Source of the DNA: Gemmataceae bacterium
Lineage (GTDB): Bacteria; Planctomycetota; Planctomycetia; Gemmatales; Gemmataceae
Assembly (NCBI GenBank): GCA_901538445.1
Contig: LR594586.1
Span: 434,001 to 498,000, forward strand
Length of the DNA: 64,000 nucleotides
Reading direction: 5' to 3'
Shown: positions 1 through 64,000 of the stretch, piece by piece
Position numbering within the stretch: position 1 is the stretch's first letter
How the letters are laid out: each line of letters starts with the position of its first letter
The notes under the pieces: model-generated
Database searches by the model: none
Seen by the model: the letters and a program-made list of their open reading frames with translations, nothing else
Told to the model about the DNA's origin: nothing
Made by a program: the position numbers and the translations under genes

Positions 1-29
1 CCCCCGCGACGGCCGGGCTGTCGCTCCCG

Positions 30-794
30 ATGGTCCCGCCCCCGCCGCTCGTCGCCATCCGCGACCTGTCGGTGACGCTCGGCGGCAACCTGATCCTGCG
101 CCGGGTCACGGCCGACATCGCCCGCGGGAAGATCACGGCGCTGATCGGCCTGAACGGGTGCGGGAAGACGACGCTGCTCCGGGCGGTCGTCGGCGAGTAC
201 CCGTACCGCGGGGAGGTGAAGTACCACTGCGGGCACGACCACTCGCGGCCCCGGCCCGAGAACGTCGGGTACGTGCCTCAGCGGCTCTCCGTCGATGCCC
301 GGTTGCCGCTGACGATCCGCGACCTGTTCGGCCTGGCGCTGTCGCGCCGCCCCCTCTTCCTGGGCGTCCCGCGGTGGGTATCGGACCGGGCCGGGGCGTT
401 GCTGGACCGGGTGGGCATGCCGGGAATGCTCGACCGGCCGATCGACGGCCTCTCGGGCGGGCAGTTGCAACGCGTGCTGCTGGCGCTGGCGCTGGACCCG
501 TCGCCGGAACTGTTGCTGCTCGATGAGCCGGCCGCGGGCATCGACTTCAAGGACCAGAAGAAGTTCTACGACCTCATCTCGCGGATCAACCAGGAGATGG
601 GCCTGACGGTGGTGCTGGTCTCACACGACCTGAACATGATCAACGCGCACGCTCACCAGGTGCTCTGCTTGAAGGAAGGTGCAATCGCCTGTCAGGGACG
701 GCCCGAGGAAATTCTGACGCCGGCGAATCTGTCCGTGGTGTTCGGCGCGGAGACGCCGTTGTTCCACCACCGCGGGGCCGCGACCGCCGGGTAA
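30..794 (+). CDS. ABC transporter ATP-binding protein, metal (Zn/Mn) uptake type
   Basis: A 254-residue cytoplasmic ATPase that would power uptake of a divalent metal. It shows Walker A (GLNGCGKTT, about residue 40), a Q-loop (VPQ), the signature LSGGQLQR, Walker B (LLLLDEPAAG) and the switch histidine (VLVSHDL). The fold length and the C-terminal 'GAIACQGRPEEILTP' region resemble ZnuC/MntB-type ATPases; this assignment is from family memory. Its permease and binding protein would lie to the left, outside the window. It is convergent with a small gene at 848-1036, separated by a hairpin. The metal specificity is not readable from this protein alone. Confidence 0.85.
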   Translation: MVPPPPLVAIRDLSVTLGGNLILRRVTADIARGKITALIGLNGCGKTTLLRAVVGEYPYRGEVKYHCGHDHSRPRPENVGYVPQRLSVDARLPLTIRDLFGLALSRRPLFLGVPRWVSDRAGALLDRVGMPGMLDRPIDGLSGGQLQRVLLALALDPSPELLLLDEPAAGIDFKDQKKFYDLISRINQEMGLTVVLVSHDLNMINAHAHQVLCLKEGAIACQGRPEEILTPANLSVVFGAETPLFHHRGAATAG

Positions 795-800
795 ATGACA

Positions 801-822
801 GGGGCGGGCACTCGCCCGCCCC
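801..822. terminator. Bidirectional hairpin between convergent genes
   Basis: A 9-bp perfect G+C stem (801-809 with 814-822) and a 4-nt loop lie just after the stop codon of the ABC ATPase and before the end of the leftward gene at 848. There is no clear T-tract, so a terminator role is inferred from position. Confidence 0.5.
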
Positions 823-847
823 CTTCGCGTCCTGTGCCGGTCGCCGG

Positions 848-1036
848 TCACATTGACGGCAGCCAGTCCTTGTCCAGGCCCTCCTTCTCGATCAAATCCA
901 ACTGCTCGCGGGTGATGTGGTACTCGGCCGCGACCGACTTCTTCGAGTCGGCGACGGCCACGCCGGTGTCTTGCACCTCAACCAGCGCGTGGAAAATCGA
1001 CTGGCGCTGCTTGACAGTCAGGGTCTTGCTCGGCAT
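848..1036 (-). CDS. Small conserved-looking protein of unknown function
   Basis: Encodes 62 residues with a charged, helical composition (starts MPSKTLTVKQRQ, ends KDWLPSM). The segment AAEYHITREQLDLIEKEG could form a helix-turn-helix-like pair, but no family is recognised with certainty. It stands alone, convergent with the ABC ATPase, with an AT-richer upstream region that could hold its promoter. The compact clean reading frame and downstream hairpin support it being real. Confidence 0.5.
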   Translation of the reverse strand: MPSKTLTVKQRQSIFHALVEVQDTGVAVADSKKSVAAEYHITREQLDLIEKEGLDKDWLPSM

Positions 1037-1364
1037 CGGAGTGTCTCAACTGGCGGTTTCGGTAGGTGACCCGGACGTCATCGGCCCGGGGTTGTGGTTC
1101 GCACCGCCGACCCTCGAATCGGATCGGGCACCGGAGAGGTGAACGGGGGAGCGGGGCGGCTATTAAACTATACGTTCGGGCAGGTGGCGACATTTCCCCT
1201 GAAATCCCCAGATTCGGGAATTTCCCACACCGGATCGTTGCAAAGCCCACGCGGACGACGGCGGCCCAGTCACCGGTCGCATGTCCTTCTGAAATGGTCG
1301 GTTACGATTCGGCACTTCCCTGTAGTGAGCCGCGCTCGCACGTGAACTCCGACGCTCCCGGACC
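1037..1364. other. Intergenic region, no gene seen
   Basis: This 328-bp gap lies between the start of the leftward small gene and the 3' end of the kinase-WD40 gene. It contains an AT-richer patch near 1160-1175 (ATTAAACTATACG) that could be promoter DNA for the leftward small gene. No RNA gene, repeat or credible reading frame was seen. Confidence 0.4.
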
Positions 1365-4300
1365 TCAGTCCCTGTCGGGGAAGCGGGCCTTCAACTCGGC
1401 CAGCGGGTCCGTAAGAGGCGGCGGCGGGCAGTCCCAGAACATAACGTGTCCGCCGCCGGTCCCCGTGGCGAGGCGGCCGCTGTTCGGCTCGAACACGGTG
1501 TGGATCACTTCGGTCCGGTGCCGCAGCGGCGGTCCGACCGGGAGGCCGGTTGCGGGGTCCCAGAACCGGGCCGTGTTGTCGCGGCTCCCGGTCGCGAAGA
1601 ACTTTCCGTCCGGGCTCACCGCGACCGCCGCGACGGCCCGGGCGTGGGGCATCGGCCGCACGAGCGGCTTGCCGGTCGCGGCGTCGAGCAACTCGGCGGC
1701 ACTGTCGCGGCGGCCGACGAGGACCCCGCGGCCGTCTCGGGAGTACGCCGCATCCCGGACCTCCTCGCCGGCGTCCCACCCGGGCCGCACTTGCTTCAGC
1801 GTTTCGGGATTGAGGAACAAAACCCGGCGGCCGTAGGTGGCCAGGATCTCTCCCCCGTCGGCACGGACCGACATCGTCGTGAACCCGACGCCGGGGGGCA
1901 TGTCCTTCTCGGGCCGCTCGGGCAGCACAAGGTCCAGCGTTGCGGGATCGAACTTCGCGACGAGCGTATCGCCCAGCAGGTACATGTCGCGTGTGCCGAA
2001 CGCGATCCGCCGGATGCCGCCCATCGAGATCAGCGGCCTGTCGTCGGGCGGCCCGGCCGGGGGCACCCGGACCCGGTCGAATGTACCGATGTAGCCGCGG
2101 AACAGTTGCGACCGGGCGGGGTCAGCGTCGTACCGCATCGTGCGGATGATGCCCCGCGCCGGGACCGGCGGGCCGGTCATCTGGAGCGTCTTCGCGTCGA
2201 ACACGTAGCTCGACCCGTCGTCGGCGGTTGCGATTCGGTCGCCGGCCGGGGAGAAGTCGAGCCCGCGGACGCGGCCGCCCGTCAGGGCGTGGACGAGCCG
2301 CGGGGGCCGGGGCACGGACCCGACGTACACGGCCCCCCCGCCGGGGACGACGAACTGGTTCGCCCGGGGGGCCATCCGCAGGCGGAATGGGTCGTTCGGG
2401 AGCCGAACCGGGTTGCCCACCGGCTGCCCCGTCTCGGTGTGCCAGAAGCGGACGTTGCCGTCGTTGTCGGCGCTGACCAAAACCGGCTCCGTCGCGGCGA
2501 ACGCGAGGCCGTTGCCGTTCGCGCCGAACAGGTCGATGTCGACGGGCGGGCGGCCGCCCTGAACGTCGAAGACGCGGACCCACCCGTGCGGCCCGGTCGC
2601 CGCGACCCGCGTGCCGTCGGGCGACACGGCGAGGTCCTGCACCCACCCGTGCGAGCCGAGCGAGCGGTTGAGGGTGCCGGCCTTCAGGTTCCACTCCCAA
2701 ACGTTCCCGGCCCGGTCGCCGGCGTAGGCCCGCTGGCCGTCGGGGCTCAGGGCGACGACGTTGAGGACGGGGCCGGCCGTCGCCTTCAGGTGGTCGGGCA
2801 CGAGCCGGTTCAAGAGCTTGGGCTTGGGCTGTGCCGCCAGATCCCAGTGGTTGACGCCGTTGTCGCCGTCGACGGCCAGGAGCGTCCCGTCCGGGGCGAA
2901 CGCCAGAGAGAAGATGTTGCGGCCGTCGCGTTTGCGCGCCTCGGGGGAGGCTCCGTCGAACGCGGCCCGCGGCTCGGGCTTGTCCGCGTCCCACAAGACG
3001 ATCTGCCCGTCGGACCCGCCGGCCGCGATCACCTTCCCGTCGGGACTGACCCCGACGGTCCACGCGGTCACGTACCCGCCGGGGATGGCGAGGGTCCGGG
3101 GCAGCGTGTACGCGAGGAGCGTTTCACGCGTGGCGGCGTCGGTCTGGATCAACTGGTACCCGCGGGCGACGGACACGAACCGCTTTCCGTCCGGGAAGAA
3201 CGCCGCGGCCCACGGCTGGTTCCCGTTCTTCACGGCCCGGATTTCGGGGGGCAGCTCCCGGGACCACGTCGCGAGGTTCAGCCGCGCGACCCGGGCGAGT
3301 TCGCGGTCGAACGCCTTGGCCGCCGAGGCCGCGGGCTCCTCGGCGGCCGCGTTCGCCTCGGCGAGTTCGACCACCCGCACGAACCCGGCGAGCCCGGCCC
3401 GCACCCGCCCCTCCTCGCACGACGTCACCGAGCGGCCGAACTCGAGTTCGGCCTGGTGCCGGTCGGCGGCCAGCCGCTGCCGCCGGGCCTCGCCGAGCGA
3501 CTCGATGGCGCGCCGCTCGGAGGTCGCGGCCTGCTCGCGGGCGGCCCGCTCCCGGTTCGCGTTGCGGGTGGCCCGCTCGGCCTCGTCGAGCGCCCAGAAC
3601 CCGAACACGTAGGCGGCCACCGTGCCGAGCGCCAGCGCGAGGGCGGCCACCGCGAGCCCGGCCGAGAGCCCCTTGTTCCGCTTCACCCACTTGATCGTCT
3701 TCTCGGTCGCGGTGCTCGGCCGGGCGGTGATCGGCTCGTTGTTCAGGAACCGGTTCAGGTCGTCGGCCACGGCCTGGGCCGACGGGTACCGCTTGTTCGG
3801 CTCCTTCTCCAGGCACTTGAGGCAGATCGTTTCGAGGTCGCGAGGGATGCCCGGCTCGTGCTTGCGGAGCCGCTCGGGCTCGGAGACGAGGACCATGTGG
3901 ATCGTCGCGGCGGCGGAGTCGCCGGCGAACGGCGGGCGGCCGGTGAGCAGGTCGTAGAGGACCGCGCCGAGCGCGTACACGTCGGACAGCGTGCCCACCT
4001 CGTGGACCCGGCCGGACGCCTGCTCGGGGGCCATGTACGCGGGAGTGCCGAGCACCTGCCCGGTCACGCTCAGGTCGCTCCGCCCCACCTTCGCGAGGCC
4101 GAAGTCGGTGAGCCGCGGGTCGCCGCCGTCCGTGAGCAGCACGTTGGCGGGCTTGATGTCGCGGTGGACGATCCCGCGGGTGTGGGCGTGCGCCACCGCC
4201 GAGGCGAGCTTCGCGATGAGGGCGGTGGCCTCACGCGCCGGGAGCGGACCGGACCTCTTGACGCGGTCCGCGAGGTTCCCTCCGGCGAGGAACTCCATCG

Positions 4301-4709
4301 CGAGGTACGGGTGCCCGTCGTGCTCCCCGAAGGCGTACACCTTCACGATGTTCGGGTGCTCCAGCGCCGCGACCGACTCGGCCTCCAACAGGAACCGTGT
4401 CTTGGTGGCGACGTCGGTGTACGCGCCGGACAGCACCATCTTGAGTGCGACGGGGCGGTTGAGCCCGGTCTGCTTGGCCCGGTACACGACGCCCATGCCG
4501 CCGCGGCCCAACTCGCCCTCGATCTCGTACCCCGGGACGGCCACGCCGAACGACGACGAGACCGCCGCGGCCCGGTACTGGTCCTCCGGCGACTGGGCCA
4601 TCGTCCCGTAGGGCGACTGCTCGGTGTCGCCGGCCCCGCCGCCCACGAACGCGGGCGGGTGCCCGGGCTGCCGGTCCGGGGGGATGGTGTCGTTCGGGTC
4701 GGTGGGCAT
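1365..4709 (-). CDS. Membrane Ser/Thr protein kinase with C-terminal WD40 repeats
   Basis: A 1114-residue PknB-type kinase joined to a beta-propeller region, an architecture common in planctomycetes. The kinase domain covers about residues 60-325: GRGGMGVVY loop, VALKM lysine, HRDIKPANVLL catalytic loop, DFGLAK and GTPAYMAPEQ activation segment. A hydrophobic segment (about 350-372) probably spans the membrane. A charged coiled-coil-like stretch follows, then about 600 residues of WD40-like units with repeated 'SPDG' turns. The kinase would be cytoplasmic and the propeller on the other face. The N-terminus is proline-rich and disordered. Substrate and signal are unknown. It is divergent from the cytochrome gene at 4858. 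Confidence 0.9.
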   Translation of the reverse strand: MPTDPNDTIPPDRQPGHPPAFVGGGAGDTEQSPYGTMAQSPEDQYRAAAVSSSFGVAVPGYEIEGELGRGGMGVVYRAKQTGLNRPVALKMVLSGAYTDVATKTRFLLEAESVAALEHPNIVKVYAFGEHDGHPYLAMEFLAGGNLADRVKRSGPLPAREATALIAKLASAVAHAHTRGIVHRDIKPANVLLTDGGDPRLTDFGLAKVGRSDLSVTGQVLGTPAYMAPEQASGRVHEVGTLSDVYALGAVLYDLLTGRPPFAGDSAAATIHMVLVSEPERLRKHEPGIPRDLETICLKCLEKEPNKRYPSAQAVADDLNRFLNNEPITARPSTATEKTIKWVKRNKGLSAGLAVAALALALGTVAAYVFGFWALDEAERATRNANRERAAREQAATSERRAIESLGEARRQRLAADRHQAELEFGRSVTSCEEGRVRAGLAGFVRVVELAEANAAAEEPAASAAKAFDRELARVARLNLATWSRELPPEIRAVKNGNQPWAAAFFPDGKRFVSVARGYQLIQTDAATRETLLAYTLPRTLAIPGGYVTAWTVGVSPDGKVIAAGGSDGQIVLWDADKPEPRAAFDGASPEARKRDGRNIFSLAFAPDGTLLAVDGDNGVNHWDLAAQPKPKLLNRLVPDHLKATAGPVLNVVALSPDGQRAYAGDRAGNVWEWNLKAGTLNRSLGSHGWVQDLAVSPDGTRVAATGPHGWVRVFDVQGGRPPVDIDLFGANGNGLAFAATEPVLVSADNDGNVRFWHTETGQPVGNPVRLPNDPFRLRMAPRANQFVVPGGGAVYVGSVPRPPRLVHALTGGRVRGLDFSPAGDRIATADDGSSYVFDAKTLQMTGPPVPARGIIRTMRYDADPARSQLFRGYIGTFDRVRVPPAGPPDDRPLISMGGIRRIAFGTRDMYLLGDTLVAKFDPATLDLVLPERPEKDMPPGVGFTTMSVRADGGEILATYGRRVLFLNPETLKQVRPGWDAGEEVRDAAYSRDGRGVLVGRRDSAAELLDAATGKPLVRPMPHARAVAAVAVSPDGKFFATGSRDNTARFWDPATGLPVGPPLRHRTEVIHTVFEPNSGRLATGTGGGHVMFWDCPPPPLTDPLAELKARFPDRD

Positions 4710-4857
4710 GGCGGCTCCGGGGAGGCACCGCTCAGCCTATCCGCCGGCACCGGCCGCGGGAATGGAGAAGGACCAGAGCGACACGGCGTGAAACGGCGGC
4801 CCGCGGCGGTCGTTACTGGTCGGGGCGACCGGCGGTGCCACTCGGAGGGTTTCTCGG

Positions 4858-6228
4858 ATGCGACTCACCCGTCTCACGACCCGCGACCAACGGCGGCTCG
4901 TCGGCTTCGGCCTGTTCGGTCTCGCCGCGGTCGCGGTCTACGTGCAGTTCTTCTTCGCGGGGCTCCCGGTCCTGTGGGGGCCGCGGGCGAGCGCGGCGGA
5001 AGTCGCCGAGGGGCGGGTGCTGTTCGAGCACGAGTGGGAGCCGAACGACCCCCTGGCACAGGGCGACGGACTCGGGCCGGTGTTCAACGCACGGTCGTGC
5101 GCCGCGTGCCACTTTCAGGGCGGCCTCGGCGGCGGGGGCGGGTCGGAGCACAACGTCACCGCGTTCGAGGTCTTCCCCCGCCCCGGTGATCCGACGTTCC
5201 GGTCCGGGGTGGTTCACAACTTCAGCGTGGACCCGGGCGGCCGCGAGACGATCAAGGGGTTGCGGCGGGTGTTCCCCTCCGTCAGGGGCCGGACCTTCCC
5301 GCCCGGCCCGGCCGACTGCGGCGTGCCCCGGACGGTCCCGGACTTCGACCCGGTCCGCACCGAAGAGATCCAAACCACGGCACTGTTCGGCGTGGGGTGG
5401 ATCGACCTGATCCCGGACCGCGCGATCCTGTTGAACGCGCGGAACCGCGGGCTGCGAGAGGCGCGGCGAGAGTTGCAACTGGACTTCGACAGCGTCCCGG
5501 TCGGCCGAGTGCGGCGCGTCGCGGGCGGGGTCGGGAAGTTCGGTTGGAAGGGGCAGTTCGCCACGCTCTCGGAGTTCGTCGCGGCCGCGTGCGCCAACGA
5601 GCTCGGCCTCGGAACGCCGACCGCCGAGCAGGCCCGGCCGATCACCGCCCCCGCGGACGGTCCCCCCGCCCCGGACCTCGATCGGAAGCAGTTCCGGGCG
5701 CTCGTGGCGTTCGTGAAGACGCTCCCGCGACCGGTCGAAGCAGAACCGGGTGACGCCGCGGCGCGAGATCAGGTGGCCAGGGGGAAGCGCCTGTTCGGGG
5801 AGGTCGGGTGCGCGATCTGCCACGTCCCGGATCTGGGCGGAGTGAAGGGGGCGTACAGCGACTTCCTGCTCTACTCGCTCGAAGACCCGCCACCGCCGGG
5901 GGGCGGAAGCGGCCGTTACGACCCGGACCCGCCGCCCGAGCTGCTGCTCCCGACGCGGCCCGATGACGAGCCGAAGCCGGCCGAGTGGAAGACGCCGCCG
6001 CTCTGGGGCGTTGCGGACTCCGCGCCGTACCTGCACGACGGCTCGGCCGGCACGTTGCGTGACGCTGTTCTGAAGCACCTGGGCGATGCGAAGGGGGTGA
6101 CGGAGAAGTTCAAGTCGCTGCCCGCCGGCGACCAGACCGCGTTGTTGGCCTTCCTGGGCTCCTTGAGGGCTCCGCCGGACGCGCTGCCGCTGAGCAACCC
6201 GGCCGCGACGCGGCTCGCGAAGAAGTGA
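4858..6228 (+). CDS. Dihaem c-type oxidoreductase (DUF1111 / DHOR type)
   Basis: A 456-residue exported haem protein. An N-terminal hydrophobic segment (about 15-38) acts as signal or anchor. Two haem-binding CxxCH motifs are seen: CAACH at residues 81-85 and CAICH at 318-322. The first is followed by a Gly-rich loop (GGLGGGGG), as in the DUF1111 family of putative peroxidases, and the C-terminal region has the usual 'PPLWGVADSAPYLHDG' block. It would act in the periplasm or at the membrane in electron transfer. It is alone on its strand, starting 148 bp from the divergent kinase gene and ending 2 bp before the convergent second kinase. Confidence 0.85.
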   Translation: MRLTRLTTRDQRRLVGFGLFGLAAVAVYVQFFFAGLPVLWGPRASAAEVAEGRVLFEHEWEPNDPLAQGDGLGPVFNARSCAACHFQGGLGGGGGSEHNVTAFEVFPRPGDPTFRSGVVHNFSVDPGGRETIKGLRRVFPSVRGRTFPPGPADCGVPRTVPDFDPVRTEEIQTTALFGVGWIDLIPDRAILLNARNRGLREARRELQLDFDSVPVGRVRRVAGGVGKFGWKGQFATLSEFVAAACANELGLGTPTAEQARPITAPADGPPAPDLDRKQFRALVAFVKTLPRPVEAEPGDAAARDQVARGKRLFGEVGCAICHVPDLGGVKGAYSDFLLYSLEDPPPPGGGSGRYDPDPPPELLLPTRPDDEPKPAEWKTPPLWGVADSAPYLHDGSAGTLRDAVLKHLGDAKGVTEKFKSLPAGDQTALLAFLGSLRAPPDALPLSNPAATRLAKK

Positions 6229-6230
6229 GC

Positions 6231-7586
6231 CTAAGGGACCCGGATCAAGCCGTGCGCCCAGAGCGAGTACGCGATCCCGCCCGCGATGGTCAGCCCGGCC
6301 GCCACGCCCACGAGGAGCCGGCGGCAGAGTTCACTCATGCCCTCGGCCGCGGGCTCGTTACACAGGAGCGTGCTCGCGCGCAGGTTGGCCCACCGGGCGA
6401 CCGCCTCCGCCCCGGCCACGGCCGCCCGGTCCTTCTCGAACTTCCGCAACTGGTCCTCGTGGCTCAGCCGGTAGAGTTCGACGAGGCTCGCGACCGCCCG
6501 GGCGTCGGTCGGCCGCCGGGCCGGGTCGGGCGACAGGCACCACTTCGCGAGGCGGACGAGGTTCTCGGACGCGCCGCACTTGTCGAGCCGGGCGAACGCC
6601 TCGTCGAGGTCGGCGGCCCGGGCGTGGGCGATGACCGCCCGGACGTTGTCCCCGGTGTACGGCGGGGACCCGGTGAGCAGGCTGCACAGGAGCCCGCCGA
6701 GCGCGAACACGTCGGCCCGCTCGTCCACGACGTCCCAGTGCCCGAGGGCCTGTTCGGGCGGCATGTACGCCGGGGTGCCCTTCACCGCACCGTGCTGGGT
6801 GCCGCTCGACCCGAGGTTCGTCGCGCTGAGCGGCGGGTGCGGGATCACGACCGTCTCGCCGTCGAACCTGGGCTTCCGCGGCGTCACCCGGGCGAGCCCC
6901 CAGTCCATCACCTGCACCTCCCCGAACGGCCCGACCATAATGTTGTGCGGCTTCAGGTCGCGGTGGACGATCTGGAGCGAGTGGGCGAACGCGACCGCCT
7001 GGCAGATCTGCTCGAACACGAGGAGCAGGCCCGGCGCGTCGGGGGCGGTGAGTTCGAGGTCCGAAATGGACTCGGTCGTGGCCCGCTGGGCGCGGGCGGT
7101 GAGGATCGCGGCGAGCGTGCGCCCGTGAATGAGCTTCATGGCCAGAAACGGGCGGCCGTCGGGGAGCGTCCCGACCGCGTGAACCGGCGGCACCCCGGGG
7201 TGCGGCAGTTTCGCCGTGATGCGTGCCTCGCGGAGGAACTGGCGGGACGCCTGGCGGTTGGCGGCCAGACCGGGTAGCAGCACCTTGATCGCGACCTCCC
7301 GGCCCAGCGCCCGCTCACGGGCCGCGTAGACGACGCCCATGCCGCCGCGAGCGATCTCACCGGTGAGGTCGTACCCGGGAACGTCCGGGAGTCCGGGCGT
7401 CGGCGGGCTGCGGTGCGGACCGGCCGGCTGGGTGACGACCACCGACGAGCCCAGCCCGGGCAACTGGGGGGTGGTGAGGTCACCGGGTGCGGGTGTCTCC
7501 GACGGGTCCACCGTGCGGGGCGGTTCCGGGAGCGTGTAGTGGAGGTCCAAATCCGGCCGGGACCCGGTTGGATTGGGTATCGACAT
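6231..7586 (-). CDS. Ser/Thr protein kinase with C-terminal membrane anchor
   Basis: A 451-residue PknB-type kinase. After a proline-rich leader of about 70 residues come ARGGMGVVY, VAIKV, HRDLKPHNIMV and the activation segment GTPAYMPPEQ. The metal-binding motif reads DWG instead of DFG, a variant often met in planctomycete kinases. About 30 residues are inserted between DWG and the activation segment. One hydrophobic stretch near the C-terminus (about 427-445) should anchor it with the kinase in the cytoplasm. Its end lies 2 bp from the convergent cytochrome gene. It is the last host gene before the tRNA-Pro gene used by the prophage. Confidence 0.88.
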   Translation of the reverse strand: MSIPNPTGSRPDLDLHYTLPEPPRTVDPSETPAPGDLTTPQLPGLGSSVVVTQPAGPHRSPPTPGLPDVPGYDLTGEIARGGMGVVYAARERALGREVAIKVLLPGLAANRQASRQFLREARITAKLPHPGVPPVHAVGTLPDGRPFLAMKLIHGRTLAAILTARAQRATTESISDLELTAPDAPGLLLVFEQICQAVAFAHSLQIVHRDLKPHNIMVGPFGEVQVMDWGLARVTPRKPRFDGETVVIPHPPLSATNLGSSGTQHGAVKGTPAYMPPEQALGHWDVVDERADVFALGGLLCSLLTGSPPYTGDNVRAVIAHARAADLDEAFARLDKCGASENLVRLAKWCLSPDPARRPTDARAVASLVELYRLSHEDQLRKFEKDRAAVAGAEAVARWANLRASTLLCNEPAAEGMSELCRRLLVGVAAGLTIAGGIAYSLWAHGLIRVP

Positions 7587-7797
7587 CGGGAATCCTTATC
7601 AGACGTGATGCCGGTATCTTGGCAGCGCAAGTCGCGGCCCGCAACTTGTGGGAACCCTCTCGGTGCAAGATGTGGGACTCGGGCGTCCGGTTTTCAGCCG
7701 GTTCGATACACGGGCCTGAATTTTCCATCATGGCCGGTGCCTCAAACCGAATGTGAGGCCGGGAACACGCGGGGCGCGAACCCGTGGGGACGTGACC

Positions 7798-7825
7798 TTG
7801 TCAGTGTGACGTGTCTCGCTAGAAT
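7798..7825 (+). promoter_or_regulatory. Predicted sigma70-type promoter of tRNA-Pro
   Basis: TTGTCA (7798-7803) and TAGAAT (7820-7825) are separated by 16 bp and lie about 41 bp before the mature tRNA start. This is the only obvious promoter-like pair between the kinase gene and the tRNA. Confidence 0.6.
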
Positions 7826-7866
7826 CACCCAAGGCGTTGAGACCTCTAACGCCGGGTCGATTGAAT

Positions 7867-7942
<76 letters not shown>

Positions 7943-7944
7943 TG

Positions 7945-8086
7945 GTTTCTGAGCTGATCACTCAGAAACTCCCCGATGTTCTCCGACCTCGCACGGGGTC
8001 GGAGGCCGTCACTGGTGAATGGACCGCTTGAGACCGGTCGATTCACCAACTACCCCGCCCGCCGGAGTATCCACCGGCGGGCGGGG
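7945..8086. terminator. Run of four stem-loops at the left phage end
   Basis: Four consecutive inverted repeats follow the tRNA: 7945-7953/7961-7969 (9 bp), 7981-7988/7997-8004 (8 bp), 8013-8020/8041-8048 with an inner stem (8022-8026/8035-8039), and 8053-8065/8074-8086 (13 bp) followed by TTATTTA. The last looks like an intrinsic terminator that would protect the first phage gene from tRNA read-through. The others may belong to the same termination region or to an attP arm. Confidence 0.6.
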
Positions 8087-8110
8087 TTATTTACCCCTCC
8101 GAGTTTCCGC

Positions 8111-8635
8111 ATGGCCGGACGGTACGCGCAGACACGTCAAAGAGCCGGCTGCGGCACCAATCTCTTCGGTGGGTGCGGCCTCGGCTGCGTTCTGGTAGCG
8201 CTCCTCCTGGTAGTCGGAGTCGCGTGGCTGAGCGCCAACCGGGACAAGATTCGAAGTCCGAACGCGACATCACCAAGCACTGAGCCCGCCTCCGGCGAAC
8301 TCGATGTGAAGGTGCTGATTGCCGAACAACTTGCAGACTCGGATGCAGCGTCGAGGAAGTATTTCGAGTCAGACCGGCTGATGGTTGTCCGTGGGAAAGT
8401 GACCTCCAGCGAGTGGCACACGCGGCGGCACGAGGGCGTTTATGTCGTGATGACCGTTGACGGAGGTCATCAGCTGGCCGCCACCTTTAAGGCCCCCAAC
8501 GAGCAAGACGCTGCACTGCGGTTGAAGCCTGGCGATTACGCCACAGTCAAGGGCCGCCTGTTGTCGAGCGGTCGCCTCGGTCCGGGTGGAGCGGTCGTGT
8601 TTATGCTCACCAAGTGCGAACTCCTCTCCCGCTGA
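8111..8635 (+). CDS. Membrane-anchored protein with OB-fold-like domain (tRNA_anti-like)
   Basis: A 174-residue protein starting MAGRYAQT; this ATG is preferred to the open frame from 7976, which would run through the hairpin cluster. A glycine/cysteine-containing segment leads into a hydrophobic helix (about 22-40, CVLVALLLVVGVAWL), giving a single-pass anchor with the rest outside the cytoplasm. The C-terminal part (DRLMVVRGKVTSSEW ... LKPGDYATVKGRLLS) resembles the small OB-fold family called tRNA_anti-like. It is the first gene inside attL, a usual place for lysogenic conversion or moron genes; a role in the lysogen is inference only. Confidence 0.6.
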   Translation: MAGRYAQTRQRAGCGTNLFGGCGLGCVLVALLLVVGVAWLSANRDKIRSPNATSPSTEPASGELDVKVLIAEQLADSDAASRKYFESDRLMVVRGKVTSSEWHTRRHEGVYVVMTVDGGHQLAATFKAPNEQDAALRLKPGDYATVKGRLLSSGRLGPGGAVVFMLTKCELLSR

Positions 8636-8657
8636 CCTTGCCAGCGGAGTCGCCCCC

Positions 8658-8921
8658 TTGACTGCGGTCGATGCCCGAGCGCTCACCGAGGCCGTCCGCC
8701 GCCGCCAGGCCGCGGGCGTGGCACCAACCATTGGAGCTGTATTCGAGCACGTGCTGGCCGCCGCGAAGGCCGGGGCGAGCACGGCGCGGTTCGAGGTGCC
8801 CCACTTCACTCACGACCGCGTCATCGAGGCCCTGGTGAAGGAACTCCAAGACAACGGGTTCACAGTGGGGGTCGAGGCAAGCGCGGCCCACCCGTGGGGC
8901 CTCATCACCATCACCTGGTGA
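8658..8921 (+). CDS. Small phage protein of unknown function
   Basis: Encodes 87 residues from a TTG at 8658 (MTAVDARALTEAV...). An in-frame GTG at 8586 would overlap the upstream gene by 50 bp, so the TTG is preferred. The protein has an alpha-beta pattern ending in 'GLITITW', and the segment 'HDRVIEALVKELQDNGFTVGVE' could be part of a small mixed fold. No family is recognised. It is 22 bp downstream of the OB-fold gene and probably co-transcribed with it. Confidence 0.5.
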   Translation: MTAVDARALTEAVRRRQAAGVAPTIGAVFEHVLAAAKAGASTARFEVPHFTHDRVIEALVKELQDNGFTVGVEASAAHPWGLITITW

Positions 8922-9714
8922 CCCCCCTGCCCTACCGCACAGCCTCGGCGATCGCCGCCACGGCGAGCTTGCCGAGCAGCTCGGCGACCTTCCAGACCCA
9001 ATCTGAACGTTTTCCCGAACCCCGCCTGAACCCCGTTTTTGGCCCCGTCCCGCCCCGAACGCACCCCGATCCGACTCGTCCCTCAGCTCGGCCCCTCCGA
9101 CGCAGCCTGCGCAACGCCAGGGCCTGTTTTTCCCGACAGGCACTCCGCGGGGCCGGACGTGGTTCCGCGGCAGCGGTTCACGGGCGACGCGAGCGGGGCC
9201 GCCAACGCGGGTGACCGGCCGCGAACGGAGGTGCCGGGACGGGTCGTGAGGGGAGCCGGACCGCGCGCTTTCGCCTTCGCTTTCGCCTTTGGAAGATTCC
9301 ATCTAAGCGTAGGCGAAGGCGAAGGCGGTATTCGCGGTTGAATGACCGCCGAGGTGGGGGAAGCCGCAGCGGCGGGCGGTTATACCGGACCGACCGCAGC
9401 GGTGAACGTGACCGCAGGTCGATCCGACCGCCGCGGTGGGGGTTATTTTCGGGCTCACCGCGGTGGGGGTTACCGCTGCGGTGAAATCGACCGCTAGCGG
9501 TAAACCCGACCGCTAGCGGTCGGGGGGTACTGGTGGGGGGGCGTCCGGCCGGTCGGCCGCGGTGGTTGAGGGATTGCCGCTTGACGGGGCCGGTCCCGGG
9601 GGTACACTTCACCCCGCTGGACCGGGTTCGTTGGATACCGAGCAGTTGGGTCCCAACCGCCGCCAGGCGGGCCAACGGCAAAAGGGCGAACGCGGCAGCG
9701 CAGAGTAATCCCCA
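8922..9714. other. Non-coding phage region with inverted repeat and palindrome cluster
   Basis: Almost 800 bp without a credible gene. It holds a 17-bp inverted repeat with one mismatch (9272-9288 with 9311-9327) and a dense group of palindromes (see 9363-9520). It sits directly before the rightward early operon that starts at 9715. Position and structure suit a control region or a replication origin; neither is shown by the sequence alone. Confidence 0.5.
9363..9520. promoter_or_regulatory. Seven ACCGC-n-GCGGT palindromes (operator or iteron cluster)
   Basis: Palindromes of form (A)CCGC-(0 to 2 nt)-GCGG(T) occur at 9363-9373, 9393-9403, 9427-9437, 9457-9464, 9472-9482, 9490-9501 and 9509-9520; the first has G/C instead of A/T at its outer ends. 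The last two are identical (ACCGCTAGCGGT). Starts are 30, 34, 30, 15, 18 and 19 bp apart. They lie about 200 bp before the early operon. A multi-dimer binding site for a regulator or replication initiator is the simplest reading. Confidence 0.65.
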
Positions 9715-10755
9715 ATGCCAACGCTCAGTTGGTGCGAAAGCACCACGGCAGCGTCGCCACACCCCGTGCGGGTGGAGCGATTCTGCGGCAAGTCGCGTCA
9801 CCGCGTCCACCTCCTCGGCGAGGTGCGACCCCTCAAAGTTCACTTTCGGTTGGGCGAGAACACCGTCCCGTGTCTGGAGACCGAGCGGCCGTGCCCGTTC
9901 TGCGCCGACCCGATGTGGAAGCCCCGGCACGAGCACTTCGGCCCCGCGCTGCTGATGGACCCCAAAGAGGGCCAGTGGAAGCAAATCGTCGCGGTGTTCA
10001 CCCCGGGCGGGTGGAACCAGCTCTACAAGGCCCCGCCCGGCCCGCACCGCGGCCGGTTGCTGGACATCTGGCGGCACGGGCAGGGCAGCGCCGGCGGGGG
10101 ACTCCTGAAGCTCAAGGAGGTGTCGCGGATCGACCCGAACTACCCGGCGTTCGACGTGCTGCCGCACCTCATCCGCTGCTGGTTCCCGTTCGCCAAGGAT
10201 CTGCCCCCCGTTGACGCGCTCCCGCCGGTCCCGGTGGTCGCCTACGAGGCCCCGGCGCGGCAACCGGAGCCCGAGCCCGTGAAGGTGAGTGCCGAGGTCG
10301 CCAAGCAGTTCCACGAGTACGCGGCCCGGTTCGCGACGCCGGCGGTTCAGCAGGACGGTACGACCGTCGCGCCGGCTACCACGACGGCCCCGCCCGATCT
10401 GCCCCCGCCACCGCCGCACGTCACCTCGGTCCCGGCCGCTGCCGCGGGTCCGAAGCAAACCCCGCCGCTGCCGCCGCCACCCGCCACGTCCGTCCCGCTG
10501 AACGACGTGGCCGTTGCCCCGCTCGGTGAGCGTGGTCTGGGGACTGGTGATGCCGCCCTGGGCGGCGCGCTTACTCGGTTGATCCCGGGGTTCAACGCGG
10601 AGTACGGACCGAAGGAACTGGTCCGCGGCCCGATCACGGAACAGGACGAGGCCGACGCGCTGTCGAAGCGCAGCGCGCGGATGGTGTGCGACGACCAGCG
10701 GGGCAAGAGCGCGTTCCTGAACGGCCACGCCAAGGCGAAAGGCGGTGCCCGGTGA
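9715..10755 (+). CDS. Phage early protein with CxxC motif and proline-rich tail, unknown function
   Basis: A 346-residue protein heading a six-gene operon. The first about 170 residues look folded and include a cysteine pair (RPCPFCAD) next to 'LMDPKEGQWKQIVAVFTPGGW', a beta-rich pattern that could be a zinc-stabilised OB-like or single-strand-binding domain; this is only a resemblance. Residues about 180-270 are rich in Pro, Ala and Glu and probably disordered. The last 70 residues are more ordered again. It lies downstream of the palindrome cluster and overlaps the next gene by 4 bp, so a replication or recombination role is plausible but unproven. Confidence 0.65.
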   Translation: MPTLSWCESTTAASPHPVRVERFCGKSRHRVHLLGEVRPLKVHFRLGENTVPCLETERPCPFCADPMWKPRHEHFGPALLMDPKEGQWKQIVAVFTPGGWNQLYKAPPGPHRGRLLDIWRHGQGSAGGGLLKLKEVSRIDPNYPAFDVLPHLIRCWFPFAKDLPPVDALPPVPVVAYEAPARQPEPEPVKVSAEVAKQFHEYAARFATPAVQQDGTTVAPATTTAPPDLPPPPPHVTSVPAAAAGPKQTPPLPPPPATSVPLNDVAVAPLGERGLGTGDAALGGALTRLIPGFNAEYGPKELVRGPITEQDEADALSKRSARMVCDDQRGKSAFLNGHAKAKGGAR

Positions 10756-11189
10756 ACACCCGCACCATCGTCGTGACCCCGTACCAGGCGACCGTTGTTC
10801 CCCGCGCGACCGAAGCGGACCCCAAGGCGTCGGCGCGCGTCCGGTACCGGTGGCGGGCCGAGCTGGTCGAGGGCGACGGCACCACGTCGCTGAAGGTCGA
10901 GGGCTACCTCGCACCGGACGCCGCGATCGGCGTGCTGATCCGCGAGGCCATGTTCGCGTGCGAGACGCACGAGCAGCTCCTCGACCTGGTCGCCGGCCTG
11001 TTCGGCGACACCGCGCACCGCCCGGCCGAGGTCGTCATGGCTCGCGCCGTCCGGTTCGCGAACGGGAACCCGAAGCGGGAGCACCCCGGCGTGAAGGTGG
11101 TCATCCACCAGCCGGAGCCGATCCCGGTCCCGCCCGTAAAGCGGCTCCCCGCCGTGGCGCGGCAGAAGCGGAAGGGGGGTGCCCTTTGA
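10752..11189 (+). CDS. Phage early protein, unknown function
   Basis: 145 residues from a GTG that overlaps the stop of the preceding gene (GTGA), a sign of translational coupling. The sequence is alpha-beta (TIVVTPYQATVVPR ... RYRWRAELVEGDG), with a helical middle (REAMFACETHEQLLDLVAGLFG) and a basic end (RQKRKGG). No family is recognised. An upstream in-frame start at 10686 is rejected because the 4-nt overlap pattern is repeated through the whole operon. Confidence 0.6.
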   Translation: MNTRTIVVTPYQATVVPRATEADPKASARVRYRWRAELVEGDGTTSLKVEGYLAPDAAIGVLIREAMFACETHEQLLDLVAGLFGDTAHRPAEVVMARAVRFANGNPKREHPGVKVVIHQPEPIPVPPVKRLPAVARQKRKGGAL

Positions 11190-11494
11190 TCCCCTCGACC
11201 GAACCCGTGATTGTGCCACTCACCGCCGCGGTACTTCGTCTATTGCACTCGTGCGCCGTGCCGTGCTGCGGAAAGCAGATCCGCACGACGCTGCTGATGT
11301 GCCCGCACCACTGGTTCAAGGTGCCCAAGGCGCTCCGCGACCACGTCCTCGACGTGTGGGGGTGTTACCTCGACGGCACGGCCGAGGTCGCCGAGCTGCG
11401 CGCGGCACAAGAGAAGGCGATCGCCGCCATCCCCGGTCAGGGGGACACGATCCGCCGGCCCGCGGACGAGACTCTGAAGGGGGGTGCGCTTTGA
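11186..11494 (+). CDS. Small phage protein with cysteine cluster
   Basis: 102 residues from a TTG at 11186 that overlaps the preceding stop (TTGA); a GTG at 11207 is an alternative. The N-terminal half holds CAVPCCGKQI and, 15 residues on, LMCPHHW, giving three or four cysteines plus a His pair that could bind zinc. The remainder is helical (VAELRAAQEKAIAAI). Similar small Cys-rich proteins are common in phage early operons, but no exact family is recognised. Confidence 0.55.
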   Translation: MIPSTEPVIVPLTAAVLRLLHSCAVPCCGKQIRTTLLMCPHHWFKVPKALRDHVLDVWGCYLDGTAEVAELRAAQEKAIAAIPGQGDTIRRPADETLKGGAL

Positions 11495-11952
11495 AACCCC
11501 CAGAGACGAAGTACCGCGGCGAGCGGACCGCCGACGGCGTGCGCGTCACAGTTGACGAGCACCCGCTCGCGCCGCGTGAGCTGCGCTGTTGGGTCCGCTG
11601 CAACGGCGGGTTCGATTGGGGCTACTCCGGGGCGGGCTCCGGAGCGCTGGCCCGTGCCCTGGTGCAGGACGCGACCGGGGACACGGTGCTCGCGTCACTC
11701 TGCTACCCGTGGGTCAGGGACGCGACCGTCGCCACGTGGGGGGACCGCTGGCAGATCACCGCCGGCGAGGTCCTCGCGTGGGTGGAGCAGTGGTGGCGCG
11801 AGGGTGCCCGGCCCGGGACCGAGGCTATGCCAGAAAGGGCATACGTCCCGACCGTCGCCGAGGCCCTCAGCAACCCGGCCGGGTTCGTCGCGGGCATGGA
11901 CGCCAGCGAGTTCCCATTCGTGGGCTCGAAGCCGGAAGGGGGTGCGCCGTGA
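11491..11952 (+). CDS. DUF6166-like phage protein
   Basis: 153 residues from a TTG overlapping the previous stop. The region 'YRGERTADGVRVTVDEHPL' followed by 'FDWGYSGAGSGALARALV' and a final 'ITAGEVLAWVEQWW' follows the pattern I know for DUF6166, where a variable head precedes a WGYGGSGP-type motif. The function of that family is unknown. It is embedded in the overlapping early operon. The last about 40 residues (VAEALSNPAGFVAGMD) form an extra helical tail. Confidence 0.6.
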   Translation: MKPPETKYRGERTADGVRVTVDEHPLAPRELRCWVRCNGGFDWGYSGAGSGALARALVQDATGDTVLASLCYPWVRDATVATWGDRWQITAGEVLAWVEQWWREGARPGTEAMPERAYVPTVAEALSNPAGFVAGMDASEFPFVGSKPEGGAP

Positions 11953-12191
11953 GCAAGCCCCCGACCGGCGCGACGGTCCCGCTCGCGGACTACCTCGCAC
12001 TCGCCACGCTCGGCGCGGCGGTGCGGAAGGCGCAGCGGGCGTACTTCACGGCCCGGAAGAACAACCCGCACTCGTCGGCCACCGTCGAGTACCAGACCGC
12101 ACGCGCCCTGGAGAAGCGGTTCGATTCGGCGGTCGAGGACGCGCTCGCCCGCGACCGCCAGGTCCTGCCCGGGATGGAGGACGTCGCATGA
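11949..12191 (+). CDS. Small helical phage protein, unknown function
   Basis: 80 residues from a GTG that overlaps the previous stop (GTGA). The sequence is almost all helix (LADYLALATLGAAVRKAQRAYF ... ALEKRFDSAVEDALARD) and could form a helical hairpin. No family is recognised. It overlaps the next gene by 4 bp (ATGA), keeping the operon pattern. Confidence 0.55.
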   Translation: MSKPPTGATVPLADYLALATLGAAVRKAQRAYFTARKNNPHSSATVEYQTARALEKRFDSAVEDALARDRQVLPGMEDVA

Positions 12192-12418
12192 CGACCTCCG
12201 GACGCCGCGAGATCCTCGGCCTGCTGACCGAGGCGACCGCGCCGGCCTCGACGGACCGGATCGCCCAGTGCCTCGCCCACGGCCTGCTCCGTGTCGAGAG
12301 GACGCTGCGCCGCCTGGAGAAGCGGCGGCTCGTGCTGCGCGTGCCCACGAGCCAGGGCCAGGACCAGTGGGCGCTGACGCCGACCGGCCTGGTCCTCGCC
12401 GTGAAGCTCATGCGGTGA
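12188..12418 (+). CDS. Small winged-helix DNA-binding protein
   Basis: 76 residues from an ATG at 12188. The layout 'REILGLLTEATAPASTDRIAQCLAHGLLRVERTLRRLEKRRLVLRV' followed by 'WALTPTGLVLAVKLMR' is that of a compact winged helix: three helices, then a beta wing and a terminal helix (a PhiE125/ArsR-like small HTH). It ends the early operon and converges with the RHH gene, the two stop codons being 1 bp apart. It probably regulates phage transcription. Confidence 0.65.
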   Translation: MTTSGRREILGLLTEATAPASTDRIAQCLAHGLLRVERTLRRLEKRRLVLRVPTSQGQDQWALTPTGLVLAVKLMR

Positions 12419-12419
12419 C

Positions 12420-12650
12420 TCAGCTCCGGCCCTTCCGCCCCCGGCGCTTCGGGGGCGGGGGGTCGGGCTCCGCGGGCGGGCGGCCGAGCTTGGGCGGGGT
12501 GTACTCGACCCCGACCGTCTCGGCGCACAGGCTCGTGATCCAGGCCGTGAGCGTCAGCCCCGCCGCGGCCGCGGCCGCCCTGCTCCCGGCCAACACGTCG
12601 TCCGGCATCTCGAACGCGAGTTGCGAGTAGCCCTCTTTGTGCCTCGGCAT
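12420..12650 (-). CDS. Ribbon-helix-helix (CopG/Arc-like) regulator
   Basis: 76 residues. 'YSQLAFEMPDDVLAGSRAAAAAAGLTLTAWITSLCAETV' matches the RHH layout: a short strand, a helix, a turn and a second helix; the tail is basic and proline-rich (PPPPKRRGRKGRS). RHH proteins bind as dimers to short palindromes. Its own upstream DNA holds five TCCTAG/CTAGGA sites, shared with the divergent gene at 12835, so autorepression and control of the divergent operon are inferred. It is the best candidate for a lysogeny-type switch protein in this prophage. Confidence 0.7.
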   Translation of the reverse strand: MPRHKEGYSQLAFEMPDDVLAGSRAAAAAAGLTLTAWITSLCAETVGVEYTPPKLGRPPAEPDPPPPKRRGRKGRS

Positions 12651-12693
12651 GGTCCCCCCCCGTGTGTCGCGGGCGTGGTGCCCGCGACAAAAA

Positions 12694-12817
12694 TCCTAGC
12701 CCATTTCCCCTTAAATCCTAGTGCAATCCGCATCATCCTAGAACTTTTTCCGCGACCGGGCTTGCACGGCCAATGTTCTAGGATATTATTCCCGTGGCAG
12801 GGACGAATGATCTAGGA
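12694..12817. promoter_or_regulatory. TCCTAG operator array between divergent phage genes
   Basis: TCCTAG at 12694, 12716 and 12736, and its inverse CTAGGA at 12778 and 12812. The sites at 12735-12744 and 12775-12784 form a perfect 10-bp inverted pair (ATCCTAGAAC). Most spacings are near 20-22 bp or twice that, so sites fall on one helix face. The region is AT-rich compared with its surroundings and separates the RHH gene from 12835. Confidence 0.7.
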
Positions 12818-12834
12818 CATTACGAGGGACGACG

Positions 12835-13023
12835 ATGACAATTGACACGCTGATCGCCCGGCTGGAGTGGCTCAAGTCGCAGGTGGGCGGGCACTGCGAG
12901 GTGAGGGTGACCGACGGCGACGACGAGTACGGGTTCTGCCTGGGCACCCGCCCGGCCGAGGACGACAGCGAGACGGGCCGGACGAGTGTGGTGCTGATCG
13001 ACACGACCGGCGACCAGGAGTGA
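12835..13023 (+). CDS. Small phage protein, unknown function
   Basis: 62 residues (MTIDTLIARLEWLKSQVGGH...), with a helix followed by strands, the pattern of many small early phage proteins. The ATG follows GAGGGACGACG, a fair ribosome-binding site. A CTAGGACATTA box lies 23 bp before the start, as it does before the next gene. A hairpin follows the stop codon, so this is probably a self-contained unit. Confidence 0.6.
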   Translation: MTIDTLIARLEWLKSQVGGHCEVRVTDGDDEYGFCLGTRPAEDDSETGRTSVVLIDTTGDQE

Positions 13024-13040
13024 CGGCCGCGGGGCACGGA

Positions 13041-13065
13041 GGCCCCGGGCGACGCGCCCGGGGCC
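13041..13065 (+). terminator. Hairpin terminator after 12835-13023
   Basis: An 11-bp perfect stem (13041-13051 with 13055-13065) with a 3-nt loop follows the stop codon and precedes the next CTAGGA box. The T-tract is weak. Confidence 0.5.
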
Positions 13066-13078
13066 GCTTCCAAACGAT

Positions 13079-13084
13079 CTAGGA
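13079..13084. promoter_or_regulatory. Sixth CTAGGA box
   Basis: CTAGGACATAA lies 24 bp before the ATG at 13103. It matches the box before 12835 (CTAGGACATTA, 23 bp before the ATG). The common distance suggests a shared promoter or operator. Confidence 0.55.
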
Positions 13085-13102
13085 CATAACCGGAGCGACC
13101 AC

Positions 13103-13294
13103 ATGAACGCGGTGTGCATCAAGTGCTGGAACCCCGAAGCCGTCGTGAAGATGCACCTCGACGGGTCGGGGGACTTCGAGTGCGCGGAGTGCGAGGAGAC
13201 GTTCTCCTGCGCGGAGGTCAAGGACTGCCTCAAGGCCATGCAGGAGCGCTGGGGCAAGTTGATGAAGTGGGTCGAGGCGTACCCGAAGGACTGA
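13103..13294 (+). CDS. Small zinc-ribbon protein
   Basis: 63 residues. CIKC near the N-terminus and CAEC about 20 residues later form a typical four-cysteine zinc ribbon (CxxC-x18-CxxC), with a further Cys pair in 'EETFSCAEVKDC'. The C-terminal half is an amphipathic helix ending in 'KLMKWVEAYPKD'. Such ribbons often serve as DNA- or RNA-polymerase-binding modules, but nothing here fixes the role. Confidence 0.6.
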   Translation: MNAVCIKCWNPEAVVKMHLDGSGDFECAECEETFSCAEVKDCLKAMQERWGKLMKWVEAYPKD

Positions 13295-13305
13295 CCGGAT
13301 CGGAC

Positions 13306-13337
13306 GGGGCCGGGCACGTCGTCCGGCCCCTTCTCTC
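13306..13337 (+). terminator. Hairpin terminator after 13103-13294
   Basis: GGGGCCGG (13306-13313) pairs with CCGGCCCC (13323-13330) and is followed by TTCTCTC. It lies 11 bp past the stop codon. Confidence 0.55.
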
Positions 13338-13358
13338 ACCAACGACGGAGGACACGAC

Positions 13359-13685
13359 ATGGCAGCGCAGGTGCGGTTCACCCAGGTGGCCGAGTTCATC
13401 GAAGAGCTGAAGCGGGACGGTGCCGAGGTGCAGCGCAACATCGTGCGGGTGACGTTCCGGGAGGAGCATCAGACGCCGCTCACCAGCGTGACGGTCATCG
13501 CCTCGGCGCTCGTGGCCGGGTGCGTCGTGACGCTGGCGCGGCGGTGCGGCGGGTTCATGTTCCGCGACGGCCCGGACGCCAAGGAGGTGTGGGCCGCGGC
13601 CGAGAAGCACGCCGAGTTGGTGCGGACCGCGTGCGGCGAGCTGGGCCTGGAGGTCCGGGCCGGCGTCTACGAAGCCGTCGCGTGA
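13359..13685 (+). CDS. Small phage protein, unknown function
   Basis: 108 residues (MAAQVRFTQVAEFIEELKRDG...), with alternating helices and strands and a hydrophobic middle (SVTVIASALVAGCVVTLARR) that is more likely a buried strand-helix pair than a membrane span. No family is recognised. The start follows ACGGAGGACACGAC, a good ribosome-binding site. It is flanked by hairpins on both sides. Confidence 0.6.
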   Translation: MAAQVRFTQVAEFIEELKRDGAEVQRNIVRVTFREEHQTPLTSVTVIASALVAGCVVTLARRCGGFMFRDGPDAKEVWAAAEKHAELVRTACGELGLEVRAGVYEAVA

Positions 13686-13699
13686 CGGTCTCCTCCCCC

Positions 13700-13733
13700 G
13701 TCCGGGTTGTGGCGGATCCGCCACAACCCGGAC
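13700..13733. terminator. Perfect 34-bp palindrome
   Basis: 17-bp arms meet without a loop around GGATCC. It lies between the stop at 13685 and the ATG at 13750. As RNA it would make a hairpin with a tight turn, and there is no T-tract; as DNA it could be a dimer-binding site. The terminator label follows from its position. Confidence 0.45.
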
Positions 13734-13749
13734 CAACCCCGAGACACCC

Positions 13750-14637
13750 ATGCCCCGTGAACTCCCGGTCGCGTGCCTCAGCCTGCACCCCGACGCCGGC
13801 CTGGTCCCCGAGATGCCCGCCGACCAGTACGAGCGGTTCCTCGCCGACGTGAAGGCCCGCGGCATCCTCAAGCCCCTGGAGCTGGTCCCCGGCACCCGGA
13901 CCGTGATCGAGGGCCGGCACCGGTTGCGGGCCGCGACCGACGCCGGCCTCGCGTCCGTCCCGGTCGTGGACGCGGACCTCGGCGGGGACTCGCCGGTGGT
14001 CTACATGATCCGCTCGGCGCTGCTCCGCCGGCAGATGACGAGCGCGCAGACGGCGGCCCTCGCGGTCGAGATCGAGGAGCGTCTCGCGGTCGAGGCGAAG
14101 GAGCGCCAGAGGGCCGGCGCGCGGAAGGGAGCTGCGGTCCGCAACGGGACCGATGCGAAGGCCCCATCGTCGAGCCCGGCCCCGGCCCCGTCTCTCAAGT
14201 CACGCGACCAGGCCGCGGCGATCGCCGGCACCAAGCCGCGAGCCGTGAGTGACGCGAAGGCGATCAAGAAGGCCGCGCCGGAAGTGTTCGAGCAGATGAA
14301 GGCCGGCAAGATCACCATGCCCGAGGCGAAGCGGATGGTGTCGCCGGCGAAGGCCGCACCCCCGGCGAAGGTCGAGACGGTCAAGATCGCCGACGGCATG
14401 GGGCAGGCCATGCGAGCGTTCCAGAAGGCGCTCAAGATGCACGGGGACGCCACGCCCGAGTGGCTGGAGTTCGTCGAGCTGGTCCGCGCGATGCGGCGCA
14501 CGCAGAAGAACGCGGAGTACGGTGTGCCCCACTCGAAGACGAAGCGGGCCGAGGCCGAGCGCCCCGTGGACGACTTCCTGAGCGAGTTTGACCAGATCGA
14601 AAGAACGCCGCAGCTCGACTTCACGAGGAAGACTTGA
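13750..14637 (+). CDS. ParB/Srx-fold domain protein
   Basis: 295 residues. The first about 95 residues match a ParB N-terminal domain: 'ADQYERFLADVKARGILKPLELVPG' and the box 'VIEGRHRLRAATDAG'. A helical DNA-binding part follows (RRQMTSAQTAALAVEIEERLA), then a low-complexity linker and a C-terminal helical region. Phage proteins of this class act as CTP-dependent regulators, partition factors or nucleases; which one applies cannot be told here. No ParA-like partner is present in the prophage, so a plasmid-like partition role is less likely. Confidence 0.75.
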   Translation: MPRELPVACLSLHPDAGLVPEMPADQYERFLADVKARGILKPLELVPGTRTVIEGRHRLRAATDAGLASVPVVDADLGGDSPVVYMIRSALLRRQMTSAQTAALAVEIEERLAVEAKERQRAGARKGAAVRNGTDAKAPSSSPAPAPSLKSRDQAAAIAGTKPRAVSDAKAIKKAAPEVFEQMKAGKITMPEAKRMVSPAKAAPPAKVETVKIADGMGQAMRAFQKALKMHGDATPEWLEFVELVRAMRRTQKNAEYGVPHSKTKRAEAERPVDDFLSEFDQIERTPQLDFTRKT

Positions 14638-14671
14638 GCCCCCGAGCCGTGGTATAAAGTCGGTGTACGCG

Positions 14672-14715
14672 AAGGCACCCCGCGGGCGTTGTCGCCGGCG
14701 GGGTGCCTTGTTGTT
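14672..14715 (+). terminator. Intrinsic terminator after the ParB-like gene
   Basis: A 12-bp perfect stem (14672-14683 with 14698-14709), a 14-nt loop and a T-rich tail (TTGTTGTTTGG). A TATAAA patch (about 14652-14659) lies just before it, so some transcripts could start here towards 14730. Confidence 0.7.
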
Positions 14716-14729
14716 TGGTAGGGGGCCGT

Positions 14730-15023
14730 ATGGTCGCGCGAAAGGACTCGTTCGGTGGCGTGCCCATAGCCCAGGTCCGGGCGGCCCTGGCGGTCACCCG
14801 GTTGCACCCCGACGCCGGCGGCGTCGTCTGGCCGGTGGCCGTGTGGGACCGGCTCTGGGTCCGGCTCACCCCCACACAGCAGCACGTCGTCTACCTGCGG
14901 TTCGTCGTCGGCCTCACCTCGACCGCCGCGGCCGAGCAGCTCGGCCTGAGCCGGGGGTCCGTGGACGGGGCCGTAGCGCGTGCCCTGGAGCGGATCCGCG
15001 ACGTGGTGCCCGCGTCCAACTGA
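14730..15023 (+). CDS. Sigma-region-4-like HTH protein
   Basis: 97 residues from the ATG at 14730. The C-terminal half 'LTPTQQHVVYLRFVVGLTSTAAAEQLGLSRGSVDGAVARALERIRDVV' is a textbook sigma70 region 4 (the helix-turn-helix that reads -35 boxes), but no region 2 precedes it. The N-terminal about 45 residues are not recognised. It is the last rightward gene and could be a late-gene activator or region-4 partner of the gp55-like protein encoded at 17449-17841. It is convergent with the leftward late genes, the two stop codons being 1 bp apart. Confidence 0.7.
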   Translation: MVARKDSFGGVPIAQVRAALAVTRLHPDAGGVVWPVAVWDRLWVRLTPTQQHVVYLRFVVGLTSTAAAEQLGLSRGSVDGAVARALERIRDVVPASN

Positions 15024-15024
15024 C

Positions 15025-15423
15025 TCACTTCTTGGCCAGCGCCTCCTTCTCCCGCACCTGGTCGTCGTGGTAGTAGCCGTTGCTCGCCTCCTGCACCAGG
15101 AAGCGCTCCGTCGCCTCCTCCTGAGTGAGGTGCGGGTACCGCCGTGCGGCGATCGCCGCGAGGATCCGCAACGACAGGTCCGCGAGCGGGCGCTTCACGG
15201 GTGCCGGCGGAGCGGTGTCCACCGGGGGCGGGCCGGCCGGCACCGCCGGGCTCGCGGGCGTGGCCGGGGCCGCGGGCTTCGCCCGCTTCAGCAGCCACGC
15301 CAACACCGGGGCCGCGATCGGTGACAGCACCGGGAAGATCTTCGGCAGCACGAACAGCGCTCCGACGGCGACCAGGACCACAACGGGCCGGTCGAGCAGG
15401 GGCAGGATCTGGGACGGGTCCAT
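15025..15423 (-). CDS. Small membrane protein, holin-like
   Basis: 132 residues from an ATG at 15423 that overlaps the stop of the preceding protease gene by one base. Residues about 9-45 (RPVVVLVAVGALFVLPKIFPVLSPIAAPVLAWLL) form one long or two short membrane segments; a proline/alanine linker and a charged C-terminal domain (about 75-132) follow. Size, topology and last place in the late gene cluster fit a class II-like holin, but the family is not recognised. Tight coupling to the secreted protease suggests a joint role. Confidence 0.6.
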   Translation of the reverse strand: MDPSQILPLLDRPVVVLVAVGALFVLPKIFPVLSPIAAPVLAWLLKRAKPAAPATPASPAVPAGPPPVDTAPPAPVKRPLADLSLRILAAIAARRYPHLTQEEATERFLVQEASNGYYHDDQVREKEALAKK

Positions 15424-17408
15424 TACTTCGACTCCTTGCGGTTGCGTAGGAACAGGATCACGAGCAGTGCGGCGATCGCGAGCCACGGCGTGCGGGCGGG
15501 CTCGGCCGGCGGGGTCGCCGGCGTCTCGTTGGGTGCGTCCGCGGGCTTCGCCGGCGAGGCCGGATCCGCGGGCTTCGCTGGCGGGGTCGGTGGCTTGGGG
15601 TCGAACACCTGGAGCAGGAGCGCGACGAGCAGCTCGACGTCAACGCGGTCGAGCTTGCCCACGACGGCCCCGCCCTTCGGGGCCGGCTCCTGGAGCTGCA
15701 CGGCCGATGCGACGCGCTCCTTCGCGAGCCACGAGTCGCGTGCGTACACGCGGGCGTGGAGTCGGTCCCGGAACCGTGCGACGCGCGGGTCCGCGAGGAC
15801 CTGGTCGAGGACCTGCTGCTCGGCCGCGCCGCCGAGGACCGACAGGTGGTAGCAGTCGCTGTCATCGACCAGCGCCCCGCCCATCGTCTCGTAGGTCTCG
15901 CCGGGTAGCGTCTCGTGACCGCGGACCCAGTACCGCTGCTTCCCGCCGATGGTGAGGCCGTCCAGCTCGTCCGTGTCGATGCCGTAGTTGGGCACCGCGT
16001 GCTTCGGCACGGCCTCGGCCGCCTTCACCGGGGCGAGCGCCCCGAACTGTTCGCCGGCCTGGTCCCGCACCCACGCCTTCACGGCGTCGAGGCTGTTCGC
16101 GAACTGGTGCTTCCCGTCCCCGCCCCACGCGACCCCGACCAGCTCGCCGGAGTCACTGAACAGGCCGCTCCCGCTGTCGCCCTGCTGAGACGCGATCGTG
16201 GTGCGGAGCGTCTTCGGCCCGACGTAGTTCCCCTGCTCGACCGTCGCGCCGCTCTTGAGCTTCGCCGGCGAGCCCGGGGTCACGCCCCCGAACCCCCATT
16301 GGTACACGGCCGCACCGACCGGGGCCGGCGTGGCGGCGATCGGGGCGGCGACCGCGGCGACGTCGATCACGAGCAACGCCAGGTCCGGTGTGTCGGAACT
16401 CATGACGCTACTCGCCAGGTGACGGGCCGCGTGCTTCTTGGTCCCGATCCACACCGACACGGGCCGGGTGCCGTCGGGCACGACGTGCGAGTTGGTCAGT
16501 ACCAGCGACCGGCCGCGCTCGCTCGCGATGACGGTGCCGGACCCGTACTCGGTGATCCCGTCCCCGGCGTCCCGCTGCACCTGGATTGCGCAGGCCGATC
16601 GGCCAACGCGCGGGGTGCCAACTGCGGCCGGCCGCGGCTGCACGACGACGGGTGCCGCACCGGCGTTCGGGCAGCGGCCGTTGGGGCAGCTCGGGAACGT
16701 GTACTGGTGCTCCTCGGGCCGCCAGACCCCGAACTCGTCCAGGGTGACGATCACCGGAGCGGGCGGCGCGGGCGGGTCGAGCAGGACCACTGCCCACCCG
16801 CCGCCGCGGGCCTTCCACCGCGCGATCAGCTCGGCCCGCGTCATCCACACGAACACGCCGGGCCGGTTGTTGTCCACGATGCACGCCCACTGGCTGTCCA
16901 GGTGAACCAGACACACCATGTGATCGACCAGGCCGCCGTAGAAGTCGTCCCCACCGGCGTAGGTGATGGCGATCGGGCGACGGGTGCGCATCGCCATGTC
17001 GAGGAACCGCTCGTCCCCGCCGGTGTGCTGGACGTACTGCGGCTCTCGCACTCCCTTCTCGCGGCAGAACTGGGCGATCATGGCCGCGAGCTTCGCGGGC
17101 GACCCGCCCCCGGGCTTGTTCGTCATCCACTGTTGGAAGCCCTTGAGCGCCGGCACGCACTGCGACAGCGCGTCCATCTCGACCGCGGTGTAGACGCACA
17201 GGCCCGCCCCAGTCCCCGGCACTCCTCGCTTCCCGATGCCCCCGGTGTTCCGCATGTGGATCGCGGCGGGCATGTCGGTGGCGGCGCGGACGCCGGTGGG
17301 GGACACCGGAGTCTTGGTCGGGGTGAAGGCCTCGACGGACGGCACGGCGGCGATCGCCGCCGCGAGGGTGAGGTGTGCGACCAGGGCGGCCGCGGTGAAG
17401 AGTCGCAA
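15423..17408 (-). CDS. Secreted, membrane-anchored protein with cysteine-peptidase-like and trypsin-like domains
   Basis: 661 residues from TTG at 17408 (AGGA lies 8-11 nt ahead). Order: signal peptide (1-28); a C39/papain-like domain (about 50-210) with Cys71 (GLCVYTA), His163 (VDHMVC) and Asp180/Asn181 (VDNN); a trypsin-like domain (about 270-455) with His308 (TNSHVV), Asp342 (TPDLAL) and Ser412 (QGDSGSG); a small alpha-beta domain (about 490-560); a Pro/Ala linker (603-640); a C-terminal hydrophobic anchor (641-654) and a basic tail. It would face outside the cytoplasmic membrane. It has its own late-type promoter box at 17434. Possible roles are lysis, envelope remodelling or maturation of tail proteins. 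Confidence 0.85.
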   Translation of the reverse strand: MRLFTAAALVAHLTLAAAIAAVPSVEAFTPTKTPVSPTGVRAATDMPAAIHMRNTGGIGKRGVPGTGAGLCVYTAVEMDALSQCVPALKGFQQWMTNKPGGGSPAKLAAMIAQFCREKGVREPQYVQHTGGDERFLDMAMRTRRPIAITYAGGDDFYGGLVDHMVCLVHLDSQWACIVDNNRPGVFVWMTRAELIARWKARGGGWAVVLLDPPAPPAPVIVTLDEFGVWRPEEHQYTFPSCPNGRCPNAGAAPVVVQPRPAAVGTPRVGRSACAIQVQRDAGDGITEYGSGTVIASERGRSLVLTNSHVVPDGTRPVSVWIGTKKHAARHLASSVMSSDTPDLALLVIDVAAVAAPIAATPAPVGAAVYQWGFGGVTPGSPAKLKSGATVEQGNYVGPKTLRTTIASQQGDSGSGLFSDSGELVGVAWGGDGKHQFANSLDAVKAWVRDQAGEQFGALAPVKAAEAVPKHAVPNYGIDTDELDGLTIGGKQRYWVRGHETLPGETYETMGGALVDDSDCYHLSVLGGAAEQQVLDQVLADPRVARFRDRLHARVYARDSWLAKERVASAVQLQEPAPKGGAVVGKLDRVDVELLVALLLQVFDPKPPTPPAKPADPASPAKPADAPNETPATPPAEPARTPWLAIAALLVILFLRNRKESK

Positions 17409-17433
17409 GGCGGATCCTCGTGAGGGTGTGCCG

Positions 17434-17441
17434 CTATGTAG
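17434..17441 (-). promoter_or_regulatory. Late promoter box CTACATAG (protease-holin unit)
   Basis: On the minus strand GGCTACATAGC lies 25 nt before the TTG start of the protease gene, with a ribosome-binding site in between. Confidence 0.65.
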
Positions 17442-17448
17442 CCGGCCC

Positions 17449-17841
17449 TCACTCTCGCTCGTCCCGCTCGCGCCGGGGCGGCAGCTCCCGGCCCGCCTCG
17501 ACCAGCTCGGCCGCGTAGGTCTCGAACCGGCGGCGGTCGCCGGTCGCCTTCTCCCGGAGCTTCTGCCCGAACCGGATGGCGCAGGTCGTGAAGTAGTTGA
17601 AGACGTGCTTCTGCGCGTCGGCCTTTTCGAGGGGACGTTGCATGAGGTGCAACGTCACCTCCTGCACGAAGTCGTCCTTGTCGCTGGTGAACCGGTACCG
17701 GTCCCACACGCCGCCGGCGATCGCCATGAGCGCGCGGGCCAACTCGGGCGAGACGGTGCCGGTGGCCTGGTGGTCGAGGACGAGCGCGCGGAGCGCGGCG
17801 ACGTCGATGTACGACGTCGCCCGGGTGGGGCGATCGGGCAC
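17449..17841 (-). CDS. T4 gp55-like late sigma factor
   Basis: 130 residues from a GTG at 17841. The order of blocks follows T4 gp55 as I remember it: 'YIDVAALRALVLDHQ' (gp55: YVNNKELLQAIIDWK), then 'LARALMAIAGGVWDRYRFTSDKDDFVQE' (gp55: IGLAIMLIAEGLSKRFNF), then 'VFNYFTTCAIRFGQKLREKATGDRR' (gp55: [22 protein letters not shown]). This is a sigma region 2 without regions 3 and 4. gp55 directs RNA polymerase to late promoters that have only a -10 element (TATAAATA). The gene carries one of the late boxes itself (17880), so positive feedback is possible. Confidence 0.65.
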   Translation of the reverse strand: MPDRPTRATSYIDVAALRALVLDHQATGTVSPELARALMAIAGGVWDRYRFTSDKDDFVQEVTLHLMQRPLEKADAQKHVFNYFTTCAIRFGQKLREKATGDRRRFETYAAELVEAGRELPPRRERDERE

Positions 17842-17879
17842 GGTGGGTGTCCGTGGGTCGGGGTGTCCTGCGTGTGCTG

Positions 17880-17887
17880 CTATCTAG
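17880..17887 (-). promoter_or_regulatory. Late promoter box CTAGATAG (sigma gene)
   Basis: On the minus strand GGACTAGATAGC lies 38 nt before the GTG start of the gp55-like gene. Confidence 0.55.
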
Positions 17888-17930
17888 TCCGAGGTGCCCC
17901 CGAGCGCCGCGCGAATCCGTCCCCGCTCTG

Positions 17931-18389
17931 TCAGGCCGAGTACGCCGCCACCGCGTCGGCCTCTTCCTGCGACAGCACCCCGTCCGCGACCGCCTTCGCC
18001 AGCATCCCGCCGAGCAGCGGGTCCGTGAGGTAGATCGCGCTGAACGCGGTGAGCACCTCGCGGAACACCGCCTCCCACCCGGCCCGGACCTCGGCACTCA
18101 GGTACGGCAGGCGGAACCGGGCGGGGATGAGCCGCCGCTGGAACTCGACCGGGGTGATGACGCTCCCGGCCGGGGGCTTCAGCACGGCCAGTTCCGCCGC
18201 CGCCACGGCGAGCTGCTGCTGTGCCGCCGCGAGGTCGGCCTGGGCCGCGGACAGGGTCGCTTCCAGGCCACTGGCGTAGGCGGCCGACTGTGCGACCGCG
18301 GCCGCGGTGCGGGCCGGCTCGCCGTCGATCGTGGCCTGTGCCGCGGCGAGGGCGGCCTGCAGCTCGGCGATCTGTTCTTCGGGGGTCAT
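17931..18389 (-). CDS. Coiled-coil protein next to tail fibre (possible fibre chaperone)
   Basis: 152 residues; its ATG overlaps the stop of the tail fibre gene (ATGA). The first about 80 residues are an Ala/Gln/Glu-rich coiled coil ([19 protein letters not shown]), followed by a globular C-terminal part ([20 protein letters not shown] ... [28 protein letters not shown]). Position directly after a fibre gene is usual for fibre assembly chaperones or fibre tip proteins. No family is recognised with confidence. Confidence 0.6.
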
Positions 18390-21300
18390 GTGGGCACGAT
18401 CTCCGCGCTTGAGAACCAGTGGAAGGCGCAGCCGCCCGAGGCCGGGGAGACCGAGCCGCCGGCCCCGTTCTGCACCGCGAACCCGGTGGGGCCGCTGTTG
18501 GCCACGGTCGCGGTGCCCAGGTTGGTGTTCGCGTAGTCGCTGAACGTGTTGGGCGATCCGGCGTAGTTGTAGGTGCCCAGCACGGCCGGCGTGGCGCGCT
18601 TGGCGACCGCGTACCGCACGCTCCCGATCACCGCCCCGTTCGCGATGCTCGACGGGGTCGGGAACGCGGCCATGCCGACCGCCGTGGACGCGGTCCCCGG
18701 GGCCACGCCCGGCGTGTAGCTCGACTCGCAGTACCGCTGGCACAGTTCGTCGTCGGCCGGGTGCGGTGCCCACGTCGGCACCTGGGAACCGCGGACGAGT
18801 TGGGCCTGGCCGAGGTAGATGCTTGCGCCGTTCGCCAGCGACTCAACGTATGCGATCACCCACAGCCCGACGCACGAACTCGACGGGGTTCCGGTCGCGG
18901 TCACCGGCGTGGCCGTGCTGGTGTTCAGTGCCGCGGAGCCGGTCGCCACGCTCGCGTAACTCGTGGCCTGGAACGTGGGCACGCCCGAGGACCAGGAGGC
19001 GACCGGCTTGGTCGGCGCGTCGGCGCTGCCGGTCCACTCGCGGACCGCGACCCTGAGCGTCGGCGTGCCGGTCGAGGCGATCGCCCGGAACCCGGCGGCG
19101 ATTGCGGTTGCCCGGAGCGACGCGGCGGCCAGCCCGTTCGGCCCGTTGGCCTCGATGAACTGCCCCAGTGCGAACGACTTGGCGGACCCCGAGTTGTTCT
19201 TCACCTGGAGGTAGCTCGGGCCGAGTTCGGCGAACGACGCGGGCGGGGACGGGTCCCCCTGCGTCCAGTTGCGGAACTGGATGTCGGTGGAGCCGTTGTC
19301 CTGCAAGTACCAGTTGGTCGGCCCGTGGACCCCGGTGGAGGCGTAGGTGGAGAGGGTGGTGCGGGCCTGCCGCGGGAGCCGGCGGAAGTCGCCGTTCACC
19401 AGCAGGTTGAGCTTGTCCACGGTCACCGCGTTGGGGCCGGTGACCGCGTCGAAAGCCTTGATGACCTTGTTGGTCACCCGGAACGGCTGCATGTTGTTGT
19501 GAGCGGCACCGCCGCCCGTCGCATCAACATTGGGCTGCTGCACATTTCTATTGCCGCCGCCCGCCCACGTTGCCGTACCCGTGCCGGTGGTCGGGTTAAA
19601 ACCGATCGCATTAGTGGAGTGGCTGTGCGATGGCATTTCCCCAGTGGTCAGTTGGTGGGTCTCGGCCCCACCGCTCGCGGCAAGCGTCCTTGCCGTGAGT
19701 CCTGAGCCGGTGCCGCTGCCGATCGCCGTGCGGCCCCGCAGGTCGGGCAAGTTAAACGTGGTCGAGCCGTCCCCGCTGCCCCAAGCCGTCCCGATGACCG
19801 CGTACAGCGCCGAGTAGGTCGAGCGCGACACGGCCGAGCCATCGCACTCCAGATACCCGGCCGGGGGAGTCGCGGAGCCGAAGTCCAGGATGCTCCCGAC
19901 AGGCACGGTCCCCGCCGCCGCCCAGCTCACCGAGGTGCCGTCGGTGGTCAGGAACTCGCCCGCGTGGCCCGTTTGGGTCGGGACCAGCGCGTTGATCGCG
20001 TCGGCCGCCGTGGTCTCGCCGGTGCCGCCGTTGGCGACCGGGAGCGTGCCGGTGACGTCCGCGGCCGGGATCGTGGTGGTCGCGGAGACGCTTGAGCCGT
20101 TGCCCTTCAGGTACCCGGTGAGGTCCGTGGCGGTTGCCGCGGTGACCTCGTTCGGACCGGGAGCACCGTCGGCCCCGTCCGCGCCGTCAGCACCGGCCGG
20201 GCCTGTCGGCCCAGTCGCGCCCGTCGGCCCGGTCGGGCCGGGGTCGCCCTGCGGCCCCGCAGGGCCGGTGGCACCCGTGGCACCCGCCGGCCCAGTCGCG
20301 CCCGTCGGCCCGGTCGGGCCGGGGTCGCCCTGCGGCCCCGCAGGGCCGGTGGCACCCGTGGCACCCGCCGGCCCAGTCGCGCCCGTCGGCCCGGTCGGGC
20401 CGGGGTCGCCCTGCGGCCCCGCAGGGCCGGTGGCACCCGCGGGGCCGGTCGCGCCCGTCGCCCCGCCGGGGATGGTGAAGTCGAGAACGGCCGCCGTGCT
20501 GGTGCCGACGTTCGTCACGGTCGCCGAGCTGCCGGCCGCCCCGGTCGTGACGGTGCCGATGCTCACCGTGGCGGCCCCGTCCGCGCCGGCGGGTCCGGTG
20601 GGTCCGGCGGGTCCCACGCCAGGGAGCAGGTAGGTCGCGTAGGTGAGTTCGTGCCCGAGCGACGTGCTGCGGTAGTAGATGTTCGCGTTGCCGGACCCCA
20701 GGCTACCGTGGAGCTGTAACACCAAGGTGGCCGCAGAGGGGGCCTCGTACAGCACGCTGAACGTGACCGAGTCCTGGCGGTAGTACGTCTGCGGGGTGGT
20801 CGGGCCGACGTACTGGTCCGCGACCGCGCCGAGGGTCGTGGCCCCGTCCGTGTTGTTGCCGACCGCCTGCGCGTTGGTCTGGTCGTAGAGCCGCCACCGC
20901 CAGAACGGTTGGTCCGGCACGGTGTCGTACACCGCGTAGTACATCGTGACGACGACGTTGAGCAGGTACGTCCCGGCCTGCGGGAGGTCCATCACGAGTT
21001 GGGTGTCCTGCCACCCGGACCCCGCGTAGAGGTCTTCGTAGTCCACCGCGGGCGGCTCGGAGCGACCGCACACCGGCGTCCCGCCCCCGCCGGAGGTGCC
21101 TCCGCCGGCGACCGTGCGGAACCGGGCGAGGCCGTCCTCGGTGTCGCCGGTGCGGGTGCAGAGGTAGCGAGCGTCCTCGACCAGCTCGGCCGAGCCCGCC
21201 GCGGCGACCAGGACCCCGGCGTCGAGGTCCTCGAACTCGCCGGCGACGTCGAGCGACACCACGCCCGGGTACCACCCGCCGTCGGCCGGGCCGGTGACCC

Positions 21301-21424
21301 TCACCCAGGTGACGCCCCGGGCCGCGGGCGCGGGCGTGGACGGGCGGCCGACCGTCCCGCCGTCGGCGAGGATCTGCTTGAGCTGCTGCGCGGTGCGCTC
21401 GGAGAGTGCGTAGCTGCGGGCCAT
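18386..21424 (-). CDS. Tail fibre with collagen-like repeats and phage tail collar domain
   Basis: 1012 residues. The N-terminal about 260 residues (beta-rich, probably the tail-attaching part) lead into Gly-X-Y collagen-like stretches at about 270-290 and 325-425 ([20 protein letters not shown] units). A tail collar domain follows (about 505-620; [23 protein letters not shown] and NLPDLRGR). The C-terminal 380 residues look like a beta-sandwich, probably the receptor-binding part. Collagen repeats imply a trimeric rod. The gene is downstream of a tail protein gene with an 10-bp gap and is coupled to a coiled-coil protein. It should determine host attachment. Confidence 0.9.
20210..20452. repeat. 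Three 81-bp tandem repeats in the fibre gene
   Basis: Copies start at 20210, 20291 and 20372, each coding for nine Gly-X-Y triplets (27 residues). The first copies are almost identical in DNA, including silent positions, while the last ends differently. This points to recent expansion by slippage or recombination. Confidence 0.9.
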
Positions 21425-21434
21425 GTGGTCGCCT

Positions 21435-22457
21435 TCAGGAGAGGATCCCGCCCGGCCCGTCGAGCTTGCCGTTCACGTCGGACCGCCAGTTGTACTCCAG
21501 GTAGCCCGCGACGGTGACGTAGTGGTAGGTGCCGCCCGGCTCGACCGGGACGCCGGCGGCGTCGAGCGGCACGGGGTCGGCGACGGGCTGCCCCGCGGCG
21601 TCCACGATGGCGACCAGGCGGGGCGGGTTGTCGGGGTCGCCGATGCTCCCGCCGATGCGCTTCCGCCGCCCGGTGTTGAGGATCCTCACGTCCCAGAGGT
21701 CCGGGTTGTACTCGGCCTGGCACGTCAGCTCGAAGAACAGCGACATGCCGGCCGTGCCGGTCTCCCACACCGTGGTGAACGAGTAGTCGGTGCAGCGCAG
21801 CGAGTGCGGCGCGTACTTGCGGCCGAAGAGGGTGACCTCGTCGGCGTTGATCGTGTCCTGCCAGGTGGACCGGCGGTCCCAGAGGAGCTTCTCGGGGAGC
21901 CGGTGGAACTTCCAGGTGACGATGTGGTTGGACCGCATCACCTCGGGCACGGGTACGAACGGGTCGCCGAGGGTGTTGCTCACCCGCGTCGGTGCGGCGG
22001 GGTCGCCGGGCGGCCGGGCCTCGTACTCCAGCGGCTTCGTGACCTCCTTGCGGGTGATGCTGACGGTGGGGGGCCGCTGGTCGGCGGGGGTGGAGTTGGA
22101 CTGGCTCGGGCTCGGGGACGACGAGTTGCTCGGCGCGCCCTCGGTGCCGCCGGTGCCCGTGCCGTCGCCCTTCGCCTCGAACGGCGCGGTCGAGAAGTCC
22201 GCGGTCACGAGCCAGACCTGCGGCCCCTCGTGCGGCGCGGCCGACAGCTTCCGACAGACCGCCCACGGCCAGCACGGGAGCGGCATGTACAGCCCGGCCC
22301 ACGGGTACTGGGCGACGACGGCGTCGATGACCTCGGGCTCTTCGGTGTCGTCGTTGGTAGTCTCGACGGTCCACGCGCGCGTGAAGGTCTTCACGCCCTT
22401 CTCGTCCGTGGTCGCGCCCCGGTCCTGCCAGCGTTGGATGATGCGTCGGATCGCCAT
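21435..22457 (-). CDS. Tail-associated structural protein, unknown
   Basis: 340 residues between the tape measure and the fibre genes, the usual place of distal tail or baseplate hub proteins. It is beta-rich, with a Ser/Pro/Gly linker near residues 105-125 ([18 protein letters not shown]). Two patches ([38 protein letters not shown]) look like core strands. No family is recognised. A late box lies 4 nt before the ATG, so this gene probably starts the unit that continues into the fibre gene. Confidence 0.6.
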
Positions 22458-22461
22458 GCCG

Positions 22462-22469
22462 GTATGTAG
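22462..22469 (-). promoter_or_regulatory. Late promoter box CTACATAC (tail/fibre unit)
   Basis: On the minus strand GGCTACATACCGGC runs directly into the ATG at 22457, leaving 4 nt between box and start. No ribosome-binding site fits in this space. Confidence 0.65.
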
Positions 22470-22475
22470 CCGGCG

Positions 22476-24050
22476 TCACACGGTCGCCAGCTCGCCGCGG
22501 TCGGCCAACCGGTCGGCGACCTTCTTCACGCCCACGTTGATCCCGATGAGTTCCTTGTTCGCCTTCTTCTGCTCATCCAGCATCTTCGCCTGGGGGGAGG
22601 TGCTGCCGAAGTCGTGCTTGACGCGGTAGTTCACCTCGGCCGAGCTGCCCCGGATGAGGGCCGCGTTGTCGATCTTGGTGAGTGCGGCCGCGGCCTGGGT
22701 CGTTGCGGCGATCGACTCCTGCGCCGCGGCCTTGGCCTGCGCCGCAGTCTTGTTCGCCACGCCGTCGAGCCAGCCGTTGAACTTCAACGCGCTGTCCCCC
22801 CACCCCTTCGCCGCATCCGCGCCCCACTGCCGCAGCTCGCGGCCGGTGCCCTCGACAATCTTCGACGTGAACCGCACCCCGTCAGCGAACTCGTTCACCC
22901 AGCTCGGCCGGATCGCGTCGGGGAGCTTCTTCGCGAGGTCCACCAGGTCGGCGAAGGCGTCGGTGACGTAGCTCACCCCGCTGACGAAGTACCCGAGCAC
23001 GGTGATGACCAGGCCGGCCCCGGCCTTGATCGTGTCCCACGCCAGCGCCCCGGCCGTGCCGACGGCACGCCACGCGAGGACGACGACGTCCTTGATGGTC
23101 CACGTCGTATCGCCAAGGCCGGTTAGCTCGTGGATCCACCCCCCGATCTCGGCCGCGGCCGAGCGGATCCACCCGCCGATCTCGGTGAAGGCCGCGGACC
23201 ACAGGTCGGTTTGGACTTCGAGCCACTGGCCTATCCATTCGAACGCGGGACGCAGGTTCCCCACCAGGTTCGCAACTCGCCCGATGGCCGGGGCCACCGC
23301 GACCGCGATGGTCCGCCACCCGGCCGAGAGCGTGCTCCCGGCGCGGGTCAGCTCGGCGTTGGCCGCGGCCGCCTTCTCGACCTCCCCGGTGGAGACGGCG
23401 AGGCTGGAGCCGAGGGTCCGCAGCTCGGCGGGGGTCTTCGACAGCAGCGACAGGAGCTGCTTGCCGCCGTCCTCGCCAAACGCTGTCATCAGGGGCCGCA
23501 CACCCTCCCCGGCACCCAGCTTCTGGATCGCCTCGAACACGCCATAGAACTTGTCCTCAAGGCTGAGGGCGTTGAACTCTTTGGCGTTGAGGTTGAGCTT
23601 CTTGAAGAACTCGGTGGCGACCTCGCCCTTGCCGGCCGCCCCTTCCGCGGACAGCTTGCCGAGGGTGACCAGGCTCTCGATGAACTCGCGCTGGTTGCCG
23701 CCTACACTCTTCGCGACGCCGGCCATCCCGCTGAACTGCTCGGCGGTCAGCCCAAACGCTTTCGCGGCGGCCCCGGTCCGCGCTACCTCGTCCAGCTCAG
23801 AGATAGCCTCGCGCACCCCGACCACGCCGGCGACGGCGGCCGCGGCGGGGCCGGCGAACCGGCCGGCCATCGCCAGGAACCCGCCACGGCCGGTGTCCTT
23901 GCCGACGTCCTTGAGGCGGGAGTTCATCCCGCTAGCGGTAGCATCTGCCCACGTCTTCGCGTGCTGCCCGGCCTGGTCGAGGCCGGACCGGAGCCCGCTC
24001 GCGTTGGCGGAGAGGATGAGGGCCGCGCGGCCGATGGCGGTCTGGCTCAC
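22476..24050 (-). CDS. Tail tape measure protein
   Basis: 524 residues from a GTG at 24050 that overlaps the stop of the GT frame. The N-terminal part (LILSANASGLRSGLDQAGQHAKTWAD) and the following Ala-rich helices are typical of tape measure proteins; residues about 300-340 contain hydrophobic segments (DVVVLAWRAVGTAGALAWDTI, GLVITVLGYFVSGV), and the rest is coiled coil. Position after the chaperone pair supports the call. At the usual relation between tape-measure length and tail length this would be a rather short siphovirus tail. It ends 18 bp before the next gene's start. Confidence 0.85.
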   Translation of the reverse strand: MSQTAIGRAALILSANASGLRSGLDQAGQHAKTWADATASGMNSRLKDVGKDTGRGGFLAMAGRFAGPAAAAVAGVVGVREAISELDEVARTGAAAKAFGLTAEQFSGMAGVAKSVGGNQREFIESLVTLGKLSAEGAAGKGEVATEFFKKLNLNAKEFNALSLEDKFYGVFEAIQKLGAGEGVRPLMTAFGEDGGKQLLSLLSKTPAELRTLGSSLAVSTGEVEKAAAANAELTRAGSTLSAGWRTIAVAVAPAIGRVANLVGNLRPAFEWIGQWLEVQTDLWSAAFTEIGGWIRSAAAEIGGWIHELTGLGDTTWTIKDVVVLAWRAVGTAGALAWDTIKAGAGLVITVLGYFVSGVSYVTDAFADLVDLAKKLPDAIRPSWVNEFADGVRFTSKIVEGTGRELRQWGADAAKGWGDSALKFNGWLDGVANKTAAQAKAAAQESIAATTQAAAALTKIDNAALIRGSSAEVNYRVKHDFGSTSPQAKMLDEQKKANKELIGINVGVKKVADRLADRGELATV

Positions 24051-24708
24051 TGCGGCACCTCGGAGACGTGGAGCCCGTGGTGGGCGGCGAACGCCGCCAG
24101 CCCGTCGGCCGGAGGAAGTAGGTTCGCTGCCGCCGCGTCGTCGCCCTGCCCGATGGTCCACTCAATGGCGAACTGGTCGGGGGGGATGTTCGACCCGGCC
24201 GCGGCCGCCTGCACGGAGCAGAGCTGGCGGAGCATGGCCGCCTCGCGCTCGCCCCACCACGGCCCGTCGATCTCCACCAGGGCCTGGTACAGGGAGAGGT
24301 CAGCGGCCGTGAGCCGGCCCTCCAGCTCGGCGGGCGTGGCGTGCAGGACCAGCGAGAGGCGGAGCAGCCAGAGCAACCGGCCGTCCGCCGCTATCCGTTT
24401 TTTGCGTCGGCCTTGGTGGGTAGCGCCGCTTCCGCGACGGCCCCGAGCTGGGCCGGGGTGAGGCACTCGACGGCGTCGAGGTCCTCGGCGCTGCGGTCCG
24501 GGAACAGCGGGGTGCCGTCCTCGTTGGCGAGCGCGTACGCGCACACCAGGACCGCGTACCGGATCTGGAGTTCGGCACCGACGCCGTCGGCCCGGCGGTC
24601 GATCTCCCGCAACTCGGCGAGGGACAGGTCGCGGACGTGGAGCGTCCCGCCGCCCGGCACGGTGACCGGGCGGGCGGGACGCGGGAGGGAGTGCAGCTTG
24701 GTGTTCAT
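24047..24708 (-). CDS. Tail assembly chaperone GT, made by -1 frameshift
   Basis: The frame of gene G (24391-24708) can slip by -1 at A AAA AAC (24397-24403) six nucleotides before its stop, and then continue as '...KKRIAADGRLLWLLRLSLVLH' to 24047, giving about 220 residues. The extension is a Trp/Leu/Ala-rich helical domain without a good start codon of its own. A G/GT pair just before the tape measure is a conserved feature of long-tailed phages, where the G:GT ratio governs tail assembly. The slippery heptamer is in the right frame for -1 slippage. Confidence 0.8.
24391..24708 (-). CDS. Tail assembly chaperone G
   Basis: 105 residues in the unshifted frame (MNTKLHSLPRPARPVTVPGG ... LPTKADAKNG). 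The compact alpha-beta sequence with 'LHVRDLSLAELREIDRRAD' fits the phage tail chaperone G type. The ATG overlaps the last base of the major tail protein stop (TGATG). The stop TAG at 24391 lies just after the slippery heptamer. Confidence 0.8.
   Translation of the reverse strand: MNTKLHSLPRPARPVTVPGGGTLHVRDLSLAELREIDRRADGVGAELQIRYAVLVCAYALANEDGTPLFPDRSAEDLDAVECLTPAQLGAVAEAALPTKADAKNG
24397..24403 (-). promoter_or_regulatory. Slippery heptamer A AAA AAC
   Basis: In the G frame the codons are GCA AAA AAC, so both tRNAs can re-pair after -1 slippage. It is the only such heptamer noticed near this gene border, and it links exactly the two frames expected. Confidence 0.85.
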
Positions 24709-25178
24709 CACGAGTAGGTGGGCTTCTTGGAGACGACGACTTCGAACGGGATCGACACCGGGTTGGTCTTCTCGAACTTGACCGCGTCCACCTTCTTGAT
24801 GAACCCCGTGAAGGTGAGGGTGAGCTTCACGGGGGTGCCCGGGGTCGTCTGGTCGTCCGGGGTGACCAGAACGAACGTGTAACCGCGGGTGCCGGCGAGC
24901 GCGACGAGGCGGTTGTAGTTGGCCTTCGTGTACTTCATCTCGGCCTGGACCGGTCCGGCCTTCTTCAGCCCGGTGGGCAGCTCGCGCTCCCACGGGTCGG
25001 GGGCCGGGGTCGGGGTCCCGCCGTCGTCCTGGTTCAGCTCGGTGGCGTCGAAGGTGCCGGCCTCAATGGCCGGCAGGTTGAACGTGACCAGGCCGCTGAA
25101 CGCGGTGGACGCGCCGCCGGCCGCGGCCCCCGTGCCCGCGTCGTCCACCTTCATCGTCGCCTGGAACCCGGTGATCAT
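24708..25178 (-). CDS. Major tail (tube) protein
   Basis: 156 residues directly before the G/GT pair. It is beta-rich (GASTAFSGLVTFNLPAIEAGTFDATEL ... VKLTLTFTGFIKKVDAVKFEKTNPVSIPFEVV), with the 'aim is an additive beta sandwich' pattern of siphovirus tube proteins and a usual length. A late box is 26 nt upstream, overlapping the stop codon of the preceding gene, which suits a highly expressed product. Exact family not determined. Confidence 0.78.
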   Translation of the reverse strand: MITGFQATMKVDDAGTGAAAGGASTAFSGLVTFNLPAIEAGTFDATELNQDDGGTPTPAPDPWERELPTGLKKAGPVQAEMKYTKANYNRLVALAGTRGYTFVLVTPDDQTTPGTPVKLTLTFTGFIKKVDAVKFEKTNPVSIPFEVVVSKKPTYS

Positions 25179-25204
25179 CGCTCGCTCTCGTGTGCCGTGT
25201 GTGG

Positions 25205-25212
25205 CTATCTAC
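25205..25212 (-). promoter_or_regulatory. Late promoter box GTAGATAG (tail unit)
   Basis: On the minus strand GGTAGATAGCC lies 26 nt before the major tail protein ATG and overlaps the stop of the gp10-like gene. Confidence 0.6.
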
Positions 25213-25667
25213 CGCTTCGCCCGCCGGGCCAGCTCCTGTTCGATCTCGCGGCCGACCTCCGCACCGACCTGGTCGAGGAACCGGGCCGCGGTCTCCGCGT
25301 GGGCCTTGCCGAGGAACGGCTGCGCCCGGGACCGCTTCGTGCCCCGCTCCACCAGGTGGGCGTACTTGGCCGGGATCGCCTTCTTCGGCTGTCCCTTCCG
25401 CTTCCCCTTCTTGAACTTGCCCTTCTGCCGCACGAACTTCGAACTCGGCCCGATCACGGCGACGAACTTGTCCGCGGGGTACACCTTGGTGCGGATCCGG
25501 ATGGCCTTCGCGAGGAAGCCGTACCGCTTGACCGCCTCGGCGTTGCTCACCACCGCGGCCTTCACCGGGCTGGCGGCGCGGTTGAGGCCGATCCGGAGCG
25601 CCTTCCGCAGGCCGCCGCCCTTCAGGCCGGCGGCCGGCGACAGGTCCAGCTCGTAGCGGGCGATCAT
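25209..25667 (-). CDS. HK97 gp10-like tail/head joining protein
   Basis: 152 residues from an ATG at 25667 overlapping the previous stop (ATGA). The region 'YAHLVERGTKRSRAQPFLGKAHAETAARFLDQVGAEVGREIEQEL' is the hallmark end of HK97-gp10-like proteins (a 'P-F-L' followed by a long helix). The middle is very basic (KGKFKKGKRKGQPKK). It belongs to the head-tail joining set. Confidence 0.8.
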   Translation of the reverse strand: MIARYELDLSPAAGLKGGGLRKALRIGLNRAASPVKAAVVSNAEAVKRYGFLAKAIRIRTKVYPADKFVAVIGPSSKFVRQKGKFKKGKRKGQPKKAIPAKYAHLVERGTKRSRAQPFLGKAHAETAARFLDQVGAEVGREIEQELARRAKR

Positions 25668-25975
25668 CGCTCGACCTCGCAGTACACCTCGTTGTCGAGC
25701 TTCACCGCCGTCAGCACGGTCCAGGTGTCGCCGCGGCCCTCGTCGCGGAGCTGGTCCCCCGGCGCGACGGCCGGGTAGTTGCGGAGCCGGACCACGCCGG
25801 CGACGACCTGGCGCTCGGACTCCTTGCGCGACTCGCGGCCGCCGGCGACGTCCTCGACCGCGCCCCACAGGTAGCCCTCGTGGGCGTACCCCTTCCCCTT
25901 CTGCCCGAAGCCGTCCGCCGGCTTCGTCTGGTGCTTGAGCCAGTTCAACCGGTCCGCGTAGCGTCCCGCTCGCAT
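25664..25975 (-). CDS. Head closure (stopper) protein
   Basis: 103 residues (MRAGRYADRLNWLKHQTKPADGFG...). The beta-barrel pattern with 'GYLWGAVEDVAGGRESRKESERQVVAGVVRLRNYPAV' and a final 'DTWTVLTAVKLDNEVYCEVE' follows the SPP1 gp16/HK97 head-closure family. It couples to both neighbours through overlaps (ATGA with the next gene, 1 bp with the previous). Confidence 0.78.
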   Translation of the reverse strand: MRAGRYADRLNWLKHQTKPADGFGQKGKGYAHEGYLWGAVEDVAGGRESRKESERQVVAGVVRLRNYPAVAPGDQLRDEGRGDTWTVLTAVKLDNEVYCEVER

Positions 25976-26472
25976 CAGCCGGCCCCTTCACGAAAGACGA
26001 CCTGCACCGACACGCCCTGGGGCAGCGTGCCGGTACCGGCCGCGACGGTGACGACGACCTCGAACACGTCGCCGGCGACGTAGGCCGCCGTGTTGATCGT
26101 GCCCGCGACCCGGGCGAAGGCCGCGGTGGCGCTCGTCAGGGAGATCGTGGACGTGAGGATGCTGGTCCCGTTCTTCCGCACGTCCACGGTCACTGTCGAG
26201 TTCCCGGTCGCGGCGACCACAGGGCCCGCCCCGACCGCCGCCACCGTCCCGGCAGCGCGGGCGACGTGGACGATCCGCCGCTCGGCGGTCGCGGCCGTGC
26301 CGTGGGCCTGCGCGAGCTGCGGGGCGTACTGGTGCTTCACCTTGGTCGCGTCGATCGGGTTCGCCGCGCCGATCTGCGGGTCGCCGAACGAACCAGGCGG
26401 TACCACCGGGATCTTCTCGAACGAGATCTGCCCGGCGAGGATCGTATCGGAGTAGTCGGTGTTCGTGGGCAC
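25975..26472 (-). CDS. Beta-rich virion protein (possible head decoration)
   Basis: 165 residues. The second half (STVTVDVRKNGTSILTSTISLTSATAAF ... YVAGDVFEVVVTVAAGTGTLPQGVSVQVVF) is a clean beta-sandwich of the sort found in phage decoration or fibre proteins. It lies between the connector and the head closure genes. No specific family is recognised. Confidence 0.6.
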   Translation of the reverse strand: MPTNTDYSDTILAGQISFEKIPVVPPGSFGDPQIGAANPIDATKVKHQYAPQLAQAHGTAATAERRIVHVARAAGTVAAVGAGPVVAATGNSTVTVDVRKNGTSILTSTISLTSATAAFARVAGTINTAAYVAGDVFEVVVTVAAGTGTLPQGVSVQVVFREGAG

Positions 26473-26499
26473 GTGGTCTCCGTTGGTCTCTGGTCCGCG

Positions 26500-27093
26500 T
26501 CACTGCCCGAGGTCGCCGGACAGCCCGAGCTTGTACCGACTCACCACCGTGGCCCACCCGCTCGGCAGCTCGCTGAGCGTTCCCTCGTGGAACGCCTCGC
26601 GGTGCTCGTAGAAGTGGCCCGCCAGGAGCATGAGCGCCGTCCGCACCCGGCGCGGGACGGCGGCCGGGGTCGCCCACCCGGCCGTGAACAGGACGTACCC
26701 GACCGGGCTCACCGGGATCCCGGCCGCGGTTGCCACCGCCGCCGGCGTGGCGGACAGGGCGACCCGGGCCGGGTGCGTGAGCAGGTCGGCCCGCCACGCG
26801 GACCCCGCGAGCGGCACGGGCGAGCCCGTCGCGTCGTACTGCCCGACCGCGGCGACCGCGGTGACCCCGGCCCGGCCGAGGACGATCGGGCCGCACGGCC
26901 ACCGGGAGAGGTCCTGGCGGTAGCCGGTGGCCAGCACGGGCCGGCCGGTGTCGTCCTCGAACTGCTCGGCCGCGGCCGCCAGGAACTCGTCGAGGTCGGC
27001 GTCCTCGGCCGGGCTGTTGAGCCTGAGCCGGTTCCGCAGCTCGGCCGCGGCGACCGGGGCCGCGGGCGGGGTGACGATGGTGACGCCGTACAT
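26500..27093 (-). CDS. Head-tail connector (gp6-like)
   Basis: 197 residues. 'AELRNRLRLNSPAEDADLDEFLAAAAEQFEDDTGRPVL' is the typical start of gp6-like connectors (VK.hLRi...DDalL..lI..A...iE..tgr.l), and 'VPRRVRTALMLLAGHFYEHREAF' is the typical C-terminal helix. It forms the ring below the portal. It follows the major capsid gene by 16 bp, the conserved order. Confidence 0.85.
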   Translation of the reverse strand: MYGVTIVTPPAAPVAAAELRNRLRLNSPAEDADLDEFLAAAAEQFEDDTGRPVLATGYRQDLSRWPCGPIVLGRAGVTAVAAVGQYDATGSPVPLAGSAWRADLLTHPARVALSATPAAVATAAGIPVSPVGYVLFTAGWATPAAVPRRVRTALMLLAGHFYEHREAFHEGTLSELPSGWATVVSRYKLGLSGDLGQ

Positions 27094-27109
27094 GCGCGCT
27101 CCGCGGGGT

Positions 27110-28456
27110 TCAGCTCGCCGGATTCGCCAGGGTCTTCACCGCGGCGGTGTTGATGAGCCGGCCGTCCGCGCGGGCGAACGCCAGGAACACGATCTTCCCG
27201 TCCAGGATCGCGACCTGGTCGAGGCGGTAGAACGTGACCTCCATCACGTCGCGCCAGAAGTACCGCGAGTAGTCGCCGTAGGCCGCGACCTTCGCGTTCA
27301 CCCCGGTGGCGAGCACGTCGTTGTTCAGGAAGATCGGGTCGCCGTCGATGGTGCCCGGCCCGCTCTGGAACGGGTCGGCGAAGTACCGGCTGTTGCCGTC
27401 CTTCAGCTTGCGGAGCTTCCCGAAGACGGTGTCGCTCATCATGAAGCCGCGCTTTTCGGCCGGGGCCTCGCGGTAGGCCGGGTCCACGCTGTACTTCAGG
27501 TCGAGGAAGTTGTCCCACGAGTAGGTGGGGGAGGCGTTGGTGCCGGCGATCACGACGCCCGACGCGGTCGCCTCGGTGATGATGCCCGTCGGCTCGGTGG
27601 TGCCGGCCCCGCGGGTCGCCGCCAGGTTGAACAGCCCGCCGATGCGCTCGCCGAGGATCATCGGGAGCAGCATGTTCATGCTGACCTGGTCGTCCTGCAG
27701 CGCCTCGATGCTGATCGGCACCTTGTCGGAGCTGGCCTTGAACGCCTTCAGCGTGACGCTGGCGAGGGTCGGGTCGTTGTTCGTGGTCGAGCCGCCCTCG
27801 GCGAGCCACCGGCCGCGGTTGGCGGTGTCGTCCACCTTCGGCACGGGCAGGTCCACGCCGGTCGTGGTGCGGATCCGGGTGACCAGGTTGAGCGCCCGGC
27901 CGCGGAACTGGAGGGCCTTGTCGTAGGCGGTCGTGAACTCCTTCCACTGCACCATGGCGCTGGTGCCGGTGGTCGTGGCGAGGTCGCGGCGGACCGGACC
28001 GCCGTTGGCGGTCGGGTCGCCGCTGTAGGCCCCGACGACGCCGTCGGCACTGAACCGGATGGTGATGGCGGCCGAGTTCACGTCCACGCCGGCGTTGCTG
28101 GCGTTGAGCACCTGCTCGTGCGTGACGCCGTGGCCGCGGAGCATCCAGGCCCGCACCGCCTCGGAGACGGAGGCCGGCTGCGCGCGGTCGAGGACCGACC
28201 CGGCCCGCGGCGGGGCGCTGCGCCGGGTGACCTCGTTGAGCTGTTCCTCGGCCCGCTCCAGGGCGCTCATCCGCTCCAGCGTCTCGATCTTCTTCCCGAG
28301 CTTGTCGAACTCGGCGAAGTTGGCGTCGACTTTTGCGTTCTCCTCCCCGGTGAGGTCGCGCTCGCCCTCGGGCCGGGCCTGGGCGCGGGACATGATCTCC
28401 TTGTTCGCCGCGAGGAGGGTGGCCCGGGTTTCCTTCAGGCGTTGCAGTTCGTTCAC
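27110..28456 (-). CDS. HK97-type major capsid protein
   Basis: 448 residues from a GTG at 28456. The first about 120 residues form a charged coiled coil (LQRLKETRATLLAANKEIM ... KLGKKIETLERM), the delta domain that acts as internal scaffold and is later cut off. The rest shows the HK97 fold pattern (GVDLPVPKVDDTANRGRWLAEGG, SIEALQDDQVSMNMLLPMILGERIGGLFNLAATRG). The protease gene just upstream in the operon matches. The start is 52 nt past a late box. Confidence 0.92.
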   Translation of the reverse strand: MNELQRLKETRATLLAANKEIMSRAQARPEGERDLTGEENAKVDANFAEFDKLGKKIETLERMSALERAEEQLNEVTRRSAPPRAGSVLDRAQPASVSEAVRAWMLRGHGVTHEQVLNASNAGVDVNSAAITIRFSADGVVGAYSGDPTANGGPVRRDLATTTGTSAMVQWKEFTTAYDKALQFRGRALNLVTRIRTTTGVDLPVPKVDDTANRGRWLAEGGSTTNNDPTLASVTLKAFKASSDKVPISIEALQDDQVSMNMLLPMILGERIGGLFNLAATRGAGTTEPTGIITEATASGVVIAGTNASPTYSWDNFLDLKYSVDPAYREAPAEKRGFMMSDTVFGKLRKLKDGNSRYFADPFQSGPGTIDGDPIFLNNDVLATGVNAKVAAYGDYSRYFWRDVMEVTFYRLDQVAILDGKIVFLAFARADGRLINTAAVKTLANPAS

Positions 28457-28508
28457 GGTGGACGGCCTCGGTGGCGGTGTGGGTCGCGGGTGTCGCGAAG
28501 GGTTCCCC

Positions 28509-28516
28509 GTATGTAG
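28509..28516 (-). promoter_or_regulatory. Late promoter box CTACATAC (capsid unit)
   Basis: On the minus strand GGCTACATACGGGG lies 52 nt before the capsid GTG, in the only sizeable gap between the protease and capsid genes. Confidence 0.65.
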
Positions 28517-28527
28517 CCGTCTGCCCG

Positions 28528-29079
28528 TCAGGATCGCTTCATCAGCTCGACCATCGCGACCCGGAGCGCGTGCCCGGTCGCCGGCGGCGCGGCCGCGGCC
28601 GACCGGTACTCCGCGGTCGAGGTCGGGTACGCCGGGTTCACCACCGGCCCCAGTTCGACCAGTTCGAGCGACAGCACCTCGCGGAGGTCTCGCGTCCACC
28701 GCTCGCCGCCGTCGCGGTGGGGGAAGGCGAAGAACGAGCTGCCGCGCAGGTCGCCGCGGGTGAGCAGCTCCCGCACGTCGGCCGCGCTCTCCGGCAGCTC
28801 GACCTCGTACCGCAGGCCCTCGGGCGAGTCGGTCAACCGGAGCGTGCCCGAGGCCGTGCGGCCGAGGAGCCGGTTCACGTCGTGGTTGAACGTCGAAATC
28901 ACGTCCCGCCCGGCGGCGAGGGTGCGGCGGAAGGCACCGGGCCGGATCACTTCGGTGAAGCGCTTCCCCCGCTCGAAGATCTGGGCCGGCGAGTTGTACG
29001 TGATCAGACCGCGGAGCAGCTTGCCCGCGCGGGTGATCTCACCCGGCAGCGCGCGCCGGATCGGTTCCAGGGGGTCCAT
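28528..29079 (-). CDS. Prohead protease (peptidase S78)
   Basis: 183 residues from an ATG at 29079, overlapping the portal gene end by 41 bp. His66 (FNHDVNRLLGR) and Ser115 (LRGSSFFAF) occupy the catalytic positions of the HK97 prohead protease family; the start 'RGLITYNSPAQIF' and 'LVELGPVVNPAYPTST' are also typical. It would cut the capsid delta domain during maturation. Confidence 0.92.
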   Translation of the reverse strand: MDPLEPIRRALPGEITRAGKLLRGLITYNSPAQIFERGKRFTEVIRPGAFRRTLAAGRDVISTFNHDVNRLLGRTASGTLRLTDSPEGLRYEVELPESAADVRELLTRGDLRGSSFFAFPHRDGGERWTRDLREVLSLELVELGPVVNPAYPTSTAEYRSAAAAPPATGHALRVAMVELMKRS

Positions 29080-30331
29080 CGTTCGGGGCCTCGGGTGTGG
29101 TGGTTGGCTTCGCCGGCGACGCCGCGGGGGCCGAGTTGAGCGGGCGCAACAGCACGTCGCCACCCGGCTCGGGCGGCAGGTCCTCACGCGCCCGCGCCTC
29201 GTTGGGCTTCATCCACCCGCCCGTGATCGCCGCGTTCCACGCCGCGAAGCGGGTCTGCGTGTCCGCGATCAACAGTCGGTCGGTGATGTGGCGGCAGTGC
29301 CGGCCGGGGCCGAGCAGCTTCAGGTCGATCTCGGCGTCGCGCTTCGCGATCCACGGGCCGAGGGTCGTGGTGACGTGGTCCCGGTTGAGCTGTTCCAGGT
29401 TCGACCAGGTCGCCCGGCCGAGCTTGTGCAGCTTCACGGGGCTGATGTTGAAGAACCGCGCCACCTCATCGACCAGCCACTCGCACAGCTCGGCGAGTTG
29501 CAACTGGTCGTTGTGGGCGAGGGTGAACGGGTTCCACTTGGTGCCCTCTTCCAGGATCATCGGCGTGCCGATGCCGGCGGCCCCGCCGTAGAGCGCCCGC
29601 CAACTGTTCCGCATGTTGTTAGCGGCGGGCTCGGACAGGACGCCGGTGTGCTCGATCACCCCGGACGGGTTGAGGCCGTTCTTGAAGCGGGCCGTGCCGT
29701 ACCGCTGCGCTGAGATCGCCATCCCGAACGTCATCCGGGCGGTGTTGAGGAGCTGGTAGCCGACGGACCCGTCCGGCGTGAAGCCGGGGAGGAACAGCAC
29801 GTCGGCGGCGTCGAGCTTGACGTAGCGGCCGCTCGGCACCGGCGCGCTGTACTCCGGGGCCTCGAACGTGAGCCGGCCGTAGCCGTCCCGGTCGATCCGC
29901 ACCTGGTGGGATTCGAGCGGCCACAGCTCGCGCGGCCGCCCCGCCCCGTCGCGGGCGATCTCCGCGACGGCGAACCCCCAAATGTTGGCGTTGTGCTGGA
30001 ACTGCGACCAGAACACCGGCCCCGTCATCTCCGGGTTCGGCCGGGCCAGCAGTTGGGTGACCGGGTCGTCGTAGAGCGGCTTCGCGCCCTCCTCCAGCCG
30101 GTGCCCGCCGTAGACGCACATCGGCGACGACGCGAGGTCCTCGGCGATGACCCGGTCCGCGCAGAAGACGGCCGAGATCCCCATCGCCTCGGCCGCGGAG
30201 GTGGGGCCGGTCTCCCCACCCACGCGGGCGGGGACCAGGCCGAGCTGGGCGAGCTGGTCGTAGGTGATGTCCCGCTGGACCGGGGCACCGCGGAACCAGG
30301 ACAGCGGGTTGATGCGGGTGAGCCACTTCAT
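29039..30331 (-). CDS. Portal protein (HK97 family)
   Basis: 430 residues from ATG 30331. Recognisable portal blocks are 'ISAVFCADRVIAEDLASSPMCVY', 'DPVTQLLARPNPEMTGPVFWSQFQHNANIWGFAVAEI', 'WPLESHQVRIDRD', 'GVIEHTG' and 'WNPFTLAHNDQLQLAELCEWLVDEVARFFNISPVKLH'. The Pro/Ala-rich C-terminal tail is disordered. It forms the DNA gate. A late box lies 4 nt before the ATG. Confidence 0.93.
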   Translation of the reverse strand: MKWLTRINPLSWFRGAPVQRDITYDQLAQLGLVPARVGGETGPTSAAEAMGISAVFCADRVIAEDLASSPMCVYGGHRLEEGAKPLYDDPVTQLLARPNPEMTGPVFWSQFQHNANIWGFAVAEIARDGAGRPRELWPLESHQVRIDRDGYGRLTFEAPEYSAPVPSGRYVKLDAADVLFLPGFTPDGSVGYQLLNTARMTFGMAISAQRYGTARFKNGLNPSGVIEHTGVLSEPAANNMRNSWRALYGGAAGIGTPMILEEGTKWNPFTLAHNDQLQLAELCEWLVDEVARFFNISPVKLHKLGRATWSNLEQLNRDHVTTTLGPWIAKRDAEIDLKLLGPGRHCRHITDRLLIADTQTRFAAWNAAITGGWMKPNEARAREDLPPEPGGDVLLRPLNSAPAASPAKPTTTPEAPNDGPPGTDPARAAG

Positions 30332-30335
30332 GCGA

Positions 30336-30343
30336 CTATGTAG
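30336..30343 (-). promoter_or_regulatory. Late promoter box CTACATAG (portal unit)
   Basis: On the minus strand GGCTACATAGTCGC is followed at once by the portal ATG, 4 nt past the box and within the 16-bp gap after the TerL stop. Confidence 0.65.
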
Positions 30344-30347
30344 CCGC

Positions 30348-31982
30348 TCACAGCGTGCGGAACCCGCGGGCCTCGTACACCGACGGCTTGGGGGGCGGGG
30401 CCGCGGCCGCGGCGTCGGCGAGGGCGAACGGCATGAGCAGCGCGACCGCACCGTCGATGTGGTCCACGCTCCGGGCCTTGAGCGGCCGCACGTTCTGGTA
30501 CCGGTCCTCGTCCAGCCGCACCGAGTTCAGGCACCAGCGCAGCCAGGCGTTCCCGTCGTGCGTCACCCGGCGCTCGGTGACGGCGGTCTCCAGCTCGCGG
30601 GTGGGGCCGTTGAACCACCGGTGCGTCTGGGGCTGGCGGAAGATCTTGTCGGCCCCGAGCACGCCGTCGAGGTCCTGGCCGATGACCCAGGCCCCGTTCG
30701 GGTCCATGATGAACGCCTTCACCTGGTGCGCGGCGATGATGGCGTCGATCGTCTTCAGCACGGCCGTCTTGTCGATCACCTCCCCCGGGGTCATGACCAT
30801 CGCCCCGTCCGCGATGTACTGCTGGTACCGCGGCAGGTTGGTCCGCTCGCGGTCCCGCACCCCGGCCTCTGCGACCCAGGCCCACGAGCGGACGTAGAAC
30901 CGGCGGTTCGGCCGGACCCACACGGCCGAGAGCGACGTCGGGTCGATGCGCTGGGAGGCGTCGAACCCGAGGTAGCACGGGAGCGTCCGCAGCTCGGCCT
31001 CGGGCAGCACGCCCTTGCAGGCGTCCCACCGGCTCACCTCGATCCAGGTGTTCTCACTGGCCTTGCGGAAGATGTTGAGCCGGTAGCGCTCGAAGTTGAG
31101 CCGGTCGATCGTCTTCTTCTTCGCGCTCTCCCAGTCGAGCCGGAACTTCTCCGTGGTGTACCCGTCGTACAGGTCGAGCGACGGGTTCGCCTTCCGCCAG
31201 GTCGCCGGGTCGTCGAGGTCGTCCTTCTCCGGGTCGGCCTCGTACACCTCGGCGTAGAGCGTGGGGTCGGTGTCGGTGCCCGCCACGATCGCCCGGCCGC
31301 GCTCGACCAGCGAGTAGTACCAGTGGGTGACGTCGTCGCCGGCGGTGCTGATCACGAACAGGAACCCGTCGGCCCGCCCGATCATGGCGTATTCGAGGGT
31401 CTGGTAGAGCTTCGCCGAGGCGTGCGCGTGGGCCTCGTCCACGATCGCCATTGAGGCGTTCGCGCCTTCGGCGTTCGGCGCATCGGAGCTGAGGGACTCG
31501 TACAGCCCGCCGCCGGGCCGGCGGTCCTGGATCCGCTTCTTTGACTCCGTGGCCTTGGTGACTTTCTGCAACTTCGGGTGCTTGCGGAAGCACTCGGCGA
31601 GGTGCTGATACACCTGCTCGGCGTTCTGCTTCGTGGTCGAGGCCGACACCACCCACGGCGTCCTCACGAGCCCCCCGAGCAGCTCGTAGGCGGCAACCAC
31701 GGCCGTGAGCAGCGTCTTGCCGTTCTTCTTCGGGACGTGGAGGAGCGCCTTCCGCCACCGCCGCGAGCCGTCCGGCGAACGCCACCCGTAGAGGGCCATG
31801 AGCGTGCGCTTCTGCCACTCGAACAGGCGGAAGTCACCGACGGTGAACTTGGGTGCGAGGTACGTTTCGGCGAACGCGATGACGCGATCGGCCGCGGCCT
31901 GGTCCCAGTAGTAGCCGGCGGCGATCGCCTTGCGGTCCGCCTCGGTGCGGACCGCCCAGGCCGGGGGTGCGGTGCGGTTCAT
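30348..31982 (-). CDS. terL: Terminase large subunit
   Basis: 544 residues from ATG 31982. Walker A is VPKKNGKT (83-90) and Walker B is MAIVDEAHAH (about 178-187); the C-terminal nuclease part includes 'LGFDASQRIDPTSLSAVW' and 'VKAFIMDPNGAW' with its metal-binding acids. This is the Terminase_1 type that goes with HK97-like heads. It packages DNA together with the small subunit. A late box overlaps the end of the HNH gene, 4 nt before this start. Confidence 0.95.
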   Translation of the reverse strand: MNRTAPPAWAVRTEADRKAIAAGYYWDQAAADRVIAFAETYLAPKFTVGDFRLFEWQKRTLMALYGWRSPDGSRRWRKALLHVPKKNGKTLLTAVVAAYELLGGLVRTPWVVSASTTKQNAEQVYQHLAECFRKHPKLQKVTKATESKKRIQDRRPGGGLYESLSSDAPNAEGANASMAIVDEAHAHASAKLYQTLEYAMIGRADGFLFVISTAGDDVTHWYYSLVERGRAIVAGTDTDPTLYAEVYEADPEKDDLDDPATWRKANPSLDLYDGYTTEKFRLDWESAKKKTIDRLNFERYRLNIFRKASENTWIEVSRWDACKGVLPEAELRTLPCYLGFDASQRIDPTSLSAVWVRPNRRFYVRSWAWVAEAGVRDRERTNLPRYQQYIADGAMVMTPGEVIDKTAVLKTIDAIIAAHQVKAFIMDPNGAWVIGQDLDGVLGADKIFRQPQTHRWFNGPTRELETAVTERRVTHDGNAWLRWCLNSVRLDEDRYQNVRPLKARSVDHIDGAVALLMPFALADAAAAAPPPKPSVYEARGFRTL

Positions 31983-31986
31983 CGGC

Positions 31987-31994
31987 CTATCTAC
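31987..31994 (-). promoter_or_regulatory. Late promoter box GTAGATAG (terL)
   Basis: On the minus strand GGTAGATAGGCCG lies 4 nt before the terL ATG and contains the TAG stop of the HNH gene. Confidence 0.6.
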
Positions 31995-32251
31995 CGGCCG
32001 TGCTCGGCCCGGTGGCACCGCTCGCACAGCAGCTCGACGTTCGCGTCTGCGCGGTTGTGCGGGTCGCGGTCGATGTGGTGCAGGTGCGCCGACCAGTCGG
32101 CCTCGCACCGCTGGCAGAGCGGGTGCCGCTTCAGCAGCCGGGCGCGCTGCTGGCGGTGGGCGTGGCCGTAGCCGCGGGCCGTGGTCGAGGCCCGCGGGGC
32201 GCTCGCGACCACGGCCGGCTTCAGGTTCGGGATCTGCGGCGCTTTCGGCAT
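31991..32251 (-). CDS. HNH endonuclease
   Basis: 86 residues from ATG 32251. 'RHPLCQRCEADWSAHLHHIDRDPHNRADANVELLCERCHRAEH' contains two CxxC pairs and the HH of the HNH-McrA motif. A short HNH next to terminase is common in HK97-type phages and is needed for cos cleavage or packaging in several of them. The N-terminus is basic. Confidence 0.88.
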   Translation of the reverse strand: MPKAPQIPNLKPAVVASAPRASTTARGYGHAHRQQRARLLKRHPLCQRCEADWSAHLHHIDRDPHNRADANVELLCERCHRAEHGR

Positions 32252-32475
32252 CAGAAGGGCAGCAGCGGGGCCAGCTCGGGGATGTACGCACGCACCAGGG
32301 CACCGACGGCCGAGCTGACCGCCACGGCGACGACGTGGACCCAGGCCGGCTGACCCGCCATCCACAACTTGTACTGCTCGAACAGGGACAGCGACCGCAC
32401 CGGCGGCATCGGGTCCGGGATCTCGATGTCCGTGACGGTGACGTCCGAGGCGACGTTGAGGGTGTGCTCGTTCAT
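32251..32475 (-). CDS. Small single-pass membrane protein
   Basis: 74 residues from ATG 32475. The N-terminal 45 residues are soluble (MNEHTLNVASDVTVTDIEI...), followed by one hydrophobic helix (VHVVAVAVSSAVGALVRAYI, about 46-65). It overlaps the TerS gene by 4 bp and the HNH gene by 1 bp. A holin or anti-holin role is possible but not supported by family resemblance. Confidence 0.55.
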   Translation of the reverse strand: MNEHTLNVASDVTVTDIEIPDPMPPVRSLSLFEQYKLWMAGQPAWVHVVAVAVSSAVGALVRAYIPELAPLLPF

Positions 32476-32798
32476 AGGCCGAATGCGTCTTTCTTGTCGG
32501 CGGGTTCGGTGTCCATCTTGGCGGCCCGCCGCGCCTGCGGGAGCAACCCGAACTGCTTGGCGAAGGCGTGGTACTGCTTCAGCAGCCGATCCAACTTGAT
32601 CGGGGTGCGGAAGTCGTCGGGGTCGTTCGGGAGCGCCTGCAGCTCCTGGATCTTGCCCCAGATCACGCACAGGATCGCGAAGCTCTCAACGTCGGAACGG
32701 GTCAGCACGCCGGCCCGCTTCAGCCGGCGGTAGTGCTTGTCCCAGAAGCCGCGCGCGTCGGGTGCGAGCTTCGCCGGCGGTTCGGGTGCGGGCTTCAT
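32472..32798 (-). CDS. Terminase small subunit (P27-like)
   Basis: 108 residues from ATG 32798 (a GTG one codon earlier at 32801 is possible; the ATG gives the same box-to-start distance as its sister genes). 'LAPDARGFWDKHYRRLKRAGVLTRSDVESFAILCVIWGKIQEL' is the phage P27-type TerS pattern: a helix-turn-helix plus an oligomerising helix. It recognises the packaging start site together with TerL. Confidence 0.88.
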   Translation of the reverse strand: MKPAPEPPAKLAPDARGFWDKHYRRLKRAGVLTRSDVESFAILCVIWGKIQELQALPNDPDDFRTPIKLDRLLKQYHAFAKQFGLLPQARRAAKMDTEPADKKDAFGL

Positions 32799-32803
32799 CA
32801 CCC

Positions 32804-32811
32804 GTATGTAG
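32804..32811 (-). promoter_or_regulatory. Late promoter box CTACATAC (terS)
   Basis: On the minus strand GGCTACATACGGGTG precedes the terS ATG, with 5 nt between box and ATG. Confidence 0.65.
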
Positions 32812-32846
32812 CCGCGGGGCTATGATGCACGCACAAGGGGGATCCC

Positions 32847-33032
32847 ATGTTCCGAGTGCTCAACTACACGCCGGCGGCCGAGACGCTCTTCAAAGTCGGG
32901 TTCGTGGTCGTGAGCGACGGCCGCTGGACGATCGACGTCTACTCGGCCCGCCCCGAGTTGCCGGAAGATCGCGAGGGTACGTTGAAGCTCGCCCAGGCGA
33001 TCGCCGACCAGCTCAACTCCAAAATCAATTGA
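32847..33032 (+). CDS. Small phage protein, opposite strand, unknown
   Basis: 61 residues (MFRVLNYTPAAETLFKVGFVV...), with a good ribosome-binding site (AAGGGGGATCCC) just before the ATG. It shows strands followed by a helix (GTLKLAQAIADQLNSKIN). It is the only rightward gene among the late genes apart from the one at 33679. No family is recognised. Confidence 0.55.
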   Translation: MFRVLNYTPAAETLFKVGFVVVSDGRWTIDVYSARPELPEDREGTLKLAQAIADQLNSKIN

Positions 33033-33179
33033 TTGGTCCGGCGGCGCGTGCGCGGGAGGCAGTGGGGTCACGGGCCGGAGACGCCCAAAGTCTTTGGCCC
33101 CCCTACCCCTGGGGCTTTTCTCCGGGCGAATTTTGATCGAGGTCGATTTTCTGTTACCGGTTTCGCCGGCGACGTGCGA

Positions 33180-33557
33180 TTAACTCTTCACCCACCAGAC
33201 GGTCATCCTGACGACGTGGTGGTACCCGTCCTCGGTGGTCTCCTCGCTCGTCCCGTCCCAGAACGCCGACCGCAGCACGTCGCCGCGGTACCCTTCGACC
33301 ACTCTCAACACGGCGTCGATCACGGCCTTTGCCGTGGCGTAGGTGTCGGCGAGCGAATGGAACTCAACCTCGGACCGCACATCGGTCGGTGAGTCGAGGG
33401 CCTCGAACGGCACCGACTCGGGCACGGCGTAGTAGAGCCACGGCGTGGGGTCCTCGTCGTCGGGGATCTCGCCGGGGTAGATGCGGTCCCCGACCAGGGT
33501 AGTAAGTGCCGGATCTGCACCGAGTGCGGCGCGGAGTTCTTCTTGGATGCTTGCCAT
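33180..33557 (-). CDS. Tail terminator (DUF3168-like)
   Basis: 125 residues. 'IQEELRAALGADPALTTLVGDRIYPGEIPDDEDPTPWLYYAVPES' followed by 'EVEFHSLADTYATAKAVIDAVLRVVEG' and a final strand fits the DUF3168 / HK97 gp10-neighbour tail-completion family. It usually sits between gp10-like and the major tail protein; here it has moved to the start of the late genes, upstream of terS. A late box lies 4 nt before its ATG. Confidence 0.8.
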   Translation of the reverse strand: MASIQEELRAALGADPALTTLVGDRIYPGEIPDDEDPTPWLYYAVPESVPFEALDSPTDVRSEVEFHSLADTYATAKAVIDAVLRVVEGYRGDVLRSAFWDGTSEETTEDGYHHVVRMTVWWVKS

Positions 33558-33561
33558 GCCG

Positions 33562-33569
33562 CTATGTAG
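33562..33569 (-). promoter_or_regulatory. Late promoter box CTACATAG (tail terminator)
   Basis: On the minus strand CGCTACATAGCGGC is followed directly by the ATG at 33557, 4 nt past the box. Confidence 0.65.
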
Positions 33570-33580
33570 CGGCGTTGCTG

Positions 33581-33646
33581 CGCAGGACCTCGCCCGTTAT
33601 CGTGAACCCGCTCGACCAGGTTCACGATAACGGGCGAGGTCCTGCG
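33581..33646. repeat. 28-bp perfect inverted repeat between divergent genes
   Basis: Arms 33581-33608 and 33619-33646 are perfect complements around a 10-nt loop. It lies between the leftward tail terminator and the rightward gene at 33679. Since both genes point away from it, a terminator role is unlikely; a protein-binding site, cruciform or structured leader is more likely. Confidence 0.8.
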
Positions 33647-33678
33647 TGGCAGACAGCGAACCAGATCCGGAGGTGGGT

Positions 33679-33939
33679 GTGCCAGTCCCGAAGAAGAAGC
33701 AGACGGTGCGCGGGGCGAAGCGGATGAGGGAACAGGGCTACAAGCAAGTGGCGCTCTGGCTCGGGCCGGTCGAGGCGGGCGTGATCGCGGCCGCCGCCAA
33801 ACGGCTGGGTATGCCGGTGGCGACGTGGATCCGGGAACAAGCCTTCGCCGCGGCACAGGCGGCCGAGGCGGAACGGAGGAAGCTAACGAAAGTGGCCGCG
33901 GCGAAGGCCGAGGCCGAAAGACGAAAGGGACAGCTCTAA
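33679..33939 (+). CDS. Small basic protein, possible RHH-like DNA-binding protein
   Basis: 86 residues from a GTG at 33679 with GGAGG 5 nt upstream; this avoids starting within the 28-bp inverted repeat. 'YKQVALWLGPVEAGVIAAAAKRLGMPVATWIREQAF' resembles an RHH core (strand, helix, helix), followed by a highly charged helix (AAQAAEAERRKLTKVAAAKAEAERRKG). Its stop overlaps the integrase stop on the other strand. It may control integrase or the nearby inverted repeat. Confidence 0.6.
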   Translation: MPVPKKKQTVRGAKRMREQGYKQVALWLGPVEAGVIAAAAKRLGMPVATWIREQAFAAAQAAEAERRKLTKVAAAKAEAERRKGQL

Positions 33940-34898
33940 GCTTGCCTCCCGCCGTCCGGTCGCGATCGCGGCCGGTCCGCCACGCGGTCGATCGCCGCGA
34001 CCAGGTCGTCGCCGGCGAGGTGCTGATAGCGGTTCGTGGTCGTCGTGTTCGAGTGCCCCATGATCTCGGCCAACGTCTTGTCCTTGACCCCGCGCCGGGT
34101 CGCGTTGGTCGCACCGGTGTGGCGCATGGTGTAGCACACGACGCGCTCCACGCCATCTGGGTCCAGCCCTGCCCTTTCCCGCGCTCCTCGCATCTGGCAC
34201 CGAAGCGCGTTGTAGGTCCATTGCTTCCCGTCCCGATCCAACCAGACTGGATCGTTCGGCCCGGGGCACCCCCGGCGCTCCCAGATGTTGCGGAGCATCC
34301 TTAGCGCCGGCTTGTCGAGCGGGATCTGCCGCACCTTCACACCGTCACGCCGGCGCTTCTTTCCCTTGAATTTCACGAGGGTTATGAGCCGACGTTCCCA
34401 CTGGATCTGACCCCAGAGCAGCCCGCGGATCTCGCCCGGCCGCGCGATGCTGCGGGCGAGTACGAAGAGGAACCGGCGGAGCAGTCGGCTGGACGCGAGG
34501 TAAAGCCGTACCATCTCTGTCCGGGTCAGGACGCGCTGCCGCTCGCCGCACGGAGGGGGCTTGAGCTTCTTGAACGGGTCCTTCTGGAGCAGCCCGACGT
34601 CGTCGTCGCACGCCCAACGGTACACGGCCCGGAGGACTCGAACGAATGCGTTCGAGAACTCGACCGACACCAGGTGGGCGGCCCGCAGCTCGGCCGCGGG
34701 GAAGTCCCCGACCGCGGCGTCGAGCTTCGCGAGCTGGCTCTTGTACCACGCGAGCGTAGTGGGTTCGGTCTCGCCCAGCTTGACGCGGACTAGTAGGGCG
34801 GATTCGAAGCTGCGGGAGAGGTCGCGTACTCGGAACATTCCCGGATTGAAACGCCCGCCGCCCGCGTTGTCATCAGACGCACGTTGAGGTATCGTCAT
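33936..34898 (-). CDS. Tyrosine recombinase / phage integrase
   Basis: 320 residues. Core-binding domain about 20-100, catalytic domain 110-295 with Arg153 (ARPGEIRGL), Lys near 176 (KFKGKKRR), Arg259 (YTMRHTG), His282 (MGHSN) and nucleophile Tyr291 (TNRYQHL). The usual HxxR is YxxR here, a tolerated variant. It stands 120 bp from attR, the normal position for the enzyme that joined this phage to tRNA-Pro. Its upstream DNA has one box of the late type (34976). Confidence 0.93.
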   Translation of the reverse strand: MTIPQRASDDNAGGGRFNPGMFRVRDLSRSFESALLVRVKLGETEPTTLAWYKSQLAKLDAAVGDFPAAELRAAHLVSVEFSNAFVRVLRAVYRWACDDDVGLLQKDPFKKLKPPPCGERQRVLTRTEMVRLYLASSRLLRRFLFVLARSIARPGEIRGLLWGQIQWERRLITLVKFKGKKRRRDGVKVRQIPLDKPALRMLRNIWERRGCPGPNDPVWLDRDGKQWTYNALRCQMRGARERAGLDPDGVERVVCYTMRHTGATNATRRGVKDKTLAEIMGHSNTTTTNRYQHLAGDDLVAAIDRVADRPRSRPDGGRQA

Positions 34899-34975
34899 CG
34901 GAAGTGAGAACCGCGCACGTTTAGATAAGATGCGCCAGTTGCGCCAGCGCCCGCCGGTGGGGCACCGAGCGTGCT

Positions 34976-34983
34976 GTATCTAG
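34976..34983 (-). promoter_or_regulatory. Late-type box CTAGATAC upstream of integrase
   Basis: The same 8-mer class, 77 nt before the integrase start and 36 bp from attR. The long distance makes a promoter role for the integrase less certain than for the other boxes. Confidence 0.35.
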
Positions 34984-35018
34984 GTGAACAACACCCCCTT
35001 GACTTGACGCGGATCTTG

Positions 35019-35071
35019 GCGCGCTTGCTTGGGGTGCAAGAGGTCGTGGGTTCAAATCCCGCCGGCCCGAC
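35019..35071 (+). repeat. attR, 53-bp copy of the tRNA-Pro 3' part
   Basis: Identical to 7890-7942, but without the tRNA 5' part, so it is not a second tRNA gene. The host DNA resumes after it. Confidence 0.93.
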
Positions 35072-35074
35072 CTG

Positions 35075-35111
35075 GCCCCGCTGATGTCACCAGACGTCAG
35101 CGGGGCTTTTT
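35075..35111 (+). terminator. Original tRNA-Pro terminator, displaced to the right end
   Basis: A 14-bp stem with one mismatch (35075-35088 with 35093-35106), a 4-nt loop and TTTTT. It lies 4 bp past the attR repeat and would have followed the tRNA before phage integration. Confidence 0.8.
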
Positions 35112-35180
35112 CATTGGTTTGACAACTCGTGAGGAGCTCTCGCCGGGTCCGTGTTCGCCGCCGCGGCCGAGTTCGAACGC

Positions 35181-36695
35181 TCACCTCAGGAACAGCCGGT
35201 AGACCGGGTTGTTCGACTCATCGACCCACGGGTAACCGAGGGCGTCGGCGAACGCGCTGAACACACCGGCGTCGGGAACCTGGATCCCGACGAGGATGCG
35301 GCCGTGGTCCGCCCCCTGGTTCCGGTAGTGAAACAGGCTGATGTTCCAGTCCGGGTGCATGCTCGCGAGGAACGTCATCAGCGCGCCCGGCCGCTCCGGG
35401 AACTGGAACCGGTACAACCGCTCGCCCCGGGCCAGCGGGCTCGGCCCGCCGATCATGTGTCGAACGTGGTCCTTCGCTAAATCGTCGTCAACCAGGTCGA
35501 GCGCGGCGAACCCGCTCTCCACAAGCGCGCGGCCGATCGCGACGGCCTCCGCCCGGTCGGCCACGGCCATGCCGACAAAGACGTGCGCCGACCGCTCGTC
35601 CGAGATGCGGTAGTTGAACTCGGTCACGTTCCGCCGCCCGATGACCTCGCACAGCCGCCGGAAGCTCCCCCGCTCCTCGGGCACGGTGACCGCGAACAGC
35701 GCCTCCCGGCCCTCGCCCGCCTCGGCCCGCTCGGCCACGAACCGGAGCCGGTCGAAGTTCATGTTCGCTCCACAGGTGATCGCGACGAGCGGCTCGTCCC
35801 GCACCCCGTGGTCGGCGGCGTACTGCTTCGCGGCCGCCACGCCCATCGCCCCGGCCGGTTCCAGAATGCTCCGCGTGTCCTCGAACACGTCCTTGATGGC
35901 CGCACAAACGGCGTCCGTGTCCACGACGACGAACCCGTCGGCGAAGTCGCGCACGAGCCGGAACGTCTCCTCGCCCACCTGCTTCACGGCCGTACCGTCG
36001 GAGAACAGGCCGACGTCGCTCAGCCGCACCCGGTCCCCGGCGCGAACGGAGCGGAGCATGGCGTCGGAGTCGGCCATCTGCACGCCGATCACCTTGACCT
36101 CGGGGCGCACCGCCTTGACGTACGCGGCGACCCCGGCGAGCAACCCGCCGCCGCCGACCGCGACAAACACCGCGCGGAGCGGCCCCTGGTGCTGCCGCAG
36201 GATCTCCATGCCGATGGTGCCCTGGCCGGCGATGACGTCCGGGTCGTCGAAGGGGTGAACAAAGGTGAGTCCGCGGGCCGTGCCGACGCCCGCCGCGTGG
36301 TGGTAGGCGTCGCTGTAACTATCCCCGTGGAGGACGACCTCGGCACCGAGGGCCCGGACCGCGTCCGACTTGAGCCGCGGGGTGGTGACCGGCATGACGA
36401 CGACGGCCGCACACCCGAGCCGCCGGGCGCTGAGTGCGACGCCCTGAGCGTGGTTCCCGGCCGAGGCACAAATGACCCCGCGTGCCAGTTGATCGGCGGG
36501 AAGGCGGGCCATCTTGTTGTACGCCCCGCGGAGCTTGAAGCTGAACACCGGTTGGGTGTCCTCCCGCTTCAGCCAAACGGGGGTGCCGAGACGAGCGGAC
36601 AGCCGGCCGGCGCGTTCCAGAGGGGTCTCGATCGCGACGTCGTACACGCGGGCGGTCAGGATGCGCTGCAAGTAACCCCAGAGGCGGACGTCCAT
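35181..36695 (-). CDS. ilvA: Threonine ammonia-lyase, biosynthetic
   Basis: 504 residues from the ATG at 36695 (E. coli IlvA is about 514). The PLP lysine is in 'FSFKLRGAYNKM', and the glycine-rich phosphate loop is 'VAVGGGGLLAGVA'. After about residue 325 come two ACT-like regulatory domains ('ALFAVTVPEERGSFRRLCEVIG' and 'YRFQFPERPGALMTFLASMHPDWNISLFHYRNQG'), so feedback control by isoleucine is expected. It makes 2-oxobutanoate for isoleucine synthesis in the cytoplasm. It stands alone next to attR. Confidence 0.95.
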   Translation of the reverse strand: MDVRLWGYLQRILTARVYDVAIETPLERAGRLSARLGTPVWLKREDTQPVFSFKLRGAYNKMARLPADQLARGVICASAGNHAQGVALSARRLGCAAVVVMPVTTPRLKSDAVRALGAEVVLHGDSYSDAYHHAAGVGTARGLTFVHPFDDPDVIAGQGTIGMEILRQHQGPLRAVFVAVGGGGLLAGVAAYVKAVRPEVKVIGVQMADSDAMLRSVRAGDRVRLSDVGLFSDGTAVKQVGEETFRLVRDFADGFVVVDTDAVCAAIKDVFEDTRSILEPAGAMGVAAAKQYAADHGVRDEPLVAITCGANMNFDRLRFVAERAEAGEGREALFAVTVPEERGSFRRLCEVIGRRNVTEFNYRISDERSAHVFVGMAVADRAEAVAIGRALVESGFAALDLVDDDLAKDHVRHMIGGPSPLARGERLYRFQFPERPGALMTFLASMHPDWNISLFHYRNQGADHGRILVGIQVPDAGVFSAFADALGYPWVDESNNPVYRLFLR

Positions 36696-36821
36696 CCAAT
36701 CCCTCCACACCGGGTGCAGAAGTCGTGATTGTATGGGGCGGGTCCCGGCCCTCGAACGCACGCGGTCAACAGATCCCCCGGCTCGGGCGGCTCCTCGTTC
36801 CCCCGCGCGGCGACCGCCCGC

Positions 36822-37274
36822 TCACGGGACGCTCTCGCGGCCCCGGGCGGCGAAGTCGGTGAGCACGGTTCGGAGCAGGTCCGACGAGACCGGCTTGGCG
36901 TAGTACAGGTCGAACCCCACGTCCGCCATCCGCTCCATCGACCGGTAGTCGCCCAGGGCGGTGAGCGCGATCAGCAGCATCTCGCGGCCCCCCGGGCGGG
37001 CCCGGAGGCGGCCGGCCAACTCGTACCCGTCCATGCCCGGCATCGTGATGTCGAGGATCGCGGCCTGCGGGGCGAAGTTCTCGCACACGTCGAGGGCCGA
37101 GGCGGCGTCGTGCGCGACCGCGACGTGGAACCCGAGCAGGTCGAGGATCGCACCGAGGGTGTCCACGGCGTCGGTGTTGTCGTCCACGCACAGGACGCGG
37201 AGGGTCTTGGCCGGGGTCTCGGTTCCGCGCTGCTCTTCGGACATCGGGAGCATCTCGTTGGTCGCTGCGGTCAT
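36822..37274 (-). CDS. Single-domain response regulator
   Basis: 150 residues. A receiver domain from about residue 25: 'VLCVDDNTDAVDTLGAIL' (acidic pair), phospho-acceptor Asp in 'AAILDITMPGMDGYEL', Thr in 'LIALTALGD' and Lys in 'LYYAKPVSS'. All key residues are present. There is no output domain, so it signals by protein contact. It lies 195 bp downstream of the PAS-GAF-pseudoreceiver gene and may be its partner. Confidence 0.88.
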   Translation of the reverse strand: MTAATNEMLPMSEEQRGTETPAKTLRVLCVDDNTDAVDTLGAILDLLGFHVAVAHDAASALDVCENFAPQAAILDITMPGMDGYELAGRLRARPGGREMLLIALTALGDYRSMERMADVGFDLYYAKPVSSDLLRTVLTDFAARGRESVP

Positions 37275-37468
37275 ATCGGACTCGCGCCGGTGTGAAGGTG
37301 GAGTGGGGAGCGGTTCGGAAAGTTTGGAGGCCAGCGAATCACGCCGATAGGGGGAGCGTGACAGCAACGCGCATGCCAGAACGGAAGAATGCGGACGGGA
37401 GCTAACTTGCAGGCGCGTGCGCGATTGTTGCTTCTTGCCCACTTCGAGTCGCAACGATGCGACCGGTA

Positions 37469-39139
37469 TCAGACGGGCACGTGGGCTGGGGGGGGACCGT
37501 CGAGAACCGCACGCACGACTTGCTCCTGCCGCCAGGGCTTGAAGAGTACGTACTTCATGCCGTCGGCCCGCGCCTTCACGATCGAGTGCGCGAGGTCGTA
37601 GCCGAAGCCGGTGGTCAGGGACACGAGCGCCGTCGGCCGGACGGCGGAGAGCCGCCGGTAGCACTCGTACCCGCCGAGGTCGGGCGGCTTCACCTCCTGG
37701 AACACCGCGTCGTAGTCGGCGTCGGCCGCCATCGCCACGGCGTCCTCGCCGGTCGCGGCCGACTCGGCCGTGGCCCCGAGCCGCTCCAGGAGCAAGTGGG
37801 CCGACCGCCGGAGCCGCTCGTCGGACTCGATGACGAGCACCCGCTTGCCCAGCAGCGGGAGGTCGCCGGTCGCGGCGGTCGGCGTCTCGACCAGGTTGCG
37901 GCCGACCCGGGACACGCAGTCCTTGACCAGCCGGGCCGCGTCGAGGATCCGCCGCAACCGGGCCGTGGCCTCGGGGTCGGTGCGGTGCCACTTCTCAAGC
38001 AGCACGCTCGCCCCGGCCAGCACCTCGTCGAGCGGCAGCGCGATCTCCTTGTTCACCGCCTCGATCGACTGCGCCGCGGTGCAGACGAGCTGCGCGCTGA
38101 GCAGGTCGAGCGTGTGCAGCGCGACGGCGATCTCCTTGCTGAACAGCTCCGTGAACTGGAGGTCGCTCGCGCCGAACCCGTTCACCCGCGGGCTCTCGAC
38201 GTTCAGGGTGCCGATCACCTCGTCGTGGAACTGGAGCGGCACCGTCATCGAACTGCGCGCCCCGGCGGCCCCGGCGATGTAGTGGGGGTCGTTCGCGGTG
38301 TCCACGCACAGGTAGCTCTTCCCCGTGTACGCGACGAACCCGGTGACGCCGTTGTCGGTTGGGCGGGCGTACAGCACGCGGTTGGCCGCCTCGGGGAGCA
38401 TCCCGTCCTCGAGCAGCGGCTTCAACTCACCGGTCTTCCGGTCGAGCAGCCGGACCTCGATAGTGTCGTAATTGAGCAGATCGTGGATGAACTTGCGGAG
38501 GTTGATCTTGAGCAACTCGACGCGGGACGGGACGTTCATCTCCGCGAGTTGCTCGGGGTCGAGCCCTGCGAGTTCGCGGCCGGCCTGGTGGAGCGCGTCG
38601 AGCTTCTGCTGCTGGGCGACCTGGGCGGTCACGTTCCGGACGACGGCGAGGAGCTGGGTCACGGTGCCGGCCGCGTCCGGGACCGGGCGGATCTCCGCCT
38701 CAAGGAACGGCTGCTCGGGGTTGCCGGTGCGGTGCAGCCGGAGCGACGCGGGCTGGCCGGACCTCGCGACCGCGAGCGGGTCGCCGCTGTCGGAGGCCAG
38801 TACCCCGGTGCCGAGCGCATCCAGCAGGGGGCGGCCGATCGGGTTCTCGCCCGCGCACTGACTGAAGGCCGGGTTGGCCCAGAGGACGACGCCGTCCGGG
38901 TCGAGGATCGCGAGACCGTTGTCGAGGTTACGGAGGATGAGCTGGTCGCGGGCGCTCCGCGCTGCCCACTCGGCCAGCACCCCGGGCGGGGCGACGACGC
39001 CCGCGAACCCGCCGTGACGCAGCCTCTCCGCGACAGCCGAGGGGTCGGCCGGCACCGGCTCCACGTCGGCCTCGGGCCACGCGCCGCTGGGCAGCCCGTC
39101 GGGGGGGCCGATCAGGAGTAACCGGGGGCGGTCGGGCAC
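37469..39139 (-). CDS. PAS-GAF signalling protein with degenerate receiver domain
   Basis: 556 residues. Order: an N-terminal part of about 65 residues (a diverged receiver-like fold), a PAS domain (about 65-180; 'NLDNGLAILDPDGVVLWANPAFSQCAG'), a GAF domain (about 215-355; 'VTGFVAYTGKSYLCVDTANDPHYIAG'), a helical segment (360-430) without a clear HATPase, and a C-terminal receiver (about 435-550). In the receiver, the phospho-acceptor Asp is replaced by Glu (DAVFQEVKPPD), while the acidic pair (ESDE), Thr and Lys (FKPW) remain. It is therefore a sensor or scaffold that cannot be phosphorylated in the normal way. Confidence 0.8.
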   Translation of the reverse strand: MPDRPRLLLIGPPDGLPSGAWPEADVEPVPADPSAVAERLRHGGFAGVVAPPGVLAEWAARSARDQLILRNLDNGLAILDPDGVVLWANPAFSQCAGENPIGRPLLDALGTGVLASDSGDPLAVARSGQPASLRLHRTGNPEQPFLEAEIRPVPDAAGTVTQLLAVVRNVTAQVAQQQKLDALHQAGRELAGLDPEQLAEMNVPSRVELLKINLRKFIHDLLNYDTIEVRLLDRKTGELKPLLEDGMLPEAANRVLYARPTDNGVTGFVAYTGKSYLCVDTANDPHYIAGAAGARSSMTVPLQFHDEVIGTLNVESPRVNGFGASDLQFTELFSKEIAVALHTLDLLSAQLVCTAAQSIEAVNKEIALPLDEVLAGASVLLEKWHRTDPEATARLRRILDAARLVKDCVSRVGRNLVETPTAATGDLPLLGKRVLVIESDERLRRSAHLLLERLGATAESAATGEDAVAMAADADYDAVFQEVKPPDLGGYECYRRLSAVRPTALVSLTTGFGYDLAHSIVKARADGMKYVLFKPWRQEQVVRAVLDGPPPAHVPV

Positions 39140-39194
39140 GGGCTCTCCGCGTCGTCAGGGGACCACACCTAAGATTATACTCCCTTGTGGTCAG

Positions 39195-39208
39195 TTGTCA
39201 CAAGCACG
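39195..39208 (+). promoter_or_regulatory. TTGTCACAAGCACG box before ECF sigma gene
   Basis: This 14-nt sequence is 36 nt before the ATG of the ECF sigma gene and recurs at 61906-61919 before the ThuA gene. It contains the palindrome TTGTcACAA and looks like a -35 region or operator. Confidence 0.5.
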
Positions 39209-39243
39209 CACCCGCGCGGTAGACTGGGGCCGGAGGTTCCGCC

Positions 39244-39828
39244 ATGTCGGTTACATCGGCCACACTGCTTGCGCGGCTCCGCGACGCCCGCGACGACGAC
39301 GCCTGGGGCCGGCTGAACGACCTCTACACCCCGCTCATCCGGTCGTGGGCCGTGCGGCTCGGGGTCCGCGGGTCCGACGCCGACGACCTCACACAGGACG
39401 TCCTCGCGGTCGTGGTGCGGCGGTTCCCCGAGTTCGTCCACCCCGAGCGGCCCGGGGCGTTCCGCGGGTGGCTCCGGGCGATCGCGGCGAACTGCGCCCG
39501 CGAGGCCTGGCGCGCCCGGAAGGTGGCCCCCCGGGCACCGGGGGGGACGGACTTCGGGAGCTACCTGGCCCGGCTCGAAGACCCGGCCGACGACCTGAGC
39601 CGCGAGTGGGACCGGCAGCACGACGTGTACGTGACCCGTCGCTTGTTGGAGCGGATCAAGCCGGACTTCGAACCGAAGACGTGGGAGTTGTTCCAGGGGT
39701 TCGTGCTGGAGGGCCGGGCCGCCGAGGAGGTCGCGGCCGCGTGCGGCACGACGCCCAACGCCGTATACATCGCCAAGTCACGGGTTCTCGCCCGGCTGCG
39801 CGACGAGGCCGGCGGGCTCCTCGGGTAG
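39244..39828 (+). CDS. ECF-type RNA polymerase sigma factor
   Basis: 194 residues. Region 2 is 'LNDLYTPLIRSWAVRLGVRGSDADDLTQDVLAVVVRRFPEF' with the region 2.4 part 'FRGWLRAIAANCAREAWRAR'. Region 4 is 'TWELFQGFVLEGRAAEEVAAACGTTPNAVYIAKSRVLARLRDEA'. The linker of about 45 residues is as usual in planctomycete ECF factors. No anti-sigma gene follows; instead the 3' end overlaps the convergent acetyltransferase gene by 51 bp. Its 5' box (39195) may point to its own regulon. Confidence 0.9.
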   Translation: MSVTSATLLARLRDARDDDAWGRLNDLYTPLIRSWAVRLGVRGSDADDLTQDVLAVVVRRFPEFVHPERPGAFRGWLRAIAANCAREAWRARKVAPRAPGGTDFGSYLARLEDPADDLSREWDRQHDVYVTRRLLERIKPDFEPKTWELFQGFVLEGRAAEEVAAACGTTPNAVYIAKSRVLARLRDEAGGLLG

Positions 39829-40467
39829 CGCGACCGGCTTCTCGAACCGGTGCCGGATGACCCGAGCGGGGACGCCGCCAGCGATCACGTTCCCGGGCAG
39901 CGGCTTCGTTACCACCGCCCCCGCGGCGACAACCGTTCCCGCGCCCACGTCCGCCAGGATGATCGCACCGGTCCCGACCCACGCCCCGGCCCCGATCGTC
40001 ACCATTCTCCGCTCGCCGCCCTGCTCGCGGATCGGTCTCGCCGGGTCGTCGAAGTAGTGCGTCTTCCCCCCGGACGGGATTTGCACCCCGGAGGCGAGCA
40101 GCACGTCGCGTTCGAGCCGCACGAGCCCGAGCTGGCACCGCGGGCCGACGTAGACGTTCTCCTCGAGAACCGCGCCGGCCTGCGAGAACAGCGTCCCGAA
40201 CTCGACGAGCGCCGAGGTGTGGCACCGTTCCAGCACCCGCTGGAGAAACGCGCGGCGGAGGTACTGCCCGGTCACTCCGGGCAGCAGCGAGAGCAGTTGC
40301 GACGCGGACTCGAGCGCCCGGTTCCGGCCGAGAAGGGCGGAGTTGAGCCAGTACGCCGCGAGTACCGGGAACACCCCGACGAGTGCCGCGGCGCGCAAGG
40401 CCGCCTTCGCGGCGCGCCTCGGTGAGGGTCCGGGAACGGGCTCGGAGCGGTGCGGGCCGGTGTCCAT
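39778..40467 (-). CDS. Left-handed beta-helix acyltransferase
   Basis: 229 residues from ATG 40467. An N-terminal part with a hydrophobic helix (AALVGVFPVLAAYWLNSALLG) is followed by hexapeptide repeats (NVYVGPRCQLGLVRLERDVLLASGVQIPSG ... ITIGAGAWVGTGAIILADVGAGTVVAAGAVVTKPLPGNVIAGGVPARVI), the pattern of sugar O-acetyltransferases such as colanic acid or serine acetyltransferase-like enzymes. The substrate is unknown. It overlaps the sigma gene end to end. Confidence 0.85.
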   Translation of the reverse strand: MDTGPHRSEPVPGPSPRRAAKAALRAAALVGVFPVLAAYWLNSALLGRNRALESASQLLSLLPGVTGQYLRRAFLQRVLERCHTSALVEFGTLFSQAGAVLEENVYVGPRCQLGLVRLERDVLLASGVQIPSGGKTHYFDDPARPIREQGGERRMVTIGAGAWVGTGAIILADVGAGTVVAAGAVVTKPLPGNVIAGGVPARVIRHRFEKPVALPEEPAGLVAQPGENP

Positions 40468-40666
40468 CGCGTTTTCGGGGGCTGCGGGGTGGTGCCCCGG
40501 TGAACCACGCACTAAAGTCAACCGTGACCACGAGTCCGGACGAGCGGAAAGTGCTGCGTGGATCGTGTGATACAGTGTAAAGTAGGTCTATCGACCAGAA
40601 CGCGGGCGGCACCCGAGTTCGCCCAGCTTTTCAGATGGCCGCGTCACCCGCGGGGATTTACGGCCC

Positions 40667-42220
40667 GTGAACGACCCATTCTTCACCCAGTTCGCCGAGG
40701 CGTGTGGGGCCACAGGCCCGCTCGACCTGCGGGTCGATCTGGCCGATGGCGGGACACTCGCCGAGGGCAGCATCCCGATGCCGTTCGTGCTCGTCGGCCG
40801 GGACGACGGGTGCGACGTGACGCTCGCGGAACCGGAGATCAACCCCCGGCACGCGTGGCTCCAGGTGATCGCCGGCCGGGTGTTCGCCGTGGACCTCGGG
40901 AGCCGCACCGGGCTCGGCTGGCCCGGCGGGGCCACCGGGTCCGGCTGGATGGACGAGAACACGCCGGTGAAGGTCGGCCCGTTCCAGCTCCGCCTGCGCT
41001 CCCCGGTGTCCGGTCGGCCCCCCTTCCCCCCGGGCTACAACCCGCTCTACTCCGACTCGGCCGGGGTCCGGAACCGGCCCCGGGTCGCGCTCGAGTTCCG
41101 CAACGGCAAGCGCGTCAAGGACCGCTGGGCAGTCAACCGGTACATCACGCTCATCGGCCGCGCCCCGGAGTGCAAGATCCATCTGACGTCCGACGACATA
41201 GCGACGTACCACTGCGGCCTCGTCCTCACGACGACGGGCCTGTGGGTGGTGGACCTCTCGGGCCGCGGGGTCGTGGTCAACGGCGAGCGGATGCGGCTGT
41301 CCCCGCTCGGGCACGCGGCCGAGCTGTGGGTCGGCCGGTTCCTGATCGGGGTCCAGGCACCGGGGAACCCGCACCTGCCCAACCCCGGCCGCTCCGGGGT
41401 GCTCTCGGGCACGACGTCGAGGTCCGGGTTGTCCCTGAGTTCGACCGACGGGCAGGGGTCGAGCCGCGGCACACCCGTGGTGCGGAAGGGGAACCCCGCC
41501 GACGACGAGGTCGCCCTCGGGGCGGCCCCGGCGGTGGATTCGAGCGGCGGGTTCTCCAGCTCGCAGGTCGGGGAATCGTTCCGGATGCGGGTCTCCACGG
41601 TCGGCACCAGCGGGCCGGTGTCGCAGCAGATCCAGGTGACCAACAGCGGGGCGGTCCCGCAGCTCAAGAACGCGCCCGCGCGCCCGACCCCCCGGGCCAC
41701 GCCCATTGTGGACCCGAACCTCGACCTCTTTAGCAGCTTGACGCCGGGGTCCGGGGTGCGTGCCGTTCCCGAGGCTCTGCTGTCCGGCGTCCCGACCGCC
41801 GAGGCGACCCCAGAGCAACTGGCCCGCCAGCTCGCGGACCTGCACTCGCTCATGCTCACCCAGGCCCAACAGTCGCTGGTGCTGATGGTCCAGCTCATCA
41901 GCGCACTGCAGCCGGCCCAGCTCCCCGCGATCCAGAAGGAACTCGCGCGCGTGAACCACCTCAACGCCGAACTGGTTCACCTTCAGACCGAGGTGACCCG
42001 GCGGGCGGCCGAGGTGCCCGCGCTGGCGGCGGCCGGGGCCGGTTCGGGCGACGTGATCCCGATGGCGATCCCGGTGGCCACAGCGGACCAGCCGGCGGGC
42101 GACACGAGCCCGACGTCGCCCACCGCTCTCCAGGACTGGGTGGTCCAGCGCATGAACGCGCTCCAGCGGGAGCGGTCGATCCGCTGGAGCGCGTTTATCG
42201 GTGCCGTGCGTGCGAAGTGA
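40667..42220 (+). CDS. Protein with two FHA domains
   Basis: 517 residues from a GTG. FHA domain 1 is at about 35-110 (VLVGRDDGCDVTLAEPEINPRHAWLQV), FHA domain 2 at about 150-225 (LIGRAPECKIHLTSDDIATYHCGLVL ... VNGERM). A long low-complexity Ser/Gly/Pro region follows, then a C-terminal helical domain (380-450) that is probably coiled coil. FHA domains bind phosphothreonine, so this protein is likely a reader of the many Ser/Thr kinases of this organism. Confidence 0.85.
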   Translation: MNDPFFTQFAEACGATGPLDLRVDLADGGTLAEGSIPMPFVLVGRDDGCDVTLAEPEINPRHAWLQVIAGRVFAVDLGSRTGLGWPGGATGSGWMDENTPVKVGPFQLRLRSPVSGRPPFPPGYNPLYSDSAGVRNRPRVALEFRNGKRVKDRWAVNRYITLIGRAPECKIHLTSDDIATYHCGLVLTTTGLWVVDLSGRGVVVNGERMRLSPLGHAAELWVGRFLIGVQAPGNPHLPNPGRSGVLSGTTSRSGLSLSSTDGQGSSRGTPVVRKGNPADDEVALGAAPAVDSSGGFSSSQVGESFRMRVSTVGTSGPVSQQIQVTNSGAVPQLKNAPARPTPRATPIVDPNLDLFSSLTPGSGVRAVPEALLSGVPTAEATPEQLARQLADLHSLMLTQAQQSLVLMVQLISALQPAQLPAIQKELARVNHLNAELVHLQTEVTRRAAEVPALAAAGAGSGDVIPMAIPVATADQPAGDTSPTSPTALQDWVVQRMNALQRERSIRWSAFIGAVRAK

Positions 42221-42232
42221 CCCCGCCGGGGC

Positions 42233-43171
42233 TCAATCCTTCCTCAGTGCCCGCTCCCAGGCCAACCCGGGCTTATCGACCCGGAACTGCACCACCCGCC
42301 GGTGCTCCACTTCGGTGACGTAAGCCGTTCGGCCGTCCGGCCCGCCAAAGCAAATGTTGCTCGGCTGCTTCCCGAGAACGTCGATCTCCTTGATCACCTG
42401 ACCATCGGGCGACAGCTTCACGACGGTCCCCTTGCCGTAGCGTGTGACGTACAAGTTCCCGTCCGCGTCGCACCGCATCCCGTCGAACCCGTGGTCGTCG
42501 AACTTCTTCACGAGCCGCTTCTCGCCGAGCGTGCCGTTGGCCCTGATCGGGAACGCCCAAACGTTCCGCTGCACGCTCTCGTTGACGTAGAGCGTCTTCC
42601 CGTCGGGGCTCACGTCGATTCCGTTGGTCGTTCCCATGTCGCCGATGAGCTTAGCGACCTTGCCGTCGGTGCCCACCTTCCACAACTGACCCGTCTCCTT
42701 CCCCCAGTTCGGGTCGCTCGCGTAAAGGGTGCCGTCGGGGCCGATCGCGAGGTCGTTCGGCTGGTTCATTTTTGCCTCGTGGGCGAACACCTCGATCTTC
42801 TTAGTCTTCGGGTCGATCCGGAGCACGTTGTGCCCGGTGTAATCGGCGACGTACATCAGTCCCATCTTGTCGAAGACGATGCCGTTGCCGACGCTCTTGC
42901 CGGGGAGGTTGATGAACACTTCGACCTTTCCGTCGGGCGTCACCCTGGCGATGTCGCCGTTCTTCTCAGGGCCGTCGTCGTTCTTCTTGTAATTCACGAC
43001 GTACACGTTCCCCACCGCGTCGCACGCCGGCCCCTCGATCCCCGGCGTGAAGCTGTTCTTCTCCGTCAGCGGCTGCGCAACGAACAGCTCATCCTTCGGC
43101 AGCTGCCCAGCCGCGAGCGGAAGCACCAGTGCCGAGAGGACGGCGGTCGCGGCCCAAACGCGGAGTGTCAT
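42233..43171 (-). CDS. Exported SMP-30/gluconolactonase-like beta-propeller
   Basis: 312 residues from ATG 43171 with a signal peptide (MTLRVWAATAVLSALVLPLAAG). Repeated blades contain 'NGIVFDKMGLMYVADYTGHNVLRID', 'PNDLAIGPDGTLYASDPNWG' and 'TNGIDVSPDGKTLYVNES', the six-bladed SMP-30 pattern with likely metal-binding Glu/Asn/Asp. It would act in the periplasm or outside. The substrate cannot be told. It converges with the FHA gene 12 bp away. Confidence 0.85.
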   Translation of the reverse strand: MTLRVWAATAVLSALVLPLAAGQLPKDELFVAQPLTEKNSFTPGIEGPACDAVGNVYVVNYKKNDDGPEKNGDIARVTPDGKVEVFINLPGKSVGNGIVFDKMGLMYVADYTGHNVLRIDPKTKKIEVFAHEAKMNQPNDLAIGPDGTLYASDPNWGKETGQLWKVGTDGKVAKLIGDMGTTNGIDVSPDGKTLYVNESVQRNVWAFPIRANGTLGEKRLVKKFDDHGFDGMRCDADGNLYVTRYGKGTVVKLSPDGQVIKEIDVLGKQPSNICFGGPDGRTAYVTEVEHRRVVQFRVDKPGLAWERALRKD

Positions 43172-43313
43172 GGTGGGAGACCTTGAACGCGGTGTGAGCC
43201 GAGTGCTCCAATTCTCGCGACCCGGTTCGTCGCACGCAACCCGTGGCAACGGAAACGGGCGGCGGGAGTGCCCCCGTCGCCCGTGCGCTGCCGCGTTACT
43301 GGTCCGGCGTGAG

Positions 43314-43799
43314 TTACCGACCGATCCGACGGCCGCCAAAGTACACGCCCGAGGTGCCGATGTTCAGCCCATTTGGAGTGGAACTGTAGATGTTGTTGTA
43401 GCCCGTGTAGGGTGCGCCGTAGGGCGTGGTGTAATTATTGTTGTTCAACGCCCCACCACTGTAGAAGCCGCCGTTGTAGTAGCCCCCGTTGTAATAGCTA
43501 TTGCTGTTGTAGTACCCCTGCGACGGGGAGTAGTAACTCGACTGAGTCACCCCGTTCGACCCAAGCACCACACCGTTCGAACCGAGTACCACCCCGTTCG
43601 ACGTGACCACGCCCGGAGACGTAGTCGGATATGAGTAGTAGGAAGTACTCGGGTACGAGTAGGTCGGACTCGGGTAGGTGGAATACGAGGTACTGGGATA
43701 ATACACCGCACCACGGCGGTACTGGGCGTCGGCCCGGCCGGAGAAGGCGAACGTACTGACGGTAACAGCGGCCGCGATGGCGAGTGCCTTGATGGTCAT
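43314..43799 (-). CDS. Secreted Tyr/Ser/Asn-rich low-complexity protein
   Basis: 161 residues from ATG 43799 (an Shine-Dalgarno GGAGGAG lies upstream). Signal peptide to about residue 26 (TFAFSGRADAQ). The mature part is low complexity: Tyr-Pro-Ser units (YPSTSYSTYPSPTYSYPSTSYYSYP), a repeated GVVLGSNG motif (twice plus a partial), and Tyr-Asn-Gly units. Such sequences are often extracellular matrix or surface proteins. No domain is recognised. Confidence 0.7.
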   Translation of the reverse strand: MTIKALAIAAAVTVSTFAFSGRADAQYRRGAVYYPSTSYSTYPSPTYSYPSTSYYSYPTTSPGVVTSNGVVLGSNGVVLGSNGVTQSSYYSPSQGYYNSNSYYNGGYYNGGFYSGGALNNNNYTTPYGAPYTGYNNIYSSTPNGLNIGTSGVYFGGRRIGR

Positions 43800-43909
43800 T
43801 TCTGCTCCTCCACTCTGCAATTCTTCGTAGTTGACCCGCTGATCCGCAGCGAGTCTTGTCACGGGAGGAGAGGGTTGCACGGGCCGTACCAACGGGGCCG
43901 GTCGGGGGG

Positions 43910-46147
43910 CTACTTTTCACACTGGGGCGCGAGTTGGGCCGCGAAACGCAGCGCGATGCTCCGAAGTTTCTCGCGGGCCTCGGGCGGCACTTGGCCTGCC
44001 GCGGCCGCCACGCACAGCGATTCCATGAAGTGCGCGATGCCCTGCCAGACTGCCGCGGGAGCCGTGGTGGCGTCGGGAAAAGTGGTCGCTGGGACAAATG
44101 CCGGGCTACCGGCCTCGGTCCTCGGGGCACCGGCCCCCGGCCCCGCATCGGCCCCGTCCACCAGTTCCCGCATCGTGTCAAGGAACCCCGACGTGTTCAC
44201 CGCCCCGAACGGGATCTCGTCCGCATCGCCCTCGAACACGCCCGCAAAGAGTCCCTGTTTGCTTTCCAGCGTCCGCAGCACCTTTTCCTCGATGGTGCCG
44301 CGGGTCACGAAGTTCACCACCCGGACCGGGCGGCTCTGGCCCATGCGGTGGACGCGGGCGATCCGCTGTTCGAGCACCGCCGGGTTCCAGGGCAGCTCCA
44401 GGTTCACCACCGTGTCGGCCACCTGGAGGTTGAGACCCGTGCCACCGGCGTCGGTGCTCAGGAACACGGCGCAGGCCGGGTCGGTCTTGAACCGCTCCAG
44501 CACCTCCTTGCGCTCCTTCCCCGGGAGCCCGCCGTGCAGCACGGCGTAGCCCACTCCAAGTTTGTCCAGCACTTTGGCCGCTTCGAGGATCATCGTCTCC
44601 CACTGGGAGAACACGACGACCTTGTGGGCCGCCTCACCGGGGCCGCCGGAGAGCAGTTCCGGGAGCAACTCTTCGACCTCGTCGAGCTTCGGCGACACCC
44701 GGTTCTGGCGGTCGAACAGGAACAGGCTGTCGCAGATCGTCCGCATGTTCACGACCGACGCGAGCACCCGCTTGCGGTCGAGGTCGGTCAGGTAGTTCTT
44801 CTGAAGGAGCCGGGCGAGGGTGACCCTTTGCTCCTCGTAAGGGCCGCGCTGCTCGGCCGCGAGCTCGACGTACACGGTGCTGTCGGTCCGGGGCGGGAGC
44901 TGCGTCAGCACCTCCCCGCGGGTCCGCCGCAGGAAGATCGGCCCGAGCCGCTCGCGGATCGTGTCAAGGTTGCGGTACCCCTTCAGGTTGCCGGCCTCGT
45001 CGAGCACCCGGTGGTCGTGGAGGAACTGGAACGCGGGACCGAACCGCCGCTCGTCCACGAACTGCACGATGCTGTACAGCTCCTCCAGTTTGTTCTCCAG
45101 CGGCGTGCCCGTGAGCACGATCGCGTACCGGCTCCGGAGCTTCTTCACTTCCTTGCTCGTCTTCGACTCCCAGTTCTTGATCCGCTGGGCCTCGTCGAGC
45201 ACCACGACGTCGGGCCGCCAGGCGTTGATGGCCCCGCGGTCGCGGACCACCTGCTCGTAGTTCACGAGGCGGAAGAACGTCGGCAGCTCGTACAGGTCGC
45301 GGCGGTCGTCGGGGCCTCCGTCGATCACCTGCACGGGGCGGCCGGTGAACTTGCGGATCTCGCCCTCCCACTGGTACTTCACCGACGCCGGCGCGACGAC
45401 GAGCACCTTCTGGACGCCCCGCTCCCGGGCCAGCAACTCGATCGCGGCGAGCGTCTGCACGGTCTTCCCCAGACCCATGTCGTCGCCGAGGATGCTGCGG
45501 CCCCGGCAGGCGAGGAAGAGAGCGCCGCGCATCTGGTAGTCGTAGAGCGGGACCGTGAGGAGCTTCATGTCGAGCGTGCCGGCGTCGAGTTGGGCGAGCC
45601 ACTCGCGTTCGCGGGCGAGCATTTCCGTGCGCTCGATCTCGACGCTAACGAACTCCAGCGCGTCCGAGAAGAACGTGACCGCCTCCGGGAGCCGCTCGAC
45701 GTCGTCGGCCAGCTCCGCGTACCGCCCCTTCCCCGACCACATCCCGTGCTCGTCGAAGTACGCCGCGGCCAGCCGGCCGAGCTTGTCGGAGTGCCGAGGC
45801 GGAAGGTGAATGCCGAGGGTCAGTTGCTCGCCGTAATGGAGGTAGATCTCGGGCCGGGTGACCGCGGCCTTCTTCTTCTGGAGGTGCGCCGGCAGATCGT
45901 CCTTGAGCTGGTCGAGGACCGCCTCGACGTGCTTGCAGGTTCCAAGGGTGTTGGCCTTGAAGTCGGGGCAGGTGCAGGCGTTGTCGCCGACCTCGAACCC
46001 GCGAACGGTGACCGTGTACTGCCCGCCCGAGTCCGGGTTCGTTACCCGGTAGTCGGAGAACACTCGGTTCTTGCCGAGGTTCTCGATCTGGAACTTCGCG
46101 GCCCTCGCCCGCTGGCGGCGGATGTCGATCTGTTCCTCGCGGAGCAT
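43910..46147 (-). CDS. SWI2/SNF2-family ATPase with SWIM zinc finger
   Basis: 745 residues. A SWIM motif near residue 60 (CTCPDFKANTLGTCKH) is followed by the SNF2 helicase core: Walker A in GDDMGLGKT, DEAQ box in 'VVVLDEAQRIKNWESK', motif III 'VLTGTPLENK', and the C-terminal half with 'VFSQWETMI', 'FLSTDAGGTGLNLQVADTVVN' and 'RIARVHRMGQ'. It moves along double-stranded DNA to displace proteins, and is probably part of repair or transcription recycling (RapA/HepA-like). The last about 90 residues are a separate helical tail. Confidence 0.92.
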   Translation of the reverse strand: MLREEQIDIRRQRARAAKFQIENLGKNRVFSDYRVTNPDSGGQYTVTVRGFEVGDNACTCPDFKANTLGTCKHVEAVLDQLKDDLPAHLQKKKAAVTRPEIYLHYGEQLTLGIHLPPRHSDKLGRLAAAYFDEHGMWSGKGRYAELADDVERLPEAVTFFSDALEFVSVEIERTEMLAREREWLAQLDAGTLDMKLLTVPLYDYQMRGALFLACRGRSILGDDMGLGKTVQTLAAIELLARERGVQKVLVVAPASVKYQWEGEIRKFTGRPVQVIDGGPDDRRDLYELPTFFRLVNYEQVVRDRGAINAWRPDVVVLDEAQRIKNWESKTSKEVKKLRSRYAIVLTGTPLENKLEELYSIVQFVDERRFGPAFQFLHDHRVLDEAGNLKGYRNLDTIRERLGPIFLRRTRGEVLTQLPPRTDSTVYVELAAEQRGPYEEQRVTLARLLQKNYLTDLDRKRVLASVVNMRTICDSLFLFDRQNRVSPKLDEVEELLPELLSGGPGEAAHKVVVFSQWETMILEAAKVLDKLGVGYAVLHGGLPGKERKEVLERFKTDPACAVFLSTDAGGTGLNLQVADTVVNLELPWNPAVLEQRIARVHRMGQSRPVRVVNFVTRGTIEEKVLRTLESKQGLFAGVFEGDADEIPFGAVNTSGFLDTMRELVDGADAGPGAGAPRTEAGSPAFVPATTFPDATTAPAAVWQGIAHFMESLCVAAAAGQVPPEAREKLRSIALRFAAQLAPQCEK

Positions 46148-46389
46148 CCTGTGTTCCCCGTGGGTGTGGCGACACTCAGCATCATACGCCCATGAGGAAT
46201 GCTGCGGACGGTCGCCGGGTCCGGATACCGGGCCCGCCCGTACCGCTCACCGCCGCATTGCTTGTGACGGACGGTCACATTCTTCCTGGGCTGTGTTCTG
46301 CGGGTCGGCACGCACTGTGCATCCGCCATGTTGGGGCGGGTTCAGGCGAAGCCGCACGAAACGAACTGTCAAATCACGGGAGTTTTCCC

Positions 46390-47337
46390 ATGCCTACGCG
46401 AAAGAAGCACCACGCCGTCGTCGGCGTCTTCGAGACCAGCGCCCGTGCCGAGCAGGCCATTGCCGATCTGAAGGCGGCCGGGTTCGATGAGGGCAAGATC
46501 GGGATGGTGTACCGGGACGCCGAGGGCAACACGGTGAAGACCGGGGCGGCCGACGAGACCTACGCCGACGAAGGGGCCGTCGCGGGTGCCGTGGCCGGAG
46601 CCGCGAGCGGCGCTGCGATCGGGGCCGGGATCCTGGCCGGCGTCATCCCCGTGGTCGGTCCGGTCCTCGCCCTGGGCACGCTCGGCACGATCCTGGTGAA
46701 CGCCGCCGGTGGCGCGGCGATCGCGGGTGTCGCCGGGGCACTGATCGGCTGGGGCATCCCGGAAGAGGACGCCAGCTTCTACGAGGAAGAGGTCAAGGCG
46801 GGCCGCTACCTCGTCACCGTCGATGCGAACGGTCAGGAGGCGGAGGCACGCTCCATCCTGCACCAGCGTGGCGGGTTCGATCGCGGCGGCTGGTCGGCCG
46901 TGCGGGCCGACCGCGCAAACACTCTCTCCGAGGGTGGGTTCCGCGACGAAACCGGTCGCGTGATCCAACTCCACGAAGAACACCTCCGCGCCAACAAGGA
47001 GAAGGTGAACGTCGGCGAGGTCAAGGTCCGCAAGGAAGTTCACACCGAGCACCAGCGAATCGACGTGCCCGTCGAGCGGGAAGAGGTGGTGATCGAGCGC
47101 CGCCCGGCCCACGGCCGTGGCACCGGTTCGATCAAGTCCGAGGAGATCCGCATCCCGGTGAAGGAGGAGCGGGTCCACGTCTCCAAGGAACAGGTCGTCA
47201 AGGAAGAGGTGAGCGTCGGGAAGCGGAAGGTGCGCGACACCAAGACGGTCGAGGGCGACGTGCAGAAGGAAGAGGTCGTCGTCGAGAACGCGGGCACCGC
47301 CAAGGTCCAGCACACCACTAAAAGCGGGCGGAAGTAG
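46390..47337 (+). CDS. YsnF/AvaK-type stress protein (DUF2382) with general stress domain
   Basis: 315 residues from ATG 46390. N-terminal 'HHAVVGVFETSARAEQAIADLKAAGF' is the general stress protein 17M-like domain; a Gly/Ala-rich hydrophobic segment (about 58-120) may insert in membranes; the C-terminal part has the paired 'VRKEVHTEHQRIDVPVEREEVVIERRP' / 'RIPVKEERVHVSKEQVVKEEVSVGKRKV' repeats of DUF2382. Usually induced by osmotic or desiccation stress. A strong terminator follows. Confidence 0.9.
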   Translation: MPTRKKHHAVVGVFETSARAEQAIADLKAAGFDEGKIGMVYRDAEGNTVKTGAADETYADEGAVAGAVAGAASGAAIGAGILAGVIPVVGPVLALGTLGTILVNAAGGAAIAGVAGALIGWGIPEEDASFYEEEVKAGRYLVTVDANGQEAEARSILHQRGGFDRGGWSAVRADRANTLSEGGFRDETGRVIQLHEEHLRANKEKVNVGEVKVRKEVHTEHQRIDVPVEREEVVIERRPAHGRGTGSIKSEEIRIPVKEERVHVSKEQVVKEEVSVGKRKVRDTKTVEGDVQKEEVVVENAGTAKVQHTTKSGRK

Positions 47338-47363
47338 TCGGTCGTCGTCAAGTCGTCAATCGG

Positions 47364-47395
47364 AGAGCCCCGCCGGGACCACCCGGCGGGGCTCT
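47364..47395 (+). terminator. Intrinsic-type terminator after the YsnF gene
   Basis: A 14-bp perfect stem (47364-47377 with 47382-47395) with a 4-nt loop lies 27 bp past the stop codon. The T-tract is short. Confidence 0.7.
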
Positions 47396-47569
47396 TGCAT
47401 TACCGACCAACACCCAGGGCAATTCCGGGTCAGTATCGGGCAACGGGTGGGGCACCAGCGCAGCACGTGCGGCCCACGAGTCAGGCACGCGGGGCGGGTG
47501 CGGTTGACGGAACTCCCCCGGATGAGGATGATTAGGGGTAGCTCCCGAGGCTCGTTCAACGACCCGCCG

Positions 47570-48916
47570 ATGCTCATCACCCTCACCGTAACAAGTGGCC
47601 CCCTCAACGGTCGAACGTTCACGTTCGAGCGCCACGACGTGTTCCTCGTCGGGCGGTCGCCGAACGCGCACGCACGGTTCCCCGAGGACGACCCGTTCTT
47701 CTCGCGGGTCCACTTCCTCGTCGAGGTCAACCCTCCGCGGTGCCGGCTCACCGACATGGGGAGCCGGAACGGGACCTACGTCAACGGCAAGAAGGTCGAC
47801 GTCGTGGACCTCGACGACGGCGACGAGATCCGCGCGGGGCACACCCGGATCACGGTGCGGGTCGCGTACACCGCCGCGCCCGTTCCGGTGGACAGTGGCG
47901 ACGTGGGCGAGACCCAGGCCGACATCGGGCTGCCGGACGAACTCCCGGTCATCCCGGCCCGTCCCGCCGCTCCTGCCGCGTTTGAGGACGACGACCACGA
48001 CGACTCGCAGGACACCGAGAAGACCCGCGGCCCGGGGTGGAGCGAGAAGACGACGGTCGCGGCTCGGCTCCCGAGCGGCGAGGACATCCCGGGCATCCGC
48101 GGGTACGAGTTCGTCCGCGAGATCGGCCACGGCAGCATGGGGATCGTGTACCTCGCCAAGCGGGAGAAGGACGGGATGGAGGTCGCCATCAAGACTATCC
48201 ACCCGGCCCAGGCGAGCAACCCCAAGGTCACGGCCCAGTTCCTGGCCGAGGCCGAGACGCTCGGCCGGTTTAACCACCCGAACATCGTTCGGTTCTACGA
48301 GACCGGCGAGTGCGGCGGGGTGCTGTACTTCGTCATGGAGCACGTGGACGGGACCGACGTCGCACAGGTGCTCAAGGAGCGGCCGCGGGTCGAGCAGCGG
48401 ACCGCCATCCGGCTCGCGATCCAGGTGCTCGACGCGCTGGCCCACGCGCACGCCCGCGGCCTGGTCCACCGCGACATCAAGCCCGCGAACATTCTGCTGG
48501 CCGAGTTGCCCGACGGGAAGCGGCAGGTGAAGCTCGCGGACTTCGGCCTCGCCCGCGTGTACCGCGCCAGCCAGATCAGCGGGCTCACGCACATGGGCGA
48601 CCTCGGCGGCACACCCGCGTACATGCCGCCCGAGCAGATCACCAACTACCGCGACGTGATGCCCCCGGCCGACCAGTACAGCACCGCCGCGATGCTGTAC
48701 CACATGCTCACCGGCGCGTGGGTGTTCGACCTCCCGCCGATGCCCGCGGGGCTGCTCACCATCCTGAACAAGGACCCGGTGCCGTTCAGTCAACGGCGGC
48801 CGGACCTGCCCGGCGAGTTGGGCGCGGTCATCCACCGGGCGCTCGCGAAGAAGCCCGCCGACCGCTGGCCCGACGTGGTCGCGTTCCGCCAGGCGCTCGT
48901 CCCGTTCGGTCGCTGA
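47570..48916 (+). CDS. Ser/Thr kinase with N-terminal FHA domain
   Basis: 448 residues from the ATG at 47570 (earlier starts in frame lack a domain). FHA about 5-95 (FLVGRSPNAHARFPEDDPFFSRVHFLVEV ... SRNGTYVNG), an acidic linker, then the kinase about 165-440: GHGSMGIVY, VAIKTI, HRDIKPANILL, DFGLARV and GTPAYMPPEQ. The FHA probably binds autophosphorylated or partner kinases. No membrane segment was seen, so it is cytoplasmic. It lies in tandem with the NHL-repeat gene. Confidence 0.92.
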   Translation: MLITLTVTSGPLNGRTFTFERHDVFLVGRSPNAHARFPEDDPFFSRVHFLVEVNPPRCRLTDMGSRNGTYVNGKKVDVVDLDDGDEIRAGHTRITVRVAYTAAPVPVDSGDVGETQADIGLPDELPVIPARPAAPAAFEDDDHDDSQDTEKTRGPGWSEKTTVAARLPSGEDIPGIRGYEFVREIGHGSMGIVYLAKREKDGMEVAIKTIHPAQASNPKVTAQFLAEAETLGRFNHPNIVRFYETGECGGVLYFVMEHVDGTDVAQVLKERPRVEQRTAIRLAIQVLDALAHAHARGLVHRDIKPANILLAELPDGKRQVKLADFGLARVYRASQISGLTHMGDLGGTPAYMPPEQITNYRDVMPPADQYSTAAMLYHMLTGAWVFDLPPMPAGLLTILNKDPVPFSQRRPDLPGELGAVIHRALAKKPADRWPDVVAFRQALVPFGR

Positions 48917-49009
48917 CGCGCGCCGAGACCTTTGCGTCGGCCGGCCCGCTCGCGTACACTCCTCTGCTGACCACTTCCCACCCACGCGCAGCTCAGCGGA
49001 GCCCTCTCA

Positions 49010-50083
49010 ATGAACCGTCGCGAGTTCCTCGCCACCGCCGCCGTCGCCACCAGCGGCCCGATCCTCCTCGGCACGACCCGCAAGGCCGACGAGCCGAACC
49101 CGGTGATCGGGACGGGCGATCACAAGTACCAGTGCGTCCACAACTGGGGCGAGTTGCCGAAGGACTACGCCTGGCAGACGACGCACAACGTCGCCCTCGA
49201 CTCGCAGGGCCACGTTTACATCACGCACCAGGGCGTCGGCAAGCAGATGGACACCGTGCTGGTGTTCGACCCGGCCGGGAAGTTCGTGCGGTCGTTCGGC
49301 AAGGAGTGGCACGGCGGCGGCCACGGAATCGAGATCCGCAAGGAGGGGAGCGACGAGTTCATCTACCTGTCGAACACGTGGACGCCCAAGATGAAGCTCG
49401 TGAAGACCACCCTCAAGGGCGAGGTGGTGTGGCAGGCGGGCGTGCCCGAGTGCAAGGAGTACGAGCCGAAGCCGGACCCGAAGGACTCCACCAAAACGCA
49501 ACCGGCGAAGTTCAATCCGACGAACATCTGCTGGCTGCCCGACGGCGGGTTCACCGTCGGCGACGGGTACGGGTCGAACTACATGCTGAACTACGACAAG
49601 GACGGCAAGCTCGTGAAGGTGTTCGGCGGCGGCGGCAACGCGCTCGGCAAGCTCTCAACCCCGCACGGCCAGTGGCTCGACGCCCGCGACAAGGACAAGC
49701 CGGTGCTCGTGGTGTGCGACCGGGCCAACGCTCGGCTCCAGTGGTTCGACCTCGACGGCAAGGCGCTCGCCGCCTCGACCCCAAAGGAACTCGTGCTGTT
49801 CCCGGCGCACGCCAAGACCCGCGGCGACGTGCTACTCGTGCCGGACCTGCACGCCCGCGTCAGCATCCTCGACCGGGCGAACAAGCCGGTCGTCCACCTC
49901 GGCGACGACGAGGTGTGGCGGAAGAAGGTGCTCGACGGGTTCAAGGTCCGGGGGCAGCCGAAGGAGTGGGTGGCCGGCAAGTTCGTCCACCCGCACGACG
50001 CGGCGTTCGACAAGGACGGCAACATCTTCGTGGTCGAGTGGGTCTCGACCGGCCGCGTGACGTTCCTCAAGAAGGTGGCGTGA
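49010..50083 (+). CDS. Tat-exported NHL/6-bladed beta-propeller protein
   Basis: 357 residues. The start 'MNRREFLATAAVATSGPILLG' is a twin-arginine signal. The body shows NHL-like blades ('HNVALDSQGHVYITHQGVGK', 'NICWLPDGGFTVGDGYGSNYMLNYDKDGKLVKVFGGGG', 'HDAAFDKDGNIFVVEWVSTGRVTFLKKV'). It would act outside the cytoplasm after folding, possibly as an enzyme of the peptidyl-glycine lyase-like or SMP-30-like group. Substrate unknown. Confidence 0.85.
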   Translation: MNRREFLATAAVATSGPILLGTTRKADEPNPVIGTGDHKYQCVHNWGELPKDYAWQTTHNVALDSQGHVYITHQGVGKQMDTVLVFDPAGKFVRSFGKEWHGGGHGIEIRKEGSDEFIYLSNTWTPKMKLVKTTLKGEVVWQAGVPECKEYEPKPDPKDSTKTQPAKFNPTNICWLPDGGFTVGDGYGSNYMLNYDKDGKLVKVFGGGGNALGKLSTPHGQWLDARDKDKPVLVVCDRANARLQWFDLDGKALAASTPKELVLFPAHAKTRGDVLLVPDLHARVSILDRANKPVVHLGDDEVWRKKVLDGFKVRGQPKEWVAGKFVHPHDAAFDKDGNIFVVEWVSTGRVTFLKKVA

Positions 50084-50089
50084 GGCGGG

Positions 50090-50851
50090 TCAGTCCGGCA
50101 GCGCGACCAACTCGCCGATCAGGCCGCCCAGGCGGCCGACGGCGAGTCTCGCGTTTACCAACACCTCTTTGTGGTCGAGCACCTCTGCGGACAGGCCGGC
50201 GGCCCGGTTCGTGACGCACGAAATCGCGGCGACCTCCAGGCCCAACTCCGCCGCCGTCTCGGCTTCGAGCGCAGTAGACATCCCGACCGCGTCCGCCCCG
50301 CACTTTGCGAGCGCCCGGATCTCAGCGGGCGTCTCGTAACTCGGCCCCGTCAGGGCCGCGTAGACTCCCGAGAGCAAACCTGCGAGACGGTCGAGCAACC
50401 GCGGGGAGTACGGCGAACTCAGGGCGGTTCCGGCAGCGAACGTTCGCCACGCCCCGGACCCGGTGAGCTTGAGGTGCGAGCGGATCGCGAGGAGCGAGCC
50501 GGGCTCTAACTTCGGGTGTATGCCCCCGGCGGCGTTCGTCATGATGAGACGCGTTGCGCCGAGGTCAGCCGCCACACGGACGGGTGCGGTCACGACCTCG
50601 CGGGGGTGGCCCTCGTAGTAGTGCATGCGGCCGTGAAACAGCAGCGCCGGGGTGCCGGACCAGTGGCCGAATGAGAGCGCGCCGCGGTGGCCGTGAACCG
50701 TCGGCGCGGCGAGGCCCGGGACATCGGCGAACGGGACCGTTGCGGTCTCCACAAAGCAGCGGGCCGCGTCACCGAGGCCGGAGCCGAGAACGACCGCGAC
50801 CCGCGGCGGGGCGATCCGGCAGTGCGAACGAAACGCGGCGAAAGATGACAT
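50090..50851 (-). CDS. Purine nucleoside phosphorylase (PNP/MTAP family)
   Basis: 253 residues from ATG 50851. It has the phosphate-binding start 'VAVVLGSGLGD', 'ATRLIMTNAAGGIHPKLEPGSLLAI', the purine-site block 'ALTGPSYETPAEIRALAKCGADAVGMSTALEAETAAELGLEV' and a C-terminal helix. This is the trimeric PNP type (PunA), slightly shorter than the usual 270-290 residues. It splits purine nucleosides with phosphate for salvage. It follows the cytidylate-kinase-like gene by 23 bp, and may be at the end of the ABC operon. Confidence 0.92.
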   Translation of the reverse strand: MSSFAAFRSHCRIAPPRVAVVLGSGLGDAARCFVETATVPFADVPGLAAPTVHGHRGALSFGHWSGTPALLFHGRMHYYEGHPREVVTAPVRVAADLGATRLIMTNAAGGIHPKLEPGSLLAIRSHLKLTGSGAWRTFAAGTALSSPYSPRLLDRLAGLLSGVYAALTGPSYETPAEIRALAKCGADAVGMSTALEAETAAELGLEVAAISCVTNRAAGLSAEVLDHKEVLVNARLAVGRLGGLIGELVALPD

Positions 50852-50874
50852 GCGGTACTCGGGGCGCGGGCGGG

Positions 50875-51609
50875 TCACGCGCCGGGAACGTCGTCCAGGC
50901 TCCGGGCCTCGTCCGCGGCCTCGCGGATCTCGGCGAACATCTGTTTGGTCCGCACGGCCCACCCGATGTACTGCGCGGCCCCCTCGATCCCGAGGCGGCC
51001 GGCGTTGACCACGAGGTCGTACCCGGTGGCGTCGGCCGGGTCGCCGCCGAGGGTCGCGACGAACTGGGCACGACGGTGGTCGCGGGCAGCAACCTCGCGG
51101 GCGGCCTCGTCGTGGCTGAGCCGCAGCCACTGGGCGAAGTAGGCGACGCGTGCGTCCTGCGGGGCGACGACGCGGACGTGCAGTGTCGTCTCGGTCGGGA
51201 GCAGGTAGCCGGCCCCGCGACCCACGAGCACGACGTCGCCGCGAGCCGCCGCGGACAGCACGACCTCGGCCATCGACACGGTCCCCGTGTCGAGCGGCCC
51301 CGGGGTCTGACCCCGGACCCGGTCGAGTTGCGCCGCGACCCACGCCCGCACGCCGTCGGGCACCTCGGCGAGGAACTGCGACCGGGCGGTCTCGTCTTCG
51401 ACGAGGTAGTCGAGTGTTTCGTTATCCAGCACCTGCCAGCCGAGGACCGCACCGACCCGGCGGGCGATCGTGGTGCCCCTGGCACCGGCCTGCCGGCTGA
51501 TGGCGACGGCCAGGCCGCGGGGCCGTGTGATCGGACCGGACGGTTCAGTGTCGCCCCGGTACCCGTGGGCCGGGGGCGCGGGGAAGTCCGCGGTCGGGGG
51601 CGTCGGCAC
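50875..51609 (-). CDS. Cytidylate-kinase-like protein
   Basis: 244 residues from a GTG at 51609. After a proline-rich leader comes 'LAVAISRQAGARGTTIARRVGAVLGWQVLD', the P-loop variant of the Cytidylate_kin2 family, then 'VLVGRGAGYLL' and 'YDLVVNAGRLGIEGAAQYI'. True CMP kinases are similar but have a different lid; the family's substrate is not settled. It sits 11 bp downstream of an ABC permease gene and so is probably co-transcribed. Confidence 0.8.
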   Translation of the reverse strand: MPTPPTADFPAPPAHGYRGDTEPSGPITRPRGLAVAISRQAGARGTTIARRVGAVLGWQVLDNETLDYLVEDETARSQFLAEVPDGVRAWVAAQLDRVRGQTPGPLDTGTVSMAEVVLSAAARGDVVLVGRGAGYLLPTETTLHVRVVAPQDARVAYFAQWLRLSHDEAAREVAARDHRRAQFVATLGGDPADATGYDLVVNAGRLGIEGAAQYIGWAVRTKQMFAEIREAADEARSLDDVPGA

Positions 51610-51620
51610 GGGCGAACTCC

Positions 51621-52646
51621 TCACACGTCGTCGCGGTACTCCAGCCGCGCGAACAGCCACATTCCGAAAACGGTCAGCCCTGTCGCCGCGGCCGCCAGCA
51701 CCGCCCAGGCGTTGCCGGTCGATTCGGCCTGCGCCAGGTCGAGCATGTTCACCGGGTAGCCGGCGGCCGCAGCGGCATTATACATGAGCGAGCGGGCGTA
51801 GAACGTGAGACTCAGCAACTTCAAGCTGCCCGGCAGCGCCGCGACCAGCGCCTCGTAGAAGAACACGTACACGAGCCCGACGACCACGGGCCGGCGGAAC
51901 ACCGCGCCGATCAGGTGGAACATCGCCGCGAACGCGACCGTCCCCGCGGCCGCGGCCGGCCAGTACAGCTCCAGCGCTTTGAGCCCGAGCGCGCCACCCG
52001 CGAGGCAGAGCGCCGCGAACCCGCCCAACCCGAACAGCACGCACCACGGGAGCGTGCCGAGAAACTTCGCGAGGTAGATCGCCGACCGCGGCACCGGCCG
52101 GGTCATCACCCACACCAGCGACCGCGACTCCCGCTCGGTCCCGAACGCGGCCGAGGCGTAGGCCAGCGTGAACATCGGCAGTACGAACCCGAAGTACGCG
52201 CCGAGCACGACCCACCGCGAGAAATTCATGAACTCCCAGCGGTCGCGGAACTCCCGCGAGTTGAGCACCGCGTGCGGGACAGACAGGACCAGCGACTGCA
52301 CGCCGTTCCGGAGCGGGTCGAACGGGTTCGGCACCTCGTGCGGGCCGATCGGCGCGACGCTGGGCGGGTTCGGCACCGAGTACGCCTCGTACCGCCTCGG
52401 GTCGTACCGGCCGGGGAGGAGTTGTTGGTCGGCGTACTGCTGGTTGGTCAGGTCGCGCCGCACGGGCCGGTGCGGGAGGCCCCACCGGTCGCGGAACGTC
52501 ACAACTCCGACGCTGGTGACCACGAGCGCGAGCAGCCCGACGGACACCCAGCCCATCTGCCGCACGCGCCACTGCCGCTGGAACGTCTGGACGGTCATCA
52601 CCCAGAACGCGGTCGCCACGCTCGGGCCGGTTGCGGTCTGGTTCAT
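51621..52646 (-). CDS. ABC-2 type permease
   Basis: 341 residues from ATG 52646. One membrane helix near the N-terminus (WVSVGLLALVVTSVGVVTF), a large extracellular loop (about 55-140) and then five hydrophobic helices ending with 'VLAAAATGLTVFGMWLF'. The motif 'SAAFGTERESRSLVWVMTRPVPRSAIYLAKF' is characteristic of ABC-2 exporters. Its start overlaps the ATPase gene stop (ATGA), so the two form one transporter. The cargo is unknown. Confidence 0.85.
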   Translation of the reverse strand: MNQTATGPSVATAFWVMTVQTFQRQWRVRQMGWVSVGLLALVVTSVGVVTFRDRWGLPHRPVRRDLTNQQYADQQLLPGRYDPRRYEAYSVPNPPSVAPIGPHEVPNPFDPLRNGVQSLVLSVPHAVLNSREFRDRWEFMNFSRWVVLGAYFGFVLPMFTLAYASAAFGTERESRSLVWVMTRPVPRSAIYLAKFLGTLPWCVLFGLGGFAALCLAGGALGLKALELYWPAAAAGTVAFAAMFHLIGAVFRRPVVVGLVYVFFYEALVAALPGSLKLLSLTFYARSLMYNAAAAAGYPVNMLDLAQAESTGNAWAVLAAAATGLTVFGMWLFARLEYRDDV

Positions 52647-53623
52647 GTTCGCCCGCTCCCGCCGAGCAGGTACCCCAGGATGTCGTGGGCCGATTCGTCG
52701 AGCGGCTCCAGCCTCCGGACCTCGATGCCGCGCTCGACCACGAGCCGCGACAGCGCCTCGAAAAACCGCTTCGGGCTCCGGGCCTTCACCACGAGGCCCG
52801 GCGGCCCGTCGCGCGTCACCTCGACCGCGACGACCTCGGGCACGTTCAGCAAGAGCCGAGCGAGATCGCGTGGGTCGTCGATGTCGATCCGCACCGCCAG
52901 CGGGTGGTCGTCGAGCAGGTCGCGGATCTGCGTGAGCGTGCCGACCGCGGCGACGCGGCCGCGGGCCATGATCGCAACGTGGTTCGTGAGTTTCTCCAGA
53001 GCTTCGAGTTCGTGGCTGGAGATCAGCAGGCACTTCCCCTGTGCGACGAGCGATTGAAAGAGTTCGAGCAACTCCTGGCGGCCGATCGGGTCGATGCCCG
53101 AGAGCGGCTCGTCGAGGATGAGCAGTTCCGGGTCGTGGAGCAGCGCCTGAGCGAGCTTCACCCGCTGGCGCATGCCTTTGGAGTATCCCCTAAGTATGCG
53201 GTCGGCCCGGTCGCGCATGCCGACGCGCTCCAGAACCGCCTCGGTCCGTTGAGTCGCGTCCGCCCGCGAGTACCCGCACATGCGGGCCATGACCCACACG
53301 AACCGGCGGCCGGTGAGGTCCTCGTAGAAGGCGTCGATGTCCGGGCAGTACCCGACGAGCCGGCGGGCGCGCCAGTCGCTCGCGTCCACGCCGCGGACCG
53401 TGACCCGCCCGAGCGTCGGTTTGAGCTGCCCGTTGGCCATACGGAGCAGCGTGGACTTCCCGGCCCCGTTCGCGCCGACCAGCCCCGTGATGCCGCCCGT
53501 GAGCGACAGCGTGACCTGGTTCAGCGCGAGCACCGAGCCGTACCACTTCGAGACGTGCTCGAACAGCAAGAGAGGTTCTTGAAGTGCGGAGTGCGGAGTG
53601 CGGAGTGCGGAATCGGGAACCAT
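52643..53623 (-). CDS. ABC-2 exporter ATPase
   Basis: 326 residues from ATG 53623. Walker A is GANGAGKST, the signature is YSKGMRQR, Walker B is LLILDEPLSGID, the switch His is in SSHELEALEKL. The first about 15 residues are encoded by a heptanucleotide repeat tract (GTGCGGA four times), which lies between the ATG and the conserved domain; an in-frame TTG just after the tract would be an alternative start. It pairs with the permease at 51621. Changes in repeat number would shift the frame. Confidence 0.88.
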   Translation of the reverse strand: MVPDSALRTPHSALQEPLLLFEHVSKWYGSVLALNQVTLSLTGGITGLVGANGAGKSTLLRMANGQLKPTLGRVTVRGVDASDWRARRLVGYCPDIDAFYEDLTGRRFVWVMARMCGYSRADATQRTEAVLERVGMRDRADRILRGYSKGMRQRVKLAQALLHDPELLILDEPLSGIDPIGRQELLELFQSLVAQGKCLLISSHELEALEKLTNHVAIMARGRVAAVGTLTQIRDLLDDHPLAVRIDIDDPRDLARLLLNVPEVVAVEVTRDGPPGLVVKARSPKRFFEALSRLVVERGIEVRRLEPLDESAHDILGYLLGGSGRT

Positions 53624-53699
53624 ACCGGTGTCCGCTCGTGCGGCCGGGGGAGTATCGGCGGTTTTCAACTCCGCGTTCCGCATTCCGCACTCCGAATTC
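53584..53699. repeat. Heptanucleotide repeat tract and inverted copy
   Basis: GTGCGGA occurs four times in tandem at 53584-53611, and degenerate inverted copies (TCCGCGT, TCCGCAT, TCCGCAC) lie at 53670-53693. The first tract encodes the N-terminus of the ATPase, the second lies at the end of the next gene. Confidence 0.85.
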
Positions 53700-54630
53700 A
53701 GCCGACGATCTCCACCGCTTGCACGCGCCGCCGGAGGTACAGCAGGCACGCGCCGCACACCGCGGCCACGACCGCCCACGCCTCCCAGAACTCGGGCTGC
53801 CCCGGCGGGCGGATCGAGCCGTGCTCGGCCCCGAGGCACCACAGCCCGCACAGGTACAGGTCGTTCCACAGGTCGACGAGTCGCCACCGCGGGTCCACCT
53901 CGCGGGCGAGCTGGTCACCGAGCATCCGCAGGAACACGAACAGCCCCATCCAGATCATCACTATCGGCACGGCGCGCCGCACCCACACCGCGGTCGCCAC
54001 CACGAGCAGGCTCATCGACACCGTCAGCACGAGGCCGTACCCGAGGATGCCGAGGACCAGGTCGAGGTTGTCGAGGTAGTACGTCTTCCAGTCGTAGAGC
54101 AGCCCGGCCTCGACCCAGAGGCCGACCGCGGGGAGCGTGACGAGTACGTTCACGAAGATGCCTATGGCGAGGCACTTCCCGAGGACGTAGTGCCACCGGC
54201 CGATCGGCTTCGACAGGTAGAACGGCAGGCTCCCGTGGAAGAAGTCATTGCCCACCAGCACCGACCCGGCCAGAGCCAGGAGGATGATGAGGACGTACCC
54301 CTGGTACCAGATGAAGTTCCCGAACGTGTGCGCCGTGCCGTTGAGCGCGAGGCGGTCGAAGAACTTCGTGAGGTTCCCGACGGTCACCGGGATGCCGGCG
54401 AACCGCACCGTCTCGGTCGAGAGCTGGTTCGTGATCCAGACGACGAGGTACTGCGCGTAGAAGAAGAAGAAGAACACGAGCAGGCCGAGCCCGAACAGCC
54501 CCCACAGGAGCCGGCGGCGGACCAGCAGCCGGACCGACACGCGCGCCATTGCGGCGGACGCCCACAGCGGCCCGTGCGGCTCGCCGCGCCACGGCCGGTA
54601 GCGGAGCAGGTTGTCGGTCTGTGCGGCCAT
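53698..54630 (-). CDS. ABC-2 type permease (second pair)
   Basis: 310 residues. A cytoplasmic start is followed by hydrophobic helices (LLWGLFGLGLLVFFFFFYAQYLVVWI at about 36-60; YVLIILLALAGSVLVG; IFVNVLVTLPAVGLWV; LGILGYGLVLTVSMSLLVVATAVWV; IVMIWMGLFVFLRML; AVVAAVCGACLLYL), with the ABC-2 block 'NDFFHGSLPFYLSKPIGRWHYVLGKCLAIG'. It partners with the ATPase at 54832. The 3' end runs into the inverted heptanucleotide copies. Confidence 0.85.
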   Translation of the reverse strand: MAAQTDNLLRYRPWRGEPHGPLWASAAMARVSVRLLVRRRLLWGLFGLGLLVFFFFFYAQYLVVWITNQLSTETVRFAGIPVTVGNLTKFFDRLALNGTAHTFGNFIWYQGYVLIILLALAGSVLVGNDFFHGSLPFYLSKPIGRWHYVLGKCLAIGIFVNVLVTLPAVGLWVEAGLLYDWKTYYLDNLDLVLGILGYGLVLTVSMSLLVVATAVWVRRAVPIVMIWMGLFVFLRMLGDQLAREVDPRWRLVDLWNDLYLCGLWCLGAEHGSIRPPGQPEFWEAWAVVAAVCGACLLYLRRRVQAVEIVG

Positions 54631-54717
54631 GCTGATCCTAACGACCCGCGGAGTGTCAACTCGCCCGCCGGTGATTCAAGCGATTCTCATTGGTTCCGGC
54701 AGCGGGGGGAGGGGTCT

Positions 54718-54787
54718 CCAGAACCATCGCCAACTCTCCAGAACCATCCCCGAGAGCCCCAGAACCATCCCGAACTCTCCAGAACCA
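54718..54787. repeat. Four CCAGAACCA direct repeats
   Basis: CCAGAACCA at 54718, 54738, 54759 and 54779, spaced 20, 21 and 20 bp, in the 200-bp gap between the second ABC ATPase and its permease. The intervening DNA is similar too (AACTCT, CCCGAG). Confidence 0.8.
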
Positions 54788-54831
54788 ACAGCGGCGTTCC
54801 CGAGGCATCGGCCCTCGGGTGTGCCCCGAGG

Positions 54832-55797
54832 TCACGCCCCCACCGTGCGGAGGAACAACTCTTCCAAGGTCTCGTCGTCCGGCACCAGCGATCGGATCAC
54901 CGCGTTCTGCGTCTCGGCGAGACGGAAGAAGTCGAGGTTCACCCAGCCCGGCGGCACCGCGACGCGCCACTCGCCGTGCCCGTTGTCGGCCAGCACCTTC
55001 ACCTCGCACTTGGCCAACTCGGACCGAAACGAGACCCCGTCGCCCTGCACGCGGATGCGGAACCGGTGCTGCCGGGGGTCGCGGAGTTCGGCGACGGTCC
55101 CCTGCCCCCGCACCCGGCCGCCGGCCATGATGACGACCCGCTCGCACACCGCTTCGACGTCCGCGAGCAAGTGGGTCGAGAGAATGACCGACTTCCCGTG
55201 GTCGGTGCCGAGCCGCTCGACCAGCCGGAGCATCGCGTCCCTGCCGGCGGGGTCGAGCCCGGACGTCGGCTCGTCGAGGAACAGTACGGGCGGATCGTGA
55301 ACCAGCGCCTGCGCGAGCTTCGCCCGCTGCTTCATCCCGGCCGAATACTCCTCGACGAGCCGGTAGCGGGCCTCTTCGAGTTCGAGGTACGAGAGCACCT
55401 CGTGCGCGCGCCGCTGGGCCTCGCGCCGCGGCATCCCGTACAGCTCGCCCGCGAGGCTCACGTACTCCACGCCGGTGAGCCCGGGGACGAGCGCGTCGGC
55501 CTCCGGCATGAACCCGATGAGCCGCCGCAACTGCCAGTTCGCGCTTGCGTCGCGGTCGCCGCCGAGTTCCTGATCCAGCACGCGGCCGGTGCCGCTCGAC
55601 GGCGGGATCAGACCCATCAGAATCTTGAGCAGCGTGGACTTCCCGGCCCCGTTCGGCCCGAGCAGCCCGACGCGCCCCGGCGGGAGATCTAGCGTGACGT
55701 CCTGGAGCGCCGTGAACGCTCCGAACGTGCGGGTGATCTTCGAGAGGGAAATCAGAGTGTTGGTGAGTGGTGAGTGGTGAGTGGTGAGTGGGGTCAT
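54832..55797 (-). CDS. ABC-2 exporter ATPase (second pair)
   Basis: 321 residues from ATG 55797. Walker A GPNGAGKST, signature YSAGMKQR, Walker B VLFLDEPTSGLD, switch His STHLLADVE. The N-terminal 'MTPLTTHHSPLTN' is encoded by four TGGTGAG/CTCACCA heptanucleotides, just as in the other ATPase of the cluster. With the permease at 53698 it forms the second exporter of the cluster. The C-terminal about 90 residues are an accessory domain that may bind the permease. Confidence 0.88.
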   Translation of the reverse strand: MTPLTTHHSPLTNTLISLSKITRTFGAFTALQDVTLDLPPGRVGLLGPNGAGKSTLLKILMGLIPPSSGTGRVLDQELGGDRDASANWQLRRLIGFMPEADALVPGLTGVEYVSLAGELYGMPRREAQRRAHEVLSYLELEEARYRLVEEYSAGMKQRAKLAQALVHDPPVLFLDEPTSGLDPAGRDAMLRLVERLGTDHGKSVILSTHLLADVEAVCERVVIMAGGRVRGQGTVAELRDPRQHRFRIRVQGDGVSFRSELAKCEVKVLADNGHGEWRVAVPPGWVNLDFFRLAETQNAVIRSLVPDDETLEELFLRTVGA

Positions 55798-55864
55798 TGT
55801 CCGGCGTTCCCACGCGACGGTCATTGAATGTCGTCGGCCCGTCCGAAACCCACCACTCACCACC
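55761..55864. repeat. Heptanucleotide repeat TGGTGAG x4 and inverted copy
   Basis: TGGTGAG is repeated four times at 55761-55788, inside the predicted 5' end of the ATPase gene. An inverted partial copy (CACCACTCACCACC) is at 55851-55864, between this gene and argJ. Confidence 0.85.
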
Positions 55865-55867
55865 CCG

Positions 55868-57046
55868 TCAGGTCGTGTAGTCCGCGTTCAGCCGGATGTA
55901 CTCGGGGGTGAGGTCGCAGGTGTGGAACGTGCAGCGGCCGGAGCCGAGCGCGAACTTCAGCTTGAAGTGGACCTCGCGGTTGTGCTTCAGGTACGCCGAG
56001 GCGGACGCGGCGTCGAACGGCAGCGGCGTCCCGCTCTTGTACAGGAGCATGTCGCCCATCCACATCGACAAGTCCTTCTCGTCGAACGGCACGCCAGCGT
56101 ACCCGGCGGCCGACACGACGCGGCCCCAGTTCGGGTCGGCCCCGAACACGGCGGTCTTCACCAGCGCACTCTCGGCGATGGCCTTCGCGATCTGGCGGGC
56201 GTCGGCGTCGGTGCGGCAGCCGTCGACCTCGATCGTGATGAGGTGCTCGGCCCCCTCGGCGTCGATGGCGATCTTGCGGGCGAGTTCGACGCACACGCTG
56301 GTGACGGCGTCCTGGAACGCGGCGAGGTCCGGGCCGGCGAGCGTCGGGCCGGTGCCGTTCGCGAGGATGAAGACGGTGTCGTTGGTGCTGGTGTGCCCCT
56401 CGACCGAGATGCAGTTGAAACTGCGGTCGCAGGCGGCCTTGAGGGCGTGGTGCAGGTCGGCCTCGCCGACGGCCGCGTCGGTGAGGACGAACCCGAGCAT
56501 GGTCGCCATGTTCGGGCCGATCATCGCCGCGCCCTTCGCGAACCCGGTGATGGTGAAGCCGCTCGCCTCGCGGGTGGCGACCTTGATGCCGGTGTCGGTG
56601 GTGAGGATGGCGGCCGCGGTGTGGCTGAGCGCCTCGCGGCCGGGCGCGACTTCGCGGGTGGCCTTCGGGATGCCAGCTTCGAGGACCGGCATCGGCAGCG
56701 GCCGGCCGATCACGCCCGTGGACGCGACCAGCACCTGCTCGGGCTTGCACCCGAGGTTCGCGGCGACGAGTTCGGTCATGCGCCGTGCGTCGGCGAGCCC
56801 CTGCTCGCCGGTGCAGGCGTTCGCGTTGCCGGAGCACACGACGATGGCCCGCGCGTCGGCCCGCGGGAGCCGCTCGCGGCTCACCTGGACCGGTGCGGCG
56901 CACACGCGGTTCTGCGTGAACACGCCGGCCGCGGTTGCGGGGGTGTCACTGACGACGACCGCAACGTCCCGGCGGTCGGGTTCGCTGCGGAGTCCGCTCA
57001 CAATGCCCGCGTACCGGTAGCCGCGGGCCAGGTGCCATTCGCTCAT
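55868..57046 (-). CDS. argJ: Bifunctional glutamate N-acetyltransferase / ornithine acetyltransferase
   Basis: 392 residues from ATG 57046. The autocleavage site is in 'GFAKGAAMIGPNMATMLGFV', where the Thr of MATML becomes the nucleophile of the beta chain; 'VASTGVIGRPLPM' is the oxyanion-hole block, and the C-terminus 'DLTPEYIRLNADYTT' is a typical ArgJ end. It transfers acetyl between ornithine and glutamate in arginine synthesis, in the cytoplasm. It has no arg neighbours here. Confidence 0.95.
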   Translation of the reverse strand: MSEWHLARGYRYAGIVSGLRSEPDRRDVAVVVSDTPATAAGVFTQNRVCAAPVQVSRERLPRADARAIVVCSGNANACTGEQGLADARRMTELVAANLGCKPEQVLVASTGVIGRPLPMPVLEAGIPKATREVAPGREALSHTAAAILTTDTGIKVATREASGFTITGFAKGAAMIGPNMATMLGFVLTDAAVGEADLHHALKAACDRSFNCISVEGHTSTNDTVFILANGTGPTLAGPDLAAFQDAVTSVCVELARKIAIDAEGAEHLITIEVDGCRTDADARQIAKAIAESALVKTAVFGADPNWGRVVSAAGYAGVPFDEKDLSMWMGDMLLYKSGTPLPFDAASASAYLKHNREVHFKLKFALGSGRCTFHTCDLTPEYIRLNADYTT

Positions 57047-57113
57047 GCTGCAATCGTATGCACGCGGGCAAGGGGGGAAAGAAGCAGACGGACGAATGCA
57101 CCGGCCGGGCGAC

Positions 57114-57170
57114 CCGGGAGCGTCAGCGACCGGAGGTGAGCGAGTGAACTCCGGTCGCTGACGCTCCCGG
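57114..57170. repeat. 22-bp perfect inverted repeat
   Basis: Arms 57114-57135 and 57149-57170 with a 13-nt loop, between divergently transcribed genes (argJ leftward, 57321 rightward). Because both genes start beyond it, it is not a simple terminator; it looks like a dispersed planctomycete repeat. Confidence 0.75.
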
Positions 57171-57320
57171 CTCGCCGCGCCCGAGTCCCTCGTTCGCAGG
57201 CAGGTTTCGCCCAGTTTGACATCGTGCGTCGTGAAACAGTGCCGGATTCGCGGCTCGGCCGGCACACCCCGTGCAACACCCTGGGCCGTTCAACTCACTC
57301 CCCCCGGCAGGAGGCCGGTC

Positions 57321-57872
57321 ATGAACAAGGCGGCACTCACCCTCGCGGTCCTCGTCGCGGCGAGCCACTCAGCTTTCGGGACCGACCCCCGCGCGCCCGT
57401 GGTCGGGACCACCCAGACTCTCCCGGTTGTCTCGGTTTCCATTTCGGTCGGGAACACCGGTGCCGAGAGCAAGCGGGGCGTCTACGCACCGCCCCCGGGG
57501 TGGTACGTTCGCAGCCACCGCGTCGTGACCGCCGACAAGCGTGGGTCGGTCTCGTACACGGTGAGCACGGTTCCGGCGGGGTGGGCGTGGCGGGCCGAGG
57601 AGCAGACGACGGCCGAAGCGAAGGCGGCCGGGTCGGCAGCGGTGACGGCGTACAAGGTGTCGGGGGGCGCTCAGGCCGCGACCGCAACCGCGACCGCCGC
57701 CACCGAACTTCAAGCGAACGCCTCGAGCCACCACCTGCTCGTCGTGGACGTGTCGGCCCGCGGTTGCGGCCTTTGGAAGGGCGATAGCGGCGTGGAACTG
57801 ACGGTGGTTGCGGAGTTGGTATACCTGGGAACGCCGGCCGCCAAAAAGGAGGCGGGCGAGCGGCGGCCCTGA
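57321..57872 (+). CDS. Secreted protein, unknown function
   Basis: 183 residues from ATG 57321, with GGAGGCC just before it. Signal peptide (MNKAALTLAVLVAASHSAFG). The mature part is rich in Ala, Thr and Val, with strands such as 'GWYVRSHRVVTADKRGSVSYTVSTVPAG' and 'HHLLVVDVSARGCGLWKGDSGVELTVVAELVYLG'. No domain is recognised. It converges with the EF-Tu paralog 13 bp away. Confidence 0.65.
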   Translation: MNKAALTLAVLVAASHSAFGTDPRAPVVGTTQTLPVVSVSISVGNTGAESKRGVYAPPPGWYVRSHRVVTADKRGSVSYTVSTVPAGWAWRAEEQTTAEAKAAGSAAVTAYKVSGGAQAATATATAATELQANASSHHLLVVDVSARGCGLWKGDSGVELTVVAELVYLGTPAAKKEAGERRP

Positions 57873-57885
57873 AGCCCCCGCCCTT

Positions 57886-59061
<1,176 letters not shown>

Positions 59062-59326
59062 GGGAATCGGGTCTCCCGGTCGCAACGAGCGACCGCGGGT
59101 GGTGCCGGAGCCCCTGCCCGGCCGCGGGTGCGGCCTTTTTTCCACGACGAGTGGACCCAGGGCAGGCTCTCCCGGCGGTGCCGAAAGGCGCGGGATGGAC
59201 ACGCGAGCGGAAGAAATGGTTCGGCTCAGATTTCTGAGCCGCGCAGCGAGCACGCGGGCGAGGTGGGAGTGTGGCGCCTTGCACCCGGCGCGGGATCGGG
59301 GATTATGGCGGCACGGAGGGTGCGCG

Positions 59327-59961
59327 ATGACGGAGGCGGAGTGGCTGGCGTGCAACGACCCGAAGCCGATGCTCGCGTTCCTGCGAGGCAGGGCGACTGA
59401 TCGGAAGCTGCGGCTGTTCTCGGTGGCGATCGGAAAACTTCTCGCCCACGGGGGCGCTTCGAAGATGCGGAAGCTGCCTTCCACTTGAGCGAGGGATACG
59501 CGGACGGCCGGATCGACATAAGTGCTTTGCGGGCGACGACGGAGCAGGCGATTGCGGACGCCGGACAAATGCGAGCAGTCCGGGACTGGGATAAATCGAA
59601 CACGCTTTGGGCCGCTGCGTACTCATGTCAGGACGCTGCGGAGCAGGCGGTCGATGACACGTTGCGCCTGGTGAGGGCTGTACTCGGACCCATCCCAGAC
59701 TGGACGCTCTGCCGCATGGCGGAGGACATCTTCGGCAACCCGTTCCGGGTCGTCGCGATTGATCCGCAGTGGCTCACGTCGGACGTGCTGGCGTTGGCCC
59801 GTGGCATCTACGACGAGCGAGCGTTCGACCGCATGCCGATCCTCGCGGACGCACTCCAGGACGCCGGGTGCGACAGCGCTGACGTCCTCGACCACTGCCG
59901 CGGTCCGGGGCCGCACGTTCGCGGGTGCTGGGTCGTCGATCTGGTCTTGGGCAAGGGGTAG
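59327..59961 (+). pseudogene. Frameshifted member of an abundant Gemmata protein family
   Basis: The first part (59327-59488, [34 protein letters not shown]) and the second (59485-59961, from '[12 protein letters not shown]' to 'HVRGCWVVDLVLGKG') look like the N- and C-terminal parts of one family that I know as widespread in Gemmata relatives. In the second frame, '[19 protein letters not shown]' reads upstream of the first stop, so one indel near 59440-59470 would join them. It is either a decaying gene or a base-calling error. A tail fragment of a second copy is at 60179. Function of the family is unknown. Confidence 0.65.
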
Positions 59962-60170
59962 GGTGCGTCGAGGCCGGCCCTGCGGCCGAGCCGCACCGTG
60001 GGGCCGATGCGGTGTCTGGAGCACGTCGCGTTTACGAGCCACAGGGCTCCCCCACGTGGACTTCTGCTATCCCAAGCATCACAGGTACAAGCCCCGTAGC
60101 TCGAAAGACGAGAGATACGCCCCGGCCCCACGGTGCGGCTCGCCGCGAAGCGCGGCTCGACACACCCTAC
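59958..60170. repeat. Imperfect 48-bp terminal inverted repeats around 116 bp
   Basis: The left arm is 59958-60006 and the right arm 60123-60170; they match in most positions (both have GTAGGGTG, GTCGAG, GAGCCGCACCGTGGGGCCG in the same order). The left arm starts in the stop codon of the pseudogene. No gene lies inside. The layout resembles a small inverted-repeat element. Confidence 0.65.
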
Positions 60171-60178
60171 CGCCGACG

Positions 60179-60229
60179 CCCCACGTTCGCGGGTGCTGGG
60201 TCGTGGAGTTGGTGCTTGGGAAGACGTGA
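60179..60229 (+). pseudogene. Duplicated 3' end of the same family
   Basis: Codes for 'PHVRGCWVVELVLGKT' and a stop, nearly the same as the last residues of the gene ending at 59961 (HVRGCWVVDLVLGKG). No upstream coding part is present. It is a remnant of a second family copy, separated by the inverted-repeat element. Confidence 0.7.
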
Positions 60230-60373
60230 GCCGTTGCCCCATCTGTTACCGCCGAAGTACGATCCCGCCCGACCGACGGAGAGAAGACCGGGCGTCGCGG
60301 GAAGATTCGTCCGATACCCGCACGGTCGCGGGAGGTTAGATACGCATACAACCGCCACTCCAAGAGTTCGTCC

Positions 60374-61306
60374 ATGCCCATCCGTAGGTTCGCTGCCCTG
60401 CTCCTCGGCCTCGCGCTACTGCCCGCATTTCTCGGCGCGCAGGACAAGCCGAAGCAAAAGACCATCAAGCTACTCACGGTCGGCAACAGCTTCTCGCAGA
60501 ACGCGACCAAGTACCTCGACAAGATCGTCGAGGCCGACGGCAACGTGCTGATCCACCACCGGTGCGTGATCGGCGGCAGCGGGCCGGACCAGCACCTCGC
60601 CAAGGTCGCCGCGCACGAGAAGGACCTGAAGGACAAGGCCGGCCTGTACGGGACCGGCAAGAGCCTCGCGGAGGAGCTGGTCGCCGAGAAGTGGGACGTC
60701 ATCACCATCCAGCAGGCGAGCATCAAGAGCCACGACCTCGCGAACTACAAGCCGGGCATGAAGACCCTGTGCGAGTTCATCAAGAAGCACGCGCCGGCGA
60801 GCGAGGTGGTGATCCACGAGACGTGGGCGTACCGCGTGGACGACCCGCGGTTCACGAAGCCGTCCGACAAGGCCGGCGAGCCGAAGACGCAGAAGGAGAT
60901 GTACGACGGCCTCTCGGCCGCGTACCGCACGATGGCGAAGGAACTGAACGTCCGCTTCATTCCGGTCGGCGACGCGTTTTACGCCGCGGACACCGATCCA
61001 AAGTGGGGGTACAAGCCCGACGCGAAGTTCGACCCGAAGGCGGCGACGGCCCCGACCCTGCCCGACCAGACGCACTCGCTGCACGTCGGGTGGCGCTGGG
61101 CCACAGCGACCGACGGCAAGCAGACGCTCCAGATGGACGGGCACCACGCGAACGCGACCGGCGAGTACCTCGGCGGGCTCGTCTTCTACGAGTTCCTGTA
61201 CGGCCGCAGCGCCGTCGGCAACACGTTCCGCCCGGCCGGCGTGGACGCCGACTACGCCCGGTTCCTGCAGGAAACCGCGCACAACGCGGTCGAGAAGGCG
61301 AAGTGA
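60374..61306 (+). CDS. Exported SGNH/DUF4886-like hydrolase
   Basis: 310 residues with a signal peptide (MPIRRFAALLLGLALLPAFLGAQ). 'IKLLTVGNSFSQNATKYL' holds the Ser of block I in the DUF4886/SGNH type, 'DVITIQQAS' resembles block III-like positions, and 'MDGHHANATGEYLGGLVFYEFLYG' carries the His of the catalytic end (DxxH-like). It is likely a periplasmic esterase or carbohydrate-related hydrolase. The substrate is unknown. Confidence 0.8.
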   Translation: MPIRRFAALLLGLALLPAFLGAQDKPKQKTIKLLTVGNSFSQNATKYLDKIVEADGNVLIHHRCVIGGSGPDQHLAKVAAHEKDLKDKAGLYGTGKSLAEELVAEKWDVITIQQASIKSHDLANYKPGMKTLCEFIKKHAPASEVVIHETWAYRVDDPRFTKPSDKAGEPKTQKEMYDGLSAAYRTMAKELNVRFIPVGDAFYAADTDPKWGYKPDAKFDPKAATAPTLPDQTHSLHVGWRWATATDGKQTLQMDGHHANATGEYLGGLVFYEFLYGRSAVGNTFRPAGVDADYARFLQETAHNAVEKAK

Positions 61307-61314
61307 TTGCATTC

Positions 61315-61378
61315 TGGTGGGGCAGGCATTCTTGCATGCCTCCTCGGCTGACGGCAGGCAAGAATGCCTGCCCCACCA
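61315..61378. terminator. 21-bp perfect inverted repeat between convergent genes
   Basis: Arms 61315-61335 and 61358-61378 around a 22-nt loop, in the 85-bp gap between convergent genes. It could terminate both. The GGCAGGCATTCTTGC-type sequence looks like a dispersed repeat. Confidence 0.7.
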
Positions 61379-61391
61379 AACTTGAGCACTG

Positions 61392-61829
61392 TCACTTCTT
61401 CTCGGCGGCGACCTCGACCACCACGTCGTACTTCCTCTCGTAGCCGAGGATGTTGCCGACGAACCGCACCTTCGTGGTGCCGGGCTTGAGCGCCTTCAGC
61501 ACGACGACCGCCTTGGTCTTGTCGGCCTTCTCCTTCTCGAGCGGCTGGAGCTGGAACGCGGCGTCGTCGAACAGCCACGCGGCCGCGTCGGGCTCGGCGG
61601 GGGCCGGGTTCCCGCCGCGGGGCAGAACCATGCCCTGCGCCGCGAGCGTCACGGTCTGCCCGACGTCGACCTTGAGTGTGTACTTGGGGATGTCGCCGTC
61701 CTCGGGAGCGCCGAGCTTCGCGCCCTCGGCCGTGATCGCGAAGGTCGCGCCGCTGGCGTGCGCCACGCCGGCCGCCGCCAGGACCACCGCCACGGCGCAC
61801 GCGCCGCCCCACCACTTGAGCTGCACCAT
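61392..61829 (-). CDS. Secreted small protein, probable beta-sandwich
   Basis: 145 residues with a signal peptide (CAVAVVLAAAGVAHAS). The mature part is beta-rich ('FAITAEGAKLGAPEDGDIPKYTLKVDVGQTVTLAAQGMVLP' ... 'AVVVLKALKPGTTKVRFVGNILGYERKYDVVVEV'), like a single Ig-like or chagasin-type domain. The end 'PGTTKVRFVG...YDVVVEV' resembles cysteine-protease inhibitor or BIG folds, but this is only suggestive. Alone between two hairpin-separated genes. Confidence 0.65.
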   Translation of the reverse strand: MVQLKWWGGACAVAVVLAAAGVAHASGATFAITAEGAKLGAPEDGDIPKYTLKVDVGQTVTLAAQGMVLPRGGNPAPAEPDAAAWLFDDAAFQLQPLEKEKADKTKAVVVLKALKPGTTKVRFVGNILGYERKYDVVVEVAAEKK

Positions 61830-61905
61830 TGTTCGACCCCCGGGATGATGTGTCGGCCGGTCTTCGGCCGCCGCAGATCAGTCTACCCGAGTCCCGGGGT
61901 GTGAA

Positions 61906-61919
61906 TTGTCACAAGCACG
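61906..61919 (+). promoter_or_regulatory. TTGTCACAAGCACG box before the ThuA gene
   Basis: Same 14 nt as at 39195-39208, here 85 nt before the ATG at 62005. Confidence 0.5.
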
Positions 61920-62004
61920 AACTCGGGTGGTGACCCTGGCAGCAACGCCCGCGGGCGGCGATAATGCCCCGCGTCCCACCACCCTCCGCACCGGAGCCCA
62001 CACG

Positions 62005-62859
62005 ATGCCAATGCTCTCCCGCCGCCTCGCTTTTGCCGCCCTCGCGGTCGCTGCCGGCTTGACGGTCCTCCCCGGCGGTGCCGCCGCCCCGGCCGACGAC
62101 GACAAGCCGATCCGCGCGCTGCTCGTCATCGGCGGGTGCTGCCACGACTACAAGAAGCAGCAGGAGTTGCTCACCAAGGGCATCTCGGCCCGCGCCAACG
62201 TGCAGTGGGCCATCGCATACGACCCGGACACCGGCACCAAGCACCTGAACCCGGTGTACGAGAAGGACGACTGGGCCAAGGGGTTCGACGTGGTGCTGCA
62301 CGACGAGTGCTCGGCCGACGTGAAGGACCCGAAGATCGTCGAGCGGATCCTGAAGCCGCACAAGGACGGCCTGCCCGCGGTCGTCGTCCACTGTGGGATG
62401 CACTGCTACCGGAGCGAGGGGTACCCGAAGGCGACCCCGTGGTTCGAGTTCACCGGCCTGGCGACCACCCGGCACGGCCCGCAAGCTCCGATCGACGTGA
62501 CCTACGTGGATAAGGAGAGCCCGATCACGAAGACGCTGGAGGGGTGGAAGACGGTGAACGAGGAGCTGTACAACAACGAGGCGGGCAAGCTGCACGAGAC
62601 GGCGCAGCCGATCGCGAAGGGGAAGCAGACGATCAAGCTCAAGGACGGCAAGGAGCGGACCGACGAGTCGGTGGTGGCGTGGACGAACACCTACAACGGC
62701 AAGACCCGAGTGTTCGGCACGACCCTCGGCCACAACAACGACACGGTCGGCGACGCCCGCTACCTTGACCTCGTCACCCGCGGCCTGCTGTGGTCGGTGA
62801 ACAAGCTCGACGAGGCGCACCTGAAGCCGGCCAAGAAGGTGCTGCTCGACGAGAAGTGA
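62005..62859 (+). CDS. Exported ThuA-domain protein
   Basis: 284 residues from ATG 62005 with a signal peptide (LAFAALAVAAGLTVLPGGAAAP). 'IRALLVIGGCCHDYKKQQELLTKGI', 'FDVVLHDECSADVKDP', 'AVVVHCGMHCYRS' and 'TRVFGTTLGHNNDTVGDARYLDLVTRGLLWSV' follow the ThuA/class I amidotransferase-like fold that is expanded in planctomycetes. It would act outside the cytoplasm, probably on sugars; the substrate is not known. Confidence 0.88.
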   Translation: MPMLSRRLAFAALAVAAGLTVLPGGAAAPADDDKPIRALLVIGGCCHDYKKQQELLTKGISARANVQWAIAYDPDTGTKHLNPVYEKDDWAKGFDVVLHDECSADVKDPKIVERILKPHKDGLPAVVVHCGMHCYRSEGYPKATPWFEFTGLATTRHGPQAPIDVTYVDKESPITKTLEGWKTVNEELYNNEAGKLHETAQPIAKGKQTIKLKDGKERTDESVVAWTNTYNGKTRVFGTTLGHNNDTVGDARYLDLVTRGLLWSVNKLDEAHLKPAKKVLLDEK

Positions 62860-62871
62860 TCAGGTGAAGTG

Positions 62872-62937
62872 AGCGAGCGGCGCGGCGTCATCCCGCCGGT
62901 GTTGCTGAACCGGCGTGCTCACGCCGCGCCGCTCGCT
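62872..62937. terminator. 17-bp perfect inverted repeat between convergent genes
   Basis: Arms 62872-62888 and 62921-62937, with an inner CCGCCGG/CCGGCG pairing in the loop. It lies between the ends of the ThuA gene and the TolC-like gene. Confidence 0.7.
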
Positions 62938-62946
62938 TGTCGCGTC

Positions 62947-64000
62947 CTACTCCCGCACCAGCGTGCCCGTCGCCTGCCGCAGCTTCGCGTCGCTCGCGAG
63001 GTAGTCCGTGACGGCCTCGAGCAGGTCGCCGCGGGCCTTGAACAGGTCGAGCCGGGCGACGGTCAGTTCCGCCTGTGCGCCGGCGACGCCCGCGGCGACG
63101 CGCTTCTCGGCCTCGGCGACGCGGGCCTCGTGGTTCCGCACCTCGGCCGCCTTCGCTGCCACCGCGAGCCGGTTCCCCCGCACCATCGCGACCGCCGCGC
63201 GCACCTCCGACTCGGCCTGCCGCTCGCGGGCCGCCAGCGCCGCCTCGACCTCGCGCTGGAGCTTCGCGTCCGCCTTCGTCGGCTCCTTCTTCATCGCCCC
63301 GACCAGCGCGACGACCGGGGCCAACAGCGGGTTCGAGGGCGCACTCGAGCCGAGGAGCGGGTTGATCCCGGTGACGACCGCCTTCGCGAGCTGCCCGCCG
63401 TAATTGTCGCTCGCCGACAGCACCCGCAACAGGTTCAAGTCGGGGCGGCACCGCTTCGCGACCTGCACCGCCTGTTCGGCGTCGGGCACGTCCGCACCGA
63501 CCCGGAGCGGGTCGGCCGGCCAGATCGGCGTCTGGTCCGACGGGTCGAGGCCGAGGAGCCCGGCGAGGCCCGCGTTCAGCCCCGCGATGCCCGCCTCGAG
63601 CTTCGCCAGTTGCGACTCGAGTTCGAGGAGCTGCCGGCGGAGCCGCTCGACGTCGGCCCGGTCCGCGGCCCCGACCTTGATGGCCTTCTCCGCGGCGAGG
63701 AGCTGTGCCCGCAGCACCGTGTGGGCGTCGGCCACGAGGTCGAACTGCCCCTCGGCGGCCGCGAGCTTGAAGTACGCCTCGAGTGCGTCACCGGCCGCCC
63801 GGTTCCGCAACTCGTCGGCCGCGTACCCTCGAACCCACTTCGAGGTCTGCGCCTGCTCGGCCTGACGTTTGGTCGGGTGGCTGTGCGGGGGCTCGTTGTC
63901 GGGGTGGTTGTCGAGGTCGTCGGCCAGCGCCGCGTTCTGGACCGCGAGCGACCGGCACTCGGCCGCGGTGAGCCGGCGGTACTGCGCCGGCCGCGCCGGC
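62947..64000 (-). CDS. TolC-like outer membrane efflux protein, C-terminal part
   Basis: The frame is open from the right edge (residues '...RRLTAAECRSLAVQNAALADDLDNHPDNEPP...') to the stop at 62947, about 350 residues; the true start is outside. Long Ala/Leu/Glu/Arg-rich helices with heptad pattern ('AADRADVERLRRQLLELESQLAKLEAGIAGLNAGLAGLLGLD' and 'ARVAEAEKRVAAGVAGAQAELTVARLDLFKARGDLLEAVTDYL') are those of the TolC/OEP family. It would form the outer-membrane channel of an efflux or secretion system. Confidence 0.75.
   Translation of the reverse strand, partial: PARPAQYRRLTAAECRSLAVQNAALADDLDNHPDNEPPHSHPTKRQAEQAQTSKWVRGYAADELRNRAAGDALEAYFKLAAAEGQFDLVADAHTVLRAQLLAAEKAIKVGAADRADVERLRRQLLELESQLAKLEAGIAGLNAGLAGLLGLDPSDQTPIWPADPLRVGADVPDAEQAVQVAKRCRPDLNLLRVLSASDNYGGQLAKAVVTGINPLLGSSAPSNPLLAPVVALVGAMKKEPTKADAKLQREVEAALAARERQAESEVRAAVAMVRGNRLAVAAKAAEVRNHEARVAEAEKRVAAGVAGAQAELTVARLDLFKARGDLLEAVTDYLASDAKLRQATGTLVRE

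Follow-up and report, generated by a model that had tools for sequence, protein, structure and literature searches.

The replication origin of phage lambda is made up of repeats with an internal dyad, and in the OR and OL operators of the same phage several short palindromic sites stand close to an early promoter; clustered palindromes are also common in centromeres. For lambda ori (ITN1-4, O/P initiation), PMC3349717 describes tandem 18-bp repeats with an A+T-rich neighbour and places the iterons inside gene O. The origin of the PLE satellite of Vibrio cholerae has a RepA_N initiator and three iterons of ~30 bp, and its iterons are described as semi-palindromic and as differing between related elements (PMC8263062, PMC7145576); when one more base separates the inverted sub-repeats, as in a variant of the PLE1 ori, replication still takes place (PMC8263062).

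Here we describe an array of short palindromes in a 64,000-nt stretch of a Gemmataceae genome (hereafter the window), which we read, with moderate confidence, as a cis-acting, iteron-type replication origin of a Gemmataceae temperate phage. It resembles lambda ori in its tandem repeats (period 16-23 among the phages compared below), which here have an inverted repeat beside them, and differs from it in being intergenic and upstream of a gene for an SSB-like protein, in that no O-like protein was recognised, and in that the A+T-rich neighbour is the loop of the inverted repeat, unevenly marked among the members. With the PLE origin it shares semi-palindromic iterons that differ between related elements, and centres of variable length recall the extra base tolerated there; unlike in PLE, no RepA_N initiator was recognised, and the repeats are shorter and more numerous. 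With lambda-type OR/OL it has in common that a number of short palindromic sites lie close to an early promoter, but the array does not overlap that promoter and no CI-like repressor was found.

The array lies in a tailed prophage of 27.2 kb that is integrated in tRNA-Pro(GGG) of a 7.86-Mb genome (4 contigs), between attL and the first early gene. The prophage ends are marked by two direct copies of a 53-bp sequence from the 3' part of the tRNA-Pro(GGG) gene (7867-7942), one at 7890-7942 (attL, + strand) and one at 35019-35071 (attR, + strand), and the prophage encodes a tyrosine integrase (33936-34898, - strand), large and small terminase, portal, major head protein, tape measure and tail fibre. 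An earlier note, made from the sequence of the window, had pointed to seven palindromes in a gene-free region upstream of 9715, the last two of them identical, and we find the same: if arms of 5 bp or longer and a centre of 0-2 nt are required, the palindromes within 9363-9524 number exactly seven, and the array region contains no gene of note by GC3. These are GCCGCAGCGGC at 9363-9373, in which G..C replaces A..T at the ends, ACCGCAGCGGT at 9393-9403, ACCGCCGCGGT at 9427-9437, CACCGCGGTG at 9456-9465, ACCGCTGCGGT at 9472-9482, and the 12-mer ACCGCTAGCGGT twice, at 9490-9501 and with its core at 9509-9520, where the palindrome extends to 9505-9524. The label ACCGC-n-GCGGT given to them in that note is matched exactly (as ACCGC-N1/2-GCGGT) by five of the seven; it is slightly loose because the palindrome at 9456 has overlapping arms, and the one at 9363 differs at its ends. 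Upstream of the clear palindromes, degenerate arms run on to 9334 (9334-9373, including the first palindrome), and the clean part of the array forms a tandem repeat of 2.6 copies with a period of 19. The repeat unit can alternatively be read as four outward-facing 17-bp units, GCGGT-N7-ACCGC (9399-9415, 9460-9476, 9478-9494 and 9497-9513); the prophage has four such units, all within the array, and the genome 69.

Single palindromes of this kind are common across the host (164 sites of ACCGCN{0,2}GCGGT in the genome, ~1 per 48 kb), but their clustering is not. Five of these sites fall within 128 bp here, which by our own arithmetic under a Poisson null has a chance of ~1e-15, and ACCGCTAGCGGT has just two copies in the 7.86-Mb genome, both in the array. 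Between the tRNA and 9715 (1,772 bp) six were observed, a number reached by none of 200 dinucleotide shuffles (mean 2.16, max 4), and with at most three alike palindromes per 200-bp stretch elsewhere, the array is unique in the prophage. ACCGCGGT by itself is ordinary in the window (4 found, 3.29 expected), and the single occurrences of ACCGC-N-GCGGT at 11222 and 27138 of the window are chance-like. GC skew gave no clear origin signal.

Just upstream of the array stands an inverted repeat (9272-9327) whose arms enclose a loop of 22 nt. The host genome has a single copy of the arm sequence, and with 47% GC, a value that two others share, the repeat ranks with the 40-bp windows of lowest GC in the left-end region. 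A sigma70-like promoter, TTGACG-N16-TACACT (9581-9608, + strand; 1 found in 9200-9760 against 0.0 expected in shuffles), follows 61 bp beyond the array end. After it, all on the + strand, come the first early gene (9715-10755), a second gene with a homologue in genome G010 and no assigned function (10746-11189), a DUF6166 gene (11491-11952), which also lies downstream of the 9715-family gene in genomes G010, G051 and G052, a small gene, and a gene for a small winged-helix-like protein with weak Pfam and PHROG matches only (12188-12418), a candidate DNA binder. A second candidate DNA binder, a small protein that looks RHH-like by eye (PHROG 23295, E 0.0086; no Pfam match), is encoded on the - strand at 12420-12650. 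Further downstream, the gene at 13750-14637 (+ strand) encodes a ParB-N-like domain fused to a C-terminal domain, and small early genes of G051 and G052 carry this C-terminal domain without the ParB part.

The product of 9715 has an N-terminal domain of ~160 aa and a Pro-rich tail; searches of Pfam, NCBIfam and PDB sequences gave no match to it, and among the PHROGs it matched no SSB family. An AlphaFold model of its N-terminal 167 residues, aligned with those of G010, G051 and G052, is of moderate confidence (pLDDT 68.8, pTM 0.65). The PDB chains that align best with it are two gp32 cores, that of RB69 (2a1k_B, Z 7.6, rmsd 4.0, 137 aligned) and that of T4 (1gpc, Z 7.5, rmsd 4.1), with 137-139 residues aligned across both and Z values below the 8 advised for the tool, followed by other OB-fold ssDNA-binding proteins. 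Foldseek returned no PDB match for the model at E <= 0.001 and, at the same cut-off, 14 viral predicted structures, most of them unnamed and including "DNA binding protein" and "D11" entries. Residues H43, C53, C60 and C63 are invariant in all four aligned sequences, and their His-Cys-Cys-Cys order is that of the zinc ligands of T4 gp32, given as His64, Cys77, Cys87 and Cys90 in PMC3012046. Because the fold match (Z under 8, no proof alone) and the putative zinc ligands coincide, we regard the product as probably a gp32-like, zinc-type ssDNA-binding protein, even if no HMM relationship to T4 or RB69 gp32 was found and it ends in the Pro-rich tail and GGAR where gp32 has an acidic C-terminus. 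The operon region of G052 also encodes Rad52 (E 1.6e-10). With an SSB-like first gene besides, the operon that the array faces is probably one for DNA replication or recombination.

When 95 genomes of the same family were searched with 9715, G010 alone matched besides the window; direct searches gave no match in phage records, genome contigs or viral contigs, and a 392-genome sample of the phylum gave weak matches only. A four-sequence profile of the N-terminus matched seven of the 95 genomes at E <= 0.01 (the window's genome, G010, G051, G052, G075, G050, and G072 with a broken copy, E 0.004, internal stops). The G010 prophage sits in the same tRNA-Pro and has most structural genes in common with that of the window. 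TerL searches led to G051 (Limnoglobus roseus PX52, NZ_CP042425.1, family Gemmataceae), where the hit positions are identical to an IMG/VR record, and to the IMG/VR contig L041 (TerL 66% identical), and a DUF6166 search led to G052. A tRNA-Pro(GGG) lies beside the region in G051, G052 and G075, and a tRNA-Ala in G050.

Four relatives have the layout of the window, namely three prophages in the same tRNA, that of Limnoglobus roseus included, and one IMG/VR contig across attP. In all five phages the order is tRNA-Pro att, long-loop inverted repeat, tandem repeats, promoter and 9715-family gene, the relatives' copies being only distantly related to 9715. On L041 it runs from the integrase through partial tRNA-Pro sequence, inverted repeat and array to the start of a 9715-like ORF, and because of this order, and since no tRNA gene was found there, the contig may be read as an excised or packaged attP form; the ORF start resembles the 9715 family by eye only, was missed by the profile search and aligned poorly by automatic means. 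The G010 prophage has a tRNA-Arg(CCG) between attL and array (L002:2802-2876), which for this position is apparently phage-carried.

The arrays of the five phages are tandem repeats with internal dyads, in 3-11 copies and with a period of 16-23, that of G010 being weak. As an architecture the array is conserved; its letters are common to the window and only one of the four relatives, L041, whose array of 8.8 copies with a period of 20 carries the window's own word ACCGCTAGCGG. In G051, CCCGAGC is present 11 times between 8709 and 8866 if both strands are counted, including three CCGAGCGCTCGG, and the tandem repeat has 9.8 copies with period 17; G052 has three palindromes GCGCCC-N4/6-GGGCGC (period 23, 3.3 copies). 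The short and imperfect array of G010 consists of a 13-mer found twice within GACYGCGTATCGCAGTC and an imperfect third copy; its palindromes are no better than in shuffles (200/200) and its tandem-repeat score of 57 resembles coding background. Within each phage sequence searched, exact repeat units are confined to the array, bar single chance-like matches such as one relaxed match in G010 and scattered single CGCTCGGG in G051. That the rigid 17-bp outward unit is the true site of every phage was rejected: the window matches it with four exact copies and G010 only roughly, and it fails in L041, where neither gap is fixed and the two always add up to 20, as well as in G051 and G052, where the fixed part differs.

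Among the six family genomes examined, arrays are present in four (window, G010, G051 and G052). G075 (L124:5850-6900) has no array and one 24-bp palindrome, with the 9715-family gene directly after tRNA-Pro, and G050 (L125 reverse, 1920-2480), inspected by eye only, has no array and one 17-bp palindrome, with a 9715-family gene that looks truncated directly after tRNA-Ala. The inverted repeat is found just upstream of the array in all five phages that have one; when 40-bp windows are ranked by GC content, its loop comes lowest in G010 and L041, shares its rank with others in the window, takes fourth place in G051 and falls outside the four lowest in G052. From the array end to the best -35-like site we count 61 bp in the window, 55 in G010, 70 in L041 and 169 in G052, with sequences like the 9581 promoter in these three relatives also, and ~260-330 bp in G051, where the promoter assignment is uncertain. 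At gaps of 55 to ~330 bp, the array therefore does not cover the promoter.

This distance bears on the strongest alternative, that the array is the main operator of an immunity region, whose repeats a phage repressor (for example the 12420-12650 or 12188-12418 protein) would coat in the lysogen, silencing the early promoter; different repeat words at one att site would then mean different immunity groups. The array is indeed always upstream of an early promoter, some repressor is required in a lysogen while the prophage showed no second cluster of repeats, and the window and G010 have, by eye, dissimilar RHH-like small ORFs at the same place along with dissimilar repeats. However, the repeats stop short of the -35, by 55-70 bp in three phages and by at least 169 bp in two, and leave the promoter uncovered, the exact units are absent from other promoters, by GC3 no gene diverges from the array, and neither G051 nor G052 showed the RHH-like ORF. 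We hold an operator to be possible but rather doubtful, and favour an origin over it because of the tandem repeats with dyads, the inverted repeat, the SSB-like first gene and the lack of promoter overlap. The earlier note had left the choice between an origin and the main operator of the phage; the comparison favours the former, and the latter loses ground with an array clear of the early promoter.

An origin is further supported by the confinement of exact units to the array, by Rad52 in G052, by variable centres as tolerated in PLE1, and by a parallel from viral contigs. A scan of these for places where the window's word stands twice in close proximity gave five contigs in three groups, including L041's own record. 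On L133, which is AT-rich and unrelated, two ACCGCTAGCGGT and a threefold 17-nt repeat lie at 1714-1796 inside an O-like replication-initiation gene, an arrangement like that of the lambda iterons in gene O; the ORF matches Phage_rep_O (E 4.9e-7) and O-like initiator PHROGs (best E 1.7e-20). On L130, L131 and L132 (~11010, 9526 and 6767), one unrelated group, three AAACCGCTAGCGG-like repeats stand upstream of terminase genes and not of an initiator. An O-gene origin in one of two independent outside groups is suggestive of the same role here, as a post hoc observation and no proof.

If the array is an origin, the palindromes would act as iterons, several copies of which would be bound by a phage-coded initiator, and the looped inverted repeat upstream would be the strand-opening or entry region; replication would be of the theta type. 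Machinery for the opened DNA would come from the operon, transcribed from the neighbouring promoter, with the gp32-like protein first, and iteron and initiator would be expected to co-diverge between phages.

Several results weaken this reading: no initiator was recognised, nor an HTH-type candidate shared by all four early regions, G075 and G050 have no array, that of G010 is weak, the A+T-rich neighbour is uneven, the fold match of the 9715 product is middling, the motif of L130-L132 is upstream of terminase, and GC skew gave no clear signal. As the earlier note had stated for known initiator genes, none of the early proteins scanned matched a known initiator family above the cut-off, the winged-helix-like 12188-12418 protein having a weak match to a replication-initiation PHROG (E 0.19). 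Neither an HTH-type nor any other candidate DNA binder could be recognised throughout the four early regions; the window and G051 have a wHTH-like one, and the window and G010 an RHH-like one. DUF6166 was dropped as a lead for the array binder, being present in 24 of the 95 genomes and widespread without arrays. Among 30 DUF6166 loci and 20 regions scanned (several overlapping), of which G053, G011 and the other DUF6166 regions were covered by repeat scan only, arrays were found only in G051 and G052, and a DUF6166 model (pLDDT 81.7) showed no informative fold.

The two remaining alternatives rank below the operator. Several dimers of an activator or sigma-accessory protein bound at about -60 to -250 might switch the early promoter on, and in the window, G010 and L041 the array does stand upstream of a conserved promoter; we think this improbable, as the distance varies from 55 to ~330 bp and the copy number is high for an activator site. 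Least probable of all, and very unlikely in our view, is a parS-like partition site at which the ParB-N-like protein (PHROG 4715, E 5.8e-11) would bind the palindromes and stabilise an extrachromosomal or replicating form, since the phage integrates, the centre length varies, G010 has no ParB match (tblastn, E <= 1e-4), and G051 and G052 match the C-terminal domain only, in genes that by eye have no ParB domain.

Returning to the origin, the tRNA-Pro phages might conceivably keep a fixed replicator architecture in which the iteron word is replaced wholesale, together with an initiator of a family not yet described, and iteron identity might form a replication-incompatibility barrier among phages that compete for one att site; we consider this broader proposal unlikely but worth stating. 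The initiator would then possibly be the array-adjacent gp32-like protein or the small winged-helix protein. Because the architecture stays while the letters change, these phages offer natural swaps for finding an initiator that homology does not reveal, and the set of arrays allows a test of whether iteron identity decides which phages share a cell. Temperate phage replication in planctomycetes is little known, and in the literature searched we found no report on a Gemmata prophage origin; the present comparison nominates a short DNA block as the origin in five related phages.

Other repeats were considered as possible arrays and set aside. Strong palindromes at 20225-20430 of the window are collagen-like repeats within the tail-fibre gene, in which tandem 27-bp repeats (20152-20455) encode Gly-X-Y. 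Those in G021, G006 and a second prophage of the window's own genome resemble coding Ser-rich tail repeats or unrelated hairpins. This other prophage is probably marked by a second terminase, which is of the same type and more distant (G000:C1:57494-59203), and no iteron-like array was found in the 36 kb scanned there. Finally, the gene at 14703-15023 (+ strand) of the window encodes a sigma-70 region-4-only protein, with a Pfam match to the region-4 half only, and the one at 17449-17841 (- strand) a protein whose DDFVQEV stretch resembles sigma region 2 by eye. Both are kept in G010 (54% and 70%, respectively), and their products are possibly the two parts of a split phage sigma factor.

What the first reader, a model, noticed from the sequence alone, without database searches (positions are those of the whole stretch)
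15423..17408. Phage-encoded, membrane-anchored protein with two different protease domains
A signal peptide, a C39/papain-like domain (Cys71, His163, Asp180/Asn181), a trypsin-like domain (His308, Asp342, Ser412), a third small domain, a Pro-rich stalk and a C-terminal anchor occur in one 661-residue protein. I do not know this architecture in a phage. It would be displayed on the outside of the cytoplasmic membrane during late infection, since its own late-type promoter box precedes it.
Basis: partly seen in the sequence, partly recalled or inferred. Interest (0 to 1): 0.75.

Follow-up and report, generated by a model that had tools for sequence, protein, structure and literature searches.

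The report
Planctomycete phage lysis protein with trypsin
A prophage gene encodes an exported, membrane-tethered papain-like enzyme that is probably the phage's cell-wall-cutting lysis enzyme; it belongs to an undescribed family found in more than 100 viral sequences, and only this copy has a second, trypsin-type protease built into it.

Summary
The gene is real. It lies on the minus strand (15423-17408), inside a complete tailed prophage. It encodes a signal peptide, a papain/C39-like domain (AF2 pLDDT 94; Cys71, His163, Asp179 and Asn181 invariant in 56 relatives), a trypsin-like domain with an intact triad, a thioredoxin-like domain without CxxC, a Pro-rich stalk and a C-terminal membrane helix.

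The base architecture is not unique. The C39-like domain occurs in at least 116 viral contigs, nearly always fused to or directly beside the Trx-like partner, with no match in Pfam, NCBIfam, PHROGs or 50,697 sequenced phages. The collinear prophage of a sister species has the same gene without trypsin, so trypsin is an insertion seen only here.

Best reading: this is the endolysin of an undescribed lysis cassette. It follows the tail fibre; a small membrane protein follows directly in 54/93 loci versus 49/623 control genes (p~1e-27); no other endolysin was found in this prophage; its closest named viral structural matches include endolysins. Phage-encoded secreted trypsins also occur in such cassettes elsewhere, once beside a relative of the same membrane protein. 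Cell-wall cleavage is inferred, not shown. "Two proteases, phage, membrane-anchored" holds; the lysis role replaces surface display.

The parts
15423..17408 (-). the gene, 661 aa, TTG start, TAA stop
17331..17408 (-). signal peptide (residues 1-26, predicted cleavage VEA|FTP, same site in the G008 orthologue)
   Evidence: hydropathy, alignment; no SignalP available
16743..17318 (-). papain/C39-like domain (residues 31-222); Cys71, His163, Asp179, Asn181
16089..16583 (-). trypsin-like domain (residues ~276-440); His308, Asp342, Ser412; inserted in the linker relative to the G008 orthologue
15597..15866 (-). thioredoxin-like domain without CxxC (residues ~515-604)
15486..15593 (-). Pro/Ala-rich stalk
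   Evidence: sequence
15432..15485 (-). C-terminal transmembrane helix (residues 642-659)
   Evidence: AF2 helix 188-205 of the domain model; hydropathy
15025..15423 (-). 132-aa membrane protein with one strong TM helix near the N-terminus, overlapping the stop by TAATG; holin/releasin-like by position and topology
17426..17441 (-). CTANATAGCNGCACAC box upstream of the gene
17872..17887 (-). second box, upstream of the 130-aa gene
17449..17840 (-). 130-aa gene between tail fibre and lysis gene (70% identical to the same-position gene in G008); function unknown
18386..21424 (-). collagen/collar tail fibre gene, conserved upstream neighbour
33936..34898 (-). integrase at the right end of the prophage

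Best explanation
It is the lysis enzyme of this prophage: a Sec-exported, membrane-tethered papain/C39-like endopeptidase. Made late with the tail genes, it crosses the inner membrane, loses its signal peptide and stays held by its C-terminal helix, with the thioredoxin-like domain and Pro-rich stalk as spacer or partner domain. The small membrane protein encoded directly after it (start and stop overlap) acts as a holin or releasin that times the attack. The C39-like domain then cuts peptide bonds of the peptidoglycan. The trypsin domain inserted in the linker of this copy adds a second activity: cutting envelope proteins that bind outer membrane to wall, or cutting its own stalk to free the C39 domain. 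Shown here: export and anchor signals, folds, intact catalytic residues, family-wide pairing, gene order, absence of another recognised endolysin. Inferred: peptidoglycan as substrate, role of the small membrane protein, role of trypsin.
For: (1) N-domain model of 94 pLDDT. Its best named viral structural matches include Lysin A of a Mycobacterium phage (E 2.3e-4) and an endolysin of Gordonia phage OneUp (7.6e-4). PDB matches include the viral lytic enzyme PeiR (Z 12.2), C39 peptidases (Z ~11.5) and the B. anthracis C39-like peptidase 3erv (Z 12.2), the same kind of structure that the N5 domain of mycobacteriophage endolysins resembles (PMC3314691). (2) Cys-His-Asp/Asn invariant in 56 diverse relatives. 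(3) Position after the tail fibre. A small TM ORF follows directly in 54/93 systems against 49/623 control ORFs, p=1e-27; these neighbours fall in several sequence classes, and the weak lysis-category hits among them are all to holins. (4) No amidase, lysozyme, M15, M23, SLT, CHAP or NlpC family among 128 ORFs of the prophage; 0/32 related viral records reach the cut-off for Amidase_2, Phage_lysozyme or SLT or hit M15_4. (5) The capsid protease role is taken by a separate S78 protease. (6) Trypsin: the nearest relative (45%) is a secreted trypsin gene beside a papain-like peptidase gene in G537, and viral contig L264 has a secreted trypsin gene directly after a 2-TM protein homologous (E 3e-11) to the membrane neighbour of this family.
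Against: No activity data. The papain fold also serves toxins, phytochelatin synthase and leader peptidases, and such proteins score as high as or higher than the lytic enzyme. About 40% of testable loci show no small TM ORF by this crude test. Holin calls are weak (best E 0.024). Only about half of the loci have a strong C-terminal TM helix (45/89). An intact, non-prophage copy in the host chromosome (L040) is odd for a lethal enzyme. Pfam lists for the whole viral contigs were truncated at 25 families. The role of trypsin rests on one gene plus two context cases.
Confidence: 0.62

Rival explanations
1. A membrane-displayed protease pair that alters the host surface during infection (receptor removal, superinfection exclusion, or killing of rivals).
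For: Exported and anchored, two peptidase folds; C39-like toxins of the CdiA type are the top structural matches; chromosomal copies exist outside prophages.
Against: Fixed place in the late region after the tail fibre with a small membrane protein next to it; no other endolysin in the prophage.
Confidence: 0.17
2. A processing peptidase that matures a phage or host secreted protein (as C39 peptidases cut Gly-Gly leaders), with the Trx-like domain as substrate binder.
For: C39 fold matches to PCAT1 and ComA peptidase domains; fixed partnership with the Trx-like domain.
Against: No ABC transporter or Gly-Gly peptide gene was seen beside it; C39 leader peptidases work in the cytoplasm (general knowledge), this one is exported; capsid maturation has its own S78 protease.
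Confidence: 0.12
3. A transpeptidase or transferase of papain fold (phytochelatin-synthase-like) acting on glutathione-like or wall peptides rather than a hydrolase.
For: Phytochelatin synthase Alr0975 is among the best matches (Z 12.7).
Against: Shared fold only; no sequence relation.
Confidence: 0.05

Closest known systems
Mycobacteriophage Lysin A with N5 (C39-like) domain (PMC3314691) and Gordonia phage OneUp endolysin
   Same: papain/C39-like peptidase fold, phage-encoded; a Mycobacterium phage Lysin A and the OneUp endolysin are structural matches of the N-domain model
   Different: they are endolysins built with other catalytic and wall-binding domains (PMC3314691); this one has a signal peptide, a Trx-like domain, a C-terminal anchor and no sequence match
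PeiR/PeiW/PeiP pseudomurein endoisopeptidases of methanogen viruses (PMC6189367, PMC4592898)
   Same: papain-like lytic enzyme, Z 12.2
   Different: pseudomurein substrate, different accessory domains
SAR endolysins and the phage Mu releasin gp25 (PMC9239132)
   Same: membrane-held exported endolysin plus a separate small N-terminal-TM protein needed for release (works-like analogy)
   Different: SAR anchor is N-terminal; here the anchor is C-terminal and the N-terminus looks cleavable; the 132-aa neighbour has no DUF2730 match
Trypsin_2 secreted proteases (PF13365), nearest in G537 (L255)
   Same: full-length trypsin domain, GDSGSG, 45% identity
   Different: there a separate gene; here fused in a linker

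Membership tests
Papain/C39-like cysteine peptidase (fold level) | papain-like fold | tested here: met
   AF2 pLDDT 93.7; Z 11-13.7 to papain-like and C39 chains over 130-166 residues
Papain/C39-like cysteine peptidase (fold level) | Cys-His-Asp/Asn catalytic residues | tested here: met
   Cys71, His163, Asp179, Asn181 invariant in 56 relatives
Papain/C39-like cysteine peptidase (fold level) | oxyanion Gln a few residues before the Cys | tested here: inconclusive
   no Gln there; Asn54 is invariant but its role was not tested (no coordinates on hand)
Pfam/NCBIfam C39 families | profile match over cut-off | tested here: not met
   no Pfam hit in the N-domain at E<0.1; no relevant NCBIfam hit in 56 members
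Trypsin_2 (PF13365) | profile over gathering score and His-Asp-Ser triad | tested here: met
   53.3 bits against 27.6, full length; H308, D342, S412
Thioredoxin fold | beta-alpha-beta / beta-beta-alpha core | tested here: met
   Z up to 8.8 over 79-85 residues, many thioredoxins; Foldseek E only 4e-3
Redox-active thioredoxin | CxxC motif | tested here: not met
   a single Cys (519) in the domain
Phage endolysin | peptidoglycan hydrolysis needed for lysis | not testable with these tools
   needs enzyme assay and gene removal
Phage endolysin | only wall-hydrolase candidate of the phage | tested here: met
   128 prophage ORFs against Pfam
Phage endolysin | next to a holin | tested here: inconclusive
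   small TM ORF next in 54/93 against 49/623 controls; holin profile hits weak
SAR endolysin | uncleaved N-terminal signal anchor | tested here: inconclusive
   a cleavable VEA|F site and a separate C-terminal helix argue against it
Mu releasin (DUF2730) for the 132-aa neighbour | DUF2730 profile match | tested here: not met
   no Pfam hit

The most novel reading that the evidence does not exclude
Planctomycete phages use an unrecognised lysis system: a Sec-exported, membrane-tethered papain-like endolysin with an obligatory thioredoxin-like partner and a small releasing membrane protein. In some phages a secreted trypsin-like protease supplies the third, outer-layer step that spanins do elsewhere; in this prophage the trypsin has fused into the endolysin itself.
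Probability: 0.3. Interest if true: 0.78.

Novelty: new variant of a known kind. Interest (0 to 1): 0.6.

Why it matters
How phages lyse planctomycetes appears little studied: the one literature search made here for planctomycete phages and prophages returned no paper on it. This family gives a concrete, testable candidate present in over 100 viral contigs, including isolate prophages, with no match in the family libraries searched. It shows a modular layout (exported papain-like enzyme, Trx-like tether, small membrane protein) that can gain a trypsin domain, and suggests that proteases may help open the planctomycete envelope.

Tried and rejected
Single-protein pattern scan of viral contigs and tblastn against 50,697 phages found nothing; the profile route was needed. 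Alignment A1 was too diverse for pattern search. Prohead-protease role rejected: a separate S78 is present. Peptidase_C39_2 (PF13529) occurs once in the genome, elsewhere. Trypsin was sought by phmmer in all fetched loci of the family and found in none. Whole-contig Pfam scans of six viral contigs gave no wall hydrolase among the 25 families shown, but the lists were cut, so they are weak negatives. A sequence link between this family and the papain-like/Trx-like pair of L261/L267-L269 was tested and not found (hhalign probability below 2).

Full report
What is there. The window is 434001-498000 of contig C1 of a 7.86 Mb genome whose relatives are planctomycetes, judging by the named records that carry the gene (Gemmataceae, Fimbriiglobus, Planctomycetaceae). 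The gene is on the minus strand, 15423-17408. It lies in a complete tailed prophage: integrase, small and large terminase, portal, S78 prohead protease, HK97-type capsid, connector and tail completion proteins, tape measure and a collagen/collar tail fibre.

Domains. Residues 31-222 fold with pLDDT 93.7 into a papain/C39-like domain, with Cys71, His163, Asp179 and Asn181 invariant in 56 relatives. Residues 276-440 are a full trypsin domain with an intact triad. Residues ~515-604 form a thioredoxin-like fold without CxxC. A Pro/Ala stalk and a C-terminal helix follow. The N-terminus is a typical signal peptide whose VEA|FTP end resembles that of the orthologue in G008 (AEA|FTP).

Family. A profile search found 76 and then 40 further viral contigs (116 distinct by contig name), but only 18 loci in a collection of 84,980 species genomes, nearly all planctomycete. 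Of 117 distinct N-domain sequences, 49 are fused to the Trx-like domain, 56 have it in the next gene and 12 have neither, several of them at contig ends. So the two parts very likely work together. No Pfam, PHROG or relevant NCBIfam profile and no PDB sequence matches the N-domain, and no sequenced phage of 50,697 matches. The C-terminal membrane helix is strong in about half of the loci.

The trypsin insert. The prophage in G008 (L041) is collinear with this one: tape measure 52%, the next gene 54%, the 130-aa gene 70%, then the same gene at 51-57% in the N-domain and 39-44% in the Trx-like part, but with no trypsin. The trypsin domain therefore sits in the linker of an otherwise standard family member. 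It was found in no other family locus. Its nearest relative by far (45%) is a separate secreted trypsin gene in G537, which lies beside a gene for another papain-like peptidase and near tail-type genes by my reading. That papain-like gene has relatives in three viral contigs, each next to a small exported protein that reads as thioredoxin-like to me; neither is related by sequence to this family. In viral contig L264 a secreted trypsin-like gene follows directly a two-helix protein that is homologous (E 3e-11) to the membrane neighbour of this family in some 29 loci. Secreted trypsins thus recur in this type of cassette.

Function. A small membrane protein follows the system directly in 54 of 93 testable loci against 49 of 623 other long ORFs in the same contigs (Fisher p = 1e-27; related phages are not independent, so the p-value overstates). 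In the window its start overlaps the stop (TAATG). These small proteins fall in several sequence classes; the few lysis-category hits are to holins and weak. No known wall hydrolase was found among 128 ORFs of the prophage, nor Amidase_2, Phage_lysozyme over cut-off, M15_4 or SLT in 32 viral records of the family. The viral structures closest to the N-domain include Lysin A and endolysins, and the PDB list includes the viral lytic enzyme PeiR (PMC6189367). The N5 domain of mycobacteriophage endolysins was likewise matched to a B. anthracis C39-like peptidase (PMC3314691), and our model matches such a structure (3erv, Z 12.2). Hence the lysis reading. The arrangement of a membrane-held exported enzyme with a separate small TM protein recalls SAR endolysins and the Mu releasin (PMC9239132) as an analogy only.

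Transcription. A 16-base box lies about 18 bases before the start and again before the 130-aa gene. These are the only two exact copies in the genome, and two weaker copies precede other late genes.

Limits. Cleavage of peptidoglycan, the holin/releasin role and the role of trypsin are inferences. The host chromosome also carries an intact related gene with its small TM partner among ordinary genes (L040), at the same locus with broken frames in two sister species. This suggests an old, decaying or domesticated copy and is the main oddity.

Noticed in passing
L040 9186-11140 (own genome C2 ~772 kb); L045; L056: Intact family gene plus its small TM partner outside any prophage, beside a 2-hydroxyacid dehydrogenase; same locus in two sister species with disrupted frames. 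Possible domesticated or decaying lysis cassette.
   Followed up: partly
window 17426-17441, 17872-17887, 25197-25211, 33561-33569: Repeated CTANATAGCNGCACAC box upstream of late genes, absent elsewhere in the genome as an exact match; candidate phage-specific promoter.
   Followed up: partly
window 17449-17840: 130-aa protein between tail fibre and lysis gene, with its own box, conserved in G008 (70%); reads like a sigma region 2 (DDFVQEV...) but no Pfam match; could drive the box.
   Followed up: no
window 14703-15023: Small sigma-70 region 4 protein convergent with the lysis genes; also present in the G008 prophage.
   Followed up: no
L261 7342-10741; L267 1480-3185; L268 5138-6843; L269 5117-6801: A second, unrelated papain-like peptidase gene next to a putative Trx-like exported protein in planctomycete-type phages; in L261 followed by a secreted trypsin. 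Possibly an analogous lysis cassette.
   Followed up: partly
L264 5194-7023: Secreted trypsin-like gene directly after a two-helix membrane protein of the family that neighbours the C39-like lysis genes; a coiled-coil TM protein upstream resembles a spanin.
   Followed up: partly
G000:C2 608-618 kb (L039): A second prophage-type tail region in the same genome (tape measure of another family, collar fibre 67% identical to the window's) with another fused family member.
   Followed up: partly
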